Below are positions 1-64,000 of a stretch of 64,000 nt of DNA, one piece after another. How positions within the stretch are numbered: position 1 is the stretch's first letter; each line of letters opens with the position of its first letter. This DNA comes from an uncultured Pelagibacteraceae bacterium (GTDB taxonomy: Bacteria > Pseudomonadota > Alphaproteobacteria > Pelagibacterales > Pelagibacteraceae). The notes beneath the pieces were generated by a model. That model saw nothing but the letters and a program-made list of their open reading frames with translations, had not been told where the DNA came from and made no database searches. The stretch is taken from assembly GCA_902604795.1 (NCBI GenBank), contig CACKZV010000006.1, positions 1 through 64,000 of the forward strand. The letters run 5' to 3'. Position numbers and translations under genes: made by a program.

Positions 1-873
1 TGTATTTTTAATAGCTGCTGAAATACCCGCTATTGATGCCATCATTGCATCATTTAATTCTTTTTTATCCTTCTTGTTTAATTTTTTTTTCAAAAGCTTA
101 TTCATTACTACTGCTTGTAAAACATTAAGGATTTCGGAATATATATTTCTAATAATTGCTGGACCTCTAAAACTTTTTCTTTGTTTATAAATTTCTTTAG
201 GTGTAATTTGATCATTTAATTTTTTAACTGCTTCAAATTGAAACCTTAATTTTTTTCCAACTCTTACAAGTTTATCGTCAGCTAAATTTTTTTCATAAAT
301 TTTAGATATCTCAGGGTCTACTTTTGAAAGTACCATATCAAGCAAGTCCATTGTTGAATTAAAATATGGCCAGTTTTTTTCCATATCTATAAGTGTCTTT
401 TTAAATTTTTTAATTGATGAATATCTCAAAGCTTCTGCAGTACCTAACCATGCGGGTAACATTAATCTAATCTGCGTCCAGGCAAATACCCAAGGGATAG
501 CTCTCAAACTATTTATATTATCAACATTTTTTCTTTTTGAAGGTCTAGATCCTATTGATAGTTTGCCGAGTGCCATATGTGGGGTTACAGTTTTAAAATA
601 TCTAATGAAATCTGAACTTTGGTTTATATTTTTTCTATAAGAGCTTGTTGATATTTCTGACATACTTTGAATTAATTTTACCCAGCTATCTTTTGGTTTT
701 GGAGGTGGATTTAAAGTAGCTTCCATAACAGATCCTATGTAACTACATAGATTATATTTTGCTAAAGGTTCATAACCATACTTTTGTTGTATTACTTCTC
801 CTTGGTCTGTAATCCTAATTTTGCCATTAACTGAACCTGCTGGCTGTGATCTCAATGTAGCTTGTATTGGTCC
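1..873 (-). CDS. ppc: Phosphoenolpyruvate carboxylase, C-terminal part (broken at 5' end)
   Basis: The minus-strand frame is open from about 873 to base 1 and reads as the last third of PEP carboxylase, the cytosolic enzyme that carboxylates PEP to oxaloacetate to refill the TCA cycle. Visible family motifs, in order, are GSVNGKIRITDQGEV, EATLNPPP, the IGSRPSKR loop, LRAIPWVFAWTQ and RLMLPAWLG. The frame ends at base 1 with SIAGISAAIKNT, matching the usual end of the protein, so only one or two codons and the stop lie outside the window. The 5' side stops abruptly near the conserved GGGP motif, where ccdA sequence begins on the other strand. The truncation is therefore not natural decay but a junction. 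Family identity is secure. Confidence 0.93.
863..873. other. Head-to-head junction between ppc and ccdA with 11-bp shared sequence
   Basis: Leftward of 873 the minus strand encodes PEP carboxylase without a break. Rightward of 863 the plus strand encodes CcdA. The shared bases tgtattggtcc read as part of GPIQ in ppc and as CIGP in ccdA. Both genes lose their 5' parts here and face away from each other. Microhomology at an inverted join is typical of multiple-displacement amplification chimeras and of some misassemblies. A real genomic inversion is possible but would have broken two housekeeping genes at once. Confidence 0.75.
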
Positions 874-1162
874 GATTTTAGGATCAATTCTTGCAATCGC
901 ATCAACTGAAGATAGTATTAATAAAGGAATTGGTCTTTTATCATTTTATTCTCTTGGACTAGCTATTCCCTTTGTTCTATCAGGTTATTTGATACAAAAA
1001 TTTATGATTTTTTCTAAAAATCTAAAAGCAAAGATGAAAATGATAAATATGTTTGGTGGATCTTTACTGCTAATTACAGGAATACTAATGATCACTAACC
1101 AGTTGCAAGCTTTAGGTTATTATCTTCTTGAGTATATGCCTTTTCTACAGAGCATAGGTTAA
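863..1162 (+). CDS. ccdA: Cytochrome c biogenesis protein CcdA, C-terminal fragment
   Basis: About 99 residues match the C-terminal half of CcdA, the polytopic membrane protein that carries reductant across the inner membrane for cytochrome c maturation. Visible features are the CIGPILGSILAIAS segment with the second redox Cys region, then GLLSFYSLGLAIPFVLSGYL and a last hydrophobic helix with the family GG-LL-ITGILM pattern. The open frame extends left to an ATG at 821, but residues before CIGP are antisense to ppc and do not belong to the protein. The usual TP before CIGP is missing (VA instead), which places the break at 863. The stop is one base from the convergent dioxygenase gene. Confidence 0.85.
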   Translation, partial: CIGPILGSILAIASTEDSINKGIGLLSFYSLGLAIPFVLSGYLIQKFMIFSKNLKAKMKMINMFGGSLLLITGILMITNQLQALGYYLLEYMPFLQSIG

Positions 1163-1163
1163 A

Positions 1164-2282
1164 TTAATTTATATTAAACTTTCTTTGCAAATGTCTGAGC
1201 TTGCTATCAGTACTATCATATTCAATATAGCACCCTTGTAAAAATCTTTTACCTTCATTTGGATTAAATTCTGTTCTACCATGAAGTAATCTGTAATTAT
1301 CCATCATAATTAAATCTCCAGATATTAATCTAAATTCTATTCTATAGAAATCAGAGTTATATAAATCGGATAATTTTTTTCTAGCCTTATAATAAAGGTC
1401 TAATTCCTCTTTTTTTAAAACTGGCACGTAATCAAGCCTAGGACTAAATCTAACCTGTTTAAAATTCTTGTTTTCATCGAGCTCTATTAATTCAGACCAG
1501 TCTTCTAAAATCACATCTTTATCAATAAATTTAAATTTTACTTTAACTTTGGTTAATATTTCATAATATTCAGGAAAATCTTTTTTTAAATCTTCAGTTA
1601 CAGCATAACCATCAACCAACGTTGATAAACCACCAGTTACTTCATTTTCAATACAATGCAATATCTGAATACAAGGGACAGGATTTCTATATGGATTATC
1701 GGTGTGAGGAGCCAAAGGTAACGGTGTATATGCAAGATCATTAGGATTAGGTTTTGATGAAACATTAAAGTGCTCGCCAAAATTAGTTCTTCTAACACTA
1801 CCTATTGAGTTGGCAAATTTGATTAAATAATTATCATGAGTTGGAACATTCTTTATAATTGCAAATCCATACTTGTAAAAAGAAGTAAGCAATTCATGCA
1901 TTTCAACACTTTCATAAATATTCTCATGAAAATTGAATTTTTTTACGTCACTGAGTGATGAAGTCCATTTTACTTTTTCTTTAATTTTACTAATTGAGTT
2001 GGAATTTTTAAATTCTCGAATTATTTTATTAATATCAATTTTAGTTTCTATTCCATCTGAAAAAGTTATGTTTAATAGGTCTTTTTCAATTATTGCAGAT
2101 TTGATAATGACGTCTGATTCCATTGTACTTGGATCAAAGAGTCTCTGCTGTGTCTTTTGATCTAGTAATTCAACATTTTCTACTCTTTCTCTAAGCCAAA
2201 AAGGATGAATTTCTTCATTCAGATTTTCATCTCTAAAGAAAACCTTATTATTATCTAATTCAATTTTCATAAAATTGAGCAT
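1164..2282 (-). CDS. TauD/GBBH-like Fe(II)/2-oxoglutarate dioxygenase
   Basis: The 372-residue protein has two parts. Residues about 5-90 form the N-terminal DUF971-like domain (HPFWLRER) found in gamma-butyrobetaine hydroxylase and trimethyllysine dioxygenase. The rest is a TauD-type double-stranded helix with the iron motif PHTDNPYR (His near 192) and the distal His in LLHGRTEF (near 335). It is probably cytosolic and hydroxylates a quaternary amine or related small molecule with O2 and 2-oxoglutarate. The exact substrate cannot be read from sequence; carnitine/betaine metabolism is the best guess from domain architecture. A second start at residue 5 (MKIELD) is possible. The gene is convergent with ccdA and divergent from hisN. 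Confidence 0.85.
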   Translation of the reverse strand: MLNFMKIELDNNKVFFRDENLNEEIHPFWLRERVENVELLDQKTQQRLFDPSTMESDVIIKSAIIEKDLLNITFSDGIETKIDINKIIREFKNSNSISKIKEKVKWTSSLSDVKKFNFHENIYESVEMHELLTSFYKYGFAIIKNVPTHDNYLIKFANSIGSVRRTNFGEHFNVSSKPNPNDLAYTPLPLAPHTDNPYRNPVPCIQILHCIENEVTGGLSTLVDGYAVTEDLKKDFPEYYEILTKVKVKFKFIDKDVILEDWSELIELDENKNFKQVRFSPRLDYVPVLKKEELDLYYKARKKLSDLYNSDFYRIEFRLISGDLIMMDNYRLLHGRTEFNPNEGKRFLQGCYIEYDSTDSKLRHLQRKFNIN

Positions 2283-2331
2283 TAATTAAAAAATATCTTT
2301 AATCAAGAGAAATTAAGTAGTATTTGGAATT

Positions 2332-3135
2332 ATGGAAGACAATCTAATAATTAAAAATAATGAATTTCCAAAGTTTTTGAACCAACTAGCAATTGATTTA
2401 ACAAATTTTTATTTTAAAAAACTTAATAAGCCTTTTAAAGTTAATAATAAATTACTTGGCAAAGGATATGACCCTGTTACCACATGTGATAAAGCTTTTG
2501 AAAAATTCATTAGAGCAAAAATAACTAGAAAATTTCCTGGTCATGAAATTATTGGAGAAGAATTTGGTTACAAAAAAACTAAAAGTAATTTTAGTTGGGT
2601 AATTGATCCCATTGATGGAACAAGGTCATTTGTTATAGGAAGTCCAACTTGGAGTAATTTAATATCAGTAAATTATAAAGGCGATCCAATATTTGGTTTG
2701 GCAAACTTCCCTATGTTAAATAAGTATTATTATAATCAATCTTCAAAAATTGCATATGTTGTTGAAAATAAAAAAAGAAAAAAAATATCAGTAAACAAGA
2801 GTGTTAAATTTAAAGATATTAAATTGACTGCTGGATTTCATGGAGCAATTTCATTAAATCAACAAAAAAAAATTCCAAAACTTCTTAAATTGATACAATT
2901 CCCTTGTTCAGATGCATTGTCATATGCTCAGATATGTGAAGGTAGAATTGATGTTGTATTGCAATGTAATAATAAAATTTGGGACATTCATCCACTAATA
3001 CCAATTATCAATGCATCTGGTGGGATTACTACAACTTGGAAAAATAAAGATGCAAAGCAGGCAGGACATGTAGCGGTATCATCTAATAAAATAATTCATA
3101 AAAAAATATTAGGTTTGCTAAAACCCATCGTCTAA
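2332..3135 (+). CDS. hisN: HisN-like histidinol-phosphatase (inositol monophosphatase family)
   Basis: This 267-residue enzyme belongs to the metal-dependent inositol monophosphatase fold. Metal-binding motifs are GEEFG (near 78), DPIDGTRSF (near 93) and WDIHPLIPII (near 216). The TRSF after DPIDGT and the SDALSYAQICEGRIDVV stretch resemble alphaproteobacterial HisN, which removes phosphate from L-histidinol phosphate, more than they resemble SuhB or CysQ. It is cytosolic. It precedes the glutamine amidotransferase by 2 bp, so the two are probably cotranscribed. A role on another sugar phosphate cannot be excluded. A separate CysQ-type paralog lies at the right end of the window. Confidence 0.8.
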   Translation: MEDNLIIKNNEFPKFLNQLAIDLTNFYFKKLNKPFKVNNKLLGKGYDPVTTCDKAFEKFIRAKITRKFPGHEIIGEEFGYKKTKSNFSWVIDPIDGTRSFVIGSPTWSNLISVNYKGDPIFGLANFPMLNKYYYNQSSKIAYVVENKKRKKISVNKSVKFKDIKLTAGFHGAISLNQQKKIPKLLKLIQFPCSDALSYAQICEGRIDVVLQCNNKIWDIHPLIPIINASGGITTTWKNKDAKQAGHVAVSSNKIIHKKILGLLKPIV

Positions 3136-3137
3136 TA

Positions 3138-3869
3138 ATGGAAATTCTTGTTCTTCAACACATAAATATTGAAGATCCTGGTTTTATTAAAGATTTAATG
3201 ATCAAAGATGGAGTTAATATTACAACAGTTGAGTTAGATGAAGGTGAAAAAATTCCGAATAATTTAAATTTTTTTGATGGAATGCTTTGTATGGGTGGAC
3301 CTATGGATACTTGGATGGAAAAGGATTATCCTTGGCTGATTGAAGAAAAAAAAAAGATTAAAGAGTTTGTTGTAGATTTAAATAAGCCATACTTAGGTTT
3401 CTGTCTTGGATGTCAATTGTTGGGAGAAGTAATAGGAGGAAAAGTAGTTAGAACTAATAATCCTGAAATTGGAATGTTGGATGTGAACTTTTTGAATAAA
3501 AAAAAGAAAGATATACTTTTTGCAGATTTTCCAGAAAAAATTACATCATTACAATGGCACTCTTATGAAGTTCAAGGATTAGAAAAAAATAAAGATGTAA
3601 CATTAATTGCTTCATCAAAAGAGACAAAATATCAAATATTTCGATATAAAAAGAATGCTTATGGTATTCAATTCCACATAGAAATTAAAGATACAACTGT
3701 AAATGATTGGGGATGTGTACCTGAATATAAGTCAGCACTAGAAAATCAATTAGGGCAGGGTGCTTTGGAAAAATTTGACAAAGATGCCAAAGAAAATATG
3801 AAAAATATGAATAATTATTCAAAAATTTTATATACCAATTTCAAAAACGATATCATCCTTAATAATTAA
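3138..3869 (+). CDS. Class I glutamine amidotransferase domain protein
   Basis: The 243-residue protein is a stand-alone GATase1 domain of the GMP-synthase-like group. The nucleophile elbow GFCLGCQLLGE puts the catalytic Cys near 88, and YGIQFHIE supplies the His-x-Glu pair near 179-181. Such proteins release ammonia from glutamine or hydrolyse gamma-glutamyl compounds. Here no synthetase domain is fused, so the acceptor is unknown. It follows the HisN-like gene by 2 bp and precedes the peptide ABC operon by 71 bp. A role in gamma-glutamyl amine or polyamine breakdown is possible but not shown. Confidence 0.8.
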   Translation: MEILVLQHINIEDPGFIKDLMIKDGVNITTVELDEGEKIPNNLNFFDGMLCMGGPMDTWMEKDYPWLIEEKKKIKEFVVDLNKPYLGFCLGCQLLGEVIGGKVVRTNNPEIGMLDVNFLNKKKKDILFADFPEKITSLQWHSYEVQGLEKNKDVTLIASSKETKYQIFRYKKNAYGIQFHIEIKDTTVNDWGCVPEYKSALENQLGQGALEKFDKDAKENMKNMNNYSKILYTNFKNDIILNN

Positions 3870-3940
3870 GTCACCTATTTTACCCTTGTAGTTAACTCAT
3901 TAATCAGGTTTAATTTTATTTGTAATAATTAGGAGGAAAA

Positions 3941-5503
3941 ATGAAATTTAAAAATTTTATTAAAATTTTCTTTGCAATTTTATTTGTTTTTGTGTCAACA
4001 CATTCATACGCGAAAACAATTAAATGGTCTATGCAAGGAGATAGTTTAACTTTGGATCCTCATGCCCAAAATGAAGGTCCCACAACACAAGTTTCAAGAC
4101 AGGTCTATGAAGCACTTGTAACAAGAGGTCTAGATATGAGTATTGAACCTCAACTTGCAACTGATTGGAAAACTACTGATCCAAATACTTGGGTTTTTAA
4201 TTTAAGAAAAGATGTAAAATTTTCTGATGGTACAGATATGACAGCAAAAGATGTTGTCTTTAGTATTTTGAGAGCAAAACAACCTACATCAGATTTTAAA
4301 GAATACATCAGTACAATTTCTGATGTTAAAGAAATTGATAACTACACTGTTCAAGTGATTACAAGTAAACCAAATCCAATTCTTTTAAACCAATTATCAA
4401 ATATATTTATAATGTCTAAAAAATGGTCTATTGATTTTGGAGCTACAGTTTCACAAAACTGGGATGGTGGAGAAGAAACATTCTCAGCAACTAACGCTAT
4501 GGGAACTGGACCATTCAAAATTACTCTAAGAGAACCAAATACTAAGACAGTATTTGAAAGAAATAGTAATTGGTGGGGTTCAATGAAAGATAATAGTGTT
4601 ACTGAAATACACTTATTACCAATTAAAAACTCGGCTACAAGAGTTGCAGCATTATTATCTGGTGAAGTTGATCTAGTAACTGATGCTCCAGTTCAAGACT
4701 TAGCTAGAATTGGAAATTCTGCAGATCATGAAGTAGTAAGTACTGCTCAAATGCGTACTATCTTTTTAGGTATGGACCAAGCAGCAGATAAATTAAGATC
4801 TGGAAATACTGGTGATAATCCATTTAAGAAAAAAGAAGTAAGACAGGCGCTTTATCAAGCAATAGATATTGAAGCAATAAAGAAAAAAGTTATGAGAGGC
4901 CTTAGTGAGCCTGCAGGAATCATAACTTTTCCTGGAGTAAATGGATACACAAAAGATCTAGATAAAAGATTGCCTTATGATGTTGAGGCTGCGAAAAAAT
5001 TATTAGCTAATGCAGGATATCCAAAAGGTTTTGATGTTGAACTAAGATGCCCTAATGACAGGTATGTAAATGACGAAGCAATTTGCACTGCAGTAGTTGG
5101 AATGTTAGGTAAAATAGGTGTTAATGTAAACTTATTTGCCCAAACTAAAAGTAAACACTTTAAAGAGCTTAAAGAAGATAAAGGTGATTTCTATATGCTA
5201 GGATGGGGAGTTCCAACATTAGATAGTCATTATGTTTTCCATTATTTATATGAGTCAGGAGCTAGCTGGAATAAAGTTAACTTTAGCAACAGCGAAGTTG
5301 ATGCTGCTATAAGAGTTATGGAAGGTGAAGTTGACCTAGATAAAAGAAATGCAGCTATTGCAAATGCTTGGAAAATTGTAAAAGATGATATTTCATATCT
5401 TCCTTTACATCACCAAGTAATTTCTTGGGCAACTAAAAATAATGTAGATGTTCCAATAAGACCGAATAATGAACCATTATTCCGTTTTGCAAGTTTTAAA
5501 TAA
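3941..5503 (+). CDS. ABC transporter substrate-binding protein, family 5 (peptide/opine type)
   Basis: The 520-residue protein starts with a signal peptide (Lys-rich start, hydrophobic core, cleavage after HSYA near residue 25) and continues as a DppA/OppA-type periplasmic binding protein. Family signs are the LDPHAQNEGPT segment, WVFNLRKDVKFSDG and the late LHHQVISWA. A strong ribosome site (aggagg, 8 bases before ATG) precedes it, consistent with high expression. It starts an operon with two permeases and a fused ATPase. The ligand may be a peptide, opine or other small solute; this family is too broad to decide. A perfect 12-bp stem-loop follows the stop codon. Confidence 0.92.
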   Translation: MKFKNFIKIFFAILFVFVSTHSYAKTIKWSMQGDSLTLDPHAQNEGPTTQVSRQVYEALVTRGLDMSIEPQLATDWKTTDPNTWVFNLRKDVKFSDGTDMTAKDVVFSILRAKQPTSDFKEYISTISDVKEIDNYTVQVITSKPNPILLNQLSNIFIMSKKWSIDFGATVSQNWDGGEETFSATNAMGTGPFKITLREPNTKTVFERNSNWWGSMKDNSVTEIHLLPIKNSATRVAALLSGEVDLVTDAPVQDLARIGNSADHEVVSTAQMRTIFLGMDQAADKLRSGNTGDNPFKKKEVRQALYQAIDIEAIKKKVMRGLSEPAGIITFPGVNGYTKDLDKRLPYDVEAAKKLLANAGYPKGFDVELRCPNDRYVNDEAICTAVVGMLGKIGVNVNLFAQTKSKHFKELKEDKGDFYMLGWGVPTLDSHYVFHYLYESGASWNKVNFSNSEVDAAIRVMEGEVDLDKRNAAIANAWKIVKDDISYLPLHHQVISWATKNNVDVPIRPNNEPLFRFASFK

Positions 5504-5515
5504 ATAACTTTTTTT

Positions 5516-5544
5516 ATAAGCCCTTTGTTTTACAAAGGGCTTAT
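5516..5544 (+). terminator. Stem-loop between binding-protein gene and permease gene
   Basis: A perfect 12-bp inverted repeat (ataagccctttg / caaagggcttat) with a 5-base loop lies 13 bp after the binding-protein stop. No run of T follows, so it is more likely an mRNA stabiliser or partial attenuator than a full terminator. Its place fits stronger expression of the binding protein than of the membrane parts. Confidence 0.7.
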
Positions 5545-5564
5545 AAGTATAAATATTTCTTAAA

Positions 5565-6548
5565 TTGATAAAGTATTTTTTCAAACGTCTGATTCAATCA
5601 GTAATAGTGATGCTTGTTGTATCATTTGTTTCGTTTTCTTTATTTAACTTTGTGGGTGATCCAATTAACAATATGGTTGGTGAAGAAACTTCTGATGAAG
5701 AAAGAGCAGAATTGAGAGAAACTCTTGGACTGACAGATCCAATACATATCCAATTTTCAAGGTTTGTGGTTAATGCCTCTAAAGGGGAATTTGGAATTTC
5801 ATATCAGTTAAGAAGACCAGTTTCAGAATTAATTATTGAAAGATTACCAGCAACTATGGAATTAGTTTTAATTTCTGCGTTAATTGCATTAGTTTCAGGA
5901 ACATTATTAGGAGTATACACAGGTATCAATAGAAAAGGTTTTTTGAGTGATTTTATATTGGCCATATCTCTTTTGGGAGTATCACTTCCAACTTTTGTAA
6001 TTGGTATACTTTTTATTTATCTTTTTGCAGTAATATTAGGAGTGCTCCCATCTTTTGGAAGAGGAGAAGTGATTGACCTAGGATTTTGGACTACTGGACT
6101 TTTAACAGTTTCAGGATTGAAGGCTATTATACTTCCATCTGTAACACTAAGTCTCTTTCAAATGACTTATATAATTAGATTAGTAAGAGCAGAGATGATG
6201 GAAATATTACAAACTGATTATATAAAATTTGCTAGAGCTCGAGGCATAAGTGAAAAAAGTATTAACTATAAACATGCACTAAAAAATGGATTAATTCCTG
6301 TTATAACTATAGCTGGAATAAATATAGGCACTTTAGTTGCTTTCTCAATAATTACCGAAACTGTTTTTCAATGGCCTGGAATGGGTTTTTTATTTATTCA
6401 GGCGGTTCAATTCGTAGACATACCAATTATGTCGGCTTATTTAGTATTTATAGCTTTTGTATTTGTAATGATAAATTTTATTGTAGATATACTATACTAT
6501 TTTATTGATCCAAGAATTCGAGTTAAAGGGGATGCTACAAGTGGATAA
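5565..6548 (+). CDS. ABC transporter permease, DppB type
   Basis: This 327-residue inner-membrane protein has the DppB layout: an N-terminal helix (IKYFFKRLIQSVIVML), a periplasmic segment with FNFVGDPI, and about five further helices. The ABC-contact loop is DYIKFARARGISEKS around 222-236, followed by KHALKNGLIPV. The start is a TTG codon at 5565, which gives the normal DppB N-terminus; no ATG fits and the ribosome site is poor. It lies just after the stem-loop and overlaps the next permease. It forms the translocation pore with the DppC-type partner. Confidence 0.9.
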   Translation: MIKYFFKRLIQSVIVMLVVSFVSFSLFNFVGDPINNMVGEETSDEERAELRETLGLTDPIHIQFSRFVVNASKGEFGISYQLRRPVSELIIERLPATMELVLISALIALVSGTLLGVYTGINRKGFLSDFILAISLLGVSLPTFVIGILFIYLFAVILGVLPSFGRGEVIDLGFWTTGLLTVSGLKAIILPSVTLSLFQMTYIIRLVRAEMMEILQTDYIKFARARGISEKSINYKHALKNGLIPVITIAGINIGTLVAFSIITETVFQWPGMGFLFIQAVQFVDIPIMSAYLVFIAFVFVMINFIVDILYYFIDPRIRVKGDATSG

Positions 6549-7470
6549 TAAAACACTAAATTCTTGGGAAAGACTAAAAGATAGCGACATTTACTTTAGC
6601 TTTATTAAATCTCCAACTGCAATTGTATCATCAATAATATTATTAGTAATTTTCTTTTGTTCTTTTTTTGTTGAGTTTGTTACCCCTCATAACCCATTTG
6701 ACCCTTCATCATTATCTCTAATGGAAGCTTTTACCCCTCCTTCTTGGACAGAGGATGGTATGGCAAAATTTATCTTAGGTACAGATGGACAAGGAAGAGA
6801 TATGCTTTCAACAATTCTTTATGGTTCGCGAATTTCATTAATAGTTGGATTTTCAGCAATTATTTTTAGTTTAATTTTAGGTGTCTCCCTAGGTTTAACG
6901 GCAGGTTACTTTGGTGGAAAATATGAAATGATAGTAATGAGATTAACAGATGTTCAGCTGACAGTACCGAGTATACTAATGGCTCTATTAGTTGATGGTA
7001 TTGCAAGAGGTATAATTTCTAGAGAAATGCATGACGAGATGGCAATATATGTTTTAATTTTTGCAATAGGCATTTCAGAGTGGCCTCAATTTGCAAGAGT
7101 TTCTCGTGCAGCAACTTTAGTAGAAAAAAATAAAGATTATGTTTCAGCTTCATCAATTATAGGTGTTTCAAATTTACTTATTATGTTTAAGCATATACTG
7201 CCAAATATAATGAGACCTGTTTTGGTAATAGGTACAATTGGTCTAGCTCTTGCTATAATTGCAGAGTCAACATTGAGCTTTTTAGGAGTGGGAGTTCCTC
7301 CAACAACACCTTCATTGGGTACTTTAATTAGATTAGGAAATGATTTTTTATTTTCAGGTGAATGGTGGATAACATTCTTTCCTGCAATATTCTTAGTTAT
7401 TCTTGCTTTCTCAATTAATTTATTAGGAGATTGGATGAGAGATACTCTTAACCCAAGGTTAAAAAAATGA
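6541..7470 (+). CDS. ABC transporter permease, DppC type
   Basis: A DppC-family permease of about 310 residues. It has a cytoplasmic N-terminal segment, a first helix near 25-45, a periplasmic stretch with LGTDGQGRDMLSTILYGSRISL, then the core helices with the ATPase-contact loop DYVSASSIIGVSN and the AESTLSFLGVGVPPTTPSLG signature. I favour the GTG at 6541, nine bases after aaagggg; an ATG at 6532 is the alternative. Either start overlaps the upstream permease, so translation is coupled. The last codons overlap the ATPase start in an ATGA arrangement. Confidence 0.9.
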   Translation: MDNKTLNSWERLKDSDIYFSFIKSPTAIVSSIILLVIFFCSFFVEFVTPHNPFDPSSLSLMEAFTPPSWTEDGMAKFILGTDGQGRDMLSTILYGSRISLIVGFSAIIFSLILGVSLGLTAGYFGGKYEMIVMRLTDVQLTVPSILMALLVDGIARGIISREMHDEMAIYVLIFAIGISEWPQFARVSRAATLVEKNKDYVSASSIIGVSNLLIMFKHILPNIMRPVLVIGTIGLALAIIAESTLSFLGVGVPPTTPSLGTLIRLGNDFLFSGEWWITFFPAIFLVILAFSINLLGDWMRDTLNPRLKK

Positions 7471-9149
7471 CTTTTCTTAAAATAAGTAATTTGAGTGTCG
7501 ACTATAAAATGAGAAAAGAAACAGTAAATGCTGCAAAAAACATTAATATAGAAATTAAAAAAGGCGAAATTGTTGGATTAGTTGGGGAGTCTGGTTCAGG
7601 AAAAAGTACTGTAGCTAATGCAATTGTAAATTTAATTGATGAACCTGGTAAAGTTTCGAGTGGATCAATATTAATGGGAGAAAAAAATATTAGCGAAAAT
7701 CCAGAAACAATTGTTCAGTATCGAGGAAAAAAAATTGGATTAATATTTCAAGATCCTCAAACCTCTTTAAATCCTATTTTAACAATTGGTGAACAGCTTA
7801 TAGAAACAATACAGACTCACATAAATTTAAGTTCAGAGGATGCAAAAAATAAAGCAATTAATCTATTAAAAGAGGTAGGGATCAAGGATGCCGAAAAAAG
7901 GTTTTATAATTACCCTCACCAATTTTCTGGTGGGATGAGACAAAGAGTTGTTATTTCTCTTGCTTTATGTTGTGAGCCTGAATTATTAATTGCAGATGAA
8001 CCAACAACAGCACTAGACGTTTCTATTCAGTCTCAAATTCTTGAATTAATAAAAAGATTAACAAATGAGAGAAACTTAGCTGTAATACTAATTACCCACG
8101 ATATGGGGGTTATAGCTGAAACTACAGATAGAGTAGCTGTAATGAAAAATGGAGACTTAGTCGAAATAGGTTTAACCAAACAGATATTAGTTAAGCCCAA
8201 GGAAAAATACACAAAAAGTTTAGTTAGCTCTGTACCACCAACTAATAAAAAAATATCTAGATTTACAATAATTGAAAAAGAGAATGTTAATAATCAAAAT
8301 AATAACATTAAAATATTAAACAGATGGTCTAAAAAGATAATTATTGATCAAAATTTAATAGAAATAAAAAATTTGAGCAAATCTTTTGATGATAGTTTTT
8401 TCACAGAAAATACAAAGAATTCTGTAATGGCTGTAGATGATGTCTCACTAAATATAAAAGAAGGACAATCTTTTGGTTTAGTTGGTGAGAGTGGAAGTGG
8501 TAAAACAACAATAGCAAAAATGGTTGTTAATTTGTTCAAACCTAGCTCTGGAGATATTTATTTTGACAGTGTTAATGTTACCAAAATTAAAAAAAACAAA
8601 GATCTACTTAAATTTAGAAAACAAATTCAAATGATCTTTCAGGATCCATTTTCCTCGTTAAATGGAAGACTAAAAGTAAAGGAAATTATTGCAGAACCAA
8701 TTAAACTTCATAATCCAGATATAAAATCTAGTGATTTAGATAGTTATATTCATGATTTATTAGAATCTGTTGAATTAACTCAACAGTCTGCAATCAGATA
8801 TCCCCATGAATTTTCAGGGGGACAAAGACAAAGAATATCAATAGCAAGAGCATTAGCTACACAACCAAGACTTCTTGTTTGTGACGAACCTACATCAGCA
8901 TTAGATGTAAGCATTCAAGCTCAAATATTAAACTTATTAAAAGATCTTCAAGAACAGTTAAATCTCACAATTTTATTTATAAGCCATGATTTACCGGTTG
9001 TAAGACAAATGTGTGATAAAATAGCTGTTCTTAAAGACGGAAAATTATGTGAAGTGTCAGAAACTGAGGAGTTGTTTAAAAATCCTAAACATAATTATAC
9101 TAAGGAACTACTAAAATTAATGCCAAAAATTGAGTCAATTCATAACTAA
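7467..9149 (+). CDS. Fused two-domain ABC ATPase, DppD-DppF type
   Basis: One 560-residue chain carries both ATPases of an oligopeptide-type importer. Domain 1 has Walker A GESGSGKST near 40, the FSGGMRQRV signature near 151 and LLIADEPTT near 172. Domain 2 has GESGSGKTT near 339, FSGGQRQRIS near 448 and LLVCDEPTS near 468. A linker of about 60 residues joins them. The usual C-terminal oligopeptide extension that ends in a Cys-rich iron-sulfur motif is not apparent. It is cytosolic, bound to the two permeases. The fused form is known in YejF/GsiA-type systems, so glutathione or peptide uptake is conceivable. Confidence 0.92.
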   Translation: MTFLKISNLSVDYKMRKETVNAAKNINIEIKKGEIVGLVGESGSGKSTVANAIVNLIDEPGKVSSGSILMGEKNISENPETIVQYRGKKIGLIFQDPQTSLNPILTIGEQLIETIQTHINLSSEDAKNKAINLLKEVGIKDAEKRFYNYPHQFSGGMRQRVVISLALCCEPELLIADEPTTALDVSIQSQILELIKRLTNERNLAVILITHDMGVIAETTDRVAVMKNGDLVEIGLTKQILVKPKEKYTKSLVSSVPPTNKKISRFTIIEKENVNNQNNNIKILNRWSKKIIIDQNLIEIKNLSKSFDDSFFTENTKNSVMAVDDVSLNIKEGQSFGLVGESGSGKTTIAKMVVNLFKPSSGDIYFDSVNVTKIKKNKDLLKFRKQIQMIFQDPFSSLNGRLKVKEIIAEPIKLHNPDIKSSDLDSYIHDLLESVELTQQSAIRYPHEFSGGQRQRISIARALATQPRLLVCDEPTSALDVSIQAQILNLLKDLQEQLNLTILFISHDLPVVRQMCDKIAVLKDGKLCEVSETEELFKNPKHNYTKELLKLMPKIESIHN

Positions 9150-9161
9150 AAGGAGAAAACC

Positions 9162-9554
9162 ATGACAATATTTAAAAAAATTTCTGAAAATGAAGCTACT
9201 GGAAAAGTAAAAGAAATTTTTGAAGAAATAAAAGAAGCAAGACAAATAACAGAAATTCCGAATTTTTGGAAAACTATGGCTAATAGTCCTGAAACATTAG
9301 AAAGAACCTGGAGATCATTACAGCAAGTAATGGGAAAAGGTGAATTAGACCCTGCCGTAAAGGAGCTCATATATGTTGCAGTTTCAATTACTAACAATTG
9401 CGAATATTGTATTAAATCTCATTCTTTAGCCGCCAGAAAAAAAGGTGCCACAGATGGAATGATAAATGAAATGATTGCAATTGTTGGAATGGCAAATGAA
9501 ACAAATCGTTTAGTTGAAGGTTATCAAGTAGAAGTAGACGACTTTCTCAAATAA
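9162..9554 (+). CDS. AhpD/carboxymuconolactone decarboxylase-like protein
   Basis: A 130-residue all-helical protein of the AhpD-like superfamily. The redox motif NNCEYCIKSHSLAARKKG carries the CxxC pair near 81-84 and the following His, as in alkylhydroperoxidase-type members. AhpD-like proteins act as disulfide reductases or peroxidases in the cytosol, often as oligomers. It has a good ribosome site (aaggag) 12 bp after the ATPase stop and is followed 1 bp later by the DUF952 gene, so it probably shares the transporter transcript. A role in detoxifying peroxides or processing the imported solute is inference only. Confidence 0.83.
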   Translation: MTIFKKISENEATGKVKEIFEEIKEARQITEIPNFWKTMANSPETLERTWRSLQQVMGKGELDPAVKELIYVAVSITNNCEYCIKSHSLAARKKGATDGMINEMIAIVGMANETNRLVEGYQVEVDDFLK

Positions 9555-9555
9555 A

Positions 9556-9900
9556 ATGAATTTTGATTTTGTTTACAAGATATGTACAAAATCTGAGTGG
9601 AGTGAGGCAAAACAAAATAATGTTTTCAAAGGCACTGCATTAGATTTAAAAGATGGTTATATCCATTTTTCAGATAAAGATCAGGTCAAGCCAACACTAA
9701 ATAAGTTTTATATTAATCAAACTAATTTAATAATTCTTAAAGTTGATGCTCTTAAATTAAAAAATCTGGTTTGGGAGCAATCAACGGATGGCAACATCTT
9801 TCCACATTTATACTCAGACCTAGATTTAGATTTTGTAGTTAAAGAATTTATGATTGATTTAAAAGATGACGGTAAGCATGATCTGCCAGACGAATTTTAA
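9556..9900 (+). CDS. DUF952 family protein
   Basis: This 114-residue protein matches the DUF952 pattern: an N-terminal YKICTKSEW, then DLKDGYIHFS with the typical Ile-His-Phe-Ser, a hydrophobic strand LIILKVDALKL, and a late FPHLYSDLDLDFVV. The family is related to ADP-ribosyl-transferase-like folds but has no settled function. No signal peptide or membrane segment is present. It is the last gene of the rightward block and ends 3 bp before the convergent SMR gene. Confidence 0.78.
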   Translation: MNFDFVYKICTKSEWSEAKQNNVFKGTALDLKDGYIHFSDKDQVKPTLNKFYINQTNLIILKVDALKLKNLVWEQSTDGNIFPHLYSDLDLDFVVKEFMIDLKDDGKHDLPDEF

Positions 9901-9903
9901 TAT

Positions 9904-10239
9904 TTAATTTGATTTTCCAATTAAATTAACAATTAAAACTCCAGATATAATTAATATTAGACCTATAATTGTAAAAAAGTCGGGAATTTGGTTAAATTTA
10001 TAAATACCAACAACTGAAGTAGCTATTATACATAAGCCTGCAAATGAAGCATAAGTTACGCCAACAGGAATAGTTTTCATAACTAAAGACAGCGTATACA
10101 TGCATGCTACAATTGTTATTGCAGTAAAAACGCTTGGTAAAAAAATTGTAAAACCATTTGCTGCCTTTGCAAAACCATTTGATGCTGTACCAAGGGCAAC
10201 TGCAATAATTAGAATTATATAAGCAGTTAGATTACTCAT
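9904..10239 (-). CDS. SMR-family four-helix membrane protein without the usual Glu14
   Basis: The 111-residue protein aligns without gaps to EmrE-type small multidrug resistance proteins: four helices, FAKAANGFT, IPVGVTYASFAGL and a final VLIVNLIGKSN. The membrane glutamate at position 14, which binds protons and substrate in EmrE, is Val here (IIAVALGT). The aromatic corresponding to Trp63 is Phe. A proton-drug antiport role is therefore doubtful, although the fold is clear. It is the last gene of a leftward run of seven small genes. A paralog with the same loss lies at 38664-38999. Confidence 0.85.
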   Translation of the reverse strand: MSNLTAYIILIIAVALGTASNGFAKAANGFTIFLPSVFTAITIVACMYTLSLVMKTIPVGVTYASFAGLCIIATSVVGIYKFNQIPDFFTIIGLILIISGVLIVNLIGKSN

Positions 10240-10286
10240 AACTAAAGAATAATATATCCTTAATTAATATCTACAACTTTTCTAAT

Positions 10287-10784
10287 TTATTTAATTATTA
10301 TAGGACCGACCATTCCACTTTCGTAGTGACCAGGAATATTACATGCCATTTCTAAAGAAATATCTTTTGAAAACTTCCATATAATTTCTCCTGTTTTATT
10401 TGGCTCTAGCATTACACTATTTGCGTGTTTGTGGCCCAATGAATGATCTTTTTTTGACATTTCTTTCATTTTTTTATGATCAATTCGGTCGCCTAAAAGA
10501 ATATCATGTTCAATTAATCTTGCCATTTCGGGTTGGTGATCAATATGCATCTTTTTAGTGCCAATATTATATTCATGCACCAATTCACCTAAATTTTTAA
10601 CAATTATTTTTACTGTTTCACCTTTTTTAACTTGAATTGAACTTGGCTCATAATAATTGTCATACATCTTTACTTCTATTACTCTTGTAACTTCATTTGG
10701 ATCGCCCTTAGACCCAATCATCTTCATTGAAGCTGCATTAGAATTAAAGGCGATAAAAATAAATAAAAGTATAAGTTTTTTCAC
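10287..10784 (-). CDS. Periplasmic cupredoxin-like copper protein
   Basis: A 165-residue secreted protein: signal peptide to about residue 18 (FIAFNSNAAS), then a cupredoxin beta-barrel with IQVKKGETVKIIVKN. Candidate copper ligands are the His in ELVHEYN (near 67) and the C-terminal ACNIPGHYESGM (Cys near 147, His near 152, Met near 157). A His- and Met-rich insertion (HIDHQPEM, KKDHSLGHKHAN) lies between them and could bind extra copper, as in periplasmic copper-tolerance cupredoxins. Electron transfer or copper handling are the likely roles. Its start codon overlaps the end of the upstream NTF2-like gene by one base. Confidence 0.82.
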   Translation of the reverse strand: MKKLILLFIFIAFNSNAASMKMIGSKGDPNEVTRVIEVKMYDNYYEPSSIQVKKGETVKIIVKNLGELVHEYNIGTKKMHIDHQPEMARLIEHDILLGDRIDHKKMKEMSKKDHSLGHKHANSVMLEPNKTGEIIWKFSKDISLEMACNIPGHYESGMVGPIIIK

Positions 10785-11104
10785 TATTTAGGCATTGGTG
10801 TTGCGCCAGTCTCTAAACTCATGATTTTTCCATTATCATATTTGTAGACTGCCATTACTGCTTCAGTATTTCCATCATCAAATGTTACAAATGCGTGGTG
10901 TACACCAACTTCATCATTTTCATATACAACTCTAGTATCTCTTTGATTAATATCACCGCTCATCGCCCATTTGATCACTTCAGCTTTACCTAAAGTATTT
11001 CCTGATTTATGCATTGTGAATTTGAAATCATCATGCAAAAGTTCATTCATAGCTGCTTCATCTTTATTTTTTAATGCAGCACTGTATTTTTCTAAAATTG
11101 ACAT
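10784..11104 (-). CDS. NTF2/SnoaL-like small protein
   Basis: A 106-residue alpha+beta protein with the NTF2-like pattern: an N-terminal helix (ILEKYSAALKNKDEAAMNELLHDDFKFTMHKSG), then LGKAEVIKWAMSGD and three strands ending in YKYDNGKIMSLETG. NTF2-like folds bind small hydrophobic molecules or act as isomerases; no catalytic residues can be assigned. It has a ribosome site (aggag) and lies between the DUF1330 and cupredoxin genes in a single leftward run. Cytosolic. Confidence 0.72.
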   Translation of the reverse strand: MSILEKYSAALKNKDEAAMNELLHDDFKFTMHKSGNTLGKAEVIKWAMSGDINQRDTRVVYENDEVGVHHAFVTFDDGNTEAVMAVYKYDNGKIMSLETGATPMPK

Positions 11105-11138
11105 ATTATTCTCCTAATCTTCTATTAATTTATTATGT

Positions 11139-11426
11139 TTATATACCATCTACAATTATAGAATTTGACACAGCATTGTCGTGTCTTATTTGCCTAATTG
11201 GTTTATATTCCTCAGAATTATACCATTCCATTGCTTTTTCTCTTGATGGAAATTTAATCACAATATTTCTTTCATTTGGCCAATCACCTTCTATTATATT
11301 CATTTCTCCACCTCGAACTAAATATTCCCCACCAAATTTTTCAACAACAGATTTTACCTTCGAAACATATTCTTTATAATTTTCAGGATTGTTAACAGTT
11401 ATGTTTGCTAATAGATATGCGCTCAC
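11139..11426 (-). CDS. DUF1330 family protein (dimeric alpha/beta-barrel fold)
   Basis: The 95-residue protein shows the DUF1330 signature: AYLLANITVNNPENYKEYV at the N-terminus, GGEYLVRGGEMNIIEGDWPN in the middle, and IKFPSREKAMEWYNSEEYKPI near the end. DUF1330 proteins are ferredoxin-like dimeric alpha/beta barrels, related in fold to EthD and heme-degrading monooxygenases, with unknown chemistry. The start is GTG, well placed after aaggagg. It is one of three such small barrels in this operon. Confidence 0.83.
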   Translation of the reverse strand: MSAYLLANITVNNPENYKEYVSKVKSVVEKFGGEYLVRGGEMNIIEGDWPNERNIVIKFPSREKAMEWYNSEEYKPIRQIRHDNAVSNSIIVDGI

Positions 11427-11456
11427 TAAACCTCCTTTTTATAAGTAAATTTTAAT

Positions 11457-11780
11457 TTATTCTGCAGGTTTAATAACAGACTTTGAGGCATTTGCAGCAT
11501 TTTCAAAAGCTTTATTGTAGTCAATAACTTCGTGTACCATCAAATCATCCATAAGACCTGAATTTTTAAAAGCAATCTTCAATGCAAGTGCTTGTTCATA
11601 ATCTCCTTCTACACATGAGATAACATCAAATCTACCTCTTACCCATTCATAGCTGATCAATTTTAAACCAGCCGCCTCAGTAACTTTTTTAGTAGATGCA
11701 TATCTATCTGCAGAAGGATCATTTTGCATTCTTTTCATTAACTCTGCACTTATTTTACCAATCAAATAAAATCTTGCCAT
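11457..11780 (-). CDS. GYD-domain-like small protein
   Basis: About 107 residues starting with MARFYLIGKISAELM. The stretch VTEAAGLKLISYEWVRGRFDVISCVEGDYEQAL resembles GYD-domain proteins, where a GRYD-like motif lies in a ferredoxin-like dimeric barrel. I chose the ATG at 11780, one base after the upstream stop; a TTG at 11792 would overlap that gene. Function is unknown. The C-terminal 15 residues are Ala/Lys-rich and probably flexible. Confidence 0.7.
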   Translation of the reverse strand: MARFYLIGKISAELMKRMQNDPSADRYASTKKVTEAAGLKLISYEWVRGRFDVISCVEGDYEQALALKIAFKNSGLMDDLMVHEVIDYNKAFENAANASKSVIKPAE

Positions 11781-11781
11781 A

Positions 11782-12072
11782 TTACATTTCAACTTTTGTC
11801 AAATCCCAAGCAGTCATTTTCTCAACACACTCATCGTAGATTGGCTTTCCAACTGGATGTGTACCAGATACTAGTTCTTTCATTTTTTCCATATTATGAA
11901 CAAATACCTTAAACATTACCCCACTTTTATCTGGCTTTACCGCTCCTATAGTTTTTTCTGGATGAGCTGCTGATTTTCTTACACTCATACCCTCATCAGA
12001 TTGCATCCATCCCATAAATTTTTCAAGCTTTCCTTCTTTCAAATCTACGATCACTAAAACTTCTTTTTCCAT
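11782..12072 (-). CDS. Small uncharacterised protein, probable dimeric alpha/beta barrel
   Basis: I do not recognise this 96-residue protein by family. Its pattern, strand (EVLVIVDLKEG), helix (KLEKFMGWMQSDEGMSVRKSAAH), strand (TIGAVKPDKSGVMFKVFVHN), helix (MEKMKELVSGTHPVGKPIYDECVEKM), suggests a ferredoxin-like fold similar to its operon neighbours. It has no signal peptide. A clear ribosome site (ggag) precedes its ATG. It is the second gene of the leftward operon and abuts the GYD-like gene. Confidence 0.65.
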   Translation of the reverse strand: MEKEVLVIVDLKEGKLEKFMGWMQSDEGMSVRKSAAHPEKTIGAVKPDKSGVMFKVFVHNMEKMKELVSGTHPVGKPIYDECVEKMTAWDLTKVEM

Positions 12073-12093
12073 ATTGTTTCTCCTTTCTTTAAT

Positions 12094-12477
12094 TTATTTT
12101 TTCATTGCATTGAACATGCTAAGTGTATCATCAAAGGTCATCATGACTTTAGTTTTTCCTTCATCACTAGATTCAAAATAATGACCAAACATAGTATCCA
12201 TATTGTCAGCAGTTGCATGAACTCTAACAAAAACTTTGTTACCTTCACTAATCATATCTAAAACTTTTAAATGAAAATTTGGCCATATCGCCGGAATTTT
12301 TGACATAGCAGCCATCATAGCTTGTTTACCTTTATGTACTCCTGATAACGGATGAACACCCTCTTTACCTGGAAATGTCCATACAATATTATCATCAATC
12401 ATTTCATTAAAAAAAGTTTCCATATCGCCTTTACCAAATAGCTCATATGCTTTTCTTGTTTGCTCTTTTACGTCCAT
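12094..12477 (-). CDS. SnoaL-like (NTF2-fold) protein
   Basis: A 127-residue SnoaL-like protein: N-terminal helix (TRKAYELFGKGDMETFFNEMID), the DNIVWTFPGKEG turn, SGVHKGKQAMMAAM, then KVLDMISEGNKVFVRVHATAD and a last strand MMTFDDTLSMF. This is the common layout of ketosteroid-isomerase/limonene-epoxide-hydrolase relatives. It is the first gene of the leftward small-protein operon, with a good ribosome site (aaagg) just upstream. The substrate is unknown. Confidence 0.76.
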   Translation of the reverse strand: MDVKEQTRKAYELFGKGDMETFFNEMIDDNIVWTFPGKEGVHPLSGVHKGKQAMMAAMSKIPAIWPNFHLKVLDMISEGNKVFVRVHATADNMDTMFGHYFESSDEGKTKVMMTFDDTLSMFNAMKK

Positions 12478-12561
12478 AGTTTCTCCTTTATAAGATCATT
12501 ATATTAGAATTTATTATAAGAGAGAAATGTAATGAATTTATTACAGCGCTGCTATGCGTGA

Positions 12562-13563
12562 TTATATCCAGTGAGGATAGGGAAGACCTTTTTCTTGTAA
12601 AAAAGATTTATTAAACATCTTTGAGTTGTATTTATCAGATTTATCACAGAGAATTGTCACAATTGTTTTACCTGGACCTAAAAGTTTACCCAATCTTATT
12701 GCTCCAGCAATGTTTACTCCACAACTTGTACCTAAACTTAAACCTTCCTTTTCAATTAAATCAAATAAAACAGGCAAAGACTCATGATCACTTATTGAAA
12801 ATGCTCCATCAATTTTTGCTTTTGCAAAATTTGCAGTAACTCTACTAGATCCAATACCTTCAGTTATTGAACCACCTTCACTCTTTAATTCACCATTTTC
12901 AATGTAACTATAAAGAGACGAACCTGTTGGATCAGATAAATATATTTTAATATCTTTATTCTTTTCTTTTAAAAAACTACTTACTCCTGCAATTGTGCCA
13001 CCAGTACCTGATGAACATACAAAACCATCAATTTTGCCGTCAGTTTGTTCCCATATTTCTGGCCCTGTTGTTTCATAATGACCTTTTGAATTTGCAGTAT
13101 TATCAAATTGATTAGCCCAAACTACACCGTGATTGTTACTACTCTTCAACTCATCAGCCAATCTTCCTGCATATTTAACAAAGTTATTTTCATCTTTATA
13201 AGGTTTTGGTGGAACCAACCTTAAATCAGCTCCAATATTTCTTAATAAATCTTTTTTTTCTTGTGTTTGATTATCGTTCATCACGATAATTGTTTTATAA
13301 CCAATAGAATTTCCTAAAAGACATAACCCAATCCCAGTATTACCAGCAGTTCCCTCAACAATTGTTCCACCTTTTGAAATTAGTTTTTTTTCTTCAGCAT
13401 CTCTTATTAAAGCTAGAGCCGCTCTATCTTTTACAGAGCCACCTGGATTAAGGTACTCTGCTTTTCCATAAATATTACAACCTGTAATTTCTGATGCAGC
13501 TTTTAATTTAAATAATGGAGTGTTTCCTATTGCTTCGACAAAATTATTTTGTAAAGTTTTCAT
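12562..13563 (-). CDS. cysK: Cysteine synthase (O-acetylserine sulfhydrylase)
   Basis: The 333-residue enzyme belongs to fold-type II PLP enzymes. NPGGSVKDR near 41-49 holds the Schiff-base Lys, [10 protein letters not shown] is the substrate loop (a TSGNTG variant), and [15 protein letters not shown] binds PLP phosphate. It makes cysteine from O-acetylserine and sulfide in the cytosol. Its ATG overlaps the cysE stop in an ATGA arrangement, so the two steps of cysteine synthesis are translationally coupled. The TAGNTG variant and C-terminal length resemble CBS-like relatives, so another beta-replacement reaction is possible. Confidence 0.9.
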
Positions 13564-14141
13564 ACATCAAGCTTTGTATCACCCCCTGGTGCAACACCAT
13601 AGGGTTTAAATTCTTCAGACGCGGTTCCTACATTTTTTGCAGGAATACCAACCATTACTGCATTTTCTGGAACATCTTTTGTAACAACAGCGTTTGCTCC
13701 AATTTTTGCATTTTTACCAACTACAACTGGTCCAAGTATTTGTGCACCTGATCCAACAACAACATTTTCTTTTAATGTTGGATGTCTCTTAATATTTCTT
13801 TGATTGTCTGAATTTATACTTGGAGCAATTCCGCCTAATGTTGCCATGTGATAGATAGTAACGTTATCTCCAATATCAGATGTTTCTCCAATTACTACTC
13901 CCATACCATGATCTATAAAAAGATTTTTTCCAATTTTAGCATTTGGATGGATTTCAATACCTGTTAAAAATCTTGAGAACTGAGAAATTATTCTTGCAAC
14001 AAGATGAAATTTTGCAATTGAAAAAAAATTTGCAATTCTATGAAAAAATACTGCTTTAACACCAGGATAAGTTAGTATTAAACTTAACTTTGATCTTGCA
14101 GCAGGATCTCTTTTAATTATCGACTCTAAAAAATCATTCAT
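13560..14141 (-). CDS. cysE: Serine O-acetyltransferase
   Basis: This 193-residue left-handed beta-helix acetyltransferase shows hexapeptide repeats from about residue 65 on and the active-site motif [18 protein letters not shown], with the catalytic His in DHGMG. It transfers acetyl from acetyl-CoA to serine, giving the substrate of the downstream cysteine synthase. It is the short type lacking the large N-terminal helical domain of E. coli CysE. It heads the cysE-cysK pair. Just upstream lies the small Cys-rich gene. Confidence 0.92.
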
Positions 14142-14171
14142 GTTTATTTAAGATTAGTTATTAAAATTTAA

Positions 14172-14282
14172 CTACTTGTTACAACAGCAGTTTTCTGATG
14201 ATGGTTTGCAATCACAGTTTTTACAAACGCATCTTTCACAAGAACAGTTTTTACATTTACAGTGTGTATTATTGCATGCCAT
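14172..14282 (-). CDS. 36-residue Cys-rich protein, metallothionein-like
   Basis: The minus strand encodes MACNNTHCKCKNCSCERC followed by 18 more residues and a TAG stop. Twelve of 36 residues are Cys. Cys at 8, 10, 13, 15, 18, 20, 23 and 25 follow a strict CxCxx repeat of period five, then a CCC cluster lies at 32-34. Lys is common and there is no hydrophobic core or signal peptide. This is what a metal-thiolate cluster protein looks like. It does not resemble the cyanobacterial SmtA pattern. The gene lies between cysE (30 bp) and the persulfide dioxygenase (54 bp), all leftward. Binding of zinc, cadmium or copper is inferred from composition. No strong ribosome site is seen. Confidence 0.72.
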   Translation of the reverse strand: MACNNTHCKCKNCSCERCVCKNCDCKPSSENCCCNK

Positions 14283-14336
14283 GATAGTTATATAATTGTA
14301 TATTTTTTAAAAACAATACTAATAATAACCCTGATT

Positions 14337-15029
14337 TTAGAGTTCTTTAAGCGTTAATCCCTTAAGATTTGCAGGTACTGCAATATCCATCATTTTTGGA
14401 TTAGCAAGATTAAGATTATCCATTATTTCAGCATATTCCTCTTTTGAGCTAACTTGTAATCGAGGATTATTACTTTTCTCACTACCAATTGTCGAAAACT
14501 TTTTACCATTATAATCATGCGCAGGATAAACAAGCGTTTCTTCAGGAAGTTTTAATAGTTTACCAAATAATGAGTCATAAGCTTCATGGGCGCTACCATT
14601 TTGAAAATCTGTTCTACCTGTCCCATTAATTAAAAGAGTATCTCCTGTAAAAATCCTATCTTTCATCAAATAACTATATGAACAATCTGTATGACCAGGA
14701 GTATAAATTGCTTTTAGCTCAATATTCTCGACATTTATATTTTCATCATCTTTTAATTTTATGTCAATAACCTCAGATTTAGAGTTTTCACCCATTATAC
14801 GAACACAATTAGTTCTTTGATTAAGCTCATTTAAACCAGTTACATGATCTGCATGAATATGAGTATCAATTACTTTTACAAGTTTTAATTCTAAACTTTC
14901 TAAAACTTTTATGTATTCATCAGTATGTTCAATTACTGGATCTATGATTAATGCCTCACGTCCTTTACCACTAGAAATAATATAAGTGTAAGTCGAGGAT
15001 TTAGTATCAAATAGTTGTTCAAAAATCAT
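14337..15029 (-). CDS. Persulfide dioxygenase, ETHE1-like (metallo-beta-lactamase fold)
   Basis: The 230-residue protein has the MBL-fold iron site of ETHE1-type enzymes: THIHADHVTG near 56-65, YTPGHTDCSYSY near 110, FTGDTLLINGTGRTDFQNG near 130-148, and YPAHDYNG near 171. The GTGRTDFQ segment is typical of persulfide dioxygenases rather than glyoxalase II. The enzyme oxidises glutathione persulfide to sulfite. It is followed in the same direction by the Cys-rich gene and preceded by the sulfide:quinone reductase gene, which makes its substrate. Confidence 0.88.
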   Translation of the reverse strand: MIFEQLFDTKSSTYTYIISSGKGREALIIDPVIEHTDEYIKVLESLELKLVKVIDTHIHADHVTGLNELNQRTNCVRIMGENSKSEVIDIKLKDDENINVENIELKAIYTPGHTDCSYSYLMKDRIFTGDTLLINGTGRTDFQNGSAHEAYDSLFGKLLKLPEETLVYPAHDYNGKKFSTIGSEKSNNPRLQVSSKEEYAEIMDNLNLANPKMMDIAVPANLKGLTLKEL

Positions 15030-15064
15030 AATTATAAAATATGTAAAATTTTATAAAATTGATA

Positions 15065-16306
15065 CTAATTTTCAATAGCTTTATGGTTAGGCTTACTCCA
15101 TTCTTTTCCTTTAAACATCACATTCCATTGCAACCAAGGAAATAGCTTTGATTTCATTTGCCAATATAAAGAGCTAGGTTTTGTTGGGTCAAAAGGTAAA
15201 CTTGGAGTTACTTTTCCACCATAACAAAATTCTGCTAACATAACTTTGCCGTAAGCAACTGTTAATGGACAAGCACCGTATCCATCATAAAGTCTATATG
15301 CTTCAGATGATTTATTGATATCTTTAATAATATTATGAGCAACTATTGGAGCTTGTTTTCTAACTGCTGCTCCTGTTTTTGCATTAGGTGCATTCATTAC
15401 ATCACCCAAACTATAAATATTTTCATATTTAGTATGTCTTAATGTTCCTTCTTTATGATCTACATCAACCCATCCACCAGCATCAGCTAATGGACTATTC
15501 CTAATAAAGTCTGGAGAAGTTTGAGGTGGTGTTACATGAATAAAATCAAATTTCTTTGTAACTTCTTTAGAATTACCATCTTTATCAGATTGTTTGAAGA
15601 CAGCCTCTTTGGCCTCTCCATTTACTGAAATTAAATTATGTTGGAAGCTTCTTTTAATACCATATGAGTCGCATATTTCATTTAGTGGACCTTGAAAATG
15701 AGGTACACCAAAAATTACTGGCTTAGCGCATAAAAATTCTAAATTACTATCTTTAAGAGCACCTTTTTTCTTTAAGTGATCAGCAGCTAAGTAAGCTATT
15801 TTTTGAGGTGCTCCTGCACACTTAATTGGCATTGGAGGTTCAGTAAATAATAAATTTCCTCCCTGCAAATTCTTTAAACATTCCCAAGTATAAACAGCCA
15901 TATCTGAACTATAATTAGTACAAACATTATTTTTTCCTAAAGTTTCTTTTAACCCAGCCACTCCATCAAAGTTTATTTTTAAACCAGGGCAAACTACTAA
16001 ATAGTCATATGAATATTCACCACCTGAAGTTTTCACTGAATTAGATTCAGGGGAAAAACTTTCAGCATATTCTTTAATCCAATTAACGTAACTAGGCATT
16101 ACAGATGACATTGGCTTAATAGTACTGTTTACATCATAAGCACCTGCACCCACTAAAGTCCATGCAGCTTGATATAAAGATTTTTCAGAAGGTTCTATGA
16201 TTGATATTGATAAGTCAGACTTTAAACTTTTTAGTCTTGTGGCAACTGATATACCAGCGCAACCACCACCGATAATCAAAATATTTGAGTGATTAGAATT
16301 ATTCAT
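15065..16306 (-). CDS. sqr: Sulfide:quinone oxidoreductase
   Basis: A 413-residue FAD disulfide reductase. The dinucleotide motif IIGGGCAGIS is near residues 9-18. Redox-Cys candidates are PIKCAGAPQK and YGACPLTVAYGK, both at conserved places for SQR of the human/mitochondrial-like type. The C-terminal part (LYWQMKSKLFPWLQWNVM) is amphipathic and fits peripheral membrane attachment. It oxidises sulfide, passes electrons to ubiquinone and loads the sulfur onto a thiol. I use the ATG at 16306; the open frame extends to a GTG at 16345. It heads the leftward sulfur operon and is divergent from the peroxiredoxin. Confidence 0.87.
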   Translation of the reverse strand: MNNSNHSNILIIGGGCAGISVATRLKSLKSDLSISIIEPSEKSLYQAAWTLVGAGAYDVNSTIKPMSSVMPSYVNWIKEYAESFSPESNSVKTSGGEYSYDYLVVCPGLKINFDGVAGLKETLGKNNVCTNYSSDMAVYTWECLKNLQGGNLLFTEPPMPIKCAGAPQKIAYLAADHLKKKGALKDSNLEFLCAKPVIFGVPHFQGPLNEICDSYGIKRSFQHNLISVNGEAKEAVFKQSDKDGNSKEVTKKFDFIHVTPPQTSPDFIRNSPLADAGGWVDVDHKEGTLRHTKYENIYSLGDVMNAPNAKTGAAVRKQAPIVAHNIIKDINKSSEAYRLYDGYGACPLTVAYGKVMLAEFCYGGKVTPSLPFDPTKPSSLYWQMKSKLFPWLQWNVMFKGKEWSKPNHKAIEN

Positions 16307-16379
16307 ATTAAAAAATCTAACACTTATAATTTGCTTAAGATACACGTCTTATAAGTTGTTTTTTCAAACTTAAATATCG

Positions 16380-16407
16380 TTGATAAACCTAATCAATAAT
16401 TTATAAT
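16380..16407 (+). promoter_or_regulatory. Probable sigma-70 promoter of the 1-Cys peroxiredoxin gene
   Basis: A ttgata hexamer at 16380-16385 and a perfect tataat at 16402-16407 are separated by 16 bases. They end 30 bases before the peroxiredoxin ATG, which has an aaggag ribosome site. In this AT-rich DNA such matches arise by chance, but spacing and position are right. Confidence 0.5.
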
Positions 16408-16437
16408 AGTTCTAATTAATTAAAAGGAGAGTGAAGA

Positions 16438-17097
16438 ATGTTAAAAATAAACAGTATGTGTCCTGATTTTCAATGCAAAACTACAGAGGGAGATATCTCT
16501 TTTCATGAGTGGCTTGGAGATAGTTGGGGCGTATTATTTTCTCACCCAAAAGATTTTACACCAGTTTGTACTACAGAATTAGGTTCATTGGGACAAATGA
16601 AAGCTGAGTTTGATGCAAGAAATGTAAAAGTAATCGGACTAAGTGTAGATGGAGTTGAGGATCACAAAAAATGGTTAGAAGATATTAAAGATGTATCTGG
16701 AACGATGCCTGATTATCCTATTATCGCTGATGAAGATTTAAAAGTTGCAAAACTTTTCAATATGTTAGAAGCTGATGCAGGAACAACCTCAATGGGAAGA
16801 ACAGCAGTTGATAACGAAACTGTTAGGACTATTTTTGTTGTAAGACCAGATAAAAGAATTGGTCTTTATTTAACTTACCCAATGGCTACAGGTAGAAATT
16901 TCCATGAAATTTTAAGAGCAATAGACTCAATGCAACTTACTGCAAAACATAGGGTTGCTACTCCAGCTAATTGGAAAAAAGGTGAAGACGTAGTTATTCT
17001 TCCTGCTGTAAAAGATGATGAGGCTAAAAAAATATATCCAGATGGATGGGAAACAGTTAAGCCTTACTTAAGAAAAGTTCCAGATCCTACAAAGTAA
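16438..17097 (+). CDS. 1-Cys peroxiredoxin (Prx6 type)
   Basis: The 219-residue protein has the peroxidatic motif HPKDFTPVCTTELG with Cys near 45, and the long C-terminal domain (YLTYPMATGRNFHEILRAIDSMQL, then ATPANWKKGEDVVILP) that marks Prx6/AhpE-like 1-Cys enzymes. It reduces hydrogen peroxide and organic or lipid peroxides in the cytosol. It stands alone with its own promoter, divergent from sqr, and ends at a 15-bp stem-loop. Linkage to the sulfide genes suggests defence against thiol-linked oxidative stress. Confidence 0.92.
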   Translation: MLKINSMCPDFQCKTTEGDISFHEWLGDSWGVLFSHPKDFTPVCTTELGSLGQMKAEFDARNVKVIGLSVDGVEDHKKWLEDIKDVSGTMPDYPIIADEDLKVAKLFNMLEADAGTTSMGRTAVDNETVRTIFVVRPDKRIGLYLTYPMATGRNFHEILRAIDSMQLTAKHRVATPANWKKGEDVVILPAVKDDEAKKIYPDGWETVKPYLRKVPDPTK

Positions 17098-17119
17098 AAA
17101 GGATATCGGATTAATTTAT

Positions 17120-17153
17120 AATCTCGGTTCTAATAAATATTAGAACTGAGATT
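17120..17153. terminator. Bidirectional terminator-like stem-loop
   Basis: A 15-bp stem (aatctcggttctaat / attagaactgagatt, one G-U pair) with a 4-base loop lies in the 59-bp gap between the convergent peroxiredoxin and racemase genes. It is placed to end both transcripts, although flanking T-runs are short. Confidence 0.75.
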
Positions 17154-17156
17154 AAA

Positions 17157-17855
17157 TTAAATTCTTTTATATTTTTTCATTGAAATATTTGCCACAAGCA
17201 AGTTAGGATCAATAAAAATTTTAGATTGTTTTATTTTCTTAAAAGATTTATATGCAAATATTGCAATTGGTAACTCAGTACATCCTAGAATTATTTTTTT
17301 ACATTTAATTTTCATTAAGTAATTTACAGCAGGTCTAATAGCTTTTTCAGCTTCTTTAATTTTTCCCATCTTAACAAGTTTTATTGATTTGTTCACAGAA
17401 CTTTTTTGTAAATCATTACTAGGGCTCACCAAATTAAAACTTTTAGCAAAGTATTTGCTATACACCTTTGTCTCTAAAGTTGCTTCAGTAGATAAAAGAC
17501 CTATTTTAGTATTTTTTTTACAAGTTTTAAGTGTTTCTTTATAAACTTCTTGTGGCATACTTAAAATTGGTATCTTAATCTTTTTTCTCAAATCATCATA
17601 CCAATAGTGTGCTGTGTTACATGGCATAACTATAAATTTACAATTATTTTTTTGCAGCATTTTACAGCCTTCAACAAGAGCATTTAAGACGTTGTGATAT
17701 TTTTTTAAATTTTCTGGTCTCTTTGGTGTGTTAGTTTTGTTGTAGAGAACAAACATTGGATATTGCTGATCAAGTTTGCCAGTATTAATCTTTGCAAGTT
17801 TATTGCAAAAATCTAAACCAGCTTGTGTCCCCATTCCACCAAGAATACCAATCAT
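17157..17855 (-). CDS. Aspartate/glutamate racemase family protein
   Basis: A 232-residue two-Cys, cofactor-independent racemase. The N-terminus IGILGGMGTQAG is the family nucleotide-like loop. Catalytic Cys candidates are in MPCNTAHYW (near 80) and LGCTELP (near 190). The family interconverts L- and D-aspartate or other amino acids in the cytosol. The GGMG...MPCNTAHYW form is that of YgeA/RacX-like broad-specificity racemases rather than MurI. It is a single gene, convergent with the peroxiredoxin and divergent from the hydrolase. Confidence 0.87.
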   Translation of the reverse strand: MIGILGGMGTQAGLDFCNKLAKINTGKLDQQYPMFVLYNKTNTPKRPENLKKYHNVLNALVEGCKMLQKNNCKFIVMPCNTAHYWYDDLRKKIKIPILSMPQEVYKETLKTCKKNTKIGLLSTEATLETKVYSKYFAKSFNLVSPSNDLQKSSVNKSIKLVKMGKIKEAEKAIRPAVNYLMKIKCKKIILGCTELPIAIFAYKSFKKIKQSKIFIDPNLLVANISMKKYKRI

Positions 17856-17915
17856 AAATCTACTTTGAATTTTGTTTTAAAAAATACAATATACAACTAT
17901 ATTTTATAAACAATT

Positions 17916-18668
17916 ATGCAAGATATTTATATTGATGATATTGGTTCAGGATATCCACTGGTTCTAGTTCATGGATATCTAGGATCGTCTGAAATGTGGA
18001 AACTCCAAAAAGATTATCTATATAAAAAATTTAGAATTATAGCACCTGCTTTGCCAGGTTTTGGTGAAAGCTTTAATGCACAATCTTTAAATAGTATAAG
18101 TTTAATGGCTAAATTTATTATCGAACAAATTGATTTAAAAAATATAGATAAGTTTAATTTAATGGGTCACTCGATGGGTGGAATGATAGTTCAAGAAATA
18201 GCAAAACTATCTGGAGATAGAATTAATAAATTGATTTGTTTCGCTACTGGACCTATTGGAGACATTCCAGGTAGATTTGAACCTATAAATACGTCGATAA
18301 AAAAGCTGGGTGAGGAAGGAGTTAAGGAACAAGTAAAAAGAATACCACCAAAGTGGTTTGTTGAAGGAAATCAAGCCAAAAATTATTATTTATGTGAAAA
18401 TGCTGTTAAAAACATTTCTGAAGAAACAGCACGTAACGCCCTAATAGCTATGAGAGATTGGAATGGCTTAGAAAATTTAAAAAAAATAAAAAACAAAACC
18501 TTGATAATTTGGGGAGATAAAGACAAATCTTATAATTTTGAACAAGTCTCAACACTAAAAATTAATATTCCTGATAGTGATTTAAAAATATTTAAAAATT
18601 GTTGTCACAATGTACATCTTGAACAGCCTCAGAAATTTAATCAAGTTGTTGAGGATTTTCTTATTTAA
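17916..18668 (+). CDS. Alpha/beta hydrolase
   Basis: The 250-residue protein has the alpha/beta-hydrolase core: oxyanion segment VHGYLGSSEMW near 19-29, nucleophile elbow GHSMGG (Ser near 88), acidic residue in IIWGDKDKS (near 206) and the catalytic His in CCHNVHLEQP (near 233). There is no signal peptide. The substrate (ester, lactone or thioester) is not evident. It is a single gene 60 bp from the divergent racemase. Its stop lies 4 bp before a candidate operator in front of proX. Confidence 0.85.
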   Translation: MQDIYIDDIGSGYPLVLVHGYLGSSEMWKLQKDYLYKKFRIIAPALPGFGESFNAQSLNSISLMAKFIIEQIDLKNIDKFNLMGHSMGGMIVQEIAKLSGDRINKLICFATGPIGDIPGRFEPINTSIKKLGEEGVKEQVKRIPPKWFVEGNQAKNYYLCENAVKNISEETARNALIAMRDWNGLENLKKIKNKTLIIWGDKDKSYNFEQVSTLKINIPDSDLKIFKNCCHNVHLEQPQKFNQVVEDFLI

Positions 18669-18671
18669 ATC

Positions 18672-18684
18672 GCCCATTTTAGGC
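18672..18684. promoter_or_regulatory. Candidate operator upstream of proX
   Basis: The sequence gcccattttaggc matches the AACCCATTTTRGAC-like motif also seen in front of the winged-helix regulator gene, dctP and tauA/tpa. It lies about 40 bp upstream of the -35 box of the predicted proX promoter, a usual place for an activator. The family of the binding factor is inferred, not shown. Confidence 0.4.
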
Positions 18685-18725
18685 TTTTGCATAGCAGATT
18701 TTACTATTTAGCTTATTAGAAAAGT

Positions 18726-18754
18726 TGACTCTAAATTTAAAACAAAGTTAGATT
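18726..18754 (+). promoter_or_regulatory. Probable sigma-70 promoter of proX
   Basis: A ttgact hexamer at 18726-18731 and ttagat at 18749-18754 are separated by 17 bases and lie 34 bases before the proX start codon. Confidence 0.45.
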
Positions 18755-18787
18755 TAATTATATAAAATAACAATAATGGGGAAAAAT

Positions 18788-19750
18788 ATGAATATAATCA
18801 AAAAAATTCTTGTGGCTGGAGTAATTTCATTATTTGTACCAGCCTCAAGTTTTGCTGAAAAAGTAAAAATTGGTGATCCTGGTTGGACGGGTGCAACTGC
18901 AATTGCAAATTTACTTGCTGCTGTTGTCATTGATAAAATGGGTGGTGAAGCCGAGTTAGTTCCAGGAAATAATACTGCAATCTATGGAGCGATTGATAGA
19001 AGCAAAGGTGAAATCGAAGTTCACCCTGATATTTGGCTACCAAATCAAGAAGCCTATACAAAAGATTTAGTACCAAAAGGAACATTAAAATTAAGCAAAA
19101 ATCCTTATGAAGGAAATCAAGGCTATTGTGTTTCTCAACAATTTGCAAAAAAAATGAATATTACTGCAATAGAAGATTTGGGGAGACCAGAAGTTGTTAA
19201 AGCAATGGATAGCGATGGAAATGGAAAAGGTGAGTTTTGGATTGGCGCAGATGGATGGGCTTCTGCAAATGTAAACCAAGTAAAACTTAGAGACTATAAA
19301 CTTTACGATGCTGGTATAGAGCCAATTAGAGCTGCTGAAGCAGTTAAAAATGCTAGAGTTCTAGACTCGATCAAAAAGGGTGAAGGCTATGCATTTTATT
19401 GTTACAAACCTCACGCTATTTGGGGAATGGCTGATGTAGTTATGTTGGAAGAACCAAAGTATGATCCAGCTAAATATAAAATGATTCAACCAAAAGCAGA
19501 TGCAGATTGGTACCAGAAATCTTATGTAGCTTCAAAGGATGCTTTGAAACAAATTCAAATCGGATGGGGAACTTCTTTAGAAAGTAAATCACCAGCGATT
19601 GTTGAATTTTTTAAAAATTTCCAGATCACAGCAGATGATGTTTCTTGGATGGCATATGAAGTATCAGTTCAAAAAAGAGACCCAGGAGAAGTTGCAAGAG
19701 ACTGGATGGCTAAAAACAAATCAACAGTTGATGGTTGGTTAGGTCTTTAA
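18788..19750 (+). CDS. proX: Glycine betaine/proline-type ABC substrate-binding protein
   Basis: About 320 residues with a signal peptide (MNIIKKILVAGVISLF, cleavage after SSFA) and an OpuAC/ProX domain. Family signs include IGDPGWTGATAIANLLAAV near the N-terminus, EVHPDIWLPNQ, GYAFYCYKPHAIWGM with aromatic residues for a quaternary-ammonium ligand, and a late VSWMAYEVSVQKRDPGEVARDWM. It binds glycine betaine or a similar osmolyte in the periplasm. The ATG at 18788 follows a gggga ribosome site; an ATG at 18776 lies before that site. A 12-bp stem-loop follows the stop. Confidence 0.92.
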   Translation: MNIIKKILVAGVISLFVPASSFAEKVKIGDPGWTGATAIANLLAAVVIDKMGGEAELVPGNNTAIYGAIDRSKGEIEVHPDIWLPNQEAYTKDLVPKGTLKLSKNPYEGNQGYCVSQQFAKKMNITAIEDLGRPEVVKAMDSDGNGKGEFWIGADGWASANVNQVKLRDYKLYDAGIEPIRAAEAVKNARVLDSIKKGEGYAFYCYKPHAIWGMADVVMLEEPKYDPAKYKMIQPKADADWYQKSYVASKDALKQIQIGWGTSLESKSPAIVEFFKNFQITADDVSWMAYEVSVQKRDPGEVARDWMAKNKSTVDGWLGL

Positions 19751-19772
19751 TTTAGTCAATTTAAATTTAATT

Positions 19773-19799
19773 TACCTGGCGACTTATAGTTGCCAGGTA
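19773..19799 (+). terminator. Stem-loop between proX and proV
   Basis: Arms tacctggcgact and agttgccaggta form a 12-bp stem with one G-U pair and a 3-base loop, 22 bp after the proX stop. A modest T-rich stretch follows. It may stop part of the transcripts or protect the proX 3' end, raising binding protein over ATPase and permease. Confidence 0.7.
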
Positions 19800-19832
19800 T
19801 CATTTTCAATAATTTTAAGCTAAAATCCTTTT

Positions 19833-20885
19833 ATGGAAGCTGCTATACAGATCCAAAATGTTTGGAAAATATTTGGAAATATATCCAATGATGCATTGGA
19901 CGCAATACAAAATAAAAAAATTTCAAAACAAGAAGCTTTAGAAAAATATAACTCAGTAATTGGTGTTTCCGATGTTTCATTTGATGTTAATAAAGGTGAA
20001 ATCTTTTGTGTTATGGGATTATCTGGAAGCGGTAAGTCAACACTTGTGAGGCATATTAATAGATTATTAGAGCCAACATCTGGAAAAATTTTAATAAACA
20101 ATCAGGATGTAATGCAATTTAATAAAGAAAATTTACAAGAACTTAGAAATAAAAAAATTGGTATGGTTTTTCAAAATTTTGCATTGATGCCCCACAGATC
20201 TGTTTTAGATAATATTGCAATGCCTTTAGAAATAAGAGGAGTAAGTAAAAATGATAGGTTAGATGCAGCAAATAACATCTTAAATATTGTTGAATTACAA
20301 GGGTGGGGTAATAAATATGCTCATGAATTATCTGGTGGAATGCAACAAAGAGTAGGGTTGGCCAGAGCATTAGCTGCCGATCCTGAATTTTTACTCATGG
20401 ATGAGCCTTTTAGTGCACTTGATCCGCTTATAAGACGCCAACTTCAAACAGAGTTTATTAAACTTTCAAAACAAATGAAAAAGACAACTGTATTTATAAC
20501 TCATGATCTTGATGAAGCTGTAAGAGTTGGGCATAGAATAGCAATAATGCGAGATGGAAGAGTGGTTCAAATCGGAACTCCTGAAGAAATAGTTGTAAAT
20601 CCTTCTGATGAATATGTTGCAGATTTTGTAAAAGGAATTTCAAGATTAAAAGTTGTTCAGGCTAAAACTATTATGCAATCTTTAGAGCAATATAAAAAAA
20701 ACTTTGGGGAAAATTTTAGTAACAATGAAAAAGTAAATGAAAACGATATATTAAGCAAACTTATTGAAACTTCTGTTTCTAAAGATAAACCAATTGTAGT
20801 TGTAAATGACCATAATACGGAAGTTGGAATTATTACTCAATCAGACCTATTAAAGGCAGTTGTTGAAGGAAATGAGAATGAGTAA
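19833..20885 (+). CDS. proV: Glycine betaine ABC transporter ATPase with C-terminal CBS-like region
   Basis: A 350-residue ProV/OpuAA-type ATPase. The N-terminus has the extra helical segment typical of ProV (IQNKKISKQEALEKY). Walker A is GLSGSGKST near 63, the signature is LSGGMQQRV near 166, and Walker B is FLLMDEPFSALDP. Residues after about 270 are shorter than the tandem CBS pair of E. coli ProV; one CBS-like unit is readable at the end (VVVNDHNTEVGIITQSDLLKAV). CBS units sense ionic strength in related transporters. The stop overlaps the proW start. Confidence 0.92.
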   Translation: MEAAIQIQNVWKIFGNISNDALDAIQNKKISKQEALEKYNSVIGVSDVSFDVNKGEIFCVMGLSGSGKSTLVRHINRLLEPTSGKILINNQDVMQFNKENLQELRNKKIGMVFQNFALMPHRSVLDNIAMPLEIRGVSKNDRLDAANNILNIVELQGWGNKYAHELSGGMQQRVGLARALAADPEFLLMDEPFSALDPLIRRQLQTEFIKLSKQMKKTTVFITHDLDEAVRVGHRIAIMRDGRVVQIGTPEEIVVNPSDEYVADFVKGISRLKVVQAKTIMQSLEQYKKNFGENFSNNEKVNENDILSKLIETSVSKDKPIVVVNDHNTEVGIITQSDLLKAVVEGNENE

Positions 20886-22380
20886 CGAAATTAAAAATTT
20901 ATCAAGATCCGAACTTATTAAAAATTTTGTAATTTCAAATCCAGATTATTATGTAAAAGAGTTTAAAAAAATTGGTAGCAAGCCATCATACTCTTACTCT
21001 TTTAACCTTTTTGCAGCATTGTTTGGACCAGTATGGTTTGGACTAAGAAATGTATGGAATTATGCTCTGGCATTTCTAATTGTGGAAACATTTGCTGTTG
21101 TTCAAATTGTTAGAGGATTATTTGGAAACATCACTAAAGATGCAGTTGAAAAAATTGATAAAATTCAATCAACTATCGATTTTAGATATAAACAATTAGA
21201 GGCTGCAAAAGAAAACAACCCAGATAAAGTCGAAGTCTACGAGAGGGCAATTAAATCACTCGAAGAGGCAATGAAGGAATATGTAGTTGATGTTCAGCAA
21301 ATTGAGGCTTCGGCAATATGGATTACTATTTCAGGAATTTTATTATTAATTTTTGTAAAATTTATTCAAGGAATATTAGCTAATACCGTTTTAGAAAAAA
21401 GATACTCTGAGTGGTTGTCAAACAAATCAATAAGTCCTGGTATGAAACTAAAAAATTACTTACTTAGTATTGGTTTTACAATAGTAATAATGTTTTTTTC
21501 AGTAATACATTATAGCTTCCCCGGTTTCTTCTCAGTAATGAATGATTTTCCTACTCATCCAGAAATAAGACTTACTTCTATTAAATGGGTAGAGACAATT
21601 TTTGATTATGCAGTTATAAAAGGAGATGCAGTATTTACTGCGATTACAATTGGAATTAGATCTGTTCTTGATTTTTTAGAACTTTTATTTGTTAAAACAC
21701 CTTGGATTGTGATTATAACTACCATTGTAGTTTTAACTGCTTTGTCAGCAGGAATAAGAACCGCAATATACTCAGCAGGATTTTTAGCTTACATGGGTTT
21801 TTTAGGATTTTGGGTTAAAGCAATGACAACACTTGCTTTACTAGGTACAGCTGCAATTCTAAGTATTATTATTGGAATACCTTTAGGAATTTATTGTGCA
21901 AGACGTCAAAGATTTTATTCAATGATAAGACCAATAATGGATTTTATGCAAACTATGCCTGCATTTGTATTTATGATTCCAGTAATTGCATTTTTTGGAA
22001 CAGGAAAGGTTGCAGCTGTCATCATTACAATGATTTTTGGAGGAACACCTGTTGTAAGACTTACAGTATTAGGTTTAAGAGGAGTGCCTGAAACTATCAG
22101 AGAAGCTGCAATAGCTTATGGAGCATCTAAATGGTATTTACTTAGAAAAGTTGATTTACCTTTGGCAACCCCATCAATACTCGCAGGAGTAAACCAAACT
22201 GTGATGTTAAGCTTAGCGATGGTTGTAGTAGCATCATTAATAGGAGCTAAAGGACTAGGACAAGACGTGCTTGAGGCACTACAATATGCAAATGTAGGCC
22301 AAGGTATTTTAGCTGGTATTGCAATATTATTTGTTGCTTTAATATTGGACAGAGTAGTTCAAGGTAAGAAAAGAGTTTAA
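20878..22380 (+). CDS. proW: Glycine betaine ABC permease with N-terminal membrane/coiled-coil extension
   Basis: About 500 residues, well above the usual 280-350 of ProW. Residues from about 300 form the permease, with the ATPase-contact loop REAAIAYGASKWYLLRKV and the MLSLAMVVVASLIGAKGLG segment. The N-terminal 200 residues hold a DUF2628-like piece (FNLFAALFGPVWFGLRNVW), a hydrophobic helix, a charged coiled-coil-like stretch (about 85-140) and a second hydrophobic helix. I chose the ATG at 20878, seven bases after aagga; in-frame upstream codons at 20860 and 20872 lie inside proV. The gene overlaps proV, so translation is coupled. Confidence 0.9.
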   Translation: MSNEIKNLSRSELIKNFVISNPDYYVKEFKKIGSKPSYSYSFNLFAALFGPVWFGLRNVWNYALAFLIVETFAVVQIVRGLFGNITKDAVEKIDKIQSTIDFRYKQLEAAKENNPDKVEVYERAIKSLEEAMKEYVVDVQQIEASAIWITISGILLLIFVKFIQGILANTVLEKRYSEWLSNKSISPGMKLKNYLLSIGFTIVIMFFSVIHYSFPGFFSVMNDFPTHPEIRLTSIKWVETIFDYAVIKGDAVFTAITIGIRSVLDFLELLFVKTPWIVIITTIVVLTALSAGIRTAIYSAGFLAYMGFLGFWVKAMTTLALLGTAAILSIIIGIPLGIYCARRQRFYSMIRPIMDFMQTMPAFVFMIPVIAFFGTGKVAAVIITMIFGGTPVVRLTVLGLRGVPETIREAAIAYGASKWYLLRKVDLPLATPSILAGVNQTVMLSLAMVVVASLIGAKGLGQDVLEALQYANVGQGILAGIAILFVALILDRVVQGKKRV

Positions 22381-22387
22381 TACTCTA

Positions 22388-23554
22388 ATGAATAAAAACG
22401 TATGGTTGCTATTCGCTAGCAATGCATTTGCATTTTCAGTTGCACCTGTGACAGTGTTTTTAAGTGGAATAATTGGATCTAGCATAAGCCCAATTAAATC
22501 TTTGTCGACTTTGCCAATGTCGTTATCAATTGTAGGCACAGCTCTTTTTATAATAGTTGCTTCTAAAATAATGAGTATCACTGGTAGAAAAAAAGGCTTT
22601 ATATTATCATCCATAACAAGCTCATTGTTTGCTTTACTGGCAGCCTATGCAGTGATGAAACAAAATTTTATTCTTTATTCATTCTCATGCTTTTCACTTG
22701 GATTTGGGATGGCATTTGCTCATCAATATCGTTTTGCTGCTGCTGAAAGTGTAGATAAAAAACAGGCTCCAAAGGCTATTTCCTTATTACTCTTTGCAGG
22801 AATTTTATCAGCTCTATTAGGTCCTAATCTAGCAAATCTTGGAAAGAATATAATTTCAGAGGGTTTATATGTTGGTTCTTATCTATGTTTGGCCTTATTA
22901 ACTTTATCATCAATTATTTTTTTAGTTTTTTATAATGAAAAGAAAGTTACTGAGAAAAAAAAAATTTCAAGAGGAAGATCAATTTTAGAATTAATTTCTC
23001 AACCAAGGTTTCTTCAGGCTTTAGTCTCCTCATCTTTTGCTTATGCAGTAATGTCTTTTTTAATGACCGCTACTCCAATAAGCATGCATATTAATGATAA
23101 TATGTCTTTAAACAGCACCAGTTTTGTAATTCAATTACACATAATTAGCATGTTCCTACCAGCATTAGTTACTGGAAATCTCATAAAAAAATTTGGACAC
23201 AGCAAAATTATGTATTGTGGTGTACTATTTTTTATAATCACAATATTTCTGAGTTATCTTGATCAAACAGTTACAAACTATTTATTTTCATTAATATTTT
23301 TAGGTCTTGGATGGAATTTTCTATTTATATCAGGGACAAGCTTACTTGTATTAAATTATAGAGAAGAAGAAAGGTTTAGAGCTCAAGGTTTTAATGATTT
23401 TATAGTTTTTTCAATTCAAGCTACTGCAAGTTTAACAGCTGGTGTTGTTTTAAGTTATACTAGCTGGAAAACAATGAATATGCTTTGCATACCTTTTTTA
23501 ATTATAATTATTTTTACAACACTAAGAGCAGATAGATTATCAAGAAAAGTTTAA
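22388..23554 (+). CDS. MFS transporter
   Basis: A 388-residue, about 12-helix major facilitator protein. The loop between helices 2 and 3 has ITGRKKGFI, a variant of the family motif A. It starts 7 bp after proW, so it is probably cotranscribed with the osmolyte importer. Sequence does not show direction or substrate. The YfcJ-like short loops resemble drug/metabolite exporters. An efflux or uptake partner for the same osmolyte is a possibility from location only. Confidence 0.85.
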   Translation: MNKNVWLLFASNAFAFSVAPVTVFLSGIIGSSISPIKSLSTLPMSLSIVGTALFIIVASKIMSITGRKKGFILSSITSSLFALLAAYAVMKQNFILYSFSCFSLGFGMAFAHQYRFAAAESVDKKQAPKAISLLLFAGILSALLGPNLANLGKNIISEGLYVGSYLCLALLTLSSIIFLVFYNEKKVTEKKKISRGRSILELISQPRFLQALVSSSFAYAVMSFLMTATPISMHINDNMSLNSTSFVIQLHIISMFLPALVTGNLIKKFGHSKIMYCGVLFFIITIFLSYLDQTVTNYLFSLIFLGLGWNFLFISGTSLLVLNYREEERFRAQGFNDFIVFSIQATASLTAGVVLSYTSWKTMNMLCIPFLIIIIFTTLRADRLSRKV

Positions 23555-23627
23555 TTCTTACAGGCCGTGTCAACTTGTAACAGATATTGCTTATTGTAAG
23601 ATTATTTTAAAAGCATATATGCATCTC

Positions 23628-24071
23628 ATGAAATCACATAACAAATTTTTAATTATCATTACATTTTTATTATCAACACTTTTTGCTAATATCGGTTTAG
23701 CTGCAGATGTAACGGTAGAAATGTTAAATAGACTGGATAAACAGTCAAATGTTTTTGAGCCAAAGATAGTAAGAGTAAACGTTGGCGATACAGTTCTTTG
23801 GAAAGCTAAAGACAAAGGTCACAACGTTGAATTTATTAAAAAAGGAGTTCCAGAAGGCGTTGGTAAATTTAAGTCAAAATTCAATAAGGATGTTGAATAC
23901 AAATTTGAAGTTCCTGGAATTTATGCATACTGGTGCACACCCCATAAAAATATGGGTATGATTGGTTTTGTAGTTGTTGGTAATGATAAATCAAACCTAG
24001 AAGCAATAAAAAAACTTAGATTTTCATCAAAATCTAAGAAAATGGCTCCAGATTTAATAAATTCACTCTAA
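23628..24071 (+). CDS. Pseudoazurin-like blue copper protein
   Basis: About 147 residues: signal peptide (FLIIITFLLSTLFANIGLA), then a cupredoxin barrel. Copper ligands are readable as the His in KGHNVEF and the loop YWCTPHKNMGM, giving the His-Cys-His-Met type 1 site. MIGFVVVG follows, as in pseudoazurins, and a Lys-rich C-terminal tail fits docking to acidic partners. It is a periplasmic one-electron carrier, perhaps serving a terminal reductase or oxidase. An ATG three codons earlier (23619) is the alternative start. It overlaps the convergent HAD gene at the stop codons. Confidence 0.9.
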   Translation: MKSHNKFLIIITFLLSTLFANIGLAADVTVEMLNRLDKQSNVFEPKIVRVNVGDTVLWKAKDKGHNVEFIKKGVPEGVGKFKSKFNKDVEYKFEVPGIYAYWCTPHKNMGMIGFVVVGNDKSNLEAIKKLRFSSKSKKMAPDLINSL

Positions 24072-24727
24072 TTAAATATTAAATCAGTCTTTAGCTTTTT
24101 AACCCTAATCAGTGAGTTTTTGAACTTACTATCGGTGTGAAAATCTCCTGGAAAAGCAATACATTTAATTTTTGCTTTAACGGCTGATTTTAGACTTATT
24201 TCGGTATCTTCAATTGCAATACATTCATCATTTCTTAATTTAAGTTTCTTTAAACAATGTTTGTAAACTTCTAATTTTGTTTTTGTATTTTTATTACTAT
24301 TGGCATTCCCAATATAATTGAAATCTTTCTTCTTAAGATATTTTGCAGTGGATAAAAAAACTGAGTCAATATTATTTTTTGTAGTAGATGTAGCAAATCC
24401 TATTTTTATTTTATATCTCTTACAATAACTGATAATATCTAAGACCCCAGGTCTTGGTTTTATTTTATTTTTTTTTAAATAATTATTAAATATTAATGTT
24501 TTTAAGTTTCTTATTTTTTTTGCATTAATAGATGTATTATTTTCTAAACTATATTTCCTAACTCTTTTCTCTCCACCTGGTTTTTTTAACATTGATTTAT
24601 AAATTTTTTTACTCCAGTACCAATTTAATCCTTCTTTTTGAAATGCTTGATTAAAACAATTTCTTTGAATATCAGAGGTCTCAATAATTGTTCCAATTGA
24701 ACCAAATAATACTGCTTTGATTGTCAT
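24068..24727 (-). CDS. HAD-superfamily protein with degenerate nucleophile motif
   Basis: The 219-residue protein has the CbbY/beta-phosphoglucomutase-like layout: a helical cap after the first strand, motif II in FATSTTKNNID and motif IV as CIAIEDTEISLKSA. The first motif, normally FDxDGT, is LFGSIGTI here, so both the nucleophilic Asp and the general acid Asp are missing. The same FGSIGT variant is known to me from alphaproteobacterial relatives next to sugar transport genes, so it is probably a conserved variant rather than damage. It is the last gene of the sugar-type ABC operon and overlaps the permease by one base. Activity is doubtful. Confidence 0.82.
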   Translation of the reverse strand: MTIKAVLFGSIGTIIETSDIQRNCFNQAFQKEGLNWYWSKKIYKSMLKKPGGEKRVRKYSLENNTSINAKKIRNLKTLIFNNYLKKNKIKPRPGVLDIISYCKRYKIKIGFATSTTKNNIDSVFLSTAKYLKKKDFNYIGNANSNKNTKTKLEVYKHCLKKLKLRNDECIAIEDTEISLKSAVKAKIKCIAFPGDFHTDSKFKNSLIRVKKLKTDLIFN

Positions 24728-25608
24728 TAGCCTTTTATAGCACCAGCAGTTAAACCACTAATAACCTGTCTTTGGAAAAACATTACCAATAGAAATAATG
24801 GAGCGGTAGCGGATACAACTGCCGATACAGCCCACATTAAATTTCCTTCATGCTGATTGGTTCCAAGGTAACTTTGAATTTTGGGAACCATGGTGTGGTT
24901 TTCTTGGTTTAACAATAAAGCTGTTACCGTGAAATCATTATAAGCTAACATAAGACTAAACAATCCAGCTGTGATTACTCCAGGCCACATCACTGGCATT
25001 ATAATATGCCTAAAGGCTTGGAAGTATGAGCAACCATCAATTAATGCACTCTCATCTAATTCTTTCGGAACAGTTTTAAAAAATGAATAAAGTAGCCACA
25101 ACGTAAAAGGTTGGTTTATTGCAACAAGAACTACAATTGTAGTTGGTAAAATTCCCCAAATTTGTAATTGAAAAAAAGGGAATAGATATCCTGAAACCAA
25201 TGTTATATGAGGCATTGCTCTAAAAATTAAAGCAATGATTAAAATCCAAAATGCATAATTTTTCGTAGATCTAGATAATGCGTATGCTCCTAATGTGCCA
25301 AGAAATAATGAAATTGAAACAACACTTATTGTTACTATTACTGTATTTCTTGAAGCCTTCCAAAATTCACCTTCAAACCATGCGCCACTGTAAGCTTCCT
25401 TGGTAAATCTAGCGCCAGTTTCAATGAAAGTATTAAAAGCTGTTATTGCATACCACCAATCAGCTCTAGAGAAAAAGTCAGCTCTAACTTTAAATGATCC
25501 CCAAAATGTCCAAATAAATGGAAAGCAAGCGAGCAATAGCCAAACAAATATAAATATTGTATTAAAAGTTTTTAAACTGTTTGATTTCTTATCTAATCCA
25601 AAGTCCAT
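24727..25608 (-). CDS. Sugar-type ABC permease, MalG type
   Basis: A 293-residue permease with about six helices. The contact loop is KELDESALIDGCSYFQAFRHIIMPVMWPG, and the first helix follows the short cytosolic N-terminus (FNTIFIFVWLLLACFPFIWT). With the adjacent MalF-type protein it forms the pore of a CUT1-family importer. It is 3 bp downstream of that gene. The ATPase is probably the unlinked-strand gene at 32165. Confidence 0.9.
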   Translation of the reverse strand: MDFGLDKKSNSLKTFNTIFIFVWLLLACFPFIWTFWGSFKVRADFFSRADWWYAITAFNTFIETGARFTKEAYSGAWFEGEFWKASRNTVIVTISVVSISLFLGTLGAYALSRSTKNYAFWILIIALIFRAMPHITLVSGYLFPFFQLQIWGILPTTIVVLVAINQPFTLWLLYSFFKTVPKELDESALIDGCSYFQAFRHIIMPVMWPGVITAGLFSLMLAYNDFTVTALLLNQENHTMVPKIQSYLGTNQHEGNLMWAVSAVVSATAPLFLLVMFFQRQVISGLTAGAIKG

Positions 25609-25611
25609 AAA

Positions 25612-26640
25612 TTATCTATTTGTTCTAAACTCTTTCCACGTTCTTAATAAAACTGGTGTTAAAATAATTGAAATTCCAATAATGGTCATGATCGAAGTTG
25701 CAGCAGCTGATCCAAATAATATTACTTCTTCGTTAACTAAGTTATCATAAATTAACCAAGATAAAGATTGAGCGCTTCCCTCAGCACTAAAACCTATGAT
25801 GGGTTCAAATACTCTGAAATTATCCATTAATGAAATTAAAGCAACAAAGGTAACTACAGGATATATATGTGGTAAAACTATATGTTTAACTCTTTGAAAC
25901 CTTGAAGCGCCATCTATAATTGAAGCTTCCAATGGTTCTTGAGGAACAGTTTGAAGTGCTGCATAAAAAACTACAAAAGCAAAAGGGGAGTGGTGCCAAA
26001 CTCCATAAATAATAATTGTAATCCATGTTAACGATTTTGATGATTTTACGGATAAGTAAGGATCATTCATTAATATTTGTAAATTCGCGCCTATAATTCC
26101 TTCTGCATCGATCATCCAGAACAAAACTAGAGAACCTACCAAAGGAGTTACAATCATTGGTAAAATTGTACCAAAAATAAGGGGACCTCTAATTTTTCTA
26201 GAAATTGCGTTTAGACTTAGTGCAATAATAAATCCTAATAATAGGACACATGGCGTAACAATTACACAATAGGTTAAGGTAAATACTAAAGCTTTGTAAA
26301 AAGGAAGATTTCCTACCTTACCAATAAACTCACCTACTGATTTACTCTCATTCCAAAATTCTGACACTTGATCAGATGCCAAGTGATTTCTATCAATGTA
26401 CGTACCAAAACCATTAAATTTTCCTAATGGTTTCTCTTCTTTAAGTTTTGAAGTTGCTTCCTGATCTACAACTACCGAGGTTTTACAACCAAAGGGATCG
26501 CATTTTTTAACCTCAATAAGTATTTGATCATGTTGAGCATAAAAAGATTGAATACCTGTTGAAATAATTGGTAGCCCAATGAATAAAATCATTGCTAAAC
26601 CTGCTGGGAAAAAAAACCAGAAAAAACTTCTATTGGGCAT
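25612..26640 (-). CDS. Sugar-type ABC permease, MalF type
   Basis: A 342-residue permease. After the first helix (FWFFFPAGLAMILFIGLPI) comes a periplasmic insertion of about 90 residues with two Cys (KKCDPFGCKTS), then five helices. The ATPase loop is PQEPLEASIIDGASRFQRVKHIVLPHIYP. Its insertion is larger than in most CUT1 permeases and may contact the binding protein. It lies downstream of the binding-protein gene, with a stem-loop in the 51-bp gap. Confidence 0.9.
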   Translation of the reverse strand: MPNRSFFWFFFPAGLAMILFIGLPIISTGIQSFYAQHDQILIEVKKCDPFGCKTSVVVDQEATSKLKEEKPLGKFNGFGTYIDRNHLASDQVSEFWNESKSVGEFIGKVGNLPFYKALVFTLTYCVIVTPCVLLLGFIIALSLNAISRKIRGPLIFGTILPMIVTPLVGSLVLFWMIDAEGIIGANLQILMNDPYLSVKSSKSLTWITIIIYGVWHHSPFAFVVFYAALQTVPQEPLEASIIDGASRFQRVKHIVLPHIYPVVTFVALISLMDNFRVFEPIIGFSAEGSAQSLSWLIYDNLVNEEVILFGSAAATSIMTIIGISIILTPVLLRTWKEFRTNR

Positions 26641-26650
26641 AATAAATTAA

Positions 26651-26678
26651 TAAGCGGGGATAGTTATACCCCCACTTA
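26651..26678 (-). terminator. Stem-loop between binding-protein and permease genes
   Basis: On the minus-strand transcript, taagtgggggta and tatccccgctta form a stem of up to 12 positions with wobble pairs and a 4-base loop, 14 bp after the binding-protein stop. No U-run follows, and the permease start is only 11 bases away, so it more likely protects the upstream mRNA than terminates it. Confidence 0.6.
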
Positions 26679-26691
26679 ATTAAGTTATATT

Positions 26692-27912
26692 TTATAGAAA
26701 ACCTTGTTCTTTTGCTTTAGTGATATAAGCAGCCTCAACATCTTTTAATGCCTGTTCAGCTGACTCATTTCCTTGCAAAAACTCAACAATTTCACTACCC
26801 AAAGCACCATGCATTAATCCCATTTGTGGTAACATTGGATAAGGTTTTGCTCCCATTTTAACTGCTTCAATTACTCCAACAGATTTTGGACCAGGTACAA
26901 AGCCTTCGACTAACCAAACAGCTTGATCAGCCGCTTTTGCGACCATCTCTTTTGAAGATGCTGCATGTGCCATTGCTCTAAATGAGGCTTCTGCATCTGC
27001 ATCAGATCTATTTTTAGCAAGTGTAAACCCATCCCACCAAAGTGTTGCTGCAGGAATATTGCCACCACCAACTGTTGCAGGAGCAACCAATTTAGTAGCT
27101 GCAGTTATTTTTGCATCTCCTTCATCATCGAGAAGCGTTCCAGATCTAGATGCCCACAAAGTCATAATAGCAACATTTCCAGCCTCCCATTCAACTTTAA
27201 TTGCTTCACTATCATGTGTTAAATAATCAGGATTACTTAAATCAGCTAATTTTTTTAACATATTTAAAGTTGCTACTCCTTTAGCATTGTTAATATTTGG
27301 TTGTGCTCCTCCAGCTTTGAAAAATTCACCACCATGACCAATGTACATATTTACAAATTCTTCAGCTAAATTCCATCCAGCTTTATATGCCGCTGCATAT
27401 GGGTATTTCATTTTTCCAGCTGCTCTAATTTTTTCAGCAGCTGCTACAACTTCCTCATAGGTTTTTGGAACAGCAATACCATTTTCTTCTAATACATCTG
27501 TTCTTACATAAAGATGTTGAGTGTTAGCCATAAATGCTACAGCCATTACTTTTCCATCAATTGTAATAAGTTGTGACTCTTGAATTCCTTTTCCATATTT
27601 TTTAACTAGATCATTCATTGGTCTAATTAAATCGGCATTCATTAATGGAACTATAGAACTATTAGCAGCAACTCTAACTGAAAACTCAGAAGGATTTGCT
27701 GTTAAAGCTGGTACTGCAATTTTGTTGTGTTCAGCTGAGTGAGTGACTTTAAAGTCAGCACTTCCTTTACATTCTTTTGCAGTTTCAACTAAAGTTCTTA
27801 GAGCAGGAAAATCATTTGCTAAAATATTTATTGATCCACTTTTAATATTACAGTCAGCATTAGCCACTGTACCAAAAAGCACAAACAATAAAGTAACTAG
27901 TATTTTTTTCAT
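26692..27912 (-). CDS. Extracellular solute-binding protein, family 1 (sugar type)
   Basis: A 406-residue periplasmic protein with a signal peptide (LVTLLFVLFGTVANA, cleavage before DC). The body follows the MalE-type pattern, including TYEEVVAAAEKIRAAGKMKYP, EWEAGNVAIMTLWASRSG and the C-terminal helix EQALKDVEAAYITKAKEQG. It delivers a carbohydrate or similar polar solute to the MalF/MalG-type pair. The ligand cannot be read. It is the first gene of the leftward transport operon; the MetE-like gene upstream in the same direction is 80 bp away. Confidence 0.9.
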   Translation of the reverse strand: MKKILVTLLFVLFGTVANADCNIKSGSINILANDFPALRTLVETAKECKGSADFKVTHSAEHNKIAVPALTANPSEFSVRVAANSSIVPLMNADLIRPMNDLVKKYGKGIQESQLITIDGKVMAVAFMANTQHLYVRTDVLEENGIAVPKTYEEVVAAAEKIRAAGKMKYPYAAAYKAGWNLAEEFVNMYIGHGGEFFKAGGAQPNINNAKGVATLNMLKKLADLSNPDYLTHDSEAIKVEWEAGNVAIMTLWASRSGTLLDDEGDAKITAATKLVAPATVGGGNIPAATLWWDGFTLAKNRSDADAEASFRAMAHAASSKEMVAKAADQAVWLVEGFVPGPKSVGVIEAVKMGAKPYPMLPQMGLMHGALGSEIVEFLQGNESAEQALKDVEAAYITKAKEQGFL

Positions 27913-27992
27913 ATTATTCTCTCTTTTGTTAGTATTAATTAGTTTTAATTGTCAAAAATATACATATACGGTTAAGTTTATAAAAGTAAAAA

Positions 27993-29120
27993 TTAGATTA
28001 GTTTTGACGCAAGTTCAGTACCTGCGACAAGTGCTTCAAGTTTTTTGTAAACAATATCTTCATCTACATTTCCATAGCCTGCAAAGGTACTAAATCCACA
28101 ATCTGTTCCTGCCATTAATTGATTTGGATCTAGCACTCTAGAAAATGCTAAAATTCTATGTTTTATAACATCTGGGTGTTCTATAAAGTTTGATGTAGAT
28201 TCAATAACACCAGGAATTATCATCTTATCTTTAGGCACTTTTATATTTTCAAAAACTTCCCATTCATGAGCATGTCTTGGGTTAGCAGACTCTATTAAAT
28301 ATTTACTTACATTTGCCTTAAAAGCTATTCCAATTATTTTATCTAAACCAATATCATGCGTATGAGGTCCTTCGTAATTGCCCCAGCAGATATGCATTCT
28401 AACTTTAGATGGGTCTATATTAGATAATGAATTATTTAAAACTTCCACATGTTTGTTTGCTCTTTCCAAAAAATCTTTCTCTGAAATTTCCTTGTAAATC
28501 ATATGCCTTGATAATGCGAGATCTGGACAATCAATTTGAATAGATAATCCACTCTCAGTTATTTTCTCATATTCAAACTTCATTATATCTGACAGTTTCT
28601 CAAGATACTCATCATCATTTTTATAAAACTTGTTAGGTAAAAAGTTACAAATAACTCCTGGAGATGGAGAATTCATAAATCCATCAGTATGTGAATTTTT
28701 TTCTAAGGCATTTTTAAAATTTAGAATATCTTTGTTAATCGAATCTTCATCTTTTATTTTAAGTTCACTTGTACAACATGGTCTTTTATATGTTGGAGTT
28801 CCGCCTGATAGAATAAGTTTTTTTTTAAAAGATGGAAAATCATCTAAATCTTTTGGAGCTTTTCTCTCACTTTCACCAGAAAAACCATCAACTCTATCTT
28901 TTATATAAGTTGCGTAACTAATTTTAGACATCTCTCCATCACTCACAGAGTCTATTCCTGTATTGATTTGCTTTTTTACAACCTCAGATACATTTTTTTT
29001 AACCACTTCATCAAAGCTGCTAATATCTATTTTTTCATGATTATCTTTAGAAGCAAGAAGACTGGAGAGTTCATTTGATCTTGGTAAGCTACCAACATGT
29101 GTAGTTTTTATTTTAACCAT
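27993..29120 (-). CDS. MetE-like methyltransferase (cobalamin-independent methionine synthase II family)
   Basis: The 375-residue protein corresponds to the catalytic half of MetE only. It starts with KTTHVGSLPRS. Zinc ligands are readable as MHICWGN (His and Cys near 240), the Glu in LIESANPRHAHEWE, and GTDCGFST (Cys near 337). Such short members transfer methyl groups to thiols, but their donors vary. The absence of the N-terminal folate domain argues against the standard methyl-tetrahydrofolate reaction. It overlaps the upstream NTF2-like gene by 8 bp, in an operon with a cupin. A role in demethylating an imported methylated compound is inference. Confidence 0.82.
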   Translation of the reverse strand: MVKIKTTHVGSLPRSNELSSLLASKDNHEKIDISSFDEVVKKNVSEVVKKQINTGIDSVSDGEMSKISYATYIKDRVDGFSGESERKAPKDLDDFPSFKKKLILSGGTPTYKRPCCTSELKIKDEDSINKDILNFKNALEKNSHTDGFMNSPSPGVICNFLPNKFYKNDDEYLEKLSDIMKFEYEKITESGLSIQIDCPDLALSRHMIYKEISEKDFLERANKHVEVLNNSLSNIDPSKVRMHICWGNYEGPHTHDIGLDKIIGIAFKANVSKYLIESANPRHAHEWEVFENIKVPKDKMIIPGVIESTSNFIEHPDVIKHRILAFSRVLDPNQLMAGTDCGFSTFAGYGNVDEDIVYKKLEALVAGTELASKLI

Positions 29121-30081
29121 GGTTCAATAGTATTTGTTTCCATACAGCAACTTCATCAAATAAAACCCATTCTCTAATAATCGAGTTATTATTAAATTCA
29201 GCATGGTTAATACCCATTATAAATATTTTTTTATTTGATGCTTTTCCATATTCATCACTTTCATTAGCATGTTCTCCTTCTAAAAACCATCGGACTGACA
29301 CTCTTGGATTTTGCTTAGGCTCTTCTAAAAATCCTACATGCTCAATACTAAATTTTATATTTGTTAATATTCTCTTAATGGAATTCCATTTTTCAATAAT
29401 ATCTTCTCTTCCGTGACCAAGTTTATTTCCTGGCCAAAACAAACTTGCTGCTCTATCATAATCTTTATATTCGTAACTTTTATTAAAGATATTATGTAAC
29501 ACCTGCGTATATTTTTCAGCGATTGATCCATCTTTAAAACTCTCTGCTTTATAATCTGAATTTTTATCAGAATTAGCATTAAACAATTTACTTGAATTTG
29601 ATACACCTCCTTCTTTTTCAATCATTTTTCTAGCAAACTCCTCTGGGGAATAACCAATCTGTCTGACCATTGCTCCTTGATCTCTAACGATCCATTCATC
29701 ATAAACTTGATTATTCTTACAAGCACAATCAGCAATAACCCTATAATAAATATCTTTATTAGTGGGTTCACCATAAAAGCCTTTTCCAAGATGAGTTCCT
29801 TTGCTTAAAATTCTATGTGATGAGTGATATCCTGTTTCATCATTTCCATTCCAAATAACGTCCTCACCTAATAACTGCCTGTTTGGAAATTCTTTTAAAG
29901 TTGAATAGGTGGCATCTATAACGGCTTTGTTTCCATATGTAACACCAAATGGTGATCTAACAGGTATGTCATTGGTATAAAAGTCACCAATTGACTCAAC
30001 ATCTTTATTTTCCCAAATTTGTTCTGTGATTTTTAGAATAAAGTCTGGAAAATCTTTATATTTTTTATCGAAACCCCTCAT
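29113..30081 (-). CDS. Tandem NTF2/SnoaL-like protein
   Basis: A protein of about 322 residues made of two NTF2-like units: roughly 5-145 (ending DEWIVRDQGAMVRQIG) and 185-320 (FNKSYEYKDYDRAASLFWPG to REWVLFDEVAVWKQI). The pattern of D-x-x-x-x-x-x-Q at the end of each unit is that of SnoaL-like ester cyclases. I chose the ATG at 30081, which overlaps the cupin stop as TAATG; an ATG at 30099 would overlap more. It overlaps the MetE-like gene at its 3' end, so three proteins are translated in a coupled way. Cytosolic. The substrate is unknown. Confidence 0.75.
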   Translation of the reverse strand: MRGFDKKYKDFPDFILKITEQIWENKDVESIGDFYTNDIPVRSPFGVTYGNKAVIDATYSTLKEFPNRQLLGEDVIWNGNDETGYHSSHRILSKGTHLGKGFYGEPTNKDIYYRVIADCACKNNQVYDEWIVRDQGAMVRQIGYSPEEFARKMIEKEGGVSNSSKLFNANSDKNSDYKAESFKDGSIAEKYTQVLHNIFNKSYEYKDYDRAASLFWPGNKLGHGREDIIEKWNSIKRILTNIKFSIEHVGFLEEPKQNPRVSVRWFLEGEHANESDEYGKASNKKIFIMGINHAEFNNNSIIREWVLFDEVAVWKQILLNHG

Positions 30082-31025
30082 TAGATGCTTGATACACAAT
30101 TAAGATATGAAACTTCACTTTCATCAATCTCAATATTAACATTCACACCTAATGGAACTGAAATAGTATCTTTAAAATTTATTTCTTTCGAAAAATTTTC
30201 TATTTCAATTTTCCATCTTCCTTTTTGTGAAAAAAGTATAGTAGGTTTATTAAAAATTAAATTTTCAACTCTCCCTTTTTTTGATTTGAAACAACTCAAA
30301 CTAAAACCTGTATCTTGTTTTATTATTGGATTAATAGACTTATCTTGAAATATGTTTCCTAATATGTGTGAAATTTTAATATTATCTCCAATATCTATCT
30401 CATTTTGAATTCTATTACTGAGATTACATATATTATTTTGTAATTGATCTAACTTGTAATTATTAAATTTTTTTATTTCATCATTAGATATAGGTTCTAA
30501 TAATCTCCTACCATTTGGTATTGCTTTAATATTTAGATCGATTAATGAATTATCATCTAAAAGTGCCATACCTGTCTTTTTTGCTCTCTCTAATACCTCG
30601 GGTATCCAAGTGACAATTCCTGGGTCATCACCTCCTAGTACAACAAAAATTAAGCCTTCTTCATCACCAGCATTTTCAAATGCCCTAAACATATTTATTG
30701 GCATTGAAATAATATCACCAGGTTTTAAGATTGTTTCATCTTTACCTTCAGATCCCCAATAAAACCTCCATTTACCTGAATAAATTATAAACACTTCTGC
30801 AGTTAAATGGCTATGAAGACCTGATCCATTAAAAGGCTTTGCTGATACTGCTCCTAAATTAAAACCATGAGGTTCAGATATTTTTATAGATTGGTCAGCA
30901 TCTTCTGCAACACCGGGGCCTAGAATTGAATAATTCTTTCTTTCTTTATGTCCATCTAGCTTGCCTTCAACAAATGGTAAAGTACTAGGAATTAAATCTT
31001 TAAATTTTGCTAATCTAATATTCAT
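30081..31025 (-). CDS. Cupin-domain protein
   Basis: A 314-residue protein with a clear N-terminal cupin: GLHSHLTAEVFIIYSGKW gives the two His and Glu of motif 1 (near 70-77). Motif 2, GDIISMPINMFRAFENAG, lacks the usual final His. A C-terminal half with ILFSQKGRWKIEIEN and ISVPLGVNVNIEI may be a second, degenerate cupin. It could be a metal-dependent dioxygenase, isomerase or lyase. It is the first gene of the leftward cupin, NTF2, MetE-like operon, and 52 bp separate it from a divergent NTF2-like gene. Confidence 0.75.
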   Translation of the reverse strand: MNIRLAKFKDLIPSTLPFVEGKLDGHKERKNYSILGPGVAEDADQSIKISEPHGFNLGAVSAKPFNGSGLHSHLTAEVFIIYSGKWRFYWGSEGKDETILKPGDIISMPINMFRAFENAGDEEGLIFVVLGGDDPGIVTWIPEVLERAKKTGMALLDDNSLIDLNIKAIPNGRRLLEPISNDEIKKFNNYKLDQLQNNICNLSNRIQNEIDIGDNIKISHILGNIFQDKSINPIIKQDTGFSLSCFKSKKGRVENLIFNKPTILFSQKGRWKIEIENFSKEINFKDTISVPLGVNVNIEIDESEVSYLNCVSSI

Positions 31026-31077
31026 ATTTTTTTAATTATAATATTGTGATACACGAATATTTCCAACAAATAAATAT

Positions 31078-32163
31078 ATGCAAATAGAACAATTTGATAC
31101 AGGTCTAAAAACAAAAACAAATGTAGAGAACATTGTTCTTTCACCAGAAAAAAATTTACAAAATAAAAATTTAATCCGAGGTTATCTTAATAAAATTATT
31201 ACATCAGGAGTAAGTGAAATAGACAAAAATTTAGAAGAAGCATTTATAACTAATGTAAAGATAAATAGTTTTTATCCTATCAACGAATTTGAGGGACTTA
31301 AAAATCTTAAAGAAAAGATCTTTATACCTTTATTTGAAGCTTTTCCTGATCTTGAAAGAAGAGAGAATATTGTAGTCGGAGGTGCTTTTAGAGACAAGGT
31401 TTTAGTTGGTTCGTACTCAGTACTCTCAGGATATTTTATAAAGTCGTGGTTAGGAATAAAGCCCAATTATAAAATGATTAATCTTAGATGTTGTGAAATT
31501 CATGAGCTTAAAGAAGAGAAAATAATAGAAAGCCATATCTTAATTGATGTTATGGATTTTTTAAGACAGTGTGGTATTTCATCAATAAATCCGTCTAGAG
31601 GCTCAGAGGGAGCATGGCTTCCACCAATGAACACTGATGGAGTAAATTTTTTTGAAAAAGACATAGAGGTTTCAAATGCAAGTTTGAGACAGTCATTAAC
31701 TATGAACAGGAGTTTAAATTTTAAACCAGAAAAGGAAAATCTTTCAGATGAAGAATTAAAAAAAAGGTTATTAAACCACCCTCAAAAAGAATACTGGCAT
31801 GAAAAAATGATTTGGTATGGACCATGTGGAATAGGTACCTCAAGATCACTCGAGGGATTTATTGATATGCATCAGTTACCTTTTAGAAAATCTTTTACTG
31901 AGAGAGACTATTATAAACTAGGGCATTATTGTGAGATAGGAGATGGAAAATTTTCTCTATGTGCAGGATGGCATAGTCTAGAGGCATATTACGGTTCAAA
32001 TGATTGGCTAGGATATAAGGCAAATAAGCAAAAATTAACAATGCGTGTTATGGATTTTTACCATCATGATGAGGGAAAAATCCGTGAAAATTGGGTACCA
32101 ATTGATATACTTCATATACTAAAACAAATTGGGGTAGATGTTTTAGAAAAAGTTAAGGGTTAA
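31078..32163 (+). CDS. Tandem NTF2/SnoaL-like protein
   Basis: A 361-residue protein with two NTF2-like units. Unit 1 ends in EIHELKEEKIIESHILIDVMDFLRQCG near 170, and unit 2 ends in HDEGKIRENWVPIDILHILKQIG near the C-terminus. Both endings show the D-x-x-x-[FI]L-[RK]Q-x-G motif of ester-cyclase-like SnoaL proteins. It resembles the tandem protein on the other strand at 29113 in architecture. It is followed 1 bp later by an ABC ATPase gene. Function unknown; probably in the same pathway as the divergent operon. Confidence 0.77.
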   Translation: MQIEQFDTGLKTKTNVENIVLSPEKNLQNKNLIRGYLNKIITSGVSEIDKNLEEAFITNVKINSFYPINEFEGLKNLKEKIFIPLFEAFPDLERRENIVVGGAFRDKVLVGSYSVLSGYFIKSWLGIKPNYKMINLRCCEIHELKEEKIIESHILIDVMDFLRQCGISSINPSRGSEGAWLPPMNTDGVNFFEKDIEVSNASLRQSLTMNRSLNFKPEKENLSDEELKKRLLNHPQKEYWHEKMIWYGPCGIGTSRSLEGFIDMHQLPFRKSFTERDYYKLGHYCEIGDGKFSLCAGWHSLEAYYGSNDWLGYKANKQKLTMRVMDFYHHDEGKIRENWVPIDILHILKQIGVDVLEKVKG

Positions 32164-32164
32164 A

Positions 32165-33214
32165 ATGGCAAATATAAAATTCACAGGTGTTCACAAATCT
32201 TTTGGTTCTAATAAAATTATTACAGACTTTAATTTATCAGGTAAAGATGATGAATTTCTAGTATTAGTTGGTCCATCTGGTTGTGGTAAATCAACATTAT
32301 TGAGAATGATCGCAGGTTTAGAAAAGATTGATGAAGGTGAGATTTTTATAAATGATCAAAAAATTAATGATCTACATCCTTCTAAACGACAAACAGCAAT
32401 GGTATTTCAATCATACGCCCTTTACCCACATATGAATGTTTATGAAAATATGTCTTTTGGGTTAAAAATTGAAAAAAGATCTAAGGAAGAAATTCAAACA
32501 AAAGTAATGCAAGCAGCTAAGATATTAAAAATTGAGGAGTTATTGGAAAGAAGACCCAAACAATTGTCAGGAGGACAAAGACAAAGAGTTGCAATTGGTC
32601 GTGCAATCACAAGAAATCCAAAAATTTTTTTATTTGATGAACCTTTATCAAATTTAGATGCAGCACTAAGATCAGAAATGAGAGTTGAGATTTCTAAATT
32701 ACATAATCAAATTAAGACAAATATGATTTATGTCACTCATGATCAGGTAGAGGCAATGACTTTAGCAGATAGGATTGTGATATTAAATCTTGGTAATATT
32801 GAACAAGTTGGAACGCCAGACGAAATTTATAATAACCCTGCTAATATTTTTGTAGCTCAATTTATTGGGACTCCCAAAATGAATATTTTACCTTTAAATA
32901 ATGAAAATATAATTTCAGATAATAAAATTAATTTTTTAGGTAATGAAATAACTTTTGAAAAAACAAAATTTGACAAAAATAAATATTTCTTAGGAATAAG
33001 GCCTGAGCATTTTAACTTATCTAATGACTCTCAATTTAAATTTAAACCTAAAATTGATTTAGTTGAGAACTTAGGAAACGAAAAGATTGTATATATGAGT
33101 AACGATAACTTAGAACTTAGCGCAAAAATTTCTAGTCAGGAAGATTTTCAAAATCAGATTAATTTTGACTCAAAAGATATTTTTATTTTTGACGAAAACG
33201 GAACAAGAATTTAA
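32165..33214 (+). CDS. Sugar-type ABC ATPase (MalK/UgpC type)
   Basis: A 349-residue ATPase: Walker A GPSGCGKST near 35, signature LSGGQRQRV near 134, Walker B IFLFDEPLSNLDA near 155, switch His in YVTHDQVEAMT. The C-terminal 100 residues form the OB-like regulatory domain (FLGIRPEHFNLS). It is the only unpaired CUT1-type ATPase in the window and is very likely the motor for the permeases at 24727-26640, although it is on the other strand. It follows the tandem NTF2-like gene by 1 bp. Confidence 0.92.
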   Translation: MANIKFTGVHKSFGSNKIITDFNLSGKDDEFLVLVGPSGCGKSTLLRMIAGLEKIDEGEIFINDQKINDLHPSKRQTAMVFQSYALYPHMNVYENMSFGLKIEKRSKEEIQTKVMQAAKILKIEELLERRPKQLSGGQRQRVAIGRAITRNPKIFLFDEPLSNLDAALRSEMRVEISKLHNQIKTNMIYVTHDQVEAMTLADRIVILNLGNIEQVGTPDEIYNNPANIFVAQFIGTPKMNILPLNNENIISDNKINFLGNEITFEKTKFDKNKYFLGIRPEHFNLSNDSQFKFKPKIDLVENLGNEKIVYMSNDNLELSAKISSQEDFQNQINFDSKDIFIFDENGTRI

Positions 33215-33241
33215 ATTTTCTTTAAGTACTAATAATTTATT

Positions 33242-34141
33242 ATGAATTGGATAGTTGTTACAATTATTGCAGCCTTTTTTCAGAATTTAAGGTCTTCATT
33301 TCAAAAAAAAATCAATAAAGATGTTTCAACTATAGCATCAACTTATGTAAGGTTTTCTTTTGCCTTACCTTTTGCATTAGTCTTGTTTTTTATTTATTTC
33401 AGAGAAGTTTCTGTAATTAATGAAATACTTAATCAACCAGGCTTTTTAATAAATGTAACATTGGCATCAATTTTTCAAGTAATATTTACCTTTGTATTAT
33501 TATACTTATTTAAGTTCTCAAATTTTGTTGTTGGAACTTCACTAAGCAAAACAGAAGTTGTCCAAGTTGCTATATTTGAATACTTAATATTAAATGAAAA
33601 ATTAAGTAAGCTAGGCATAAGTGGAATTATAATATCAACTCTAGGTGTAATAATTTTATCTATAAAAGATTTAAAATTATTTCTTCAAAACATATTTTCA
33701 AAAACAACATTAATTGGACTAATATCTGGTTTATTCTTAGCTCTCAGCATTGTTTATTTTAGATCTGCTGCATTATCTTTAGAAAATTTTAATTCAAACT
33801 TTGAAAAAGTAATATCAACTTTGCTTTTTGGATTATTAATTCCGACGATTATTTTAACGATTTACCTTTTAGTTTTTGAAAAAACAGAATTCAGAAAACT
33901 ATATAACGATAAATACGACTGTATGTTAATTGGTATTGGAGGTTTTTTTGCATCTCTATCATGGTTTTATGCATTTACTCTAATCCAAGCATCCTTTGTC
34001 AGAGCAGTTGGTCAGATAGAATTATTATTTAGTTATTTTTCCTCAAAATATTTATTCAAGGAAAAAGTAAAGTTAACAGAAATTTTAGGTATTGTTGTTT
34101 TTGTAATCGGAGTTACAATTTTATTAATTTCTAGAGTTTAA
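33242..34141 (+). CDS. EamA/DMT-family transporter
   Basis: A 299-residue, about ten-helix drug/metabolite transporter with two EamA repeats. Typical are the end of repeat 1 (FEYLILNEKLSKLGISGIIISTLGVIIL) and of repeat 2 (SSKYLFKEKVKLTEILGIVVFVIGVTILL). These proteins export amino acids, nucleosides or metabolites. It lies 27 bp downstream of the ABC ATPase and ends 2 bp before the convergent dehydrogenase. Substrate unknown. Confidence 0.87.
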   Translation: MNWIVVTIIAAFFQNLRSSFQKKINKDVSTIASTYVRFSFALPFALVLFFIYFREVSVINEILNQPGFLINVTLASIFQVIFTFVLLYLFKFSNFVVGTSLSKTEVVQVAIFEYLILNEKLSKLGISGIIISTLGVIILSIKDLKLFLQNIFSKTTLIGLISGLFLALSIVYFRSAALSLENFNSNFEKVISTLLFGLLIPTIILTIYLLVFEKTEFRKLYNDKYDCMLIGIGGFFASLSWFYAFTLIQASFVRAVGQIELLFSYFSSKYLFKEKVKLTEILGIVVFVIGVTILLISRV

Positions 34142-34143
34142 AA

Positions 34144-35430
34144 CTAATTAGAAAATCCGTATTTTCTAAGTCTTACATCTCCTGTTCGAGCATGAGCTTC
34201 CATACCTTCATATCTTGAAATTCTTGCACAAGCTGCACCCACTTCTTTAGTTGATTCCTTTGTCATTCTTTGGAAACTTAAAGTTTTGATAAATTTGCCA
34301 ACAAATAAACCGCCCGTGTATTTTCCAGCACCTTTTGTTGGTAAAATATGGTTTGTTCCAGAACATTTATCTCCATAAGCAACTGTAGTTTCTTCTCCAA
34401 TAAATAATGATCCGTAGTTTTTTAATCGATCATGAAACCATTGAAGGTTTTTAGTCTGAATCTCTAAATGTTCAGGAGCATATTCATCACTTATTTTTGC
34501 CATTTCTTCGTCTGTATCGCATAAAATAACTTCTCCATAGTCTCTCCAAGCTGCACCAGAGTTTTCTCTTGGTAAGTCTGGTAAATCAGCAATTAATTCT
34601 GGTACTCTTTTCATTACATATTCTGCTAATGATTTACTAGTAGTAAATAACCATGCAGGAGAGTTGTAACCATGCTCTGCTTGCCCAACTAAATCAAAAG
34701 CTACTAATTCTGGGTCAGCTGTTTCATCAGCAATAACCGCGATTTCTGTTGGACCTGCAAATAAATCGATTCCAACTTTTCCAAATAAAATTCTTTTTGA
34801 CTCTGCAACAAATTGATTGCCAGGACCTACAAGCATATCTGCAGGAGCATTTCCAAATAGGCCATAAGTCATTGCAGCGATTGCTTGAACTCCGCCTAAA
34901 TTCATTATTACATCTGCGCCACATAGATCTGCTGTATAGACAATTGCAGGATGAACGCCCACACCTGGTTTAGGTGAACTGCATACAATGATATTTTTTA
35001 CACCAGCTACTTTAGCTGTTGTTACACTCATAACAGCTGATGCTATGTGAGCATATCTTCCCGCGGGTACATAACAACCCGCTGTATTTACTGGTATTAA
35101 TTTCTGTCCTGCAAACAAACCATCAGATAGCTCTACTTCAAAATCTTGACCATAGTTTTTTAATTGTGCTTCAGCAAACTTTCTTACTCTTTCGTGAGAG
35201 AACTGAATGTCATCTTTAGTCTTAGGATCTAAATTCCTTTTAATCTCTTCAATTTTTTCTCTCGTAACAATTACTTCTCCCTCATATTTATCAAATTTTT
35301 TTGATAGTTCGATACATCCTTCTTCTTTAGTTTTTTCAATATCTTTAAGAATATTTTCAACAATCTCTCTAGTCTTTGTATCGTCAGTTGATGAAGTTTT
35401 TGGTGATTTTTTTAAGTAACTTATTGCCAT
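34144..35430 (-). CDS. HisD-family dehydrogenase, probably sulfopropanediol dehydrogenase (HpsN)-like
   Basis: A 428-residue NAD-dependent enzyme of the histidinol dehydrogenase fold. Metal and catalytic positions are GQAEHGYNSPAW (Gln, His near 250), YAPEHLE (catalytic Glu-His near 318), YGDKCSGTNHILPTKG (Asp) and GMEAHARTGDVRLRKYG (His near 413). The N-terminus MAISYLK, the GCYVPAGRYAHIASAVM segment and the C-terminal GDVRLRKY resemble HpsN, which oxidises 2,3-dihydroxypropane-1-sulfonate to sulfolactate, more than biosynthetic HisD. It lies downstream of a Pta-like gene and not among his genes. True HisD activity remains the alternative. Confidence 0.8.
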   Translation of the reverse strand: MAISYLKKSPKTSSTDDTKTREIVENILKDIEKTKEEGCIELSKKFDKYEGEVIVTREKIEEIKRNLDPKTKDDIQFSHERVRKFAEAQLKNYGQDFEVELSDGLFAGQKLIPVNTAGCYVPAGRYAHIASAVMSVTTAKVAGVKNIIVCSSPKPGVGVHPAIVYTADLCGADVIMNLGGVQAIAAMTYGLFGNAPADMLVGPGNQFVAESKRILFGKVGIDLFAGPTEIAVIADETADPELVAFDLVGQAEHGYNSPAWLFTTSKSLAEYVMKRVPELIADLPDLPRENSGAAWRDYGEVILCDTDEEMAKISDEYAPEHLEIQTKNLQWFHDRLKNYGSLFIGEETTVAYGDKCSGTNHILPTKGAGKYTGGLFVGKFIKTLSFQRMTKESTKEVGAACARISRYEGMEAHARTGDVRLRKYGFSN

Positions 35431-35471
35431 ATCTAAATCCTAATTTAATTATTATTTTTTTCAATATTCAT

Positions 35472-36383
35472 TTAATCTAAAGCTACCACAGCTGCAGCAA
35501 TTGAGGCTAGTCTTGCTGTCGCATCATCAGATCTACTTGTTATTACAACAGGGACCTTTCCACCAACAACTACGCCAGCCGCACAAGCTCCCATAAAATA
35601 TATCATCATTTTTACTAAAGCATTTCCTGACTCTACGTTTGGAACCAATAAAACGTCTGCATCTCCTGCAACTTCATTTTTAATTCCTTTTATATTTGCC
35701 GATTTTTTAGAAACACTATTATCAAATGCTAAAGGTCCAAATATATCAGCGTTAAAATTTTCTTTTCCTGCTAATTCACAAATTTCCTTCGCATCAATTG
35801 AACTTTGCATACTATCTAAAACTTCTTCCGTTGCTGATAGAATTGAAACTTTAGGTTTTGGTATTTTTATTCTGTGACAAAAATCTATAACATTTCTTAA
35901 AATATGCATTTTGGTTTTAACATTTGGATTTACATTTAATGCACCGTCAGTTATTATTAGTGGATCATCTTCTTTATCCAATGTCATATGCCAAATATGA
36001 CTTAATCTAGTTTTCCCTATTAAGTTATATTTTCTTAACAAAACTTCTTTCATTAGCACATCAGTATGTATATGGCCTTTGACTATAATTTTTATATCTC
36101 CATCTCCAGCTAGTTTTGCAGCAATTTTAGCAGTATTATTTTCAATTGATTCATGAATAATTTCATAATCAGAAATATCAAATTTTAATTCTTCAGCTAT
36201 TTTTTTAATCTCCTCTTTATCACCGATCAAAACAGGAACTATTAATTTTTCTTTAACGGCATCCATCACAGAGAGCATTGGTAATTGTTTACCAGCATTT
36301 ACAATTGCAGCTTTAATTCCTCTTTTTTGATGAGCAATATCTAATAAATTATTTGGGCAAACTGTTGATTTTTCTGAAAGCAT
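35472..36383 (-). CDS. Phosphate acetyl/butyryltransferase family protein
   Basis: The 303-residue protein is a PTA_PTB-domain enzyme: VPVLIGDKEEI, then VKGHIHTDVLMKEVL, the ITDGALNVNPN motif and the terminal VPVVITSRSDDATARLAS. It interconverts acyl-CoA and acyl phosphate in the cytosol. The short form lacks the N-terminal domains of long Pta. In sulfonate catabolism, Xsc makes acetyl phosphate and Pta converts it to acetyl-CoA, so location upstream of an HpsN-like gene and not far from taurine genes is suggestive. Branched or butyryl substrates are possible too. Confidence 0.86.
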   Translation of the reverse strand: MLSEKSTVCPNNLLDIAHQKRGIKAAIVNAGKQLPMLSVMDAVKEKLIVPVLIGDKEEIKKIAEELKFDISDYEIIHESIENNTAKIAAKLAGDGDIKIIVKGHIHTDVLMKEVLLRKYNLIGKTRLSHIWHMTLDKEDDPLIITDGALNVNPNVKTKMHILRNVIDFCHRIKIPKPKVSILSATEEVLDSMQSSIDAKEICELAGKENFNADIFGPLAFDNSVSKKSANIKGIKNEVAGDADVLLVPNVESGNALVKMMIYFMGACAAGVVVGGKVPVVITSRSDDATARLASIAAAVVALD

Positions 36384-36446
36384 AAAATTTATATATACTA
36401 ATATGATTAAAAAACTAATATAACAAATAAAGTATAAGGATAAAAA

Positions 36447-37295
36447 GTGGAAATAGTTACCAAAATAGCTCCCGTCGCTTTAGCACTTATAATGTTGGGT
36501 TTAGGATTAGGTCTTACAGGAAGAGACTTTTTAAGGGTAATAAACAATCCTAAAGACTTTATAATTGGATTTATATGCCAATTATTACTTTTGCCTATTG
36601 TTGCTTTTATTTTAATATTGATATTAAATTTACCTATTGAGATTGCATTAGGTGTTATGATTATAGCTGCTGCACCCGGGGGTGTTACAACAAATGTAAT
36701 GACTAAATTTGCAAATGGAGATGTAGCTTTGTCTATTTCGTTAACTGCATTAATAAGTTTAATAAGTATAATTTCAGTACCATTTATTGTTTTAAAATCA
36801 GCAGATTTACTTGGTGTTACTAATATTTCAGCAGATATTACAATGACAGCAATTACACTTAAGATGGCATTGGTTGTTACAGTGCCAGTTATTTTAGGTA
36901 TGATTATACGAAAATTTGCAGATAATCTTATTTCCTCAAATCTTTCTATTATAAATAAAATAACAACAGCTTTGTTCATTATTGTATTTGCTGCAATTTG
37001 GATTGAAGAGAGAGAAAATATTTTTAATTACTTAAAACAAGCTGGCTTTGCAGTATTAGTATTAAATGTTGTGATGATGATACTTGCATATTATATAGCT
37101 AAATTCTTTGCAACTGGAATGAAACAGAGAAAATGTATTTCGATAGAATGTGGCTTACAAAATGGAACTTTGGCCGTGTTTGTAGCAACACAAATGTTTA
37201 ATGATATTGCCTATATGATACCAACAGCAGCTTATGCTCTTATAATGTACTTAACTGGTTTTGCGTTAATTTTTATACTTCGAAGATCTAATTAA
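36447..37295 (+). CDS. Bile acid:sodium symporter (BASS) family transporter
   Basis: A 282-residue membrane protein with about nine helices. Family motifs are GLGLTGRDFLRV after helix 1, MIIAAAPGGVTTNVMTKFANGD with the sodium-site region, and ISIECGLQNGTLAVFVA late in the protein. It starts with GTG, 7 bp after aagga. Members take up organic anions with sodium. It is divergent from the Pta-like and HpsN-like pair by 63 bp, so uptake of a sulfonate or keto acid is conceivable. It ends overlapping the convergent regulator gene by 8 bp. Confidence 0.88.
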   Translation: MEIVTKIAPVALALIMLGLGLGLTGRDFLRVINNPKDFIIGFICQLLLLPIVAFILILILNLPIEIALGVMIIAAAPGGVTTNVMTKFANGDVALSISLTALISLISIISVPFIVLKSADLLGVTNISADITMTAITLKMALVVTVPVILGMIIRKFADNLISSNLSIINKITTALFIIVFAAIWIEERENIFNYLKQAGFAVLVLNVVMMILAYYIAKFFATGMKQRKCISIECGLQNGTLAVFVATQMFNDIAYMIPTAAYALIMYLTGFALIFILRRSN

Positions 37296-38238
37296 TTTTT
37301 ACTTTTTCAAATATTTTACAAACTAAATCTGACAAAGAAGTGATATTTTGCTCTTGAATTCTTATAGTATCGGTTAATGCTTGATCTTTAATATTTATAG
37401 TGAATTGTTTTTTTTTATTAACGCAAATGTATTTATTTTTTAATAAATAATTCAGTTTTCTTACAACTGTAGGTCTTGGAATATGAGTAATCTCAGAAAT
37501 TGACAAAGTGTTTACTCCACTTTCTTCAATATTAACTGTATCTTTCTCCCATTCTGAAAAATTTAAACCAACGCCCTCATAGGATTTATTTACTATAGAG
37601 TGACATGTTATAACCATACCTACTGAATAAATTTCAAGATCTCCTAATTGTCTTTTCCATCTTGATGTTAAAGAAAAAATAAACATATAAAAATAGTACC
37701 AGCAATATGAAAAGTTATTCTTTAAATGCTCAGATACTTCGTCGACATTTAAAGATTTGTCTATTAATTTTTTAATTTTCAGTAATTCAGAAATTTTTGA
37801 TAATAATACACTCAAATTTTTAAGAGTATTTTTGGGTTGTACAAGTCTGTAAGCTGACCTATCTATGTAAATTTTTTTTCCAATTTTTTGAAGAACACTT
37901 AATTTTTCAAGGTCGAGAATTTTTCTTCTAGTACTTTCCTTTGGAATATTTAAACTTCTAGATATTTCAATTATATTAATTCGATCTAATTCCAAGGATT
38001 TATCAAACATAAAAAAATTATCATAACTCTCTATTTTTTTTATTTGTATGTAATGCTCAAAATCTTTGTTTATTAGATAAAGAATAATTCTGTACTTATC
38101 TATATCGTTAAAAACTTCATATGAAGAATTCATCCATTCAGATATTAATCTGTAGTATGTTGGAGCAAGTTTTTCAAAATTTCCAGTGATTAAATTTTGA
38201 ATATTTTTTCCGTTGAGTTTATCTATGATATTAATCAT
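37288..38238 (-). CDS. Transcription regulator with two winged-helix units
   Basis: A 316-residue Lys-rich protein without signal peptide. Two helix-turn-helix units can be read: IIEISRSLNIPKESTRRKILDLEKL near 86-110 and ISEITHIPRPTVVRKLNYL near 247-265, the second followed by a basic wing (LLKNKYICVNKKKQFTIN). About 100 mostly helical residues with aromatic clusters lie between them and could bind a ligand or make dimers. I do not recognise a named family. Its upstream region has two copies of an AACCCAWWATGGAC motif, one over its likely -35 box, so it probably represses itself. Confidence 0.75.
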   Translation of the reverse strand: MINIIDKLNGKNIQNLITGNFEKLAPTYYRLISEWMNSSYEVFNDIDKYRIILYLINKDFEHYIQIKKIESYDNFFMFDKSLELDRINIIEISRSLNIPKESTRRKILDLEKLSVLQKIGKKIYIDRSAYRLVQPKNTLKNLSVLLSKISELLKIKKLIDKSLNVDEVSEHLKNNFSYCWYYFYMFIFSLTSRWKRQLGDLEIYSVGMVITCHSIVNKSYEGVGLNFSEWEKDTVNIEESGVNTLSISEITHIPRPTVVRKLNYLLKNKYICVNKKKQFTINIKDQALTDTIRIQEQNITSLSDLVCKIFEKVKIN

Positions 38239-38267
38239 TTTTTACGCAAATTTATTCTATTATTTGA

Positions 38268-38281
38268 AACCCAAAATGGAC
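38268..38281. promoter_or_regulatory. Candidate operator 1 of the winged-helix regulator
   Basis: aacccaaaatggac lies 30 bp upstream of the regulator ATG. A minus-strand tagaat at 38254-38259 is a likely -10 box, which places this site at the -35 region and fits autorepression. Confidence 0.45.
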
Positions 38282-38299
38282 ATAAAAATAATTGCCCAC

Positions 38300-38313
38300 A
38301 ACCCATTATGGAC
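38300..38313. promoter_or_regulatory. Candidate operator 2 of the winged-helix regulator
   Basis: aacccattatggac is a second copy, same orientation, 32 bp from the first (three helical turns). It contains the perfect palindrome ccattatgg apart from the central base. The pair suits cooperative binding on one DNA face. Confidence 0.45.
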
Positions 38314-38359
38314 ACAGAATAAATTTTTACAAATTAAACATGTGTTTAAATTGAGCCAT

Positions 38360-38572
38360 ATGAGTTATAATAAAAATAGTAGAGCATCTGATATTGAAAT
38401 TTCTTCTCAATTAACAGGTAACACAAATATTGATACCCCTCAAAAAGTAAATATCAGTGCTCTCAAACTCAGAATTATTAAAAAAGAAAAAAAAGAGTCT
38501 TTAAAGAATAGAACTTTCATTCTAACGATTTTCATCATCTTGGGTACTATTGGATACTTTGTATCCAATTAA
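38360..38572 (+). CDS. Small membrane-anchored protein, uncharacterised
   Basis: A 70-residue protein starting MSYNKNSRASDIEISSQL, with a polar N-terminal half, a basic segment (LRIIKKEKKESLKN) and one C-terminal helix (TFILTIFIILGTIGYFV). The frame is open farther left to 38213, but that part crosses the two candidate operators and the regulator start, so I use the ATG at 38360. Topology would be N-terminus inside. The ribosome site is weak. The last codons form one arm of a 9-bp stem-loop. Function unknown. Confidence 0.5.
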   Translation: MSYNKNSRASDIEISSQLTGNTNIDTPQKVNISALKLRIIKKEKKESLKNRTFILTIFIILGTIGYFVSN

Positions 38573-38580
38573 GTCTTTTT
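38549..38580 (+). terminator. Terminator-like stem-loop at the 3' end of the small membrane-protein gene
   Basis: attggatac and gtatccaat form a perfect 9-bp stem with a ttt loop inside the last codons of the small gene, followed after the stop by gtcttttt. It would end transcription right after that gene. Confidence 0.6.
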
Positions 38581-38663
38581 AGTTTCATAATTTAAATTAA
38601 ATTCAAGTACTTCAAAGACATATCAACTGTTGTAATAAATAATAATTAGTTAATAATAAAGTA

Positions 38664-38999
38664 ATGAAACCATTTACAGGATATCTAATATTAGCTTTAG
38701 GAATAACTACAGGAATAGCAGCAAATAGTTTTGCAAAAATTTCTGAAGGTTTTACAAAACTAACTCCTACAATTGCTTGCTTACTGTTAATGACTGTAAC
38801 TATGTTTTCTTTAGCAAAAGCAATGTCTGTAATACCTGTTGCTTTTAGTTACTCTACTTATAGCGGTTTAACAGTAGCGGGAGTAGTAATCTTTGGAATG
38901 ATAAAGTATAATCAAGTACCTAATGTTTATGGTTTTATTGGGATTTGTCTGATCGTGACAGGAGTTATAATGGTAAATTATCTAGGACGAGCAGGTTAA
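38664..38999 (+). CDS. SMR-family four-helix membrane protein without the usual Glu14
   Basis: A 111-residue paralog of the protein at 9904. It aligns without gaps with EmrE-like proteins (NSFAKISEGFTKLTPT, IPVAFSYSTYSGL, VIMVNYLGRAG). Position 14 is Ile in place of the proton-binding Glu, and the Trp63 position is Tyr. It keeps the general SMR fold with four helices. A role other than proton-coupled drug export is likely, such as a facilitator. It is a single gene, convergent with the Ldh2-type gene. Confidence 0.85.
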   Translation: MKPFTGYLILALGITTGIAANSFAKISEGFTKLTPTIACLLLMTVTMFSLAKAMSVIPVAFSYSTYSGLTVAGVVIFGMIKYNQVPNVYGFIGICLIVTGVIMVNYLGRAG

Positions 39000-39008
39000 T
39001 AATTTGAT

Positions 39009-40013
39009 CTATTTCAATAGAATACGAATATCCTCCATTATATTGTCCGGAATTTTAATTTCAGATTTATAATTCTTTTTATATCTTCTTAATTTGTTTT
39101 CTCCTGGATATAATATTTCTTTAAGTCCTTTTAATTTAGGAAGCTTTTTAATTCTTTTTATATTTTCTTTAATTCTTTTTTTATAATTTGATTGAAATAA
39201 GTTAGCTTTCATCACAATAAACAAATGACCAATATTTTGTGGGCCAGAAAAATCATCAAAAGGATCTTTCACTTTGCCACCATGATTACCTCCTGTATAA
39301 ACACCACTTAATATATCTACCATCCATGCAAGTCCTGATCCTCTAAACCCTGCTATAGGAAGCTGAACACCTTCAAGTGCTCTTTTAGCATCAACTGTTG
39401 GATTGCCAAATTTATCCAAAGCAACACCTTCAGGTATTTTTAAATTAGATCTTGATGCAACTCTTATTTTTCCTCTATTAATCATTGAGACAGATGTATC
39501 TAAAATGAATGGCACTTTTGATCCTGTTGGGGATCCAAAGCAAATTGGATTTGTACCAAACAATGACTTAATAGCACCATGTGGAGCAATCGCAGGTGGA
39601 GCGTTGGTAAAAACTAAAGCAATCATATTTTTCTTTACTGCTTGCCCTGCGTAATATCCTGACATTCCATAATGACCACTATTTTTAACAGCAACTAATC
39701 CAATTCCAGTTTTTTTTCCATTTTTTATAGCTTTTTTAATTGCTATATCAGCTGCAACAAAGCCAATGCTATCATCTGCATTTATGTGTGCCACAGATTG
39801 AGAAATATTTTTTATTTTTATTTTAGGTTTAGGGTTTATTAATTTATGATTTATACGGTCACAATACATTTTTAGTCTTGATAAACCATGCGTAGGGGCA
39901 CCAACTAATTCTGCATTGATTATTGCATCAGCACATATTTTTGAGTGATTTATCGAAAGTTTATGTTTTCTAAATATTTCAACTATGATTTTTTTAAGTT
40001 TATTTTTTTTCAT
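39009..40013 (-). CDS. Malate/L-lactate dehydrogenase family (Ldh2 type)
   Basis: A 334-residue NAD(P)-dependent dehydrogenase of the Ldh2/YlbC fold, unrelated to classic lactate dehydrogenases. Family signs are AELVGAPTHGLSRLKMYCDRI near the N-terminus, VAVKNSGHYGMSGYYA with the catalytic His near 115, and NAPPAIAPHGA followed by LFGTNPICFGSPTG. Substrates in this family include 2-hydroxy acids, ureidoglycolate and delta1-pyrroline-2-carboxylate. It is the last of three tightly packed genes with the epoxide hydrolase and aldehyde dehydrogenase, and probably acts on their product. Confidence 0.87.
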   Translation of the reverse strand: MKKNKLKKIIVEIFRKHKLSINHSKICADAIINAELVGAPTHGLSRLKMYCDRINHKLINPKPKIKIKNISQSVAHINADDSIGFVAADIAIKKAIKNGKKTGIGLVAVKNSGHYGMSGYYAGQAVKKNMIALVFTNAPPAIAPHGAIKSLFGTNPICFGSPTGSKVPFILDTSVSMINRGKIRVASRSNLKIPEGVALDKFGNPTVDAKRALEGVQLPIAGFRGSGLAWMVDILSGVYTGGNHGGKVKDPFDDFSGPQNIGHLFIVMKANLFQSNYKKRIKENIKRIKKLPKLKGLKEILYPGENKLRRYKKNYKSEIKIPDNIMEDIRILLK

Positions 40014-41167
40014 TAAATATTTTTTAAATCCTTATTAAAAAATGAAAGTATATCACTCACTAGAATATCTGGTTCTTCCAAAGCTGCGAAATGACCACCG
40101 TTTGGAAATTTCCTCCACCTTTTTATATTAAAAATTCTATTTACGTATGATTTGGGAGGCCATTCTAGCATTTCTTTTGGAAAAATTGCTATTGCAGTAG
40201 GAACTTTTATTTTTTTAAAATTTTTTGGAAAAGATCTTCCACCTTCTTTTCTTCTTCCAAAATATATCCAACAAGCAGTATTAAAACTTTTAGTTATTAT
40301 ATAAATCATTATATTTGATAATAGTTCATCTTTTGAAAATGTTTTTTCAATCTTACCTTTTTTTAAATCTGACCAACCATGAAATTTTTCCAAAATCCAT
40401 GCTGCTGTTCCTACAGGACTATCTATCATTGCATAAGATAAGGTTTGAGGTTTAGTAGCTTGTTGAGTTCTGTATCCCTCCTGCATAATTTGATCAAAGT
40501 TAAATTTTTTTTCCCATTTTTTCTCTTTTATATTTTTTGTTCCTTTTGGATGTCTAAGGGGTAAGCAATTAATATGTATTCCTTTACAATTATTTGAGCT
40601 ATCAAGACCAATCCATCCGGCAATAGTTGCTCCCCAATCGCCACCTTGTACGAAATAACTTTTATAGCCTAAGTTTTTAACCATAAATTTATTTAATATT
40701 TTTCCTATTTTTCTTGGGCCCAAGGCTTTTTTGATTTGCGACGAAAATCCAAATCCCGGTAAAGAGGGAACAATTATATCAAATCCCTCTTCAATTTTTC
40801 CTCCAAATTTTTCTGGGTGAGCAAGTCTTGGAATGATATCTAAAAATTCAGTTATGCTTCCTGGCCATCCATGTAAGAGTAATAAAGGTTTAGAATTAGG
40901 ATTTTTACTTTCTTCAAAAATAAAATGTAAGTTTATATCTTCAACTTTAGTTTTATAATTTTTAAATGAATTGATTTTGTTTTCAAATTTTTTCCAATTA
41001 TATTTTGTAATCCAATATTTAGATATGCTCTTAAGATAGTTCAAATTGGTTCCATATTCCCAACCATTCATATTTTGAGAAGCACTCCAAGGAAAGTTTC
41101 TTACTTTTTTATAAATTTCGTTAAGTGTGCTTTTAGGCACACTTATTTTGTATTTTTTGATCATCAA
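40013..41167 (-). CDS. Epoxide hydrolase, microsomal type
   Basis: A 384-residue alpha/beta hydrolase with an N-terminal EHN domain (KISVPKSTLNEIYKKVRNFPW, NGWEYGTNLNYLKS). The oxyanion motif is LLLHGWPGSITEF near 96, the nucleophilic Asp lies in VQGGDWGATIAGW near 176, and the catalytic His in FPNGGHFAALEEPDIL. It opens an epoxide to a diol in the cytosol. It sits between the Ldh2-type and aldehyde dehydrogenase genes with no free bases on either side, implying a joint pathway. Confidence 0.88.
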   Translation of the reverse strand: MMIKKYKISVPKSTLNEIYKKVRNFPWSASQNMNGWEYGTNLNYLKSISKYWITKYNWKKFENKINSFKNYKTKVEDINLHFIFEESKNPNSKPLLLLHGWPGSITEFLDIIPRLAHPEKFGGKIEEGFDIIVPSLPGFGFSSQIKKALGPRKIGKILNKFMVKNLGYKSYFVQGGDWGATIAGWIGLDSSNNCKGIHINCLPLRHPKGTKNIKEKKWEKKFNFDQIMQEGYRTQQATKPQTLSYAMIDSPVGTAAWILEKFHGWSDLKKGKIEKTFSKDELLSNIMIYIITKSFNTACWIYFGRRKEGGRSFPKNFKKIKVPTAIAIFPKEMLEWPPKSYVNRIFNIKRWRKFPNGGHFAALEEPDILVSDILSFFNKDLKNI

Positions 41168-42655
41168 TTAATTATGACTTATCCAAATTGTTTTTGTTTG
41201 AAGAAATGAATTTAGAGCCTCAGTTCCTTGATCTCTACTTAGTGAGCCTGATTGCTTATAACCACCAAATGGAGTTTTAATATCTCCTTCAGAAAAAGTG
41301 TTTACTGATACAGTTCCACAAGGCAAACTTTTAGCTAAATGAAATGCTCTATTAATATCTTGAGTAAAAACACTAGCGTGTAATCCATACTTCGAATTAC
41401 TAGCAATTTTCAAAGCCTCCTCATCATTTTTAACTGTTAAAACACCAAGCACTGGCCCAAAAATTTCCTCTTGAGCGATAGTCATATTTTCTTTTAATCC
41501 ATCAAATAGTGTTGGTTTTGCATAAAAACCTTTTTGCTTTTTACTTGAAACCCCTCCAGATAAAAGTTTTGCTCCTTCATCTATACCTCTTTGGATATAT
41601 CCATCAACAGTTTGCAAATGTCCTTTTGAAATCATAGATCCCATGTTTGATTTTAAATCTAATGGATCTCCTACTTTTAGCTTTTTAACTTTTTTAATAA
41701 CTTTATCTAAAAATTCATCTTTAACTTTTTTATGAACTATCTGTCTCATATTTGCTGAGCAGTTTTGTCCACCATTCCAAAATGCAGAATTCATCGCATT
41801 ATCAATTAAATCATCTGTAATTTTAGCATCCTCTAAAACTATAAACGGACTTTTTCCTCCCATCTCTAATGCGACAGGTTTAAGATTACTTTCACTTGAG
41901 TATTTTAAAAAATAACCACCAACTTCAGTTGAACCTGTAAATGAAACTGCATCAACATCTTTGTGTCGACCTAAAGCCTCACCAACATCACCATAACCAG
42001 GGAGAACATTCAAAACTCCATCTGGTATTCCAGCCTCTTTTCCAATTTGAGCAACTCTAATAGCCGTAAGAGGTGTATCTTCTGCTGGTTTAATAATTAC
42101 TGAACAACCAGCTGCAAGGGCTGGTGCCATTTTCCATACTGCCATCATTAAAGGAAAGTTCCATGGAACAATTCCAGCAACAACTCCTATTGGTTCTTTA
42201 ACAATTAAACTAGTTATAGTTGGTTCTGTCGGACCAACTTTTCCAAATACTTTATCAATTAATTCTCCATACCACTGAAAATGCATCGGAGCATCATTTG
42301 CAACCTCATTAATACAGTCGGCGATAAGTTTACCCGTATCTATGCATTCTAAAACTGAATTTTCATCACCATGTTTTCTAAGTAGTTCAGCAAATTTTAA
42401 TAAAACCTCTTTTCTATGTTCGGGTGAACTTTTAGACCAAACTCCGCTGTTGAAAGCTTTTCTTGAGACTTTAACTGCCAAATCAACATCTTTATGATTG
42501 CATTTTGCAACAGCACAAAGCTTTTGGCCAGTTGCTGGGTTGATTGTTTCAAATTTTTTACCATCAATAGCATTTACATATTTACCATTAATGAACGCTC
42601 TTCCTTCAAATTTAAGTTTATTTGATATTGCTTTATACTTGTTTCCTGAGCTCAT
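41168..42655 (-). CDS. Aldehyde dehydrogenase (betaine-aldehyde/aminobutyraldehyde type)
   Basis: A 495-residue NAD(P)-dependent enzyme. The catalytic Cys is in FWNGGQNCSANMRQ near 299 and the general base Glu in ALEMGGKSPFIVLEDA near 263. VPWNFPLMMAVWK and the SFTGSTEVGG nucleotide loop are typical. The PFGGYKQSGSLSRDQG end resembles PuuC/betaine aldehyde dehydrogenases. It heads the leftward three-gene operon and is divergent from dctP by 207 bp, so it may act on a product of the TRAP substrate. The exact aldehyde is unknown. Confidence 0.9.
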   Translation of the reverse strand: MSSGNKYKAISNKLKFEGRAFINGKYVNAIDGKKFETINPATGQKLCAVAKCNHKDVDLAVKVSRKAFNSGVWSKSSPEHRKEVLLKFAELLRKHGDENSVLECIDTGKLIADCINEVANDAPMHFQWYGELIDKVFGKVGPTEPTITSLIVKEPIGVVAGIVPWNFPLMMAVWKMAPALAAGCSVIIKPAEDTPLTAIRVAQIGKEAGIPDGVLNVLPGYGDVGEALGRHKDVDAVSFTGSTEVGGYFLKYSSESNLKPVALEMGGKSPFIVLEDAKITDDLIDNAMNSAFWNGGQNCSANMRQIVHKKVKDEFLDKVIKKVKKLKVGDPLDLKSNMGSMISKGHLQTVDGYIQRGIDEGAKLLSGGVSSKKQKGFYAKPTLFDGLKENMTIAQEEIFGPVLGVLTVKNDEEALKIASNSKYGLHASVFTQDINRAFHLAKSLPCGTVSVNTFSEGDIKTPFGGYKQSGSLSRDQGTEALNSFLQTKTIWISHN

Positions 42656-42768
42656 AAATTTCTTTCTATAAATTGTGTTTTATTTAATTTCTAAATTTCA
42701 AATCTAAGGCACCTTTAGACTAAAATAAATAGATTAACTAATAATTATTAATACAACTTTTGATTGCA

Positions 42769-42782
42769 AACCCATTTTGATA
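42769..42782. promoter_or_regulatory. Candidate operator upstream of dctP
   Basis: aacccattttgata shares the first ten bases of the motif seen in front of the tandem winged-helix regulator and the tau genes. It lies in the 207-bp gap between the divergent aldehyde dehydrogenase and dctP, 80 bp before the dctP start. The last bases deviate, so this is a weaker copy. Confidence 0.3.
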
Positions 42783-42862
42783 ATAAAATTTTCTTTTTTG
42801 TTTTACTTCCTCTTCAAATTGAATTTAAATATTAATAATTCAATTAATTAAAAGGAAATTTT

Positions 42863-43903
42863 ATGTTTATTAAAAAAATTTGTAAGTCATTACTTACATT
42901 AATTGCAGTTACTTTCTTTGCTCAAGTCGCGTATGCAGAAGTAACTCTGAAGCTTGGGACAACTGGTAGATTAGGTATGCCAATTGGAGATGCTATAGAT
43001 CAAGCTCTTATACCAGCTATGGAAAAAGCATCTGGTGGTAAAATGAAAATTGAGCCACATTATCAAAGAAGCTTATGCGCAGAGCAAAAATGCGGCGAAC
43101 AAGCTAACCAAGGACTTATAGCTCTATGGACTAGTTCTACTGCAAACTATGGTAACTTTGGACCAGAGTTAGCAATTTTTGATTTACCTTTCATATTTAA
43201 ATCACTGGAAGATGCAAAAAGAATATCAGATGAATGGTTAGCTGAAAGACAGTGCAAACTTGCACTTGAAAATGCCGGTCATATTTGTCTTTCTGTATAT
43301 TCAAGTGGTGGATTTAGACAACTTGGAAATGCAACTAAACCAGTTCATGAACCTGATGATATGAAGGGACTGAAATGGCGTACTACAAAAAGTCCAGTTG
43401 AGTTCATGCTAGTTAAAAATTGGGGTGCAACTCCAACACCTTATGACTGGAGTCAGTTATATCAAGGTTTACAATCGGGTGTAGTTGAAGGCCAGTACGT
43501 AGCATCACCTTGGCAGCATGTAGCAAAACTTCATGAAGTTGCTAAGTATTTTACAGAGATTGGTGGAATGTGGTCAGGAAATATTCTAGCGATGGACGCA
43601 AAACAATATAATGCATTGTCTGACCAACAAAGAAAATGGTTACACCAGGCAGCTGATGCTTATGGAGAAAAAGTAAACGAGTTAGATAACGCTTGGATTA
43701 AGAATGGTGAAGATGCAATTAAAGCATCTGCTAAAGAATGGTATGTACCAACAGAAGCGGAGATGACTAAGTGGAGAGCGGGTGCAATTGGTGCTTGGTT
43801 AGACGCTAAAGGTACTTTTGAACCAGAAGTAGCAAAAAGAGTACTTATGGAACAAGGCATGGATGGATTTGTAGCTCAGTTAGAGGCAGCTGGGGCTCTG
43901 TAA
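42863..43903 (+). CDS. dctP: TRAP transporter substrate-binding protein
   Basis: A 346-residue periplasmic protein with a signal peptide (LLTLIAVTFFAQVAYA, cleavage near 26). The DctP fold is visible in LDDLKGLKWR-like DDMKGLKWRTTKSP, where the Arg binds the substrate carboxylate, and in WSQLYQGLQSGVVEGQYVASPW. Several Cys (RSLCAEQKCGEQ) in the N-terminal lobe suggest a disulfide. It binds a carboxylate or sulfonate. Its Arg codons are mostly AGA, unlike the membrane subunits that follow. An 18-bp stem-loop follows the stop. Confidence 0.92.
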   Translation: MFIKKICKSLLTLIAVTFFAQVAYAEVTLKLGTTGRLGMPIGDAIDQALIPAMEKASGGKMKIEPHYQRSLCAEQKCGEQANQGLIALWTSSTANYGNFGPELAIFDLPFIFKSLEDAKRISDEWLAERQCKLALENAGHICLSVYSSGGFRQLGNATKPVHEPDDMKGLKWRTTKSPVEFMLVKNWGATPTPYDWSQLYQGLQSGVVEGQYVASPWQHVAKLHEVAKYFTEIGGMWSGNILAMDAKQYNALSDQQRKWLHQAADAYGEKVNELDNAWIKNGEDAIKASAKEWYVPTEAEMTKWRAGAIGAWLDAKGTFEPEVAKRVLMEQGMDGFVAQLEAAGAL

Positions 43904-43922
43904 ATCGATCAAATAAAACAGT

Positions 43923-43966
43923 GTAAAGATCATTTAGCTCAATTATAAGAGTTAGATGATCTTTAC
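43923..43966 (+). terminator. Long stem-loop between dctP and dctM
   Basis: Arms of 18 bases (gtaaagatcatttagctc / gagttagatgatctttac) pair with two wobble positions across an 8-base loop, 20 bp after the dctP stop. No T-run follows. It is the longest of the five stem-loops that follow binding-protein genes in this window. Confidence 0.7.
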
Positions 43967-43995
43967 CAAAATCAAATCATAACTTATAAATATTT

Positions 43996-45279
43996 ATGGA
44001 AAGTATTATTTTACTCGTAGTACTCCTTTTTCTAATTTTATTAGGAGCTCCTATTGGTTTTATATTAATACTTATACCATTTGTTTATATTCTACTAACA
44101 GATGCTGTTCCTCTTGTTTTAATACCTAGTCAAATGTTTACCGCCATTGACTCAGTTCCATTGACCGCGATTGCGTTCTTTATGTTAACGGGTGAATTAA
44201 TGACAAGTGCTACAATTACAGATCGTTTAGTTGCTTTGAGTAGGGCGTTAATTGGACGAATAAAAGGAGGGTTAGCTCAAGTAAATGTACTTGTTAGTAT
44301 GTTTTTTGCTGGCATGAATGGCTCTGTCGTAGCAGATACAGCTACAGTTGGGGCATTAGTTTTACCAGCAATGAAGAAAGCAGGTTATCCTGCTGCATTT
44401 TCAGCTGCGGTTACAGGAGTAAGTTCCACTATTGGAGGAATCATTCCACCTAGTATCATGATGATTGTACTTGCTAACGCAACTGAGATTTCGATTGCAT
44501 CTTTATTTGCAGCAGGGATTGTTCCAGGAATCTTGATTGGAGTTGTGATAATGGTAATCAATCATTATTTTGCAGTTAAATATAACTTCGAGCGTAGCGA
44601 TGAACCATTCTCGGTACGTCGAGCTGGTAAAGAACTATACCGATCTTCATTTGCTCTTTTGATACCTTTGGTTTTAGTAGGTTCAGTAATGGGAGGTGTA
44701 GCATCGGTTGTTGAGGCTGGAGCTATAACTGCTTTGGTTGCTTTATTTACAGGTGTATTTGTTTATCGAACCATCAAATGGAAAGATTGTACCAGCGCTT
44801 TTCGTCGGGCGTTCCGAAATTCAGCAATGGTCTTTATTATAATAGCTGCTTCAGGACCTTTCAGTTGGTTACTCACTTCTCTTGGTGCAATTGGTGATCT
44901 TGAAACCTGGCTATTAGGATTGGCAGATTCACCTATATTATTTGTTTTGGCTTTAATATTATTCATTTTTCTTCTTGGAACGGTAATGGACTCTGCAGTT
45001 AACATTATCATTGTTGGTCCAGTACTAGTAAATGTTATGTCTCAAGCTGGCTTTCCAGAGGTGCAAGCAGCTATGGTTGTAATAGTTGGTTTCTTAATAG
45101 GATCAGTAACACCACCAGTTGGTGTTGCATATTTTACCTCTGCAACAATAGCTCAAGTCCGTCTTGAAAAGGTTGCAATCGCATTAATTCCTTATCTGAT
45201 TGGATTGTTTTTACTTTTATTTTTTATTCTTGTTATACCAGAATTAACAATGTTTCTTCCAAACTTATTGAGTAATTAA
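43996..45279 (+). CDS. dctM: TRAP transporter large membrane subunit
   Basis: A 427-residue protein with about 12-13 helices and the DctM hallmarks: GAPIGFILILIPF at the start, NVLVSMFFAGMNGSVVADTATVGALVLPAM (TRAP signature) near 95-125, and GSVTPPVGVAYFTSA near 375. It is the sodium-driven channel subunit. Eleven of its 12 Arg codons are CGN and none is AGA, while dctP and the surrounding genes use mostly AGA. The order P-M-Q is unusual, since Q normally precedes M. No clear ribosome site is seen. Confidence 0.92.
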   Translation: MESIILLVVLLFLILLGAPIGFILILIPFVYILLTDAVPLVLIPSQMFTAIDSVPLTAIAFFMLTGELMTSATITDRLVALSRALIGRIKGGLAQVNVLVSMFFAGMNGSVVADTATVGALVLPAMKKAGYPAAFSAAVTGVSSTIGGIIPPSIMMIVLANATEISIASLFAAGIVPGILIGVVIMVINHYFAVKYNFERSDEPFSVRRAGKELYRSSFALLIPLVLVGSVMGGVASVVEAGAITALVALFTGVFVYRTIKWKDCTSAFRRAFRNSAMVFIIIAASGPFSWLLTSLGAIGDLETWLLGLADSPILFVLALILFIFLLGTVMDSAVNIIIVGPVLVNVMSQAGFPEVQAAMVVIVGFLIGSVTPPVGVAYFTSATIAQVRLEKVAIALIPYLIGLFLLLFFILVIPELTMFLPNLLSN

Positions 45280-45283
45280 CGAT

Positions 45284-45793
45284 ATGTTAAAATTTTTAAA
45301 CATTATTGACCGTTTTATCCATCGTATGTTGGAGGCTATGTGTTCACTATTGTTGGCTGCTATGGTTGGTTTCACTCTTTATAATGTTACAATGAGATAT
45401 GTATTCAATAACCCTCCTGTTTGGGGTGATTTGTTAACAGTATTAAGTAATATTTGGTTGATGTTTATAGCACTTTCTTTGACAGCCAGAGATAATGAAC
45501 ATGTAGCTTTAAATTTAATTTATGAAAAATTACCAGAAAAAGTTTCTTTATATATACGCCAGTTCTGGAAAATTATGATTATGATAATTGGTGTTGTCCT
45601 AATTATTTATGGAATTGAACTTGTAGAGGGTATGCGAGGGAAGTATTGGGAAATGTGGTATTTTGAAATTAGTATGCAAGGTATTGAGTTCAAAGAGAAT
45701 TATATGCCAAAAAAATACGCAGTTGCAATCCTGCCATTAGCTGGATTTTTGACGACCATTGGTGCTGCAATTGGTTTTTTTAAAAAAGTTTAG
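45284..45793 (+). CDS. dctQ: TRAP transporter small membrane subunit
   Basis: A 169-residue protein with four helices, fitting DctQ: RMLEAMCSLLLAAMVGFTLYNVTMRYVFNNPPVWGDLL, then AARDNEHVAL-like LTARDNEHVALNLIYEKL and two further helices. It partners DctM. It starts 4 bp after dctM and comes last in the operon. Four of six Arg codons are CGN, as in dctM. The gap to the convergent tauC stop is 17 bp. Confidence 0.9.
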   Translation: MLKFLNIIDRFIHRMLEAMCSLLLAAMVGFTLYNVTMRYVFNNPPVWGDLLTVLSNIWLMFIALSLTARDNEHVALNLIYEKLPEKVSLYIRQFWKIMIMIIGVVLIIYGIELVEGMRGKYWEMWYFEISMQGIEFKENYMPKKYAVAILPLAGFLTTIGAAIGFFKKV

Positions 45794-45810
45794 TTCTTAA
45801 AATTTTATTT

Positions 45811-47736
45811 TTAACCTTTGCCTCTCCAAGGAATAGTTTTATCTATTATTTTTCTTAAAGTTATATCAAATAATAATCCTAACATTCCCATAATGAAAAT
45901 TGTTATCCAAATTACTTCATATTGAAAATATTTTTTTGCAACATTTTCAACAAATCCAATACCAGTTGTTCCAGCTAAAAATTCAGCAGCAACCAAAGTT
46001 CCCCAACACATTCCAACAGCGACTCTAATTCCAGTCAATATTTCAGGTAAAGAATTTGGAAATATAACATGTCTTAGTATTTGTCTTTTAGAAGCACCTA
46101 AAGAATGGGCAGCGTGAATTTTAGATAATTGTGTTCCTGATGCCCCAGCTCTTGCTGAAATAATCATAATTGATAGTGAAACCATGAATAACAAAAATAC
46201 TTTTCCAGTATTATCAATTCCAAGTACTGAAATTATAAGAGGAGCCCAAGCAAGTGGAGGTACTGGCCTATATAATTCAATCAAAGGATCAAAGAAACCT
46301 TTAGCAAATCGGTTTAGACCCATAAATAAACCTAAGGGTACACCAACAATTATTCCAAAAACTAATCCTAAAAATACTCTTAAGAACGAGTCCCAGATAT
46401 GGCCATAAGGAACAGGTATCTTGAATAGTTTAAAATCACCCGTAACAACTTTTAAAACTTTACCTTTAAAGTTTTCTTTAACTATCCCCTCGCTTGTATG
46501 AACAGGGTATTCACCAGGCAAAATATCTGCAATCCAGTCAGGCAAAATAAATCCTACAATTGAGCTAACATCGATCATTTCAATCCATAGAAGAGGTATA
46601 TTTTTATATCCAACACTTGGATTAGACATTAAGATGAATTTATTTACTGTGTCTGAAGGTTTAGGTAACCATCTCCCAGAACCTTGTTCCGAGCAACTCG
46701 GTCCACTAGCAACAATTGTTCCAGCTGGAAATAAAACAATATCAATTAATCTAAGACCAGCTTGTTCTTTTTCCTGAAGATCATCAAATTGAATAATCGC
46801 CTTTTGCATTTCATTTAGTGCATTTGGCGGATAAATGCTTGCAAATTCAATTCTTCTTGCAATTTTGACTATATTTTTAGCATAATCTGAGGCAATTTCC
46901 TCATTATCATCTAAACTTTTTCTATATGTTTTAACTTCATCTTTCAGTTCTTTAATTGAACTTTTGAACTGTGGATTGTGATTTCTTAATTTAAAAAATT
47001 TATCATTAATTTTTTTCAGTTCTTCTGCCGCAGCTTGAAATTTTAAACCTTTTGAGGTTTCTGCAACAAACGGAACTTCAATAGTATTTTCTATAGTACC
47101 AGTTCCTGATCTAACTGTTGTTATGCCCCAGTTACCTTGTTCAGATATTGCTTTTAACCGTTCACTTTTTTCAAATTCTGTTTCAAATGGATAATCTTCT
47201 TTTTTAAAATTTGAACTTAATTGTTTAATCTCATTTGTCATTTCACTTATTTTAATTTTAGTATCCATTTCAATTAAATCTTCATTAGTTAATAAAGGAA
47301 TTAATTTTTTTGTTTTATTTATATATCCAACCAAAATTGTTTTTTGTTGATTACTAAGATCTTTAGAATTTTGTATTTCAGCTGTTATTTTTTGAAGATT
47401 TTTATTTTCAATCTTTATGATCGATGTACTTTTAAACTCTCTTTCCTCTATAGGAAATTGATATTTTAATCCTAAAAGTGATTCATTTATTTTAGCAACT
47501 TGACATAATTCATTTGCTGATTTTGGATAAAAACCTTTTGCTATGTCCCAAGAGTAATAAAGCCATACTAGTAGTATTGCAGCACTTCCAACAATAACCC
47601 AATGAGTTCCACCTTTAGCTCTTTCAGGATTTCCAAATACAGCATCAACTTTCTCAGTTTGTATTAATCTTCTGCCGTACATAATGCATCCAATTATGGA
47701 TACAAATATAAGTATGGTTATTATTTGAGTTAACAT
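45811..47736 (-). CDS. tauC: Taurine/sulfonate-type ABC permease with long N-terminal extension
   Basis: A 641-residue protein, more than twice the length of TauC/SsuC. The last 200 residues are the permease: VPYGHIWDSFLRVFLGLVFG, the LYRPVPPLAWAPLII segment and the ATPase loop IHAAHSLGASKRQILRHVIFP. The N-terminus has two helices (about 1-20 and 46-65). Then come about 330 mostly charged, helix-rich residues that include heptad-like stretches and one CSEQGSG Cys, and probably lie in the periplasm. The function of that part is unknown; it may act in docking or sensing. It is the last gene of tauA-tauB-tauC, 0 bp after tauB. Confidence 0.87.
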   Translation of the reverse strand: MLTQIITILIFVSIIGCIMYGRRLIQTEKVDAVFGNPERAKGGTHWVIVGSAAILLVWLYYSWDIAKGFYPKSANELCQVAKINESLLGLKYQFPIEEREFKSTSIIKIENKNLQKITAEIQNSKDLSNQQKTILVGYINKTKKLIPLLTNEDLIEMDTKIKISEMTNEIKQLSSNFKKEDYPFETEFEKSERLKAISEQGNWGITTVRSGTGTIENTIEVPFVAETSKGLKFQAAAEELKKINDKFFKLRNHNPQFKSSIKELKDEVKTYRKSLDDNEEIASDYAKNIVKIARRIEFASIYPPNALNEMQKAIIQFDDLQEKEQAGLRLIDIVLFPAGTIVASGPSCSEQGSGRWLPKPSDTVNKFILMSNPSVGYKNIPLLWIEMIDVSSIVGFILPDWIADILPGEYPVHTSEGIVKENFKGKVLKVVTGDFKLFKIPVPYGHIWDSFLRVFLGLVFGIIVGVPLGLFMGLNRFAKGFFDPLIELYRPVPPLAWAPLIISVLGIDNTGKVFLLFMVSLSIMIISARAGASGTQLSKIHAAHSLGASKRQILRHVIFPNSLPEILTGIRVAVGMCWGTLVAAEFLAGTTGIGFVENVAKKYFQYEVIWITIFIMGMLGLLFDITLRKIIDKTIPWRGKG

Positions 47737-48534
47737 TTAGTTTTCTTTTCCCATAATTTCTTCTTCCATATTCCAAATCATGGATAAAATTTCTTCACGC
47801 TTAGATGAAAATTCTTTATTTTTTTTAATTTCTCTTAAATCTTCCTTTAAACCCATTTCTGCAAAAGGTAGATTGTATTCTTTATGTATCCTTCCTGGTC
47901 TTGGCGCCATTACATATAGTCTTTCACCAAGTAATAACGCTTCCTCAACAGAGTGAGTAATTAAGATGATAGTTTTTCCTGTCTCTTTCCAAATTTTAAG
48001 AACCAAAGATTGCATCTTTTCTCTAGTTAATGCGTCTAGTGCGCCTAATGGCTCATCCATTAATATTAAATCAGGATCATTTATTAGACATCTGGCAAGA
48101 GCCACTCTTTGCTGCATTCCACCTGATAATTGGTAGGTAGGAGTATTACCAAATCCTTTTAAGCCAACAATTTCTAGCCATTCATCCACTCTTTTAGCAG
48201 TTTTTATTGGATCTTCTTTTTTCATCCTAAGTCCAAAATCAACATTTTCAGCAACTGTTAACCACTCAAATAAAGCTCCTTGTTGGAAAACCATCCCTCT
48301 TTCAACTCCTGGACCATTAATTTCGTTTCCAGCCAAAACAATAGAGCCTGAAGTAGGTCTCAAAAACCCTGCAGCAATATTTAAAAGAGTAGTTTTTCCA
48401 CATCCTGAAGGACCAAGAACAGTGAGAAGTTCTCCTTTTTTTAAAGTAAAATTTACATCCTTTAATGCGTGAACAGTTTCTCCTTTGGGAGTTTTAAAAA
48501 TCATATTTAAATCTTTGGAAACTAAGTCACTCAT
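47737..48534 (-). CDS. tauB: Taurine/sulfonate-type ABC ATPase
   Basis: A 265-residue ATPase of the nitrate/sulfonate/taurine group: Walker A GPSGCGKTTLLN near 40-51, LSGGMQQRVALARCLINDPDLILMDEPLGALDALTRE with signature and Walker B near 136-175, and TIILITHSVEEALLLGERLYVM. The GERLYVMAPRPGRIHKE end is typical of TauB/SsuB. It powers import by tauC with the binding protein tauA. Confidence 0.92.
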   Translation of the reverse strand: MSDLVSKDLNMIFKTPKGETVHALKDVNFTLKKGELLTVLGPSGCGKTTLLNIAAGFLRPTSGSIVLAGNEINGPGVERGMVFQQGALFEWLTVAENVDFGLRMKKEDPIKTAKRVDEWLEIVGLKGFGNTPTYQLSGGMQQRVALARCLINDPDLILMDEPLGALDALTREKMQSLVLKIWKETGKTIILITHSVEEALLLGERLYVMAPRPGRIHKEYNLPFAEMGLKEDLREIKKNKEFSSKREEILSMIWNMEEEIMGKEN

Positions 48535-48565
48535 AGAAACTTTATATAAAACTTATATTAAAAAA

Positions 48566-48593
48566 AATAGGCGCTAAATAATTAGCGCCTATT
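48566..48593 (-). terminator. Intrinsic terminator-like stem-loop between tauA and tauB
   Basis: On the minus transcript, aataggcgctaa and ttagcgcctatt form a perfect 12-bp, GC-rich stem with a 4-base loop, directly followed by seven U. This is a proper intrinsic terminator inside an operon, so tauBC would be expressed only by read-through or a second promoter. Confidence 0.82.
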
Positions 48594-48615
48594 AAATTTG
48601 TTTTACTCTTTAATA

Positions 48616-49557
48616 TTATAAAGGTAAAAAACTAGTATCAACGGCACCTCCTGGAGTTCCCATACCTTTTAGGAATCCATCAAGATTACCGCTCTCCATT
48701 GACTGTTTAGTCTCTTCTGGAGTAAGAAATTTAAATCCACTTAAAGTTTCTTTCATATCAGCAACTTTCATTTCTGAAGCTTTTGACATTGCGTTCATAT
48801 CGCTTTTACCAGCTCTATATCTGTCATTTGCTTCATGAGTTACTTCTATAAAAGTTCTTAGCATACCTGGATTTTCTTTCATGAATTTGTCAGTTACAGA
48901 TGTGATATCTATACCTAAGATACCTGCATCTCTTGCTTCTTGAACTGTTAATAGTCTAGAACCAACTGCAACTGCAGCTTTGATAGAATTTCCACCAAAT
49001 AAACATGCCATTACAACATCACCACTTACTAATGCAGCAGCTCCTTCTTCAGGATCCATTTGAATTATATCCATTTTACTTCTGTCAGCTCCAACAACTT
49101 TCATACTTTCGTCAAAGACATACTCAGCCATAGTTCCAAGTGGAACAGCAACTTTTTTACCTTCTAATTCAGAACCATTTGCTTTTGTAATTCCAGAAGC
49201 GTTAGATGTAACACAAGTTGTTCCACCCATTCCATATTCCATTGCAATATCAACTAATTTTATAGGTGCATTTGATTTTACAGCATTAATAAAAGGTACT
49301 AAACCCTGAGAATATGAAATATCAATATCCCCAGCTAGCATTGCATCAGTCATGGCTCCACCATTAGTGAAGTTAGTCCATTTTACCGGAACTCCTAGCG
49401 CTTTAGCAAAATTCTTTTTTTGCATGTCCTCTAAATTTGGACTTGGCCATTCTAGAAAGTAAGCAACTCTTACTTCATTTGCAGCAGCATTTGCAGCTGA
49501 AATTGACAAGTTAAGAGCGAATAAACTTCCTAAAATAAAGCTAATTAGTTTCTTCAT
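48616..49557 (-). CDS. tauA: Taurine/sulfonate-type substrate-binding protein
   Basis: A 313-residue periplasmic protein: signal peptide to about 25 (FALNLSISAANAAA), then the NMT1/TauA fold with VRVAYFLEWPSPN-like EVRVAYFLEWPSPN, TNFTNGGAMTDAMLAGDIDISYSQG and VDIAMEYGMGGTTCVT. These match taurine-binding proteins in alphaproteobacteria. It binds a small sulfonate for import by tauBC. Context (aminotransferase and alanine dehydrogenase divergently) supports taurine. It has a good ribosome site (aaggag) and its own stem-loop. Confidence 0.9.
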   Translation of the reverse strand: MKKLISFILGSLFALNLSISAANAAANEVRVAYFLEWPSPNLEDMQKKNFAKALGVPVKWTNFTNGGAMTDAMLAGDIDISYSQGLVPFINAVKSNAPIKLVDIAMEYGMGGTTCVTSNASGITKANGSELEGKKVAVPLGTMAEYVFDESMKVVGADRSKMDIIQMDPEEGAAALVSGDVVMACLFGGNSIKAAVAVGSRLLTVQEARDAGILGIDITSVTDKFMKENPGMLRTFIEVTHEANDRYRAGKSDMNAMSKASEMKVADMKETLSGFKFLTPEETKQSMESGNLDGFLKGMGTPGGAVDTSFLPL

Positions 49558-49605
49558 TTTATCTCCTTAATTAAATTTAATTACTCTTATTTAAGTTCAA
49601 TTTTG

Positions 49606-49611
49606 ATTATA
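49606..49611 (-). promoter_or_regulatory. Likely -10 box of the tauA promoter
   Basis: A perfect tataat on the minus strand 49 bp before the tauA start codon. The -35 region is poor (gtgctt-like at 16 bp spacing), which fits a promoter needing an activator; the candidate operator lies about 47 bp farther upstream. Confidence 0.4.
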
Positions 49612-49657
49612 AGTAAATGTATTTTGTAAGCACGTTAATCCTAGGTGATTTAAAGAT

Positions 49658-49671
49658 GTCTAAAATGGGTT
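49658..49671. promoter_or_regulatory. Candidate operator between tauA and tpa
   Basis: Read on the minus strand this is aacccattttagac, a close match to the two copies in front of the tandem winged-helix regulator gene. It sits in the 230-bp divergent gap, 101 bp from tauA and 117 bp from tpa, and could control both directions. Confidence 0.45.
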
Positions 49672-49787
49672 CAACTTTTGGTTGTATTTTATATTACTTA
49701 ATTACATACTAATAATGCAAAGAAATTATTTTCTATTTTTTTATTTTAGTCTATGAGAAAGTGATAATAACAATTTAAAAATTTTTT

Positions 49788-51131
49788 ATGAGTTCAGAAA
49801 AGCCACAAATACCTAATTCTTTAAATGAGCATTGGATGCCATTCTCCTCAAATAGAGACTTTAAAGCGAACCCAAGGTTAATTGTTGAAGCAAAAGGTGT
49901 TTATTTAAAAAATCATCAAGGTAAGACTCAGATCGATGCAAGTTCTGGATTATTTTGTAATCCATTGGGACATGGTAGAGAAGAAATAATTGAGGCAATC
50001 ACAAAACAATTAAGAACAGTAGACTACGCTCAACCATTCCAACAAGGCTTTGGTGGATCATTTGAATTAGCAACAAGAATTTCAAAACATACACCAGGAA
50101 ATTTAAATAGAATTTTTTATACTATTTGTGGGTCAACTGCAGTTGAAACAGCAATAAAAATTTCAGTAGCTTATCATAAAGCTAGAGGTGAAGGGGAACG
50201 ATTTAGATTTGTAGGAAGAGAAAGAGCTTACCACGGTATGAATATCGGAGCAACCTCAGTCGGCGGAATGATCAACAATGTTAAAACATTTGCTAGTGTA
50301 TTGATGCCGGGTGTTGTTCATATGAGACATACGCATTTACCAGAACATAAATTTATATCAGGCCAACCAGAAACAGGTGTCGAAATTGCTGAAGACTTAG
50401 AAAGAATTTGTACAAACTTTGGATCAGAAAATATTGCAGCATGTATTGTAGAACCAATTGCAGGATCTACAGGAACTCTAGTCCCACCAAAAGGATATTT
50501 ACAAAGACTAAGAGAAATTTGTGATAAGCACGGCATATTATTAATTTTTGATGAAGTTATAACTGGATGGGGAAGAACTGGCTCTCCATTTGCATCACAA
50601 GAATATGGTGTTACACCAGATATTATAACTATGGCAAAAGCTACAACAAATGGAATAAGTCCTTTGGGTGCAGTTGCATGCAAAGAAGAAATCTATGATA
50701 CGGTAATGGATGGATCACCAAAAGGCTCTATAGAATTATTTCATGGTTACACATACTCAGGAATACCTGTTTCTGTTGCAGCAGGCTTAGCTGTTCAAGA
50801 TATATTTGAAAAAGAAGATATATTTAATAGAGCTAAAAATTTAGCACCATATTTCCAAGAGGGTTTGATGTCTTTAAAAGATATAGACGTTGTTGATAAT
50901 ATAAGAGGTTATGGAATGATGGGTGGAATTGATATTAAAATGGATAAAAAACCTGGAGCAGCAGGATTTACATGCTTTAAACATTGTTATGATGCTGGAG
51001 TGAATTTTAAAGCAACAGGGGATTGTTTAATTATTGCACCAATGTTTATTTGTGAAAAAAAACATATCGATGAAATAATAGATAAATTAAGAACAGGGAT
51101 TACAAATTATTCAAAAAGCAAAAAAAATTAA
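49788..51131 (+). CDS. tpa: Class III aminotransferase, likely taurine:pyruvate or omega-amino acid:pyruvate type
   Basis: A 447-residue PLP enzyme. The N-terminus LNEHWMPFSSNRDFKANPR is that of omega-amino acid:pyruvate transaminases. Other signs are GLFCNPLGHGREEI, the FDEVITGWGRTG motif with the cofactor Asp, and the Schiff-base Lys in IITMAKATTNGISPLGAV near 284. It would move the amino group of taurine, or beta-alanine, to pyruvate, giving sulfoacetaldehyde and alanine. Location opposite tauABC and 9 bp before alanine dehydrogenase supports taurine. Cytosolic. Confidence 0.88.
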   Translation: MSSEKPQIPNSLNEHWMPFSSNRDFKANPRLIVEAKGVYLKNHQGKTQIDASSGLFCNPLGHGREEIIEAITKQLRTVDYAQPFQQGFGGSFELATRISKHTPGNLNRIFYTICGSTAVETAIKISVAYHKARGEGERFRFVGRERAYHGMNIGATSVGGMINNVKTFASVLMPGVVHMRHTHLPEHKFISGQPETGVEIAEDLERICTNFGSENIAACIVEPIAGSTGTLVPPKGYLQRLREICDKHGILLIFDEVITGWGRTGSPFASQEYGVTPDIITMAKATTNGISPLGAVACKEEIYDTVMDGSPKGSIELFHGYTYSGIPVSVAAGLAVQDIFEKEDIFNRAKNLAPYFQEGLMSLKDIDVVDNIRGYGMMGGIDIKMDKKPGAAGFTCFKHCYDAGVNFKATGDCLIIAPMFICEKKHIDEIIDKLRTGITNYSKSKKN

Positions 51132-51140
51132 TCCACTTAT

Positions 51141-52256
51141 ATGAAAATAGGTGTTCCAAAAGAAATAAAGTCTCAAGAAAATAGAATTGGCCTTACTCCT
51201 GAAAGTGTAAAAATACTAACCTCAAATGGAAATGAGGTACTAGTAGAAAATAATGGTGGTTTTGAAGCTGGATTTTATAATGAACAATATAAATCTGCAG
51301 GTGCAAAAATTTTAGATAAAGCTGAAGATATTTTTGATGATGCAGAAATAATCGTAAAAGTAAAAGAACCACAACCAAGCGAGGTAAAAATGATTAAAGA
51401 AAATCAAATTGTTTTTACATATTTACACCTAGCGGCTGCAAAAGAACTTACTAAAGGCTTAGTAGACTCTAAATCAGTTTGTATTGCTTATGAAACGGTT
51501 ACTGACAACAACGGTAGATTACCTTTATTAGCTCCAATGAGTGCAGTTGCTGGAAGAATGTCAGTTCAAGCTGGTGCACATTGCCTTGAAAAAAATCAAA
51601 AGGGGAGAGGACTTCTTTTAGGAGGAGCGCCTGGTGTTGATCCTGGAAATGTAGTGATTTTGGGTGGTGGAGTTGTTGGTGAAAATGCAGCAATTATTGC
51701 TACAGGTATGAAAGCAAAAGTTCATATAGTAGATAAATCAGAGCAAAGACTAAACGAATTATCAAAAAAATTTGGTGATCTTATAATACCAAAATTGAGT
51801 GATGAAACTGATTTAGAAAAATTAATTTCAGAATGTGATTTATTAGTTGGAGGTGTTTTAATACCAGGTGCAGAAGCACCAAAACTTGTCACAAAAAAGA
51901 TGCTTAAAAACATGAAAAGAGGATCAGTAATAGTTGATGTTGCAATAGATCAAGGAGGATGCGTTGAAACAAGTAAACCTACCACATTCGCTGAACCAAC
52001 ATACATTGTAGATGATATTGTTCATTATTGTGTAGCAAATATGCCAGGTGGTGTCCCTAGAACATCAACCATCGCATTAAATAATGCTACGCTTCCTTTT
52101 TTAAACAGAATAGCTAGTGATGGTTATTATAAAGCATTAAAAGATGATCCAAATTTCTTAGCTGGCTTAAATGTCCATAAGGGTGAAGTAACATACAAAG
52201 CAGTTGCAGATGTTTTCGGATATAATTATTTAAGTGCTGGTGAGGCTTTAAATTAA
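51141..52256 (+). CDS. ald: Alanine dehydrogenase
   Basis: A 371-residue NAD-dependent enzyme: MKIGVPKEIKSQENRIGLTPE at the start (substrate Arg and Lys), EPQPSEVKMIKENQIVFTYLHLAA with the catalytic His, GAPGVDPGNVVILGGGVVGENAA with the NAD loop, and YCVANMPGGVPRTSTIALNNATLPF at the end. It deaminates alanine to pyruvate and ammonium, regenerating the acceptor of the upstream aminotransferase. The pair would convert taurine to sulfoacetaldehyde plus free ammonium. It overlaps the tesA stop by 4 bp. Confidence 0.95.
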   Translation: MKIGVPKEIKSQENRIGLTPESVKILTSNGNEVLVENNGGFEAGFYNEQYKSAGAKILDKAEDIFDDAEIIVKVKEPQPSEVKMIKENQIVFTYLHLAAAKELTKGLVDSKSVCIAYETVTDNNGRLPLLAPMSAVAGRMSVQAGAHCLEKNQKGRGLLLGGAPGVDPGNVVILGGGVVGENAAIIATGMKAKVHIVDKSEQRLNELSKKFGDLIIPKLSDETDLEKLISECDLLVGGVLIPGAEAPKLVTKKMLKNMKRGSVIVDVAIDQGGCVETSKPTTFAEPTYIVDDIVHYCVANMPGGVPRTSTIALNNATLPFLNRIASDGYYKALKDDPNFLAGLNVHKGEVTYKAVADVFGYNYLSAGEALN

Positions 52257-52864
52257 TTAATCAAACTAGTTATCTTTTTTTCAATATTTTTGCTTATAAT
52301 TCGAACACCTTTAGGATTTGGATGCATCCCGTCCTCAAGATTTAGCTCTGGCTTTAAGGCAACACCTTCTAGAAGAAAAGGTAAAAAAGTTAAGCTATAT
52401 TTATCAGAAAGGTTAGAGTAAATTATATTAAATTTATCTCTGTATTCTTTACCATGACTTTCAGGGGCAATCATACCTGCTAATATAATCTTAATATTTT
52501 TATCAATTATAATTTTAATTATTTTCTCTAAATTTTCTTTTGTCTCTTTTGGCTTTATACCTCTTAACATATCATTTGCGCCTAAACCCAAAACCAAGAT
52601 ATCAATATTCTTTTCTGATAGTGTCCAATTTATTCTATTTAAACCTCCCGCAGTTGTATCACCTGAGACACTTGCATTTATAATTCTGACATTTAATCCA
52701 TTATTATTTAAATTTTTTTGAAGCACAGTGGACAAATGGTCTTCTTTATTAAGTCCGTATCCAGCCATCAAACTATCTCCAAATAAAACAATTTTATTCT
52801 CAGCATTTACCCCAAATGCAACTAGACATAATATAATTATTTTAATAATACATTTTTTAAACAT
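52253..52864 (-). CDS. tesA: Secreted GDSL esterase/thioesterase, TesA type
   Basis: A 203-residue SGNH hydrolase: signal peptide (KIIILCLVAFGVNA), block I GDSLMAGYGL (Ser near 30), the NASVSGDTTAGGLNRI block II, GANDMLRGI block III and DGMHPNPKGVRII block V with the Asp/His pair near 180. TesA hydrolyses acyl-CoA, lysophospholipids or esters in the periplasm. Its start codon overlaps that of the divergent ABC ATPase by two bases (CATG). The tesA/ybbA/ybbP neighbourhood is the same as in E. coli. Confidence 0.92.
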   Translation of the reverse strand: MFKKCIIKIIILCLVAFGVNAENKIVLFGDSLMAGYGLNKEDHLSTVLQKNLNNNGLNVRIINASVSGDTTAGGLNRINWTLSEKNIDILVLGLGANDMLRGIKPKETKENLEKIIKIIIDKNIKIILAGMIAPESHGKEYRDKFNIIYSNLSDKYSLTFLPFLLEGVALKPELNLEDGMHPNPKGVRIISKNIEKKITSLIN

Positions 52865-53528
52865 GACTAAACTTCTTAAACTAACAGATGTGAACTTAAA
52901 CTATAATACTGATAACAATCTTATAAATGTTTTACAAGATGTAAGCTTTGAAGTTGATTATAAGGAAACAATATCTGTGGTAGGAGAAAGTGGGTCAGGA
53001 AAGACAAGCTTAATAATGCTGATAGGCGGTTTGGAAAAAGCATCTTCAGGAAAAATTGAATTTAAAAACTTTGAGATTTCGAGTTTAAAAGAAGATGAGA
53101 TTTCAGAGATAAGACGAAAGGATATTGGCATTGTTTTTCAATCATTTTATTTAATTCCCAATTATACAGCTATAGAAAATGTGAGTTTAGCATTAGAAAT
53201 TAATAAAATTAAAGATCCGATTAATAAAGCAAAAGAAATCCTAGATAAATTTGGCCTTGGAAAGAGGCTAAATAATTTACCTAGTCAATTATCTGGAGGA
53301 GAACAGCAAAGAGTAGCAATTGCACGATCAATTGTTATGAAGCCTGAATTAATTTTAGCAGATGAACCTACTGGAAATTTAGATAGTGAAAATTCTGAGC
53401 TAATCTCAAATATTCTTTTTGATTATGTAAAAGAAGAAAATGCAAGTTTAATTATGGTTACGCACGATAATAAATTGGCAAATCTTTCTAAGAGAATTAT
53501 TAAAATTAAGGATGGTAAAATTGAATAA
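52863..53528 (+). CDS. ybbA: ABC ATPase, YbbA/LolD-like
   Basis: A 221-residue ATPase of the MacB/LolD-type (type VII ABC) group: Walker A GESGSGKTS near 40, the FQSFYLIPNYTAIENV segment, signature LSGGEQQRVAIARS near 142 and LADEPTGNLDSENS. It works with the FtsX-like permease that follows and overlaps it by 17 bp. The open frame reaches left to 52728, but those residues are antisense to tesA, so I use the ATG at 52863. Linkage to tesA supports YbbA rather than LolD. Confidence 0.9.
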   Translation: MTKLLKLTDVNLNYNTDNNLINVLQDVSFEVDYKETISVVGESGSGKTSLIMLIGGLEKASSGKIEFKNFEISSLKEDEISEIRRKDIGIVFQSFYLIPNYTAIENVSLALEINKIKDPINKAKEILDKFGLGKRLNNLPSQLSGGEQQRVAIARSIVMKPELILADEPTGNLDSENSELISNILFDYVKEENASLIMVTHDNKLANLSKRIIKIKDGKIE

Positions 53529-56046
53529 AAATCAAAATTTTGGTCTTTATTTTAAATATGCTCTTAGAGATTTAACAAGAAGTTATAATAAGATCTCAAG
53601 TATAATTATTACTCTTTTTATAAGTCTCTTTATTTTAAGTTCTATAATGACGATTGAAGATAGTCTAGAAAATGAACTTAATGAAAATGCAAAATTATTA
53701 TTAGGAGGTGATATAGAAATTGATTACAACAATAGAGAAGGTGATCAAACTAAAATAGATAAAATTTCTAAATTTGCTACCGTCTCCCAAATGGTTGAAT
53801 TTAGCACAATGATTTCAACTGTTAATAAAAAAATCAATAAAACATCATTTACTAGAGTAAAATCAGTTGATCAATTTTATCCATTGTATGGAAAAGCACT
53901 CTATGAACCCAATGACGCTTTAGAAAAATTAAATCAGGTTGAAAGTTCAATATTAGTAAATGAAAATATTTTTAAAAATTTAAACTTAAAAATAAACGAC
54001 ATTGTAAAGGTTCAAGACAAAGAGTTTAAAGTTATTGGTATAGTTAAAGTTTTACCAGATATTGGAGGTGCCTTTGTATTTGGAGATTTTGCGTTAACTG
54101 GAAAAAAAACTTTAGATAAGCTAGATTTAAATACCCTTGGTAGTTTTTTAAATTATGAATATAAAGTAAAATTTAACAAATCTGTTAAAAGTAAAGAGGG
54201 CATTAAAAGAGTAGAGAGCTTATTTAAAGATCAAAATAGAGTTAGATTAAGATACCCCGAAAACTCAGCTGGAGGCATTAGACGGATTGTTGATAATTTT
54301 TCACAATTTTTATCACTTGTATCAATAAGCGCTATGTTAATTGCTGGTATTGGTATAGCGAATACTCTTTTATCATTTATAAATCAAAAAAATTCGTCAA
54401 TTGCAGTTCAAAAAGCAATAGGTGTATTTTCTGGAAATATAAAAACAATATATTATTTACAATTAGCTATCTTATTAGTTTTAATCACTGTTTTTTCATA
54501 TGGGTTAAGTTTTTTTTTAATTCCAATAGTCGATAAATATATTTCAGATGGCTTGGGTTTAAATATAGAAGCTAGTTTTTCTATTATAAATTTAATTATA
54601 GTTTTTTTGGTTGGAATGTTAGTAATGATAATATTTTCTATACCAACTGTTAATTCTATAGATCAAGTTAAAGCATCAAATTTATTTAGAAATGTATTTC
54701 AAAGTCTGCAATTTAATTATTCAGTGAAATCAGTAATAATTAGTATAGTATTATTGTTAATATTAATTAGTCTTTTTGCGATTAGGTCTTCAATACCATT
54801 TTATAGTGTTACATATTTCGTATCATTTTTTATTTGTTTATTAATTTTTTATTATCTTTCTGTAACAATTATTCATTTATTAAAAAAATATAAAAATTCT
54901 ATGATTTCAGTAAAAATAGCAGTCAAAAATATTACTCAATCAAAAAGTATCACGCCAATTACAATAATGTCCTTAGGTCTTGGAATGACACTTTTGTTAA
55001 CACTGGCATTTGTAGGCTCAAATTTTAAAAGAGAAATTTCCAAATCTATTCCAGAAATTGCACCAGATTATTTTTTCTTAGGAATTCAAAATGATCAACG
55101 AGAAAAATTCGAAAAAATAATATTTAATTCTGATAATAAGTCAAAATTAGAGGTAGTTCCTATGGTTTCAGCAGGTCTTGTAAAAATTAATGGGATAGAT
55201 CCTAATTCTTACATCAAAAATACTAATGACAGTTATTGGGTTATAATGAATGATAGAAGAATATCATGGTCAGATGAGATACCAAAAGATAATCCTTTAA
55301 CACAAGGCAAGTGGTGGGATTTATCAAGCCCAGACAAACTACAAATTTCTTTGGATAGCAAAGTGGCACAAGATTTTGGAGTAAAAATTGGAGACATATT
55401 CACTCTCAACATTTATGGAAGAGAAATAGATGGTGAGGTAGTAAATTTTAGACTAGTTGATTATAGAGATCTGAGCATTAATTTTGCGATGTTACTAAAC
55501 CCTCAATTTGCAAATAAAATTCCACATGAGTACCTTTCGACAGTGAAGTTTAATAATATTGATAAATTCGATGATATTAATTTTTTAAATGAATTCCCTA
55601 GTGTTTCTATTGTAAAAATTTCTGATTATTTAAAAAAAGTTACTGATGTTCTTAATAAAGTATTTATAGCGGTCATTATAATTTCAACCGTTACAGTAAT
55701 AATAGGATTGGTTGTTATATCCAGTGCAATTATAGTACAAGGAAAAATAAAAACTTTCCAAAATTTAGTTTTTAAGATTTTAGGATTTTCAAAAAAAGAA
55801 ATAATTTACTCATCTTTAATTGAATTTATAATTACATTTTTTTCTATAATTCTTTTTTCTACAATTTTTTCTATAATTTCATCAAAATTTATTATTGAAA
55901 ATATTTTTCAACTAAAATGGCTATTTGAATTTGATATATTCTTAAATGTAACTATTACAGTTGGATTAGTAACAATGATATTGATAGTTTTTACAAACCT
56001 CAAGTATCTAAGTCCAAAAGTTTATCCACTAGTGAGAAATGAATAA
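53512..56046 (+). CDS. ybbP: FtsX-like permease, YbbP type
   Basis: An 844-residue membrane protein with about ten helices in the YbbP arrangement: an N-terminal helix (IIITLFISLFILSSIMT), a large periplasmic domain, three helices with the FtsX pattern (SISAMLIAGIGIANTLLSFINQKNSSIAVQKAIG), a second half with another periplasmic domain and three final helices (IISTVTVIIGLVVISSAIIVQG). This doubled layout fits extracting or moving a lipid or lipoprotein. The ATG at 53512 overlaps ybbA; TTG at 53521 is an alternative. The substrate is unknown. Confidence 0.9.
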   Translation: MVKLNKNQNFGLYFKYALRDLTRSYNKISSIIITLFISLFILSSIMTIEDSLENELNENAKLLLGGDIEIDYNNREGDQTKIDKISKFATVSQMVEFSTMISTVNKKINKTSFTRVKSVDQFYPLYGKALYEPNDALEKLNQVESSILVNENIFKNLNLKINDIVKVQDKEFKVIGIVKVLPDIGGAFVFGDFALTGKKTLDKLDLNTLGSFLNYEYKVKFNKSVKSKEGIKRVESLFKDQNRVRLRYPENSAGGIRRIVDNFSQFLSLVSISAMLIAGIGIANTLLSFINQKNSSIAVQKAIGVFSGNIKTIYYLQLAILLVLITVFSYGLSFFLIPIVDKYISDGLGLNIEASFSIINLIIVFLVGMLVMIIFSIPTVNSIDQVKASNLFRNVFQSLQFNYSVKSVIISIVLLLILISLFAIRSSIPFYSVTYFVSFFICLLIFYYLSVTIIHLLKKYKNSMISVKIAVKNITQSKSITPITIMSLGLGMTLLLTLAFVGSNFKREISKSIPEIAPDYFFLGIQNDQREKFEKIIFNSDNKSKLEVVPMVSAGLVKINGIDPNSYIKNTNDSYWVIMNDRRISWSDEIPKDNPLTQGKWWDLSSPDKLQISLDSKVAQDFGVKIGDIFTLNIYGREIDGEVVNFRLVDYRDLSINFAMLLNPQFANKIPHEYLSTVKFNNIDKFDDINFLNEFPSVSIVKISDYLKKVTDVLNKVFIAVIIISTVTVIIGLVVISSAIIVQGKIKTFQNLVFKILGFSKKEIIYSSLIEFIITFFSIILFSTIFSIISSKFIIENIFQLKWLFEFDIFLNVTITVGLVTMILIVFTNLKYLSPKVYPLVRNE

Positions 56047-56072
56047 GATTTAATATTTTTTAGATGTTAGTT

Positions 56073-56462
56073 TTAAATAGAAGCTTTTAAAGCTTCATAA
56101 ATTAAATCCTCTGTAGTTTCACCAATGCTTCTATAAACTTCCTCATCACCCTTGAAAATTAATAGAGTAGTTTGATAAAGCACATCAAACGAATTCGCTA
56201 TATCTCTGTTTGTTACATCAAATGCAAAATATTCGATGTTATCAAATTTAATGTCCAATAATTCACCCTCTTTTTTTGCTTTCTGCAGAACTTTCATTTG
56301 ATTTGCACAAGATCCACAATATTCGATCCAAGAACTAATAACTATAATTTTACCCTCAGATTGGGCTTTGCTAAACAAATCTTTATCAAATGTTGTTTTT
56401 TTTTCCATTGAATTTGCAGCAAATGCAAAAAAACAAAAAATAAAAATCGAAAATATTTTCAT
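56073..56462 (-). CDS. Secreted thioredoxin-fold protein
   Basis: A 129-residue protein with a signal peptide (IFSIFIFCFFAFAANS) and a thioredoxin fold. The active site is SWIEYCGSCANQMK with Cys-Gly-Ser-Cys near 49-52, and the cis-Pro position reads as YQTTLLIF, with Thr in its place. It resembles the C-terminal domain of DsbD or other thiol reductases more than thioredoxin. It would act in the periplasm, perhaps receiving electrons from CcdA. Single gene, with the ybbP stop 26 bp from its own stop. Confidence 0.8.
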   Translation of the reverse strand: MKIFSIFIFCFFAFAANSMEKKTTFDKDLFSKAQSEGKIIVISSWIEYCGSCANQMKVLQKAKKEGELLDIKFDNIEYFAFDVTNRDIANSFDVLYQTTLLIFKGDEEVYRSIGETTEDLIYEALKASI

Positions 56463-56735
56463 AGAACTTATTTATTACACCCTGTAACAAATAAAGAAAA
56501 TAATTAATAGTGACACATGTGTTTGGGATTTAATCTGAAAATTTAATAAAATTTCTTCTCTAGGCTTCAAATTACGAAGCCTAGTATTATAATTAACTTA
56601 TAATAAGAGAGAGAAATTAATAAATATAGCATCAGTCATATTTTAGGAGCGCTAATAGTGAATAATAGCTATGTATAATTCATATAGTTGCTTAACATCT
56701 CTCTTTACTTATTTATCATTTAATATAAAAATTAT
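56463..56735. other. Non-coding stretch upstream of the thiV riboswitch
   Basis: Together with the riboswitch this makes a 337-bp gap without a gene. It holds an acacatgtgt palindrome at 56513-56522, a 9-bp stem-loop at 56560-56584 and AT-rich DNA with purine runs (agagagagaaatt at 56608). No open frame with a ribosome site or a tRNA shape was found. It may hold the thiV promoter and possibly a small RNA. Confidence 0.5.
56560..56584. repeat. Stem-loop in the thiV upstream gap
   Basis: ctaggcttc and gaagcctag form a perfect 9-bp stem with a 7-base loop. It is too far from ybbP (over 500 bp) to be its normal terminator. It could end a short RNA read from either side. Confidence 0.5.
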
Positions 56736-56797
56736 TAATGGGGTGCCATATGGCTGAGAAATACCCAAGGAACCTGTCCGGTAATTCAGAAAGGGAA
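56736..56797 (+). ncRNA. TPP (thiamine pyrophosphate) riboswitch
   Basis: The conserved thi-box elements appear in order: ggggtgcc, ggctgaga, atacccaaggaacctg, ccggtaat and the closing gaaaggga. Spacing is very compact. The 3' strand of the closing stem contains aaggga, which is also the ribosome site 3-4 bases before the thiV ATG, so TPP binding should hide it and block translation. There is no room for a terminator between aptamer and start. Stems were judged by eye. Confidence 0.9.
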
Positions 56798-56799
56798 AA

Positions 56800-58230
56800 A
56801 TGGATCAGATAAACATTTTAAATCAATCATCTGCAATTTTATTAACCCTAATTATTAGTATTATTTTTGTAATAGTTGGCCTTGTATATTCAAAAAAATA
56901 TCAAGGGTTAAACAATTATTTAGTTGCAAGTAGATCTGTAGGGACCTTTTCACTAACTACTAGTTTAGTTGCATCTGCCTTAGGAGCATGGATTTTATTC
57001 GGTCCCGCATCAGCAGCAACCTGGGGAGGAGTAGGGGCGGTTATTGGTTATTCTTTAGGGACAGCGTTTCCTCTTTTTGCATTAATTTATTTAGGAAAAA
57101 AATTTAGAGATAAATACCCAACAGGAAAATCTTTAATTGAGGTGATTAGATCTAGATTTGGTTCACAATTATTTAAGTTAATTTTGTTTTTATCTATTTT
57201 TTATATGACGATTTTTTTAATAGCAGAGGTTACTGCAGTTTCAATTTTAATAAATTATATTTCAGGCACAGACTTATGGATTACAGCTTCAATCGTGATC
57301 ATAAGCTCACTCATATATACTTTGTATGGTGGATTACGAGCTTCAATATTTACAGATAATATCCAGTTTATAGTTTTTGGTCTGTTATTATTGATATCAT
57401 TTTCATATTTAATCTCATTTAACTCGAATGATTTTAGTTTCGAATTTATAAAACAGAATAAACCTAATCTACTGAGCTCAGGTTACTTACCAAATTTTAC
57501 TGCAGGCTTAACTTTTTTCATAGCTGTAGCTGCAACAAATCTGTTTCACCAGGGTAATTGGCAAAGAGTTTATGCTGCTAAAGATAATAAAGTTTTAAAA
57601 AATAGTCTGATTGTCTCTTTTTTAATAATCATACCAATAGTATTTATGATGGGGTTTTCAGGATTAATTGCTACTTCTCAGAACTCAAATGTTATTCCTG
57701 ATCTTGCATTTTTCTCTTTATTGCTGAAAGATAATGCTATTTTTCTATCAGTTATAATTATTTTTTTAGCAATTTCTTTAACAGTAAGTAGCATAGATAC
57801 CTTAGTGAATGCTATTTCAAGCCTAATAATTGTTGATGGGAATAAAGTCTTAAAATTTAAAGGTGATTACTTAAAACTTTCAAAGCAAATAATAATATTT
57901 ATTTGTATAATTTCATTTTTTGTAGCATCAAAAGGATTAAGTATTTTATATTTATTTTTATTGGCTGATTTATTTTGTTGCGCAGCAGTACTAAGTATAT
58001 TTTTTGGTTTTTACTCTAAAAAGTTTAATGAAAAAAATGCATATGTATCAATTATAGTTGGCTTGATCGGAGGAATTCTTTTATTTCCTAGTCCTGACTT
58101 TTCAAAATCAATTCTAGTTGGAATAATACTGCCAATTGATTTTTTACCGGCATTTGTCTCTCAATCCTTACTGTTTTGTTCTTTTGTAGTTGCAACATTT
58201 TTACCCATTTTAACATGGAGACTAAAGTAA
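56800..58230 (+). CDS. thiV: Sodium:solute symporter, thiV type (thiamine pyrimidine precursor uptake)
   Basis: A 476-residue SSS-family membrane protein with about 13 helices. Family patterns include LVASRSVGTFSLTTSLVASALGAWILFGPASAATW near residues 44-75, GKSLIEVIRSRFG and the LSIFYMTIFLIAEVTAV helix. A TPP riboswitch directly precedes the ATG. In SAR11, such a symporter gene (thiV) has been proposed as carrier of the pyrimidine moiety of thiamine (HMP), for which these cells are auxotrophic. The assignment rests on riboswitch plus family, not on substrate residues. Confidence 0.88.
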   Translation: MDQINILNQSSAILLTLIISIIFVIVGLVYSKKYQGLNNYLVASRSVGTFSLTTSLVASALGAWILFGPASAATWGGVGAVIGYSLGTAFPLFALIYLGKKFRDKYPTGKSLIEVIRSRFGSQLFKLILFLSIFYMTIFLIAEVTAVSILINYISGTDLWITASIVIISSLIYTLYGGLRASIFTDNIQFIVFGLLLLISFSYLISFNSNDFSFEFIKQNKPNLLSSGYLPNFTAGLTFFIAVAATNLFHQGNWQRVYAAKDNKVLKNSLIVSFLIIIPIVFMMGFSGLIATSQNSNVIPDLAFFSLLLKDNAIFLSVIIIFLAISLTVSSIDTLVNAISSLIIVDGNKVLKFKGDYLKLSKQIIIFICIISFFVASKGLSILYLFLLADLFCCAAVLSIFFGFYSKKFNEKNAYVSIIVGLIGGILLFPSPDFSKSILVGIILPIDFLPAFVSQSLLFCSFVVATFLPILTWRLK

Positions 58231-58275
58231 ACCTTTATTTACATCTTGTTAATATAAATATATTATAAATTAATT

Positions 58276-59382
58276 ATGAGTTTTATTTTGCCATTTATAA
58301 TATTAATAATTGTAGTTGTATTTATTCATGAATATGGACATTATTATTTTGCAAAAAAATATGGTGTTGGAGTAACAGATTTTTCAATTGGTTTTGGTAA
58401 AGAGTTGTTCGGTTGGAATGATAAATCGGGAACTAGATGGAAAATTTGTTGGATACCTCTTGGTGGTTATGTAAAATTTTTTGGTGATAGAAATGTATTT
58501 TCTCAAGCTGATCAAGAAGAATTGTTAAAAAAATATGACAAAGAGGATCAAGAAAAACTCTTTGTAACAAAACCATTATATCAAAGATCCTTAATTGTAG
58601 CAGGTGGACCAATAGCAAATTTCGTTTTAGCAATATTTATTTTTTTATTCATATATATGTTTGCTGGAAAAGACTTTACACCTGCAGTTATTGACGAAGT
58701 CCAAAAAGATAGTCCAGCAGAAGTAGCGGGAATGCAAAAAAATGATGTGATACTTGAAATAGATAACATTAAAGTTGAGAGTATTCTTGATGTTTCTAAA
58801 CTTATTTTAATGTCAACATCCGAGATAGTCGATTTCAAAATTTCTAGATATGATCAAGAGATATTATTAAAGGTTAAACCTAAAATTGTTGCAGGTGTTG
58901 ATAATTTAGGAAATAAAATTAATAAAAGAATAGTTGGTATTAAACTAAGTCCATATAACAATGAAATAAATCATAAACGATTAGGTCCAGCAAATGCATT
59001 AATAGAGTCTGTTAATGAAGTATATTTTGTAACTACATCGTCTCTTAAATATATGGGTTCAATGCTTACTGGGTCTGGAGATAGTTCACAATTAGGTGGA
59101 CCAATCAGAATAGCAAAGATTTCAGGACAAGTGGCTGAATTTGGAATATTGCCATTTATTAGTATGATGGCCTATATATCGATAAGTTTAGGTTTAATTA
59201 ACCTTTTTCCAATACCGCTTTTAGATGGGGGCCATTTGATGTTTTATGCATTTGAAAAGGTTTTAGGAAAGCCATTAAGTCAAAAAACACAGGAAGGTTT
59301 TTTTCGAATCGGAATGTTTTTATTGTTAACTTTAATGTTTTTTGCAACATTCAATGACCTTAAAGATTTAGGCTTATTTTAA
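58276..59382 (+). CDS. rseP: Site-2 protease RseP
   Basis: A 368-residue intramembrane zinc protease: VVVFIHEYGHYYFAKKYGVGV with the HExxH site at about 16-20, a TM helix (IANFVLAIFIFLFIYMFAG), one PDZ domain (VQKDSPAEVAGMQKNDVILEIDN), and the second metal motif LINLFPIPLLDGGHLMFY near 305-322. E. coli RseP has two PDZ domains; here one is clear. It cleaves membrane-embedded anti-sigma factors or signal peptides. The normal downstream neighbour, bamA, is missing; only a short signal-like frame follows. Confidence 0.93.
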   Translation: MSFILPFIILIIVVVFIHEYGHYYFAKKYGVGVTDFSIGFGKELFGWNDKSGTRWKICWIPLGGYVKFFGDRNVFSQADQEELLKKYDKEDQEKLFVTKPLYQRSLIVAGGPIANFVLAIFIFLFIYMFAGKDFTPAVIDEVQKDSPAEVAGMQKNDVILEIDNIKVESILDVSKLILMSTSEIVDFKISRYDQEILLKVKPKIVAGVDNLGNKINKRIVGIKLSPYNNEINHKRLGPANALIESVNEVYFVTTSSLKYMGSMLTGSGDSSQLGGPIRIAKISGQVAEFGILPFISMMAYISISLGLINLFPIPLLDGGHLMFYAFEKVLGKPLSQKTQEGFFRIGMFLLLTLMFFATFNDLKDLGLF

Positions 59383-59394
59383 AGGGATTTTCTA

Positions 59395-59448
59395 ATGTTA
59401 AAAAAGCTATATAAATCAATACTTATTTTTAACTATATGTTGTGGTAA
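59395..59448 (+). pseudogene. 17-codon frame after rseP, possible bamA signal-peptide remnant
   Basis: Right after rseP, aaaggga precedes an ATG that opens a frame reading MLKKLYKSILIFNYMLW and a stop. Lys-rich start plus hydrophobic run looks like the beginning of a signal peptide, and bamA follows rseP in many alphaproteobacteria. Either a remnant of a removed gene or chance. No further outer-membrane protein sequence follows before HU. Confidence 0.25.
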
Positions 59449-59533
59449 GTTTAATTAGAGACACAAAAAAAAAGCTTGAATTATCAAGGATTTTGTTAAG
59501 TATATAGTTATAACCTTTAAAACCGGAGCTAAA

Positions 59534-59809
59534 ATGAACAAAAAACAACTTATAGCGAAATTAGCAGGGTCATTAAATCAAAGTAAGGCTGATGCAGAGC
59601 GTACATTTGATACAATTACCAACACTATTTTGGACGCTTTAAAAGGCGACGATAATGTTAAAATTGCTGGTTTTGGAACATATAAAGTGGCTAAAAGAAA
59701 AGCCCGAATTGGTCGAAATCCAAGAACTGGAGAACAAATCCAAATCGCTGCTTCTCAAAAGGTAAAGTTTTTACCTGCAAAAGCGCTTAAAGAAGTTTTC
59801 AATAAATAA
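59534..59809 (+). CDS. hup: DNA-binding protein HU
   Basis: The 91-residue protein is a standard HU/IHF-like histone-like protein: MNKKQLIAKLAG at the start, the KIAGFGTYKVAKRKARIGRNPRTGEQIQI beta-arm with the intercalating Pro, and VKFLPAKALKEVFN at the end. It bends and compacts DNA as a dimer. It has its own leader of about 150 bp and a strong terminator behind it. The ribosome site cggag precedes the ATG. Confidence 0.96.
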   Translation: MNKKQLIAKLAGSLNQSKADAERTFDTITNTILDALKGDDNVKIAGFGTYKVAKRKARIGRNPRTGEQIQIAASQKVKFLPAKALKEVFNK

Positions 59810-59818
59810 ACTTTTTAA

Positions 59819-59864
59819 AACAGCCTTTATTAAAATTATAATTTAATAAGGGCTGTTTTTTTTT
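59819..59864 (+). terminator. Intrinsic terminator of hup
   Basis: aacagcctttattaaa and tttaataagggctgtt form a 16-bp stem with one wobble, a 7-base loop and a run of about nine T. It starts 9 bp after the HU stop. Confidence 0.9.
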
Positions 59865-59884
59865 GCAAGTATACAGTGAACTAC

Positions 59885-59899
59885 ATGCAAATACTGCAT
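59885..59899. promoter_or_regulatory. Inverted repeat upstream of amt
   Basis: atgca-n5-tgcat (atgcaaatactgcat) is a perfect two-arm repeat 76 bp before the amt start. Its tgca half-sites resemble those of NtrC-type sites, but the inner bases do not match; it is a candidate operator only. Confidence 0.3.
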
Positions 59900-59975
59900 A
59901 TCTCTTTTAAATAACAATCAATAGTTTTTAGTTTTATTAAATTTATAACAACACCTTTAATTAAACGGAGGTGAA

Positions 59976-61277
59976 ATGGTTAAACTTTTAAAAAAACTGG
60001 CTGGTCCATTAGTAAGTTTATTTTTCTTACTTAATATGACTAGTGCAGGTTATGCTGAAACTACAGTTTCAGCTGAAGTTGGTTTCATATTCAATACATT
60101 TCTTTTCTTGGTTTGTGGTTTCTTAGTAATGTTTATGGCAGCAGGTTTTGCCATGCTCGAATCAGGGATGGTAACATCAAAAAGTGTATCAGTAATATGT
60201 GCCAAAAATATCGGATTATTTTCAATAGCTGGAATTATGTTCTGGATGGTTGGATATAATTTAGCATACGGAATTCCAGAAGGTGGATACATTGGAAGCT
60301 TTACTCCATGGTCTGATGCAAGTTCAGTGGATACTGGATATGCTGACGGATCTGATTGGTATTTCCAAATGGTTTTCTGTGCAACGACAGTTTCAATTGT
60401 ATCTGGAACATTAGCTGAAAGAATTAAATTATGGCCATTCTTTTTATTTGCGGCTATTCTATCAGGAATTATCTATCCAATCGTCATGGGTTGGCAGTGG
60501 GGAGGTGGCTGGTTAGCAGCTGCTGGTTTCTCCGACTTTGCTGGTTCAACACTTGTTCACTCAACTGGAGGTGCAGCAGCATTAGCTGGAGCAATTCTTT
60601 TAGGAGCTAGAACTGGTAGATTTGATAAATCTGGAGCAGCTAAACCTATGAAGCCATTTGCAGCATCTTCTGTACCATTGGTAACAGTTGGTGTATTTAT
60701 ATTATGGCTAGGTTGGTTCGGATTTAATGGTGGATCACAATTAGCAATGGGAACATTTGATGACGCAGTAGCAGTATCAAATATTTTTATTAATACAAAC
60801 TTAGCAGCCTGTGGTGGTGTATTAGCAGCTGGTGCAGTAACAAGATTAATGTCGGGTAAAACTGATGTCATTCAAATGCTTAACGGAGCAATTGGTGGTC
60901 TTGTTGCAATTACAGCCGAACCATTAATGCCTTCACCGCTAGCAGCAATTCTTATAGGTGCGATCGGTGGAATAATAGTTGTCTTCGGAACAAAATTATT
61001 ATTCTCACTAAAAATCGATGATGTAGTAGGAGCAGTACCTGCTCACTTGTTCGCTGGAATTTGGGGAACTTTAGCAGTTCCACTAACGAACGGTGATGCA
61101 TCATTCGGAGCGCAGCTTCTAGGAGTAATTTCAATCAATGCATTTGTATTTGTAGTATCTCTAATAGTATGGGGAATTATGAAGGGTACAATGGGTATTA
61201 GATTGAGCAAAGAAGCAGAAAGACTTGGTACAGATGTTACAGAGTCTGGAGTGATCGCATACGCAATAAGAGACTAA
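59976..61277 (+). CDS. amt: Ammonium transporter
   Basis: A 433-residue Amt protein with a signal-like N-terminus (SLFFLLNMTSAGYAE) and 11 helices. Family motifs: AAGFAMLESGMVTSKS, then DFAGSTLVHSTGGAAALAGAILLG with the first pore His, WLGWFGFNGGSQLA, and GAVPAHLFAGIWGTLAVPL with the second pore His. It carries ammonium across the inner membrane. A strong ribosome site (cggaggtg) precedes the ATG. No glnK lies beside it, unlike many bacteria. A clear terminator follows. Confidence 0.97.
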   Translation: MVKLLKKLAGPLVSLFFLLNMTSAGYAETTVSAEVGFIFNTFLFLVCGFLVMFMAAGFAMLESGMVTSKSVSVICAKNIGLFSIAGIMFWMVGYNLAYGIPEGGYIGSFTPWSDASSVDTGYADGSDWYFQMVFCATTVSIVSGTLAERIKLWPFFLFAAILSGIIYPIVMGWQWGGGWLAAAGFSDFAGSTLVHSTGGAAALAGAILLGARTGRFDKSGAAKPMKPFAASSVPLVTVGVFILWLGWFGFNGGSQLAMGTFDDAVAVSNIFINTNLAACGGVLAAGAVTRLMSGKTDVIQMLNGAIGGLVAITAEPLMPSPLAAILIGAIGGIIVVFGTKLLFSLKIDDVVGAVPAHLFAGIWGTLAVPLTNGDASFGAQLLGVISINAFVFVVSLIVWGIMKGTMGIRLSKEAERLGTDVTESGVIAYAIRD

Positions 61278-61307
61278 AGAATAACTATCTCTCTCTCTAT
61301 AGTTGAT

Positions 61308-61337
61308 AAAAGGCCCCTTAAATGGGGCCTTTTTTTT
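61308..61337 (+). terminator. Intrinsic terminator of amt
   Basis: aaaaggcccc and ggggcctttt form a perfect 10-bp GC-rich stem with a 6-base loop and a run of T. It sits 30 bp after the amt stop and touches the convergent bcp stop. Confidence 0.92.
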
Positions 61338-61779
61338 AGTAATTTTTTATGAAGTCTAAAACCTCTGCAGCGTGGCCTGCTGCCTTAACGTTTCTCCATT
61401 CCTTAATAATTTTATTTTTCTCAATAATAAAAGTGCTTCTTACTGTACCCATAAATTCTCTACCCATAAATTTCTTTTTGGCCCAAGTTTTATAAGCTTT
61501 TAAGGAAGTTTTATCTTCGTCTGCTAATAGTTCAAATTTTAAGTTAAGTTTTTTACTCCATTTTTCATGACTTTCTAAACTATCTTTAGATATTCCAAAA
61601 ATTGTGCATCCAAGTTTCTCAAATTTACTTAAAAGTTTATTAAAATCATTTGTCTCAATTGTACATCCACTTGTATTATCTTTCGGATAGAAATAGATGA
61701 TGATAAATTTTGATTTTACTTTACTTAATTCAACAGTTTTACCTGATGTAGATGATAATTTAAAATTTGGAGCTTTCAT
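61336..61779 (-). CDS. bcp: Thioredoxin-dependent peroxiredoxin, BCP/PrxQ type
   Basis: A 147-residue peroxiredoxin: APNFKLSSTSGKTVEL at the N-terminus, YFYPKDNTSGCTIETNDFNKL with the peroxidatic Cys near 45, and the RSTFIIEKNKIIKEWRNV segment. The resolving Cys found five residues later in many BCP proteins is Asn/Asp here, so recycling must use another Cys (for example KLGCTIFG) or an outside thiol. Cytosolic peroxide detoxification. Single gene, convergent with amt. Confidence 0.93.
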   Translation of the reverse strand: MKAPNFKLSSTSGKTVELSKVKSKFIIIYFYPKDNTSGCTIETNDFNKLLSKFEKLGCTIFGISKDSLESHEKWSKKLNLKFELLADEDKTSLKAYKTWAKKKFMGREFMGTVRSTFIIEKNKIIKEWRNVKAAGHAAEVLDFIKNY

Positions 61780-61837
61780 TTAATAACCTTTGTTTAATTT
61801 ATATAGAAATATTTTTAATTTAGTGTAATAAACATTT

Positions 61838-62224
61838 ATGACAATAAAATCAGCATCAACTTTAGTCGCAGAAGCTTTAAAAGAAATTAAAACCATATCA
61901 CCAGAGGAAGCTCTAGAAAAATTAAATAATGATACATGCAACCTTATCGATATCAGAGATGTAAGAGAATTAGAAAGATTAGGAAGAATAGAAAATTCTT
62001 CTCACATACCAAGAGGAATGCTGGAATTTTGGATGGATCCAGATAGTCAATATTTTAAAGATGGTAAAATTGATATGAATAAGGAAATGGTTCTTTTTTG
62101 TGCTGGAGGGCTAAGATCAGCATTAGCTACAAAAACTTTACAAAGTATGGGTTTTAAAAATATTTGCCATGTAGATGGTGGTTTTGGATCAATGCAAAAT
62201 TTAGGTTTTAAAGTAGTAAAGTAA
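61838..62224 (+). CDS. Rhodanese-domain protein
   Basis: The 128-residue protein has a single rhodanese domain: EALEKLNNDTCNLIDIRDVRELERLGRI, then SSHIPRGMLEFWMDPDS and the active loop VLFCAGGLRSALATKTL with Cys near 88, ending in HVDGGFGSM. The long CAGGLRSA loop suits sulfur transfer. It acts in the cytosol, moving sulfane sulfur between thiols; partner unknown. Divergent from bcp by 58 bp. Confidence 0.9.
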   Translation: MTIKSASTLVAEALKEIKTISPEEALEKLNNDTCNLIDIRDVRELERLGRIENSSHIPRGMLEFWMDPDSQYFKDGKIDMNKEMVLFCAGGLRSALATKTLQSMGFKNICHVDGGFGSMQNLGFKVVK

Positions 62225-62232
62225 TTTAGCTT

Positions 62233-62706
62233 TTAATCTAACAAATTTATTCTTTTAGCGTAGAACATTCTTATTATCCAATAAATAACTAAACCTAAGG
62301 GACCAATAAAATAAGTTATTATTATTGGAATGAAGACTATGTATCTAGACATAAATAATTTTTGACTATCTTTCATTATCCACGCTCCACAAAATAAGTT
62401 TATTGCTAAAAAGTGTGTCCAAAACATTATCAAAAAAGCTTCAGCTTCAAAAAGATTTCTCAAGTCATACAGACCAAGGTACAACGTAAAATTATAATCA
62501 AAATCATATCCAGAAATGTAGAAATAATAACCTAGATAAACATAGACAGCTGTTAAAATAAAAAATGGGAACACAGAAGTAACCAATAATCCACAAATCT
62601 TTGACTGTGGAAAAATAATCAGAATTAACCAGAAGGGTATTACACCTATATTTAACCATAAATAAATCATTTCAATGGTAAAAAAAGCTGCTATTTGTTC
62701 AATCAT
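62233..62706 (-). CDS. ABA4-like (DUF4281) membrane protein
   Basis: A 157-residue protein with four to five helices. The pattern IGVIPFWLILIIFPQSK, then FLIMFWTHFLAINLFCGAWIMKDSQKL and IIITYFIGPLGLVIYWIIRMF matches DUF4281/ABA4-like proteins, which in plants act on xanthophylls and in some marine microbes have been tied to retinal production from carotene. Bacterial function is not established from this sequence alone. No carotenoid genes are adjacent. Inner membrane. Confidence 0.78.
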   Translation of the reverse strand: MIEQIAAFFTIEMIYLWLNIGVIPFWLILIIFPQSKICGLLVTSVFPFFILTAVYVYLGYYFYISGYDFDYNFTLYLGLYDLRNLFEAEAFLIMFWTHFLAINLFCGAWIMKDSQKLFMSRYIVFIPIIITYFIGPLGLVIYWIIRMFYAKRINLLD

Positions 62707-62735
62707 ATTATTTTTATATTATATTAAATAAAACA

Positions 62736-63299
62736 ATGATTCCCATAAAAAATAAAAAAAAGACTTTAGAAGTAACCGTTGATGAGATGACGAATTTTGC
62801 ACTTAATTATGTAGAAAAATTTGCGCCATCTAAACAACAATTAAGAACTTATTTATTAAAAAAATATCTAACATCAAGGACCCCTAATATAAAAAAAAAC
62901 GATGTTTCTAATCTTATAGATATTGTTCTTGAGGATTTAGAGAAATCAAAGTTTATAAACGATAAGTTTTATTCAGAGTCTAAAGCAAAAAGTTTAATAC
63001 AAAGAGGATCATCTATAAACAAAATAAGAAATTACTTAATGAATAAAGGCGTAGGTGAAAAATATATTAAAAATACAATTGAACAAATAAAAGATAAGAA
63101 TGAAGATCAGGATTTTTTTTCAGCCATAAAAATCTGTAAAAAGAAAAGAATTGGACCATCAAGACAAGAGGACAATCGACCTTTGTTTTACAAAAAAGAT
63201 ATAGGAGTATTAGCTCGTTCAGGTTTCGATTTTGAAGTTTCAAGAAGAGTTATGGATCTTGAAAAAGATGAATATTTAAAAATAATTAATCTTCTTTAG
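62736..63299 (+). CDS. recX: RecX-like RecA regulator
   Basis: The 187-residue Lys-rich helical protein fits RecX: three repeats of three helices, with ALNYVEKFAPSKQQLRTYLLKKY, LEKSKFINDKFYSESKAKSLIQRGSSINKIRNYLMNKG, and VLARSGFDFEVSRRVMDL at the end. RecX binds along the RecA filament and limits recombination. recA is not in the window. Its 3' end overlaps the small membrane-protein gene on the other strand by 14 bp. Confidence 0.86.
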   Translation: MIPIKNKKKTLEVTVDEMTNFALNYVEKFAPSKQQLRTYLLKKYLTSRTPNIKKNDVSNLIDIVLEDLEKSKFINDKFYSESKAKSLIQRGSSINKIRNYLMNKGVGEKYIKNTIEQIKDKNEDQDFFSAIKICKKKRIGPSRQEDNRPLFYKKDIGVLARSGFDFEVSRRVMDLEKDEYLKIINLL

Positions 63300-63432
63300 T
63301 TTTTTTATTTTTTTCTTCTAAATAGTATTGAATTTTATTTCTTATATAATTTTTAACCATCACAAATACAATTAAACCAAATATTGATACAGATACAATT
63401 ATAATTAAAATTATTCTTAATTGTTCACTCAT
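63286..63432 (-). CDS. 48-residue single-helix membrane protein
   Basis: The minus strand encodes MSEQLRIILIIIVSVSIFG followed by a short remainder: a helix to about residue 25, then a charged cytosolic tail (KNYIRNKIQYYLEEKNKKTKED). The ATG overlaps the cysQ stop as TAATG, so translation is coupled. Its 3' end overlaps recX. A CcoQ/YajC-like small membrane protein in shape only; the function is unknown. Confidence 0.55.
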   Translation of the reverse strand: MSEQLRIILIIIVSVSIFGLIVFVMVKNYIRNKIQYYLEEKNKKTKED

Positions 63433-64000
63433 TATAAATTTTTACTTCTCTTTAAAATTATACTTGGATTTTTAAAATCTTTTTTACCATACGTAATTTC
63501 ATTGCCATTAAAATCTGTTACTATTCCACCTGCGTTTTCAAGTATAGCGTGCCCTGCAGCTATATCCCATTCGCAAGCCCTTGGCTCAGCAACATATCCG
63601 TCAAATTCTCCTGTAGCTATTACACAAAATTTAAGAGAGCTTTTCATTCGAACGTGTTGTGTAACTCCTAAATCTTGATGAATTTTTTCAATTTCAGGTT
63701 TTAGTTTATTTGAATACGAAACTACTTTTATTGAGCCTTTAGGAGTAATTTTCTTACAGTCTAATTTTATAGTTTTGTTAGAAGTAATTTCATATGATTG
63801 ACCTTTTCCAAAACTATAAAACATCCTTTTTTTTGCAGGCACATTAATTAAACCGGCAACAGCCTTTCCATTTAATATTAATCCAGCGTTAATAGTGAAT
63901 TCCTCACCATCATTTATATAGTCGTATGTTCCGTCAATTGGATCAACTAGCCAGAAGTTTTTTAAATTATTTTTAGATTTATTGTGCGAAGTTTCCTCAG
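63432..64000 (-). CDS. cysQ: 3'(2'),5'-bisphosphate nucleotidase CysQ, C-terminal part
   Basis: The frame is open to the window edge, giving about 189 C-terminal residues of an inositol-monophosphatase-fold enzyme. NFWLVDPIDGTYDYINDGEEFT is split here into WLVDPIDGTYDY and EEFT; these are metal-site motifs near the edge. EPRACEWDIAAGHAILENAGG gives the second metal Asp. The late pattern matches CysQ, which removes the 3'-phosphate from PAP, a product of sulfate activation. The N-terminal third lies beyond base 64000. A HisN-like paralog lies at 2332. Confidence 0.85.
   Translation of the reverse strand, partial: EETSHNKSKNNLKNFWLVDPIDGTYDYINDGEEFTINAGLILNGKAVAGLINVPAKKRMFYSFGKGQSYEITSNKTIKLDCKKITPKGSIKVVSYSNKLKPEIEKIHQDLGVTQHVRMKSSLKFCVIATGEFDGYVAEPRACEWDIAAGHAILENAGGIVTDFNGNEITYGKKDFKNPSIILKRSKNL

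Follow-up and report, generated by a model that had tools for sequence, protein, structure and literature searches.

SAR11 bacteria are among the most abundant bacteria of the ocean and are thought to depend on reduced sulfur. In a 64 000-nt stretch of an uncultured Pelagibacteraceae genome (contig CACKZV010000006.1, positions 1 to 64 000; called here the window), a very short reading frame crowded with Cys codons is located between cysE and a gene resembling that of a persulfide dioxygenase (PDO). Does this frame encode a working protein and, if so, is the product related to metals, to sulfide oxidation or to the control of cysteine synthesis? A preliminary description of the locus had proposed a metallothionein-like protein belonging to a sulfide-oxidation operon; we have followed up both parts of this proposal.

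A small Cys-rich gene

The minus-strand frame 14282–14172 translates into MACNNTHCKCKNCSCERCVCKNCDCKPSSENCCCNK, a metallothionein-like product of 36 amino acids with 12 Cys, one His and no Phe, Trp or Tyr. Eight Cys, at residues 8, 10, 13, 15, 18, 20, 23 and 25, follow the CxCxx repeat exactly; the length, the Cys count and the repeat are as described previously. The CCC described as terminal is indeed present, but it is sub-terminal, since Asn-Lys come after it.

The frame begins 54 nt downstream of the gene of an MBL-fold hydrolase (14337–15029; Lactamase_B model above cut-off) and its stop is 30 nt upstream of the start of the serine O-acetyltransferase gene cysE (13560–14141; EpsC and CysE models above cut-off). 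All three lie on the minus strand, in agreement with the position given earlier. The PDO function of the hydrolase is putative because its matches to the GloB and Blh models stayed below cut-off. Further genes on this strand are cysK for cysteine synthase A (12562–13563; NF007989 above cut-off) and a gene for an SQR-like flavoprotein (15065–16345; SQR type III model, below its cut-off).

Dinucleotide shuffling of the window, repeated 100 times, gave at most 7 Cys in any ORF of 25–80 aa; the runner-up in the real window, among the five frames shown, was a 65-aa frame with 9 Cys. The small ORF was the sole match in the window's own genome. The possibility of a chance ORF was rejected on account of this control, the relatives in the genus and the selection on Cys (see below). 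The small Cys-rich ORF is a real gene.

Conservation and selection

We observed that 11 Cys, Met1, Asn5 and Asn12 were invariant over 31 chosen representatives, with Pro27 nearly so, and that length changes fell between Cys20 and Cys23. Six near-copies and a pair of short forms among the 38 representatives did not enter this set; one of these near-copies is without Cys33 and one has Lys12, and in a wider set slight variation was seen at Asn5 and Asn12. All four copies from outside the genus (g6, g7 and g17) have the same 11 Cys positions. Cys15, the residue that completes the perfect repeat, occurs mainly in the clade of 36-aa proteins.

For 44 distinct 36-aa genes, picked by position, dN/dS was 0.028 at Cys columns and 0.31 at other columns. 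Among 36 distinct 39-aa genes the Cys columns held 35 nonsynonymous versus 2664 synonymous pairwise differences, and dN/dS at non-Cys columns was 0.42. TGT and TGC exchange freely while Cys stays. A gene set collected with a Cys-based pattern had given values of 0.024, 0.31 and 0.43; as such a pattern would bias the set towards conserved Cys at positions 3 and 8, the figures above are those of a repeat with genes picked by position, in which the result held. Cys was replaced in single 36-aa genes at seven positions, possibly owing to errors of single-cell amplification, and in a single 39-aa gene at one. Purifying selection on the Cys codons is extreme, and the other columns are constrained too. 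With frame and Cys positions conserved, the idea of a small metallothionein-like protein gains support from sequence.

Distribution and forms

Among 300 genomes of the genus, 60 were matched with E up to 0.1; 59 matches were strong (E 8.8e-8 or better), the remaining one (G191) being short and partial with E 0.04. Of the genus genomes that were at least 90% complete, 8 of 44 carried the small ORF. A scan of species genomes produced 74 loci, in records whose titles all name Pelagibacteraceae or Pelagibacterales. In wider draws the ORF was seen in 15 of 247 genomes of the family (4 of 14 genera) and in 17 of 197 genomes of the order, all from the window's genus; the class draw had a single carrier among 289 genomes, the window's own, and showed no further spread. 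The three matches among 349 genomes of the phylum were the own genome and two partial ones (E 0.02 and 0.08) with one internal stop each, judged to be due to chance.

The ORF was absent from at least seven one-contig genomes of the genus (G011, G121, G337, G355, G364, G373 and G381; family draw, among the genomes listed), and none of the 15 carriers in the family draw was a one-contig genome. One could speculate that this absence is the reason why the gene was overlooked. On the side of mobile elements, 101 stretches in viral contigs fit a pattern and none of them encodes a relative of the small ORF; the phage records searched held no relative either. A plasmid origin was rejected, the matches being six stretches of Streptomyces polyketide synthase genes at E 0.1, judged to be chance.

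A small Cys ORF was found by position in 161 of 191 loci (repeats of one locus were counted each time). Most of these ORFs encode 36, 39, 38 or 37 aa; longer forms are single, e.g. 43 aa in L192 and 44 aa in L130. Two loci, L107 (19 aa) and L126 (21 aa), have ORFs shortened in frame, with the middle Cys lost and with the promoter, the CCC and the hairpin described below kept; L107 may be decaying or misread, since there is a stop in its PDO frame as well.

On a tree of 106 loci having both PDO and cysE, the presence of the ORF required 4 changes as compared with 13.4 when labels were shuffled. This pattern agrees with a long-resident gene that has been lost several times, the tree being blind to the difference between gain and loss.

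Neighbouring genes

At an identity of ≥76%, a PDO-like gene was present in 101 of the 300 genus genomes, including all 59 strong carriers. We fetched the loci of 28 of the other 42 PDO genomes, those without a strong ORF match. Three have variant ORFs (G047, G189 and G024); in 18 cysE lies 25–53 nt behind PDO and the Cys ORF is absent; in seven there is neither, with cysE located elsewhere in the genome for three of the seven. Conservation of the locus, a check suggested along with the preliminary description, has come out both ways: where the frame is present, it and its Cys are kept with the neighbours, but 18 of the 28 fetched loci keep the flanks without the frame. The small ORF is dispensable, given its absence from the loci with cysE directly behind PDO.

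The PDO-like neighbour bears on one proposal for function, namely that the product carries sulfane sulfur, as persulfide, for the SQR-like and PDO-like enzymes. The ORF adjoins the PDO-like gene in the genus, and every strong carrier genome has this gene. In many small-ORF loci the SQR-like gene is not adjacent to PDO or was not found, and a peroxiredoxin gene rather than SQR is within 400 nt of PDO in 58 of 93 distinct PDO-linked carrier loci. Among eight genomes tested for SQR, four of them carriers from outside the genus, it was found in one, the carrier G352; it was not found in carriers G470, G543 and G422 (assemblies 87, 80 and 62% complete). Two copies from g7 speak against the carrier as well: L191 stands before cysE, with its upstream gene on the other strand and with neither PDO nor SQR matched in 8 kb, and L193 is directly before an msrB-like gene (named from sequence), with no PDO match in the 8 kb fetched. 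Since the ORF also has a predicted promoter of its own, and since it is proximity that speaks for the holding of persulfide, we consider the sulfane-sulfur role, also part of the preliminary description, highly improbable. Functional membership in a sulfide-oxidation operon fared poorly in view of the predicted promoter, of SQR being found in one of the four carriers outside the genus and of the g7 copies for which the 8 kb held no PDO match.

cysE is the steadier neighbour. It adjoins the small ORF in 92 of the 93 distinct PDO-linked carrier loci, a count obtained with fetching biased to carriers. In the assemblies of G242 and G543 (66 and 80% complete) the small ORF has intact Cys, and cysE was neither next door nor found elsewhere.

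Some other features of the region were seen in passing. In the window (15065–17097) and in L002, L004 and L006 a peroxiredoxin gene is divergent to the PDO-like gene, with the SQR-like gene between them in some of the loci only; the SQR-like gene has been gained or lost beside a stable PDO-cysE-cysK block. A cluster of genes for small proteins, one of them SnoaL-like, follows cysK in the window (10784–12477); in L148 relatives of this cluster come directly after the small ORF, and cysE and cysK are absent there.

Predicted promoter and leaderless start

Ahead of the small ORF we observed a predicted -10 box TATATA (14289–14294, minus strand), which ends six bases before the ATG, and a predicted -35 box TTGTTT (14311–14316, minus strand), with a 16-nt spacer between the two. 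The consensus ahead of the ATG is TTGnnn-N16/17-TATAnn-N6-ATG. A strict form of this pattern was present in 73 of 86 distinct 60-nt upstream sequences and a looser form in 78 of 86, counts that are not independent as the sequences are related. Among 2264 ATGs of the window used as a control, 3 had the strict and 17 the loose pattern, and none of the 70 window ORFs of at least 100 aa (some of them non-gene frames) fit it. The motif also stands ahead of copies from g6, g7 and g17 (L176, L178, L193 and L181), where its distance to the ATG is 6 or 7 nt.

A generic promoter scan of the region produced sites no more numerous than in shuffles, and the promoter of the small ORF was not listed; the scan missed the TATATA box because it asks for T at position 6. 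From the geometry of the promoter, transcription would begin at the ATG or close to it, and the mRNA of the small ORF would probably be leaderless.

In 11 loci without the ORF (L115, L116, L118, L122, L125, L127, L128, L129, L131, L140 and L142) there is a TATATA-like box at a distance of a few bases before the cysE ATG. In L114, L117, L119 and L123, where the gap between PDO and cysE is ∼25 nt, no TATA-like box precedes cysE. It looks as if the promoter were part of the cysE unit, with the small ORF located between promoter and cysE.

A hairpin over the last Cys codons

Folding of the 3′-end of the window ORF predicted a hairpin with a stem of 7 bp (AACTGCT / AGTAGTT, -6.4 kcal/mol; 14170–14192, minus strand) that covers Asn31, the codons of CCC and the stop. 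For analysis of covariation we extracted 52 3′-ends of the CCCxx type and used the 35 distinct ends that lie outside the 36-aa clade, to which the other 17 belong. In these, 85.4% of the cells were paired. Cells with both sides changed numbered 20 as compared with 7.2 (SD 1.8) in shuffles, none of the 500 shuffles being as high and slid versions of the stem reaching at most 13. The pair of columns 8 and 24 was GC in 19 ends, CG in 10, AU in 2 and unpaired in 4, and on a tree each of the two columns required 6 changes. Relatedness of sequences inflates covariation counts, and two other measures were within the shuffle range (73 of 500 for pairs changed on both sides; 268 of 500 for pair types). 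In the 36-aa clade the covarying pair is A-G in nearly all sequences and another register of the stem forms.

Single-sequence folding produced a stem of at least 4 bp in 68 of 69 distinct ends. The mean fold energy of 89 ends was -8.3 kcal/mol versus -4.8 kcal/mol for synonymous recodings, with 9% of the recodings being as stable on average. For a longer stretch of the window copy the stability was no greater than that of shuffles (z +0.7), and over 15 loci the longer stretches had z from -3.1 to +1.1; the hairpin signal is therefore local.

A terminator-like T run at the stem is present in some lineages (L151, L180 and L148), whereas others are without it. In L148 a 10-bp stem is followed by TTT, and the next gene is not cysE. 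Five T within the 8 bases past the predicted stem were found in none of the 69 ends, T runs being often drawn into the stem. In one lineage group, L008 and its relatives, an A+T-rich near-palindrome, which may be an operator or a second hairpin, lies between the small-ORF stop and cysE. We infer that the hairpin acts either as a terminator of the mini-gene or as an attenuator.

If it is a plain terminator, the gene could be an autonomous metallothionein cassette for which cysE is just a landing place. Promoter and hairpin do travel with the ORF beside other neighbours, as in L148 and, before the msrB-like gene, in L193. A mere landing place is hard to reconcile with cysE being next in nearly all of the PDO-linked carrier loci, carrier-biased as the fetching was, or with the TATA box seen before cysE in several ORF-less loci; we regard a cassette of this kind as quite improbable.

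If it is an attenuator, the peptide could be idle and serve as a cysteine-responsive leader: when charged Cys-tRNA is scarce, the ribosome would stall at CCC, the hairpin would stay open and transcription or translation of cysE-cysK would proceed. This model, which along with the promoter and the hairpin goes beyond the preliminary description, has several points in its favour. The ORF has a run of Cys codons near its stop, ahead of a cysteine gene, with RNA structure over these codons; the start is predicted to be leaderless, cysE and cysK are next, the hairpin is built from Cys codons and stop with compensatory changes and with stability in excess of that of synonymous recodings, and short ORFs with Cys codons ahead of cysteine genes have been published. 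The truncated ORFs of L107 and L126 keep CCC and hairpin together with the promoter, as a pure leader peptide would, and this counts against a reading centred on the protein. Stalling, though, needs none of the eight Cys upstream of CCC, whose fixed CxC spacing is kept across four genera. Also against the leader are the constraint on non-Cys residues, the intact copies in G242 and G543, for which no cysE was found, and the occurrence of a T-rich run beside the stem in some lineages only. A leader whose peptide has no task of its own appears unlikely to us.

Proposed function

That the eight N-terminal Cys keep their spacing, and that the remaining residues are constrained as well, speaks for a working protein. 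A Cys pattern of this sort is familiar from thiolate metal clusters, and proteins of the metallothionein class are small, rich in Cys in CxC and CC motifs and poor in aromatics; the product of the small ORF has all of these features. The copies with intact Cys in the incomplete assemblies G242 and G543 also favour the protein. We propose that the gene encodes a small thiolate metal-binding protein of metallothionein type which heads the cysE-cysK unit, with a rough probability of 0.58 for this reading as a whole, and that it most likely represents a new metallothionein-type family of Pelagibacteraceae.

According to this proposal, the 11–12 Cys thiolates of the translated product would surround a cluster of Zn, Cu(I) or Cd as soft metal ions, which the protein would buffer or park. 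The small ORF would come first in one transcription unit with cysE and cysK, so that a metal buffer costly in Cys would be made together with the enzymes that make Cys. The hairpin at the end of the ORF would either terminate the mini-gene or attenuate; in the latter case ribosomes slowing on the Cys codons would let more transcript into cysE.

The predicted leaderless start, CCC and hairpin match known cysteine attenuators, and the ORF may double as a cysE leader, or be a leader only. Dual use, in which the ORF encodes a metallothionein while its terminal Cys codons and stop hairpin form a cysteine sensor that sets expression of cysE-cysK, is a possibility that we put forward tentatively. Were it true, the cell would tune cysteine synthesis by the ease of making its metal buffer; a hairpin that senses cysteine would join metal buffering to cysteine supply.

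In a Pfam-based survey, Candidatus Pelagibacter ubique had few or no members of most of the detoxification families that were screened, and families for metal detoxification were under-represented in the open ocean (PMC4161860). A dedicated 36-codon metallothionein in a streamlined SAR11 genome, unmatched by the profile models used here, would, if confirmed, alter models of trace-metal handling.

Comparison with known systems

Searches in family collections did not place the small protein. No Pfam family matched the window protein at E up to 1, or three of its relatives at E up to 10, and no model of NCBIfam, PHROGs or PADLOC matched it; no Rfam family was found in window positions 9000–20000. 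Solved structures revealed no similarity to a metallothionein, the only match being a mucin with E 0.11. A description of the small gene was not found in the accessible portions of the open-licence literature searched. What appears new is a predicted metallothionein-type protein in a putatively leaderless, hairpin-ended mini-gene heading cysE-cysK; metallothioneins as a kind are known.

The metallothioneins of Neurospora type in fungi are short and CxC-rich, and in description, though only in description, they resemble the SAR11 protein. The SmtA-type metallothioneins of cyanobacteria and Pseudomonas are likewise small, Cys-rich and bacterial, with a thiolate cluster being predicted for the protein here. 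A number of cyanobacterial metallothionein genes, smtA included, are reported to have a divergent gene for the SmtB repressor, and the Pseudomonas metallothionein to use both Cys and His (PMC7387436). In contrast, the SAR11 protein has 36–39 aa and one His, and there is no repressor gene beside it, the neighbours being the PDO-like gene and cysE on the same strand. That it is not of SmtA type, as claimed earlier, agrees with the Pfam result, since the prokaryotic metallothionein model was among those without a match. The same source mentions MymT of Mycobacterium tuberculosis, a metallothionein with a role in copper handling (PMC7387436); the likeness, by description only, is that of a bacterial metallothionein.

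Among cysteine leaders, a leaderless short ORF with consecutive Cys codons controls downstream genes through an attenuator in M. smegmatis (Canestrari 2020, as cited in PMC9031893). The SAR11 ORF differs from the mycobacterial polycysteine ORFs in having eight further Cys in CxC spacing across genera and in occurring without cysE. Short ORFs with Cys codons precede cys operons in actinobacteria, and a conserved hairpin is reported to be absent from the leaders of Mycobacterium cys operons (PMC1262725); a hairpin is therefore not common to all published cases. A further case is the uORFC-8-2 motif before cysS in Rhodobacterales, described as a short ORF with Cys codons in a stem and a terminator, the two Cys codons being usually at positions 14–15 and a U run being present in all cases (PMC8632094). 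Both are short alphaproteobacterial ORFs with Cys codons in a stem, but the SAR11 ORF has 11–12 Cys, precedes cysE rather than cysS and has a T run in part of its lineages only.
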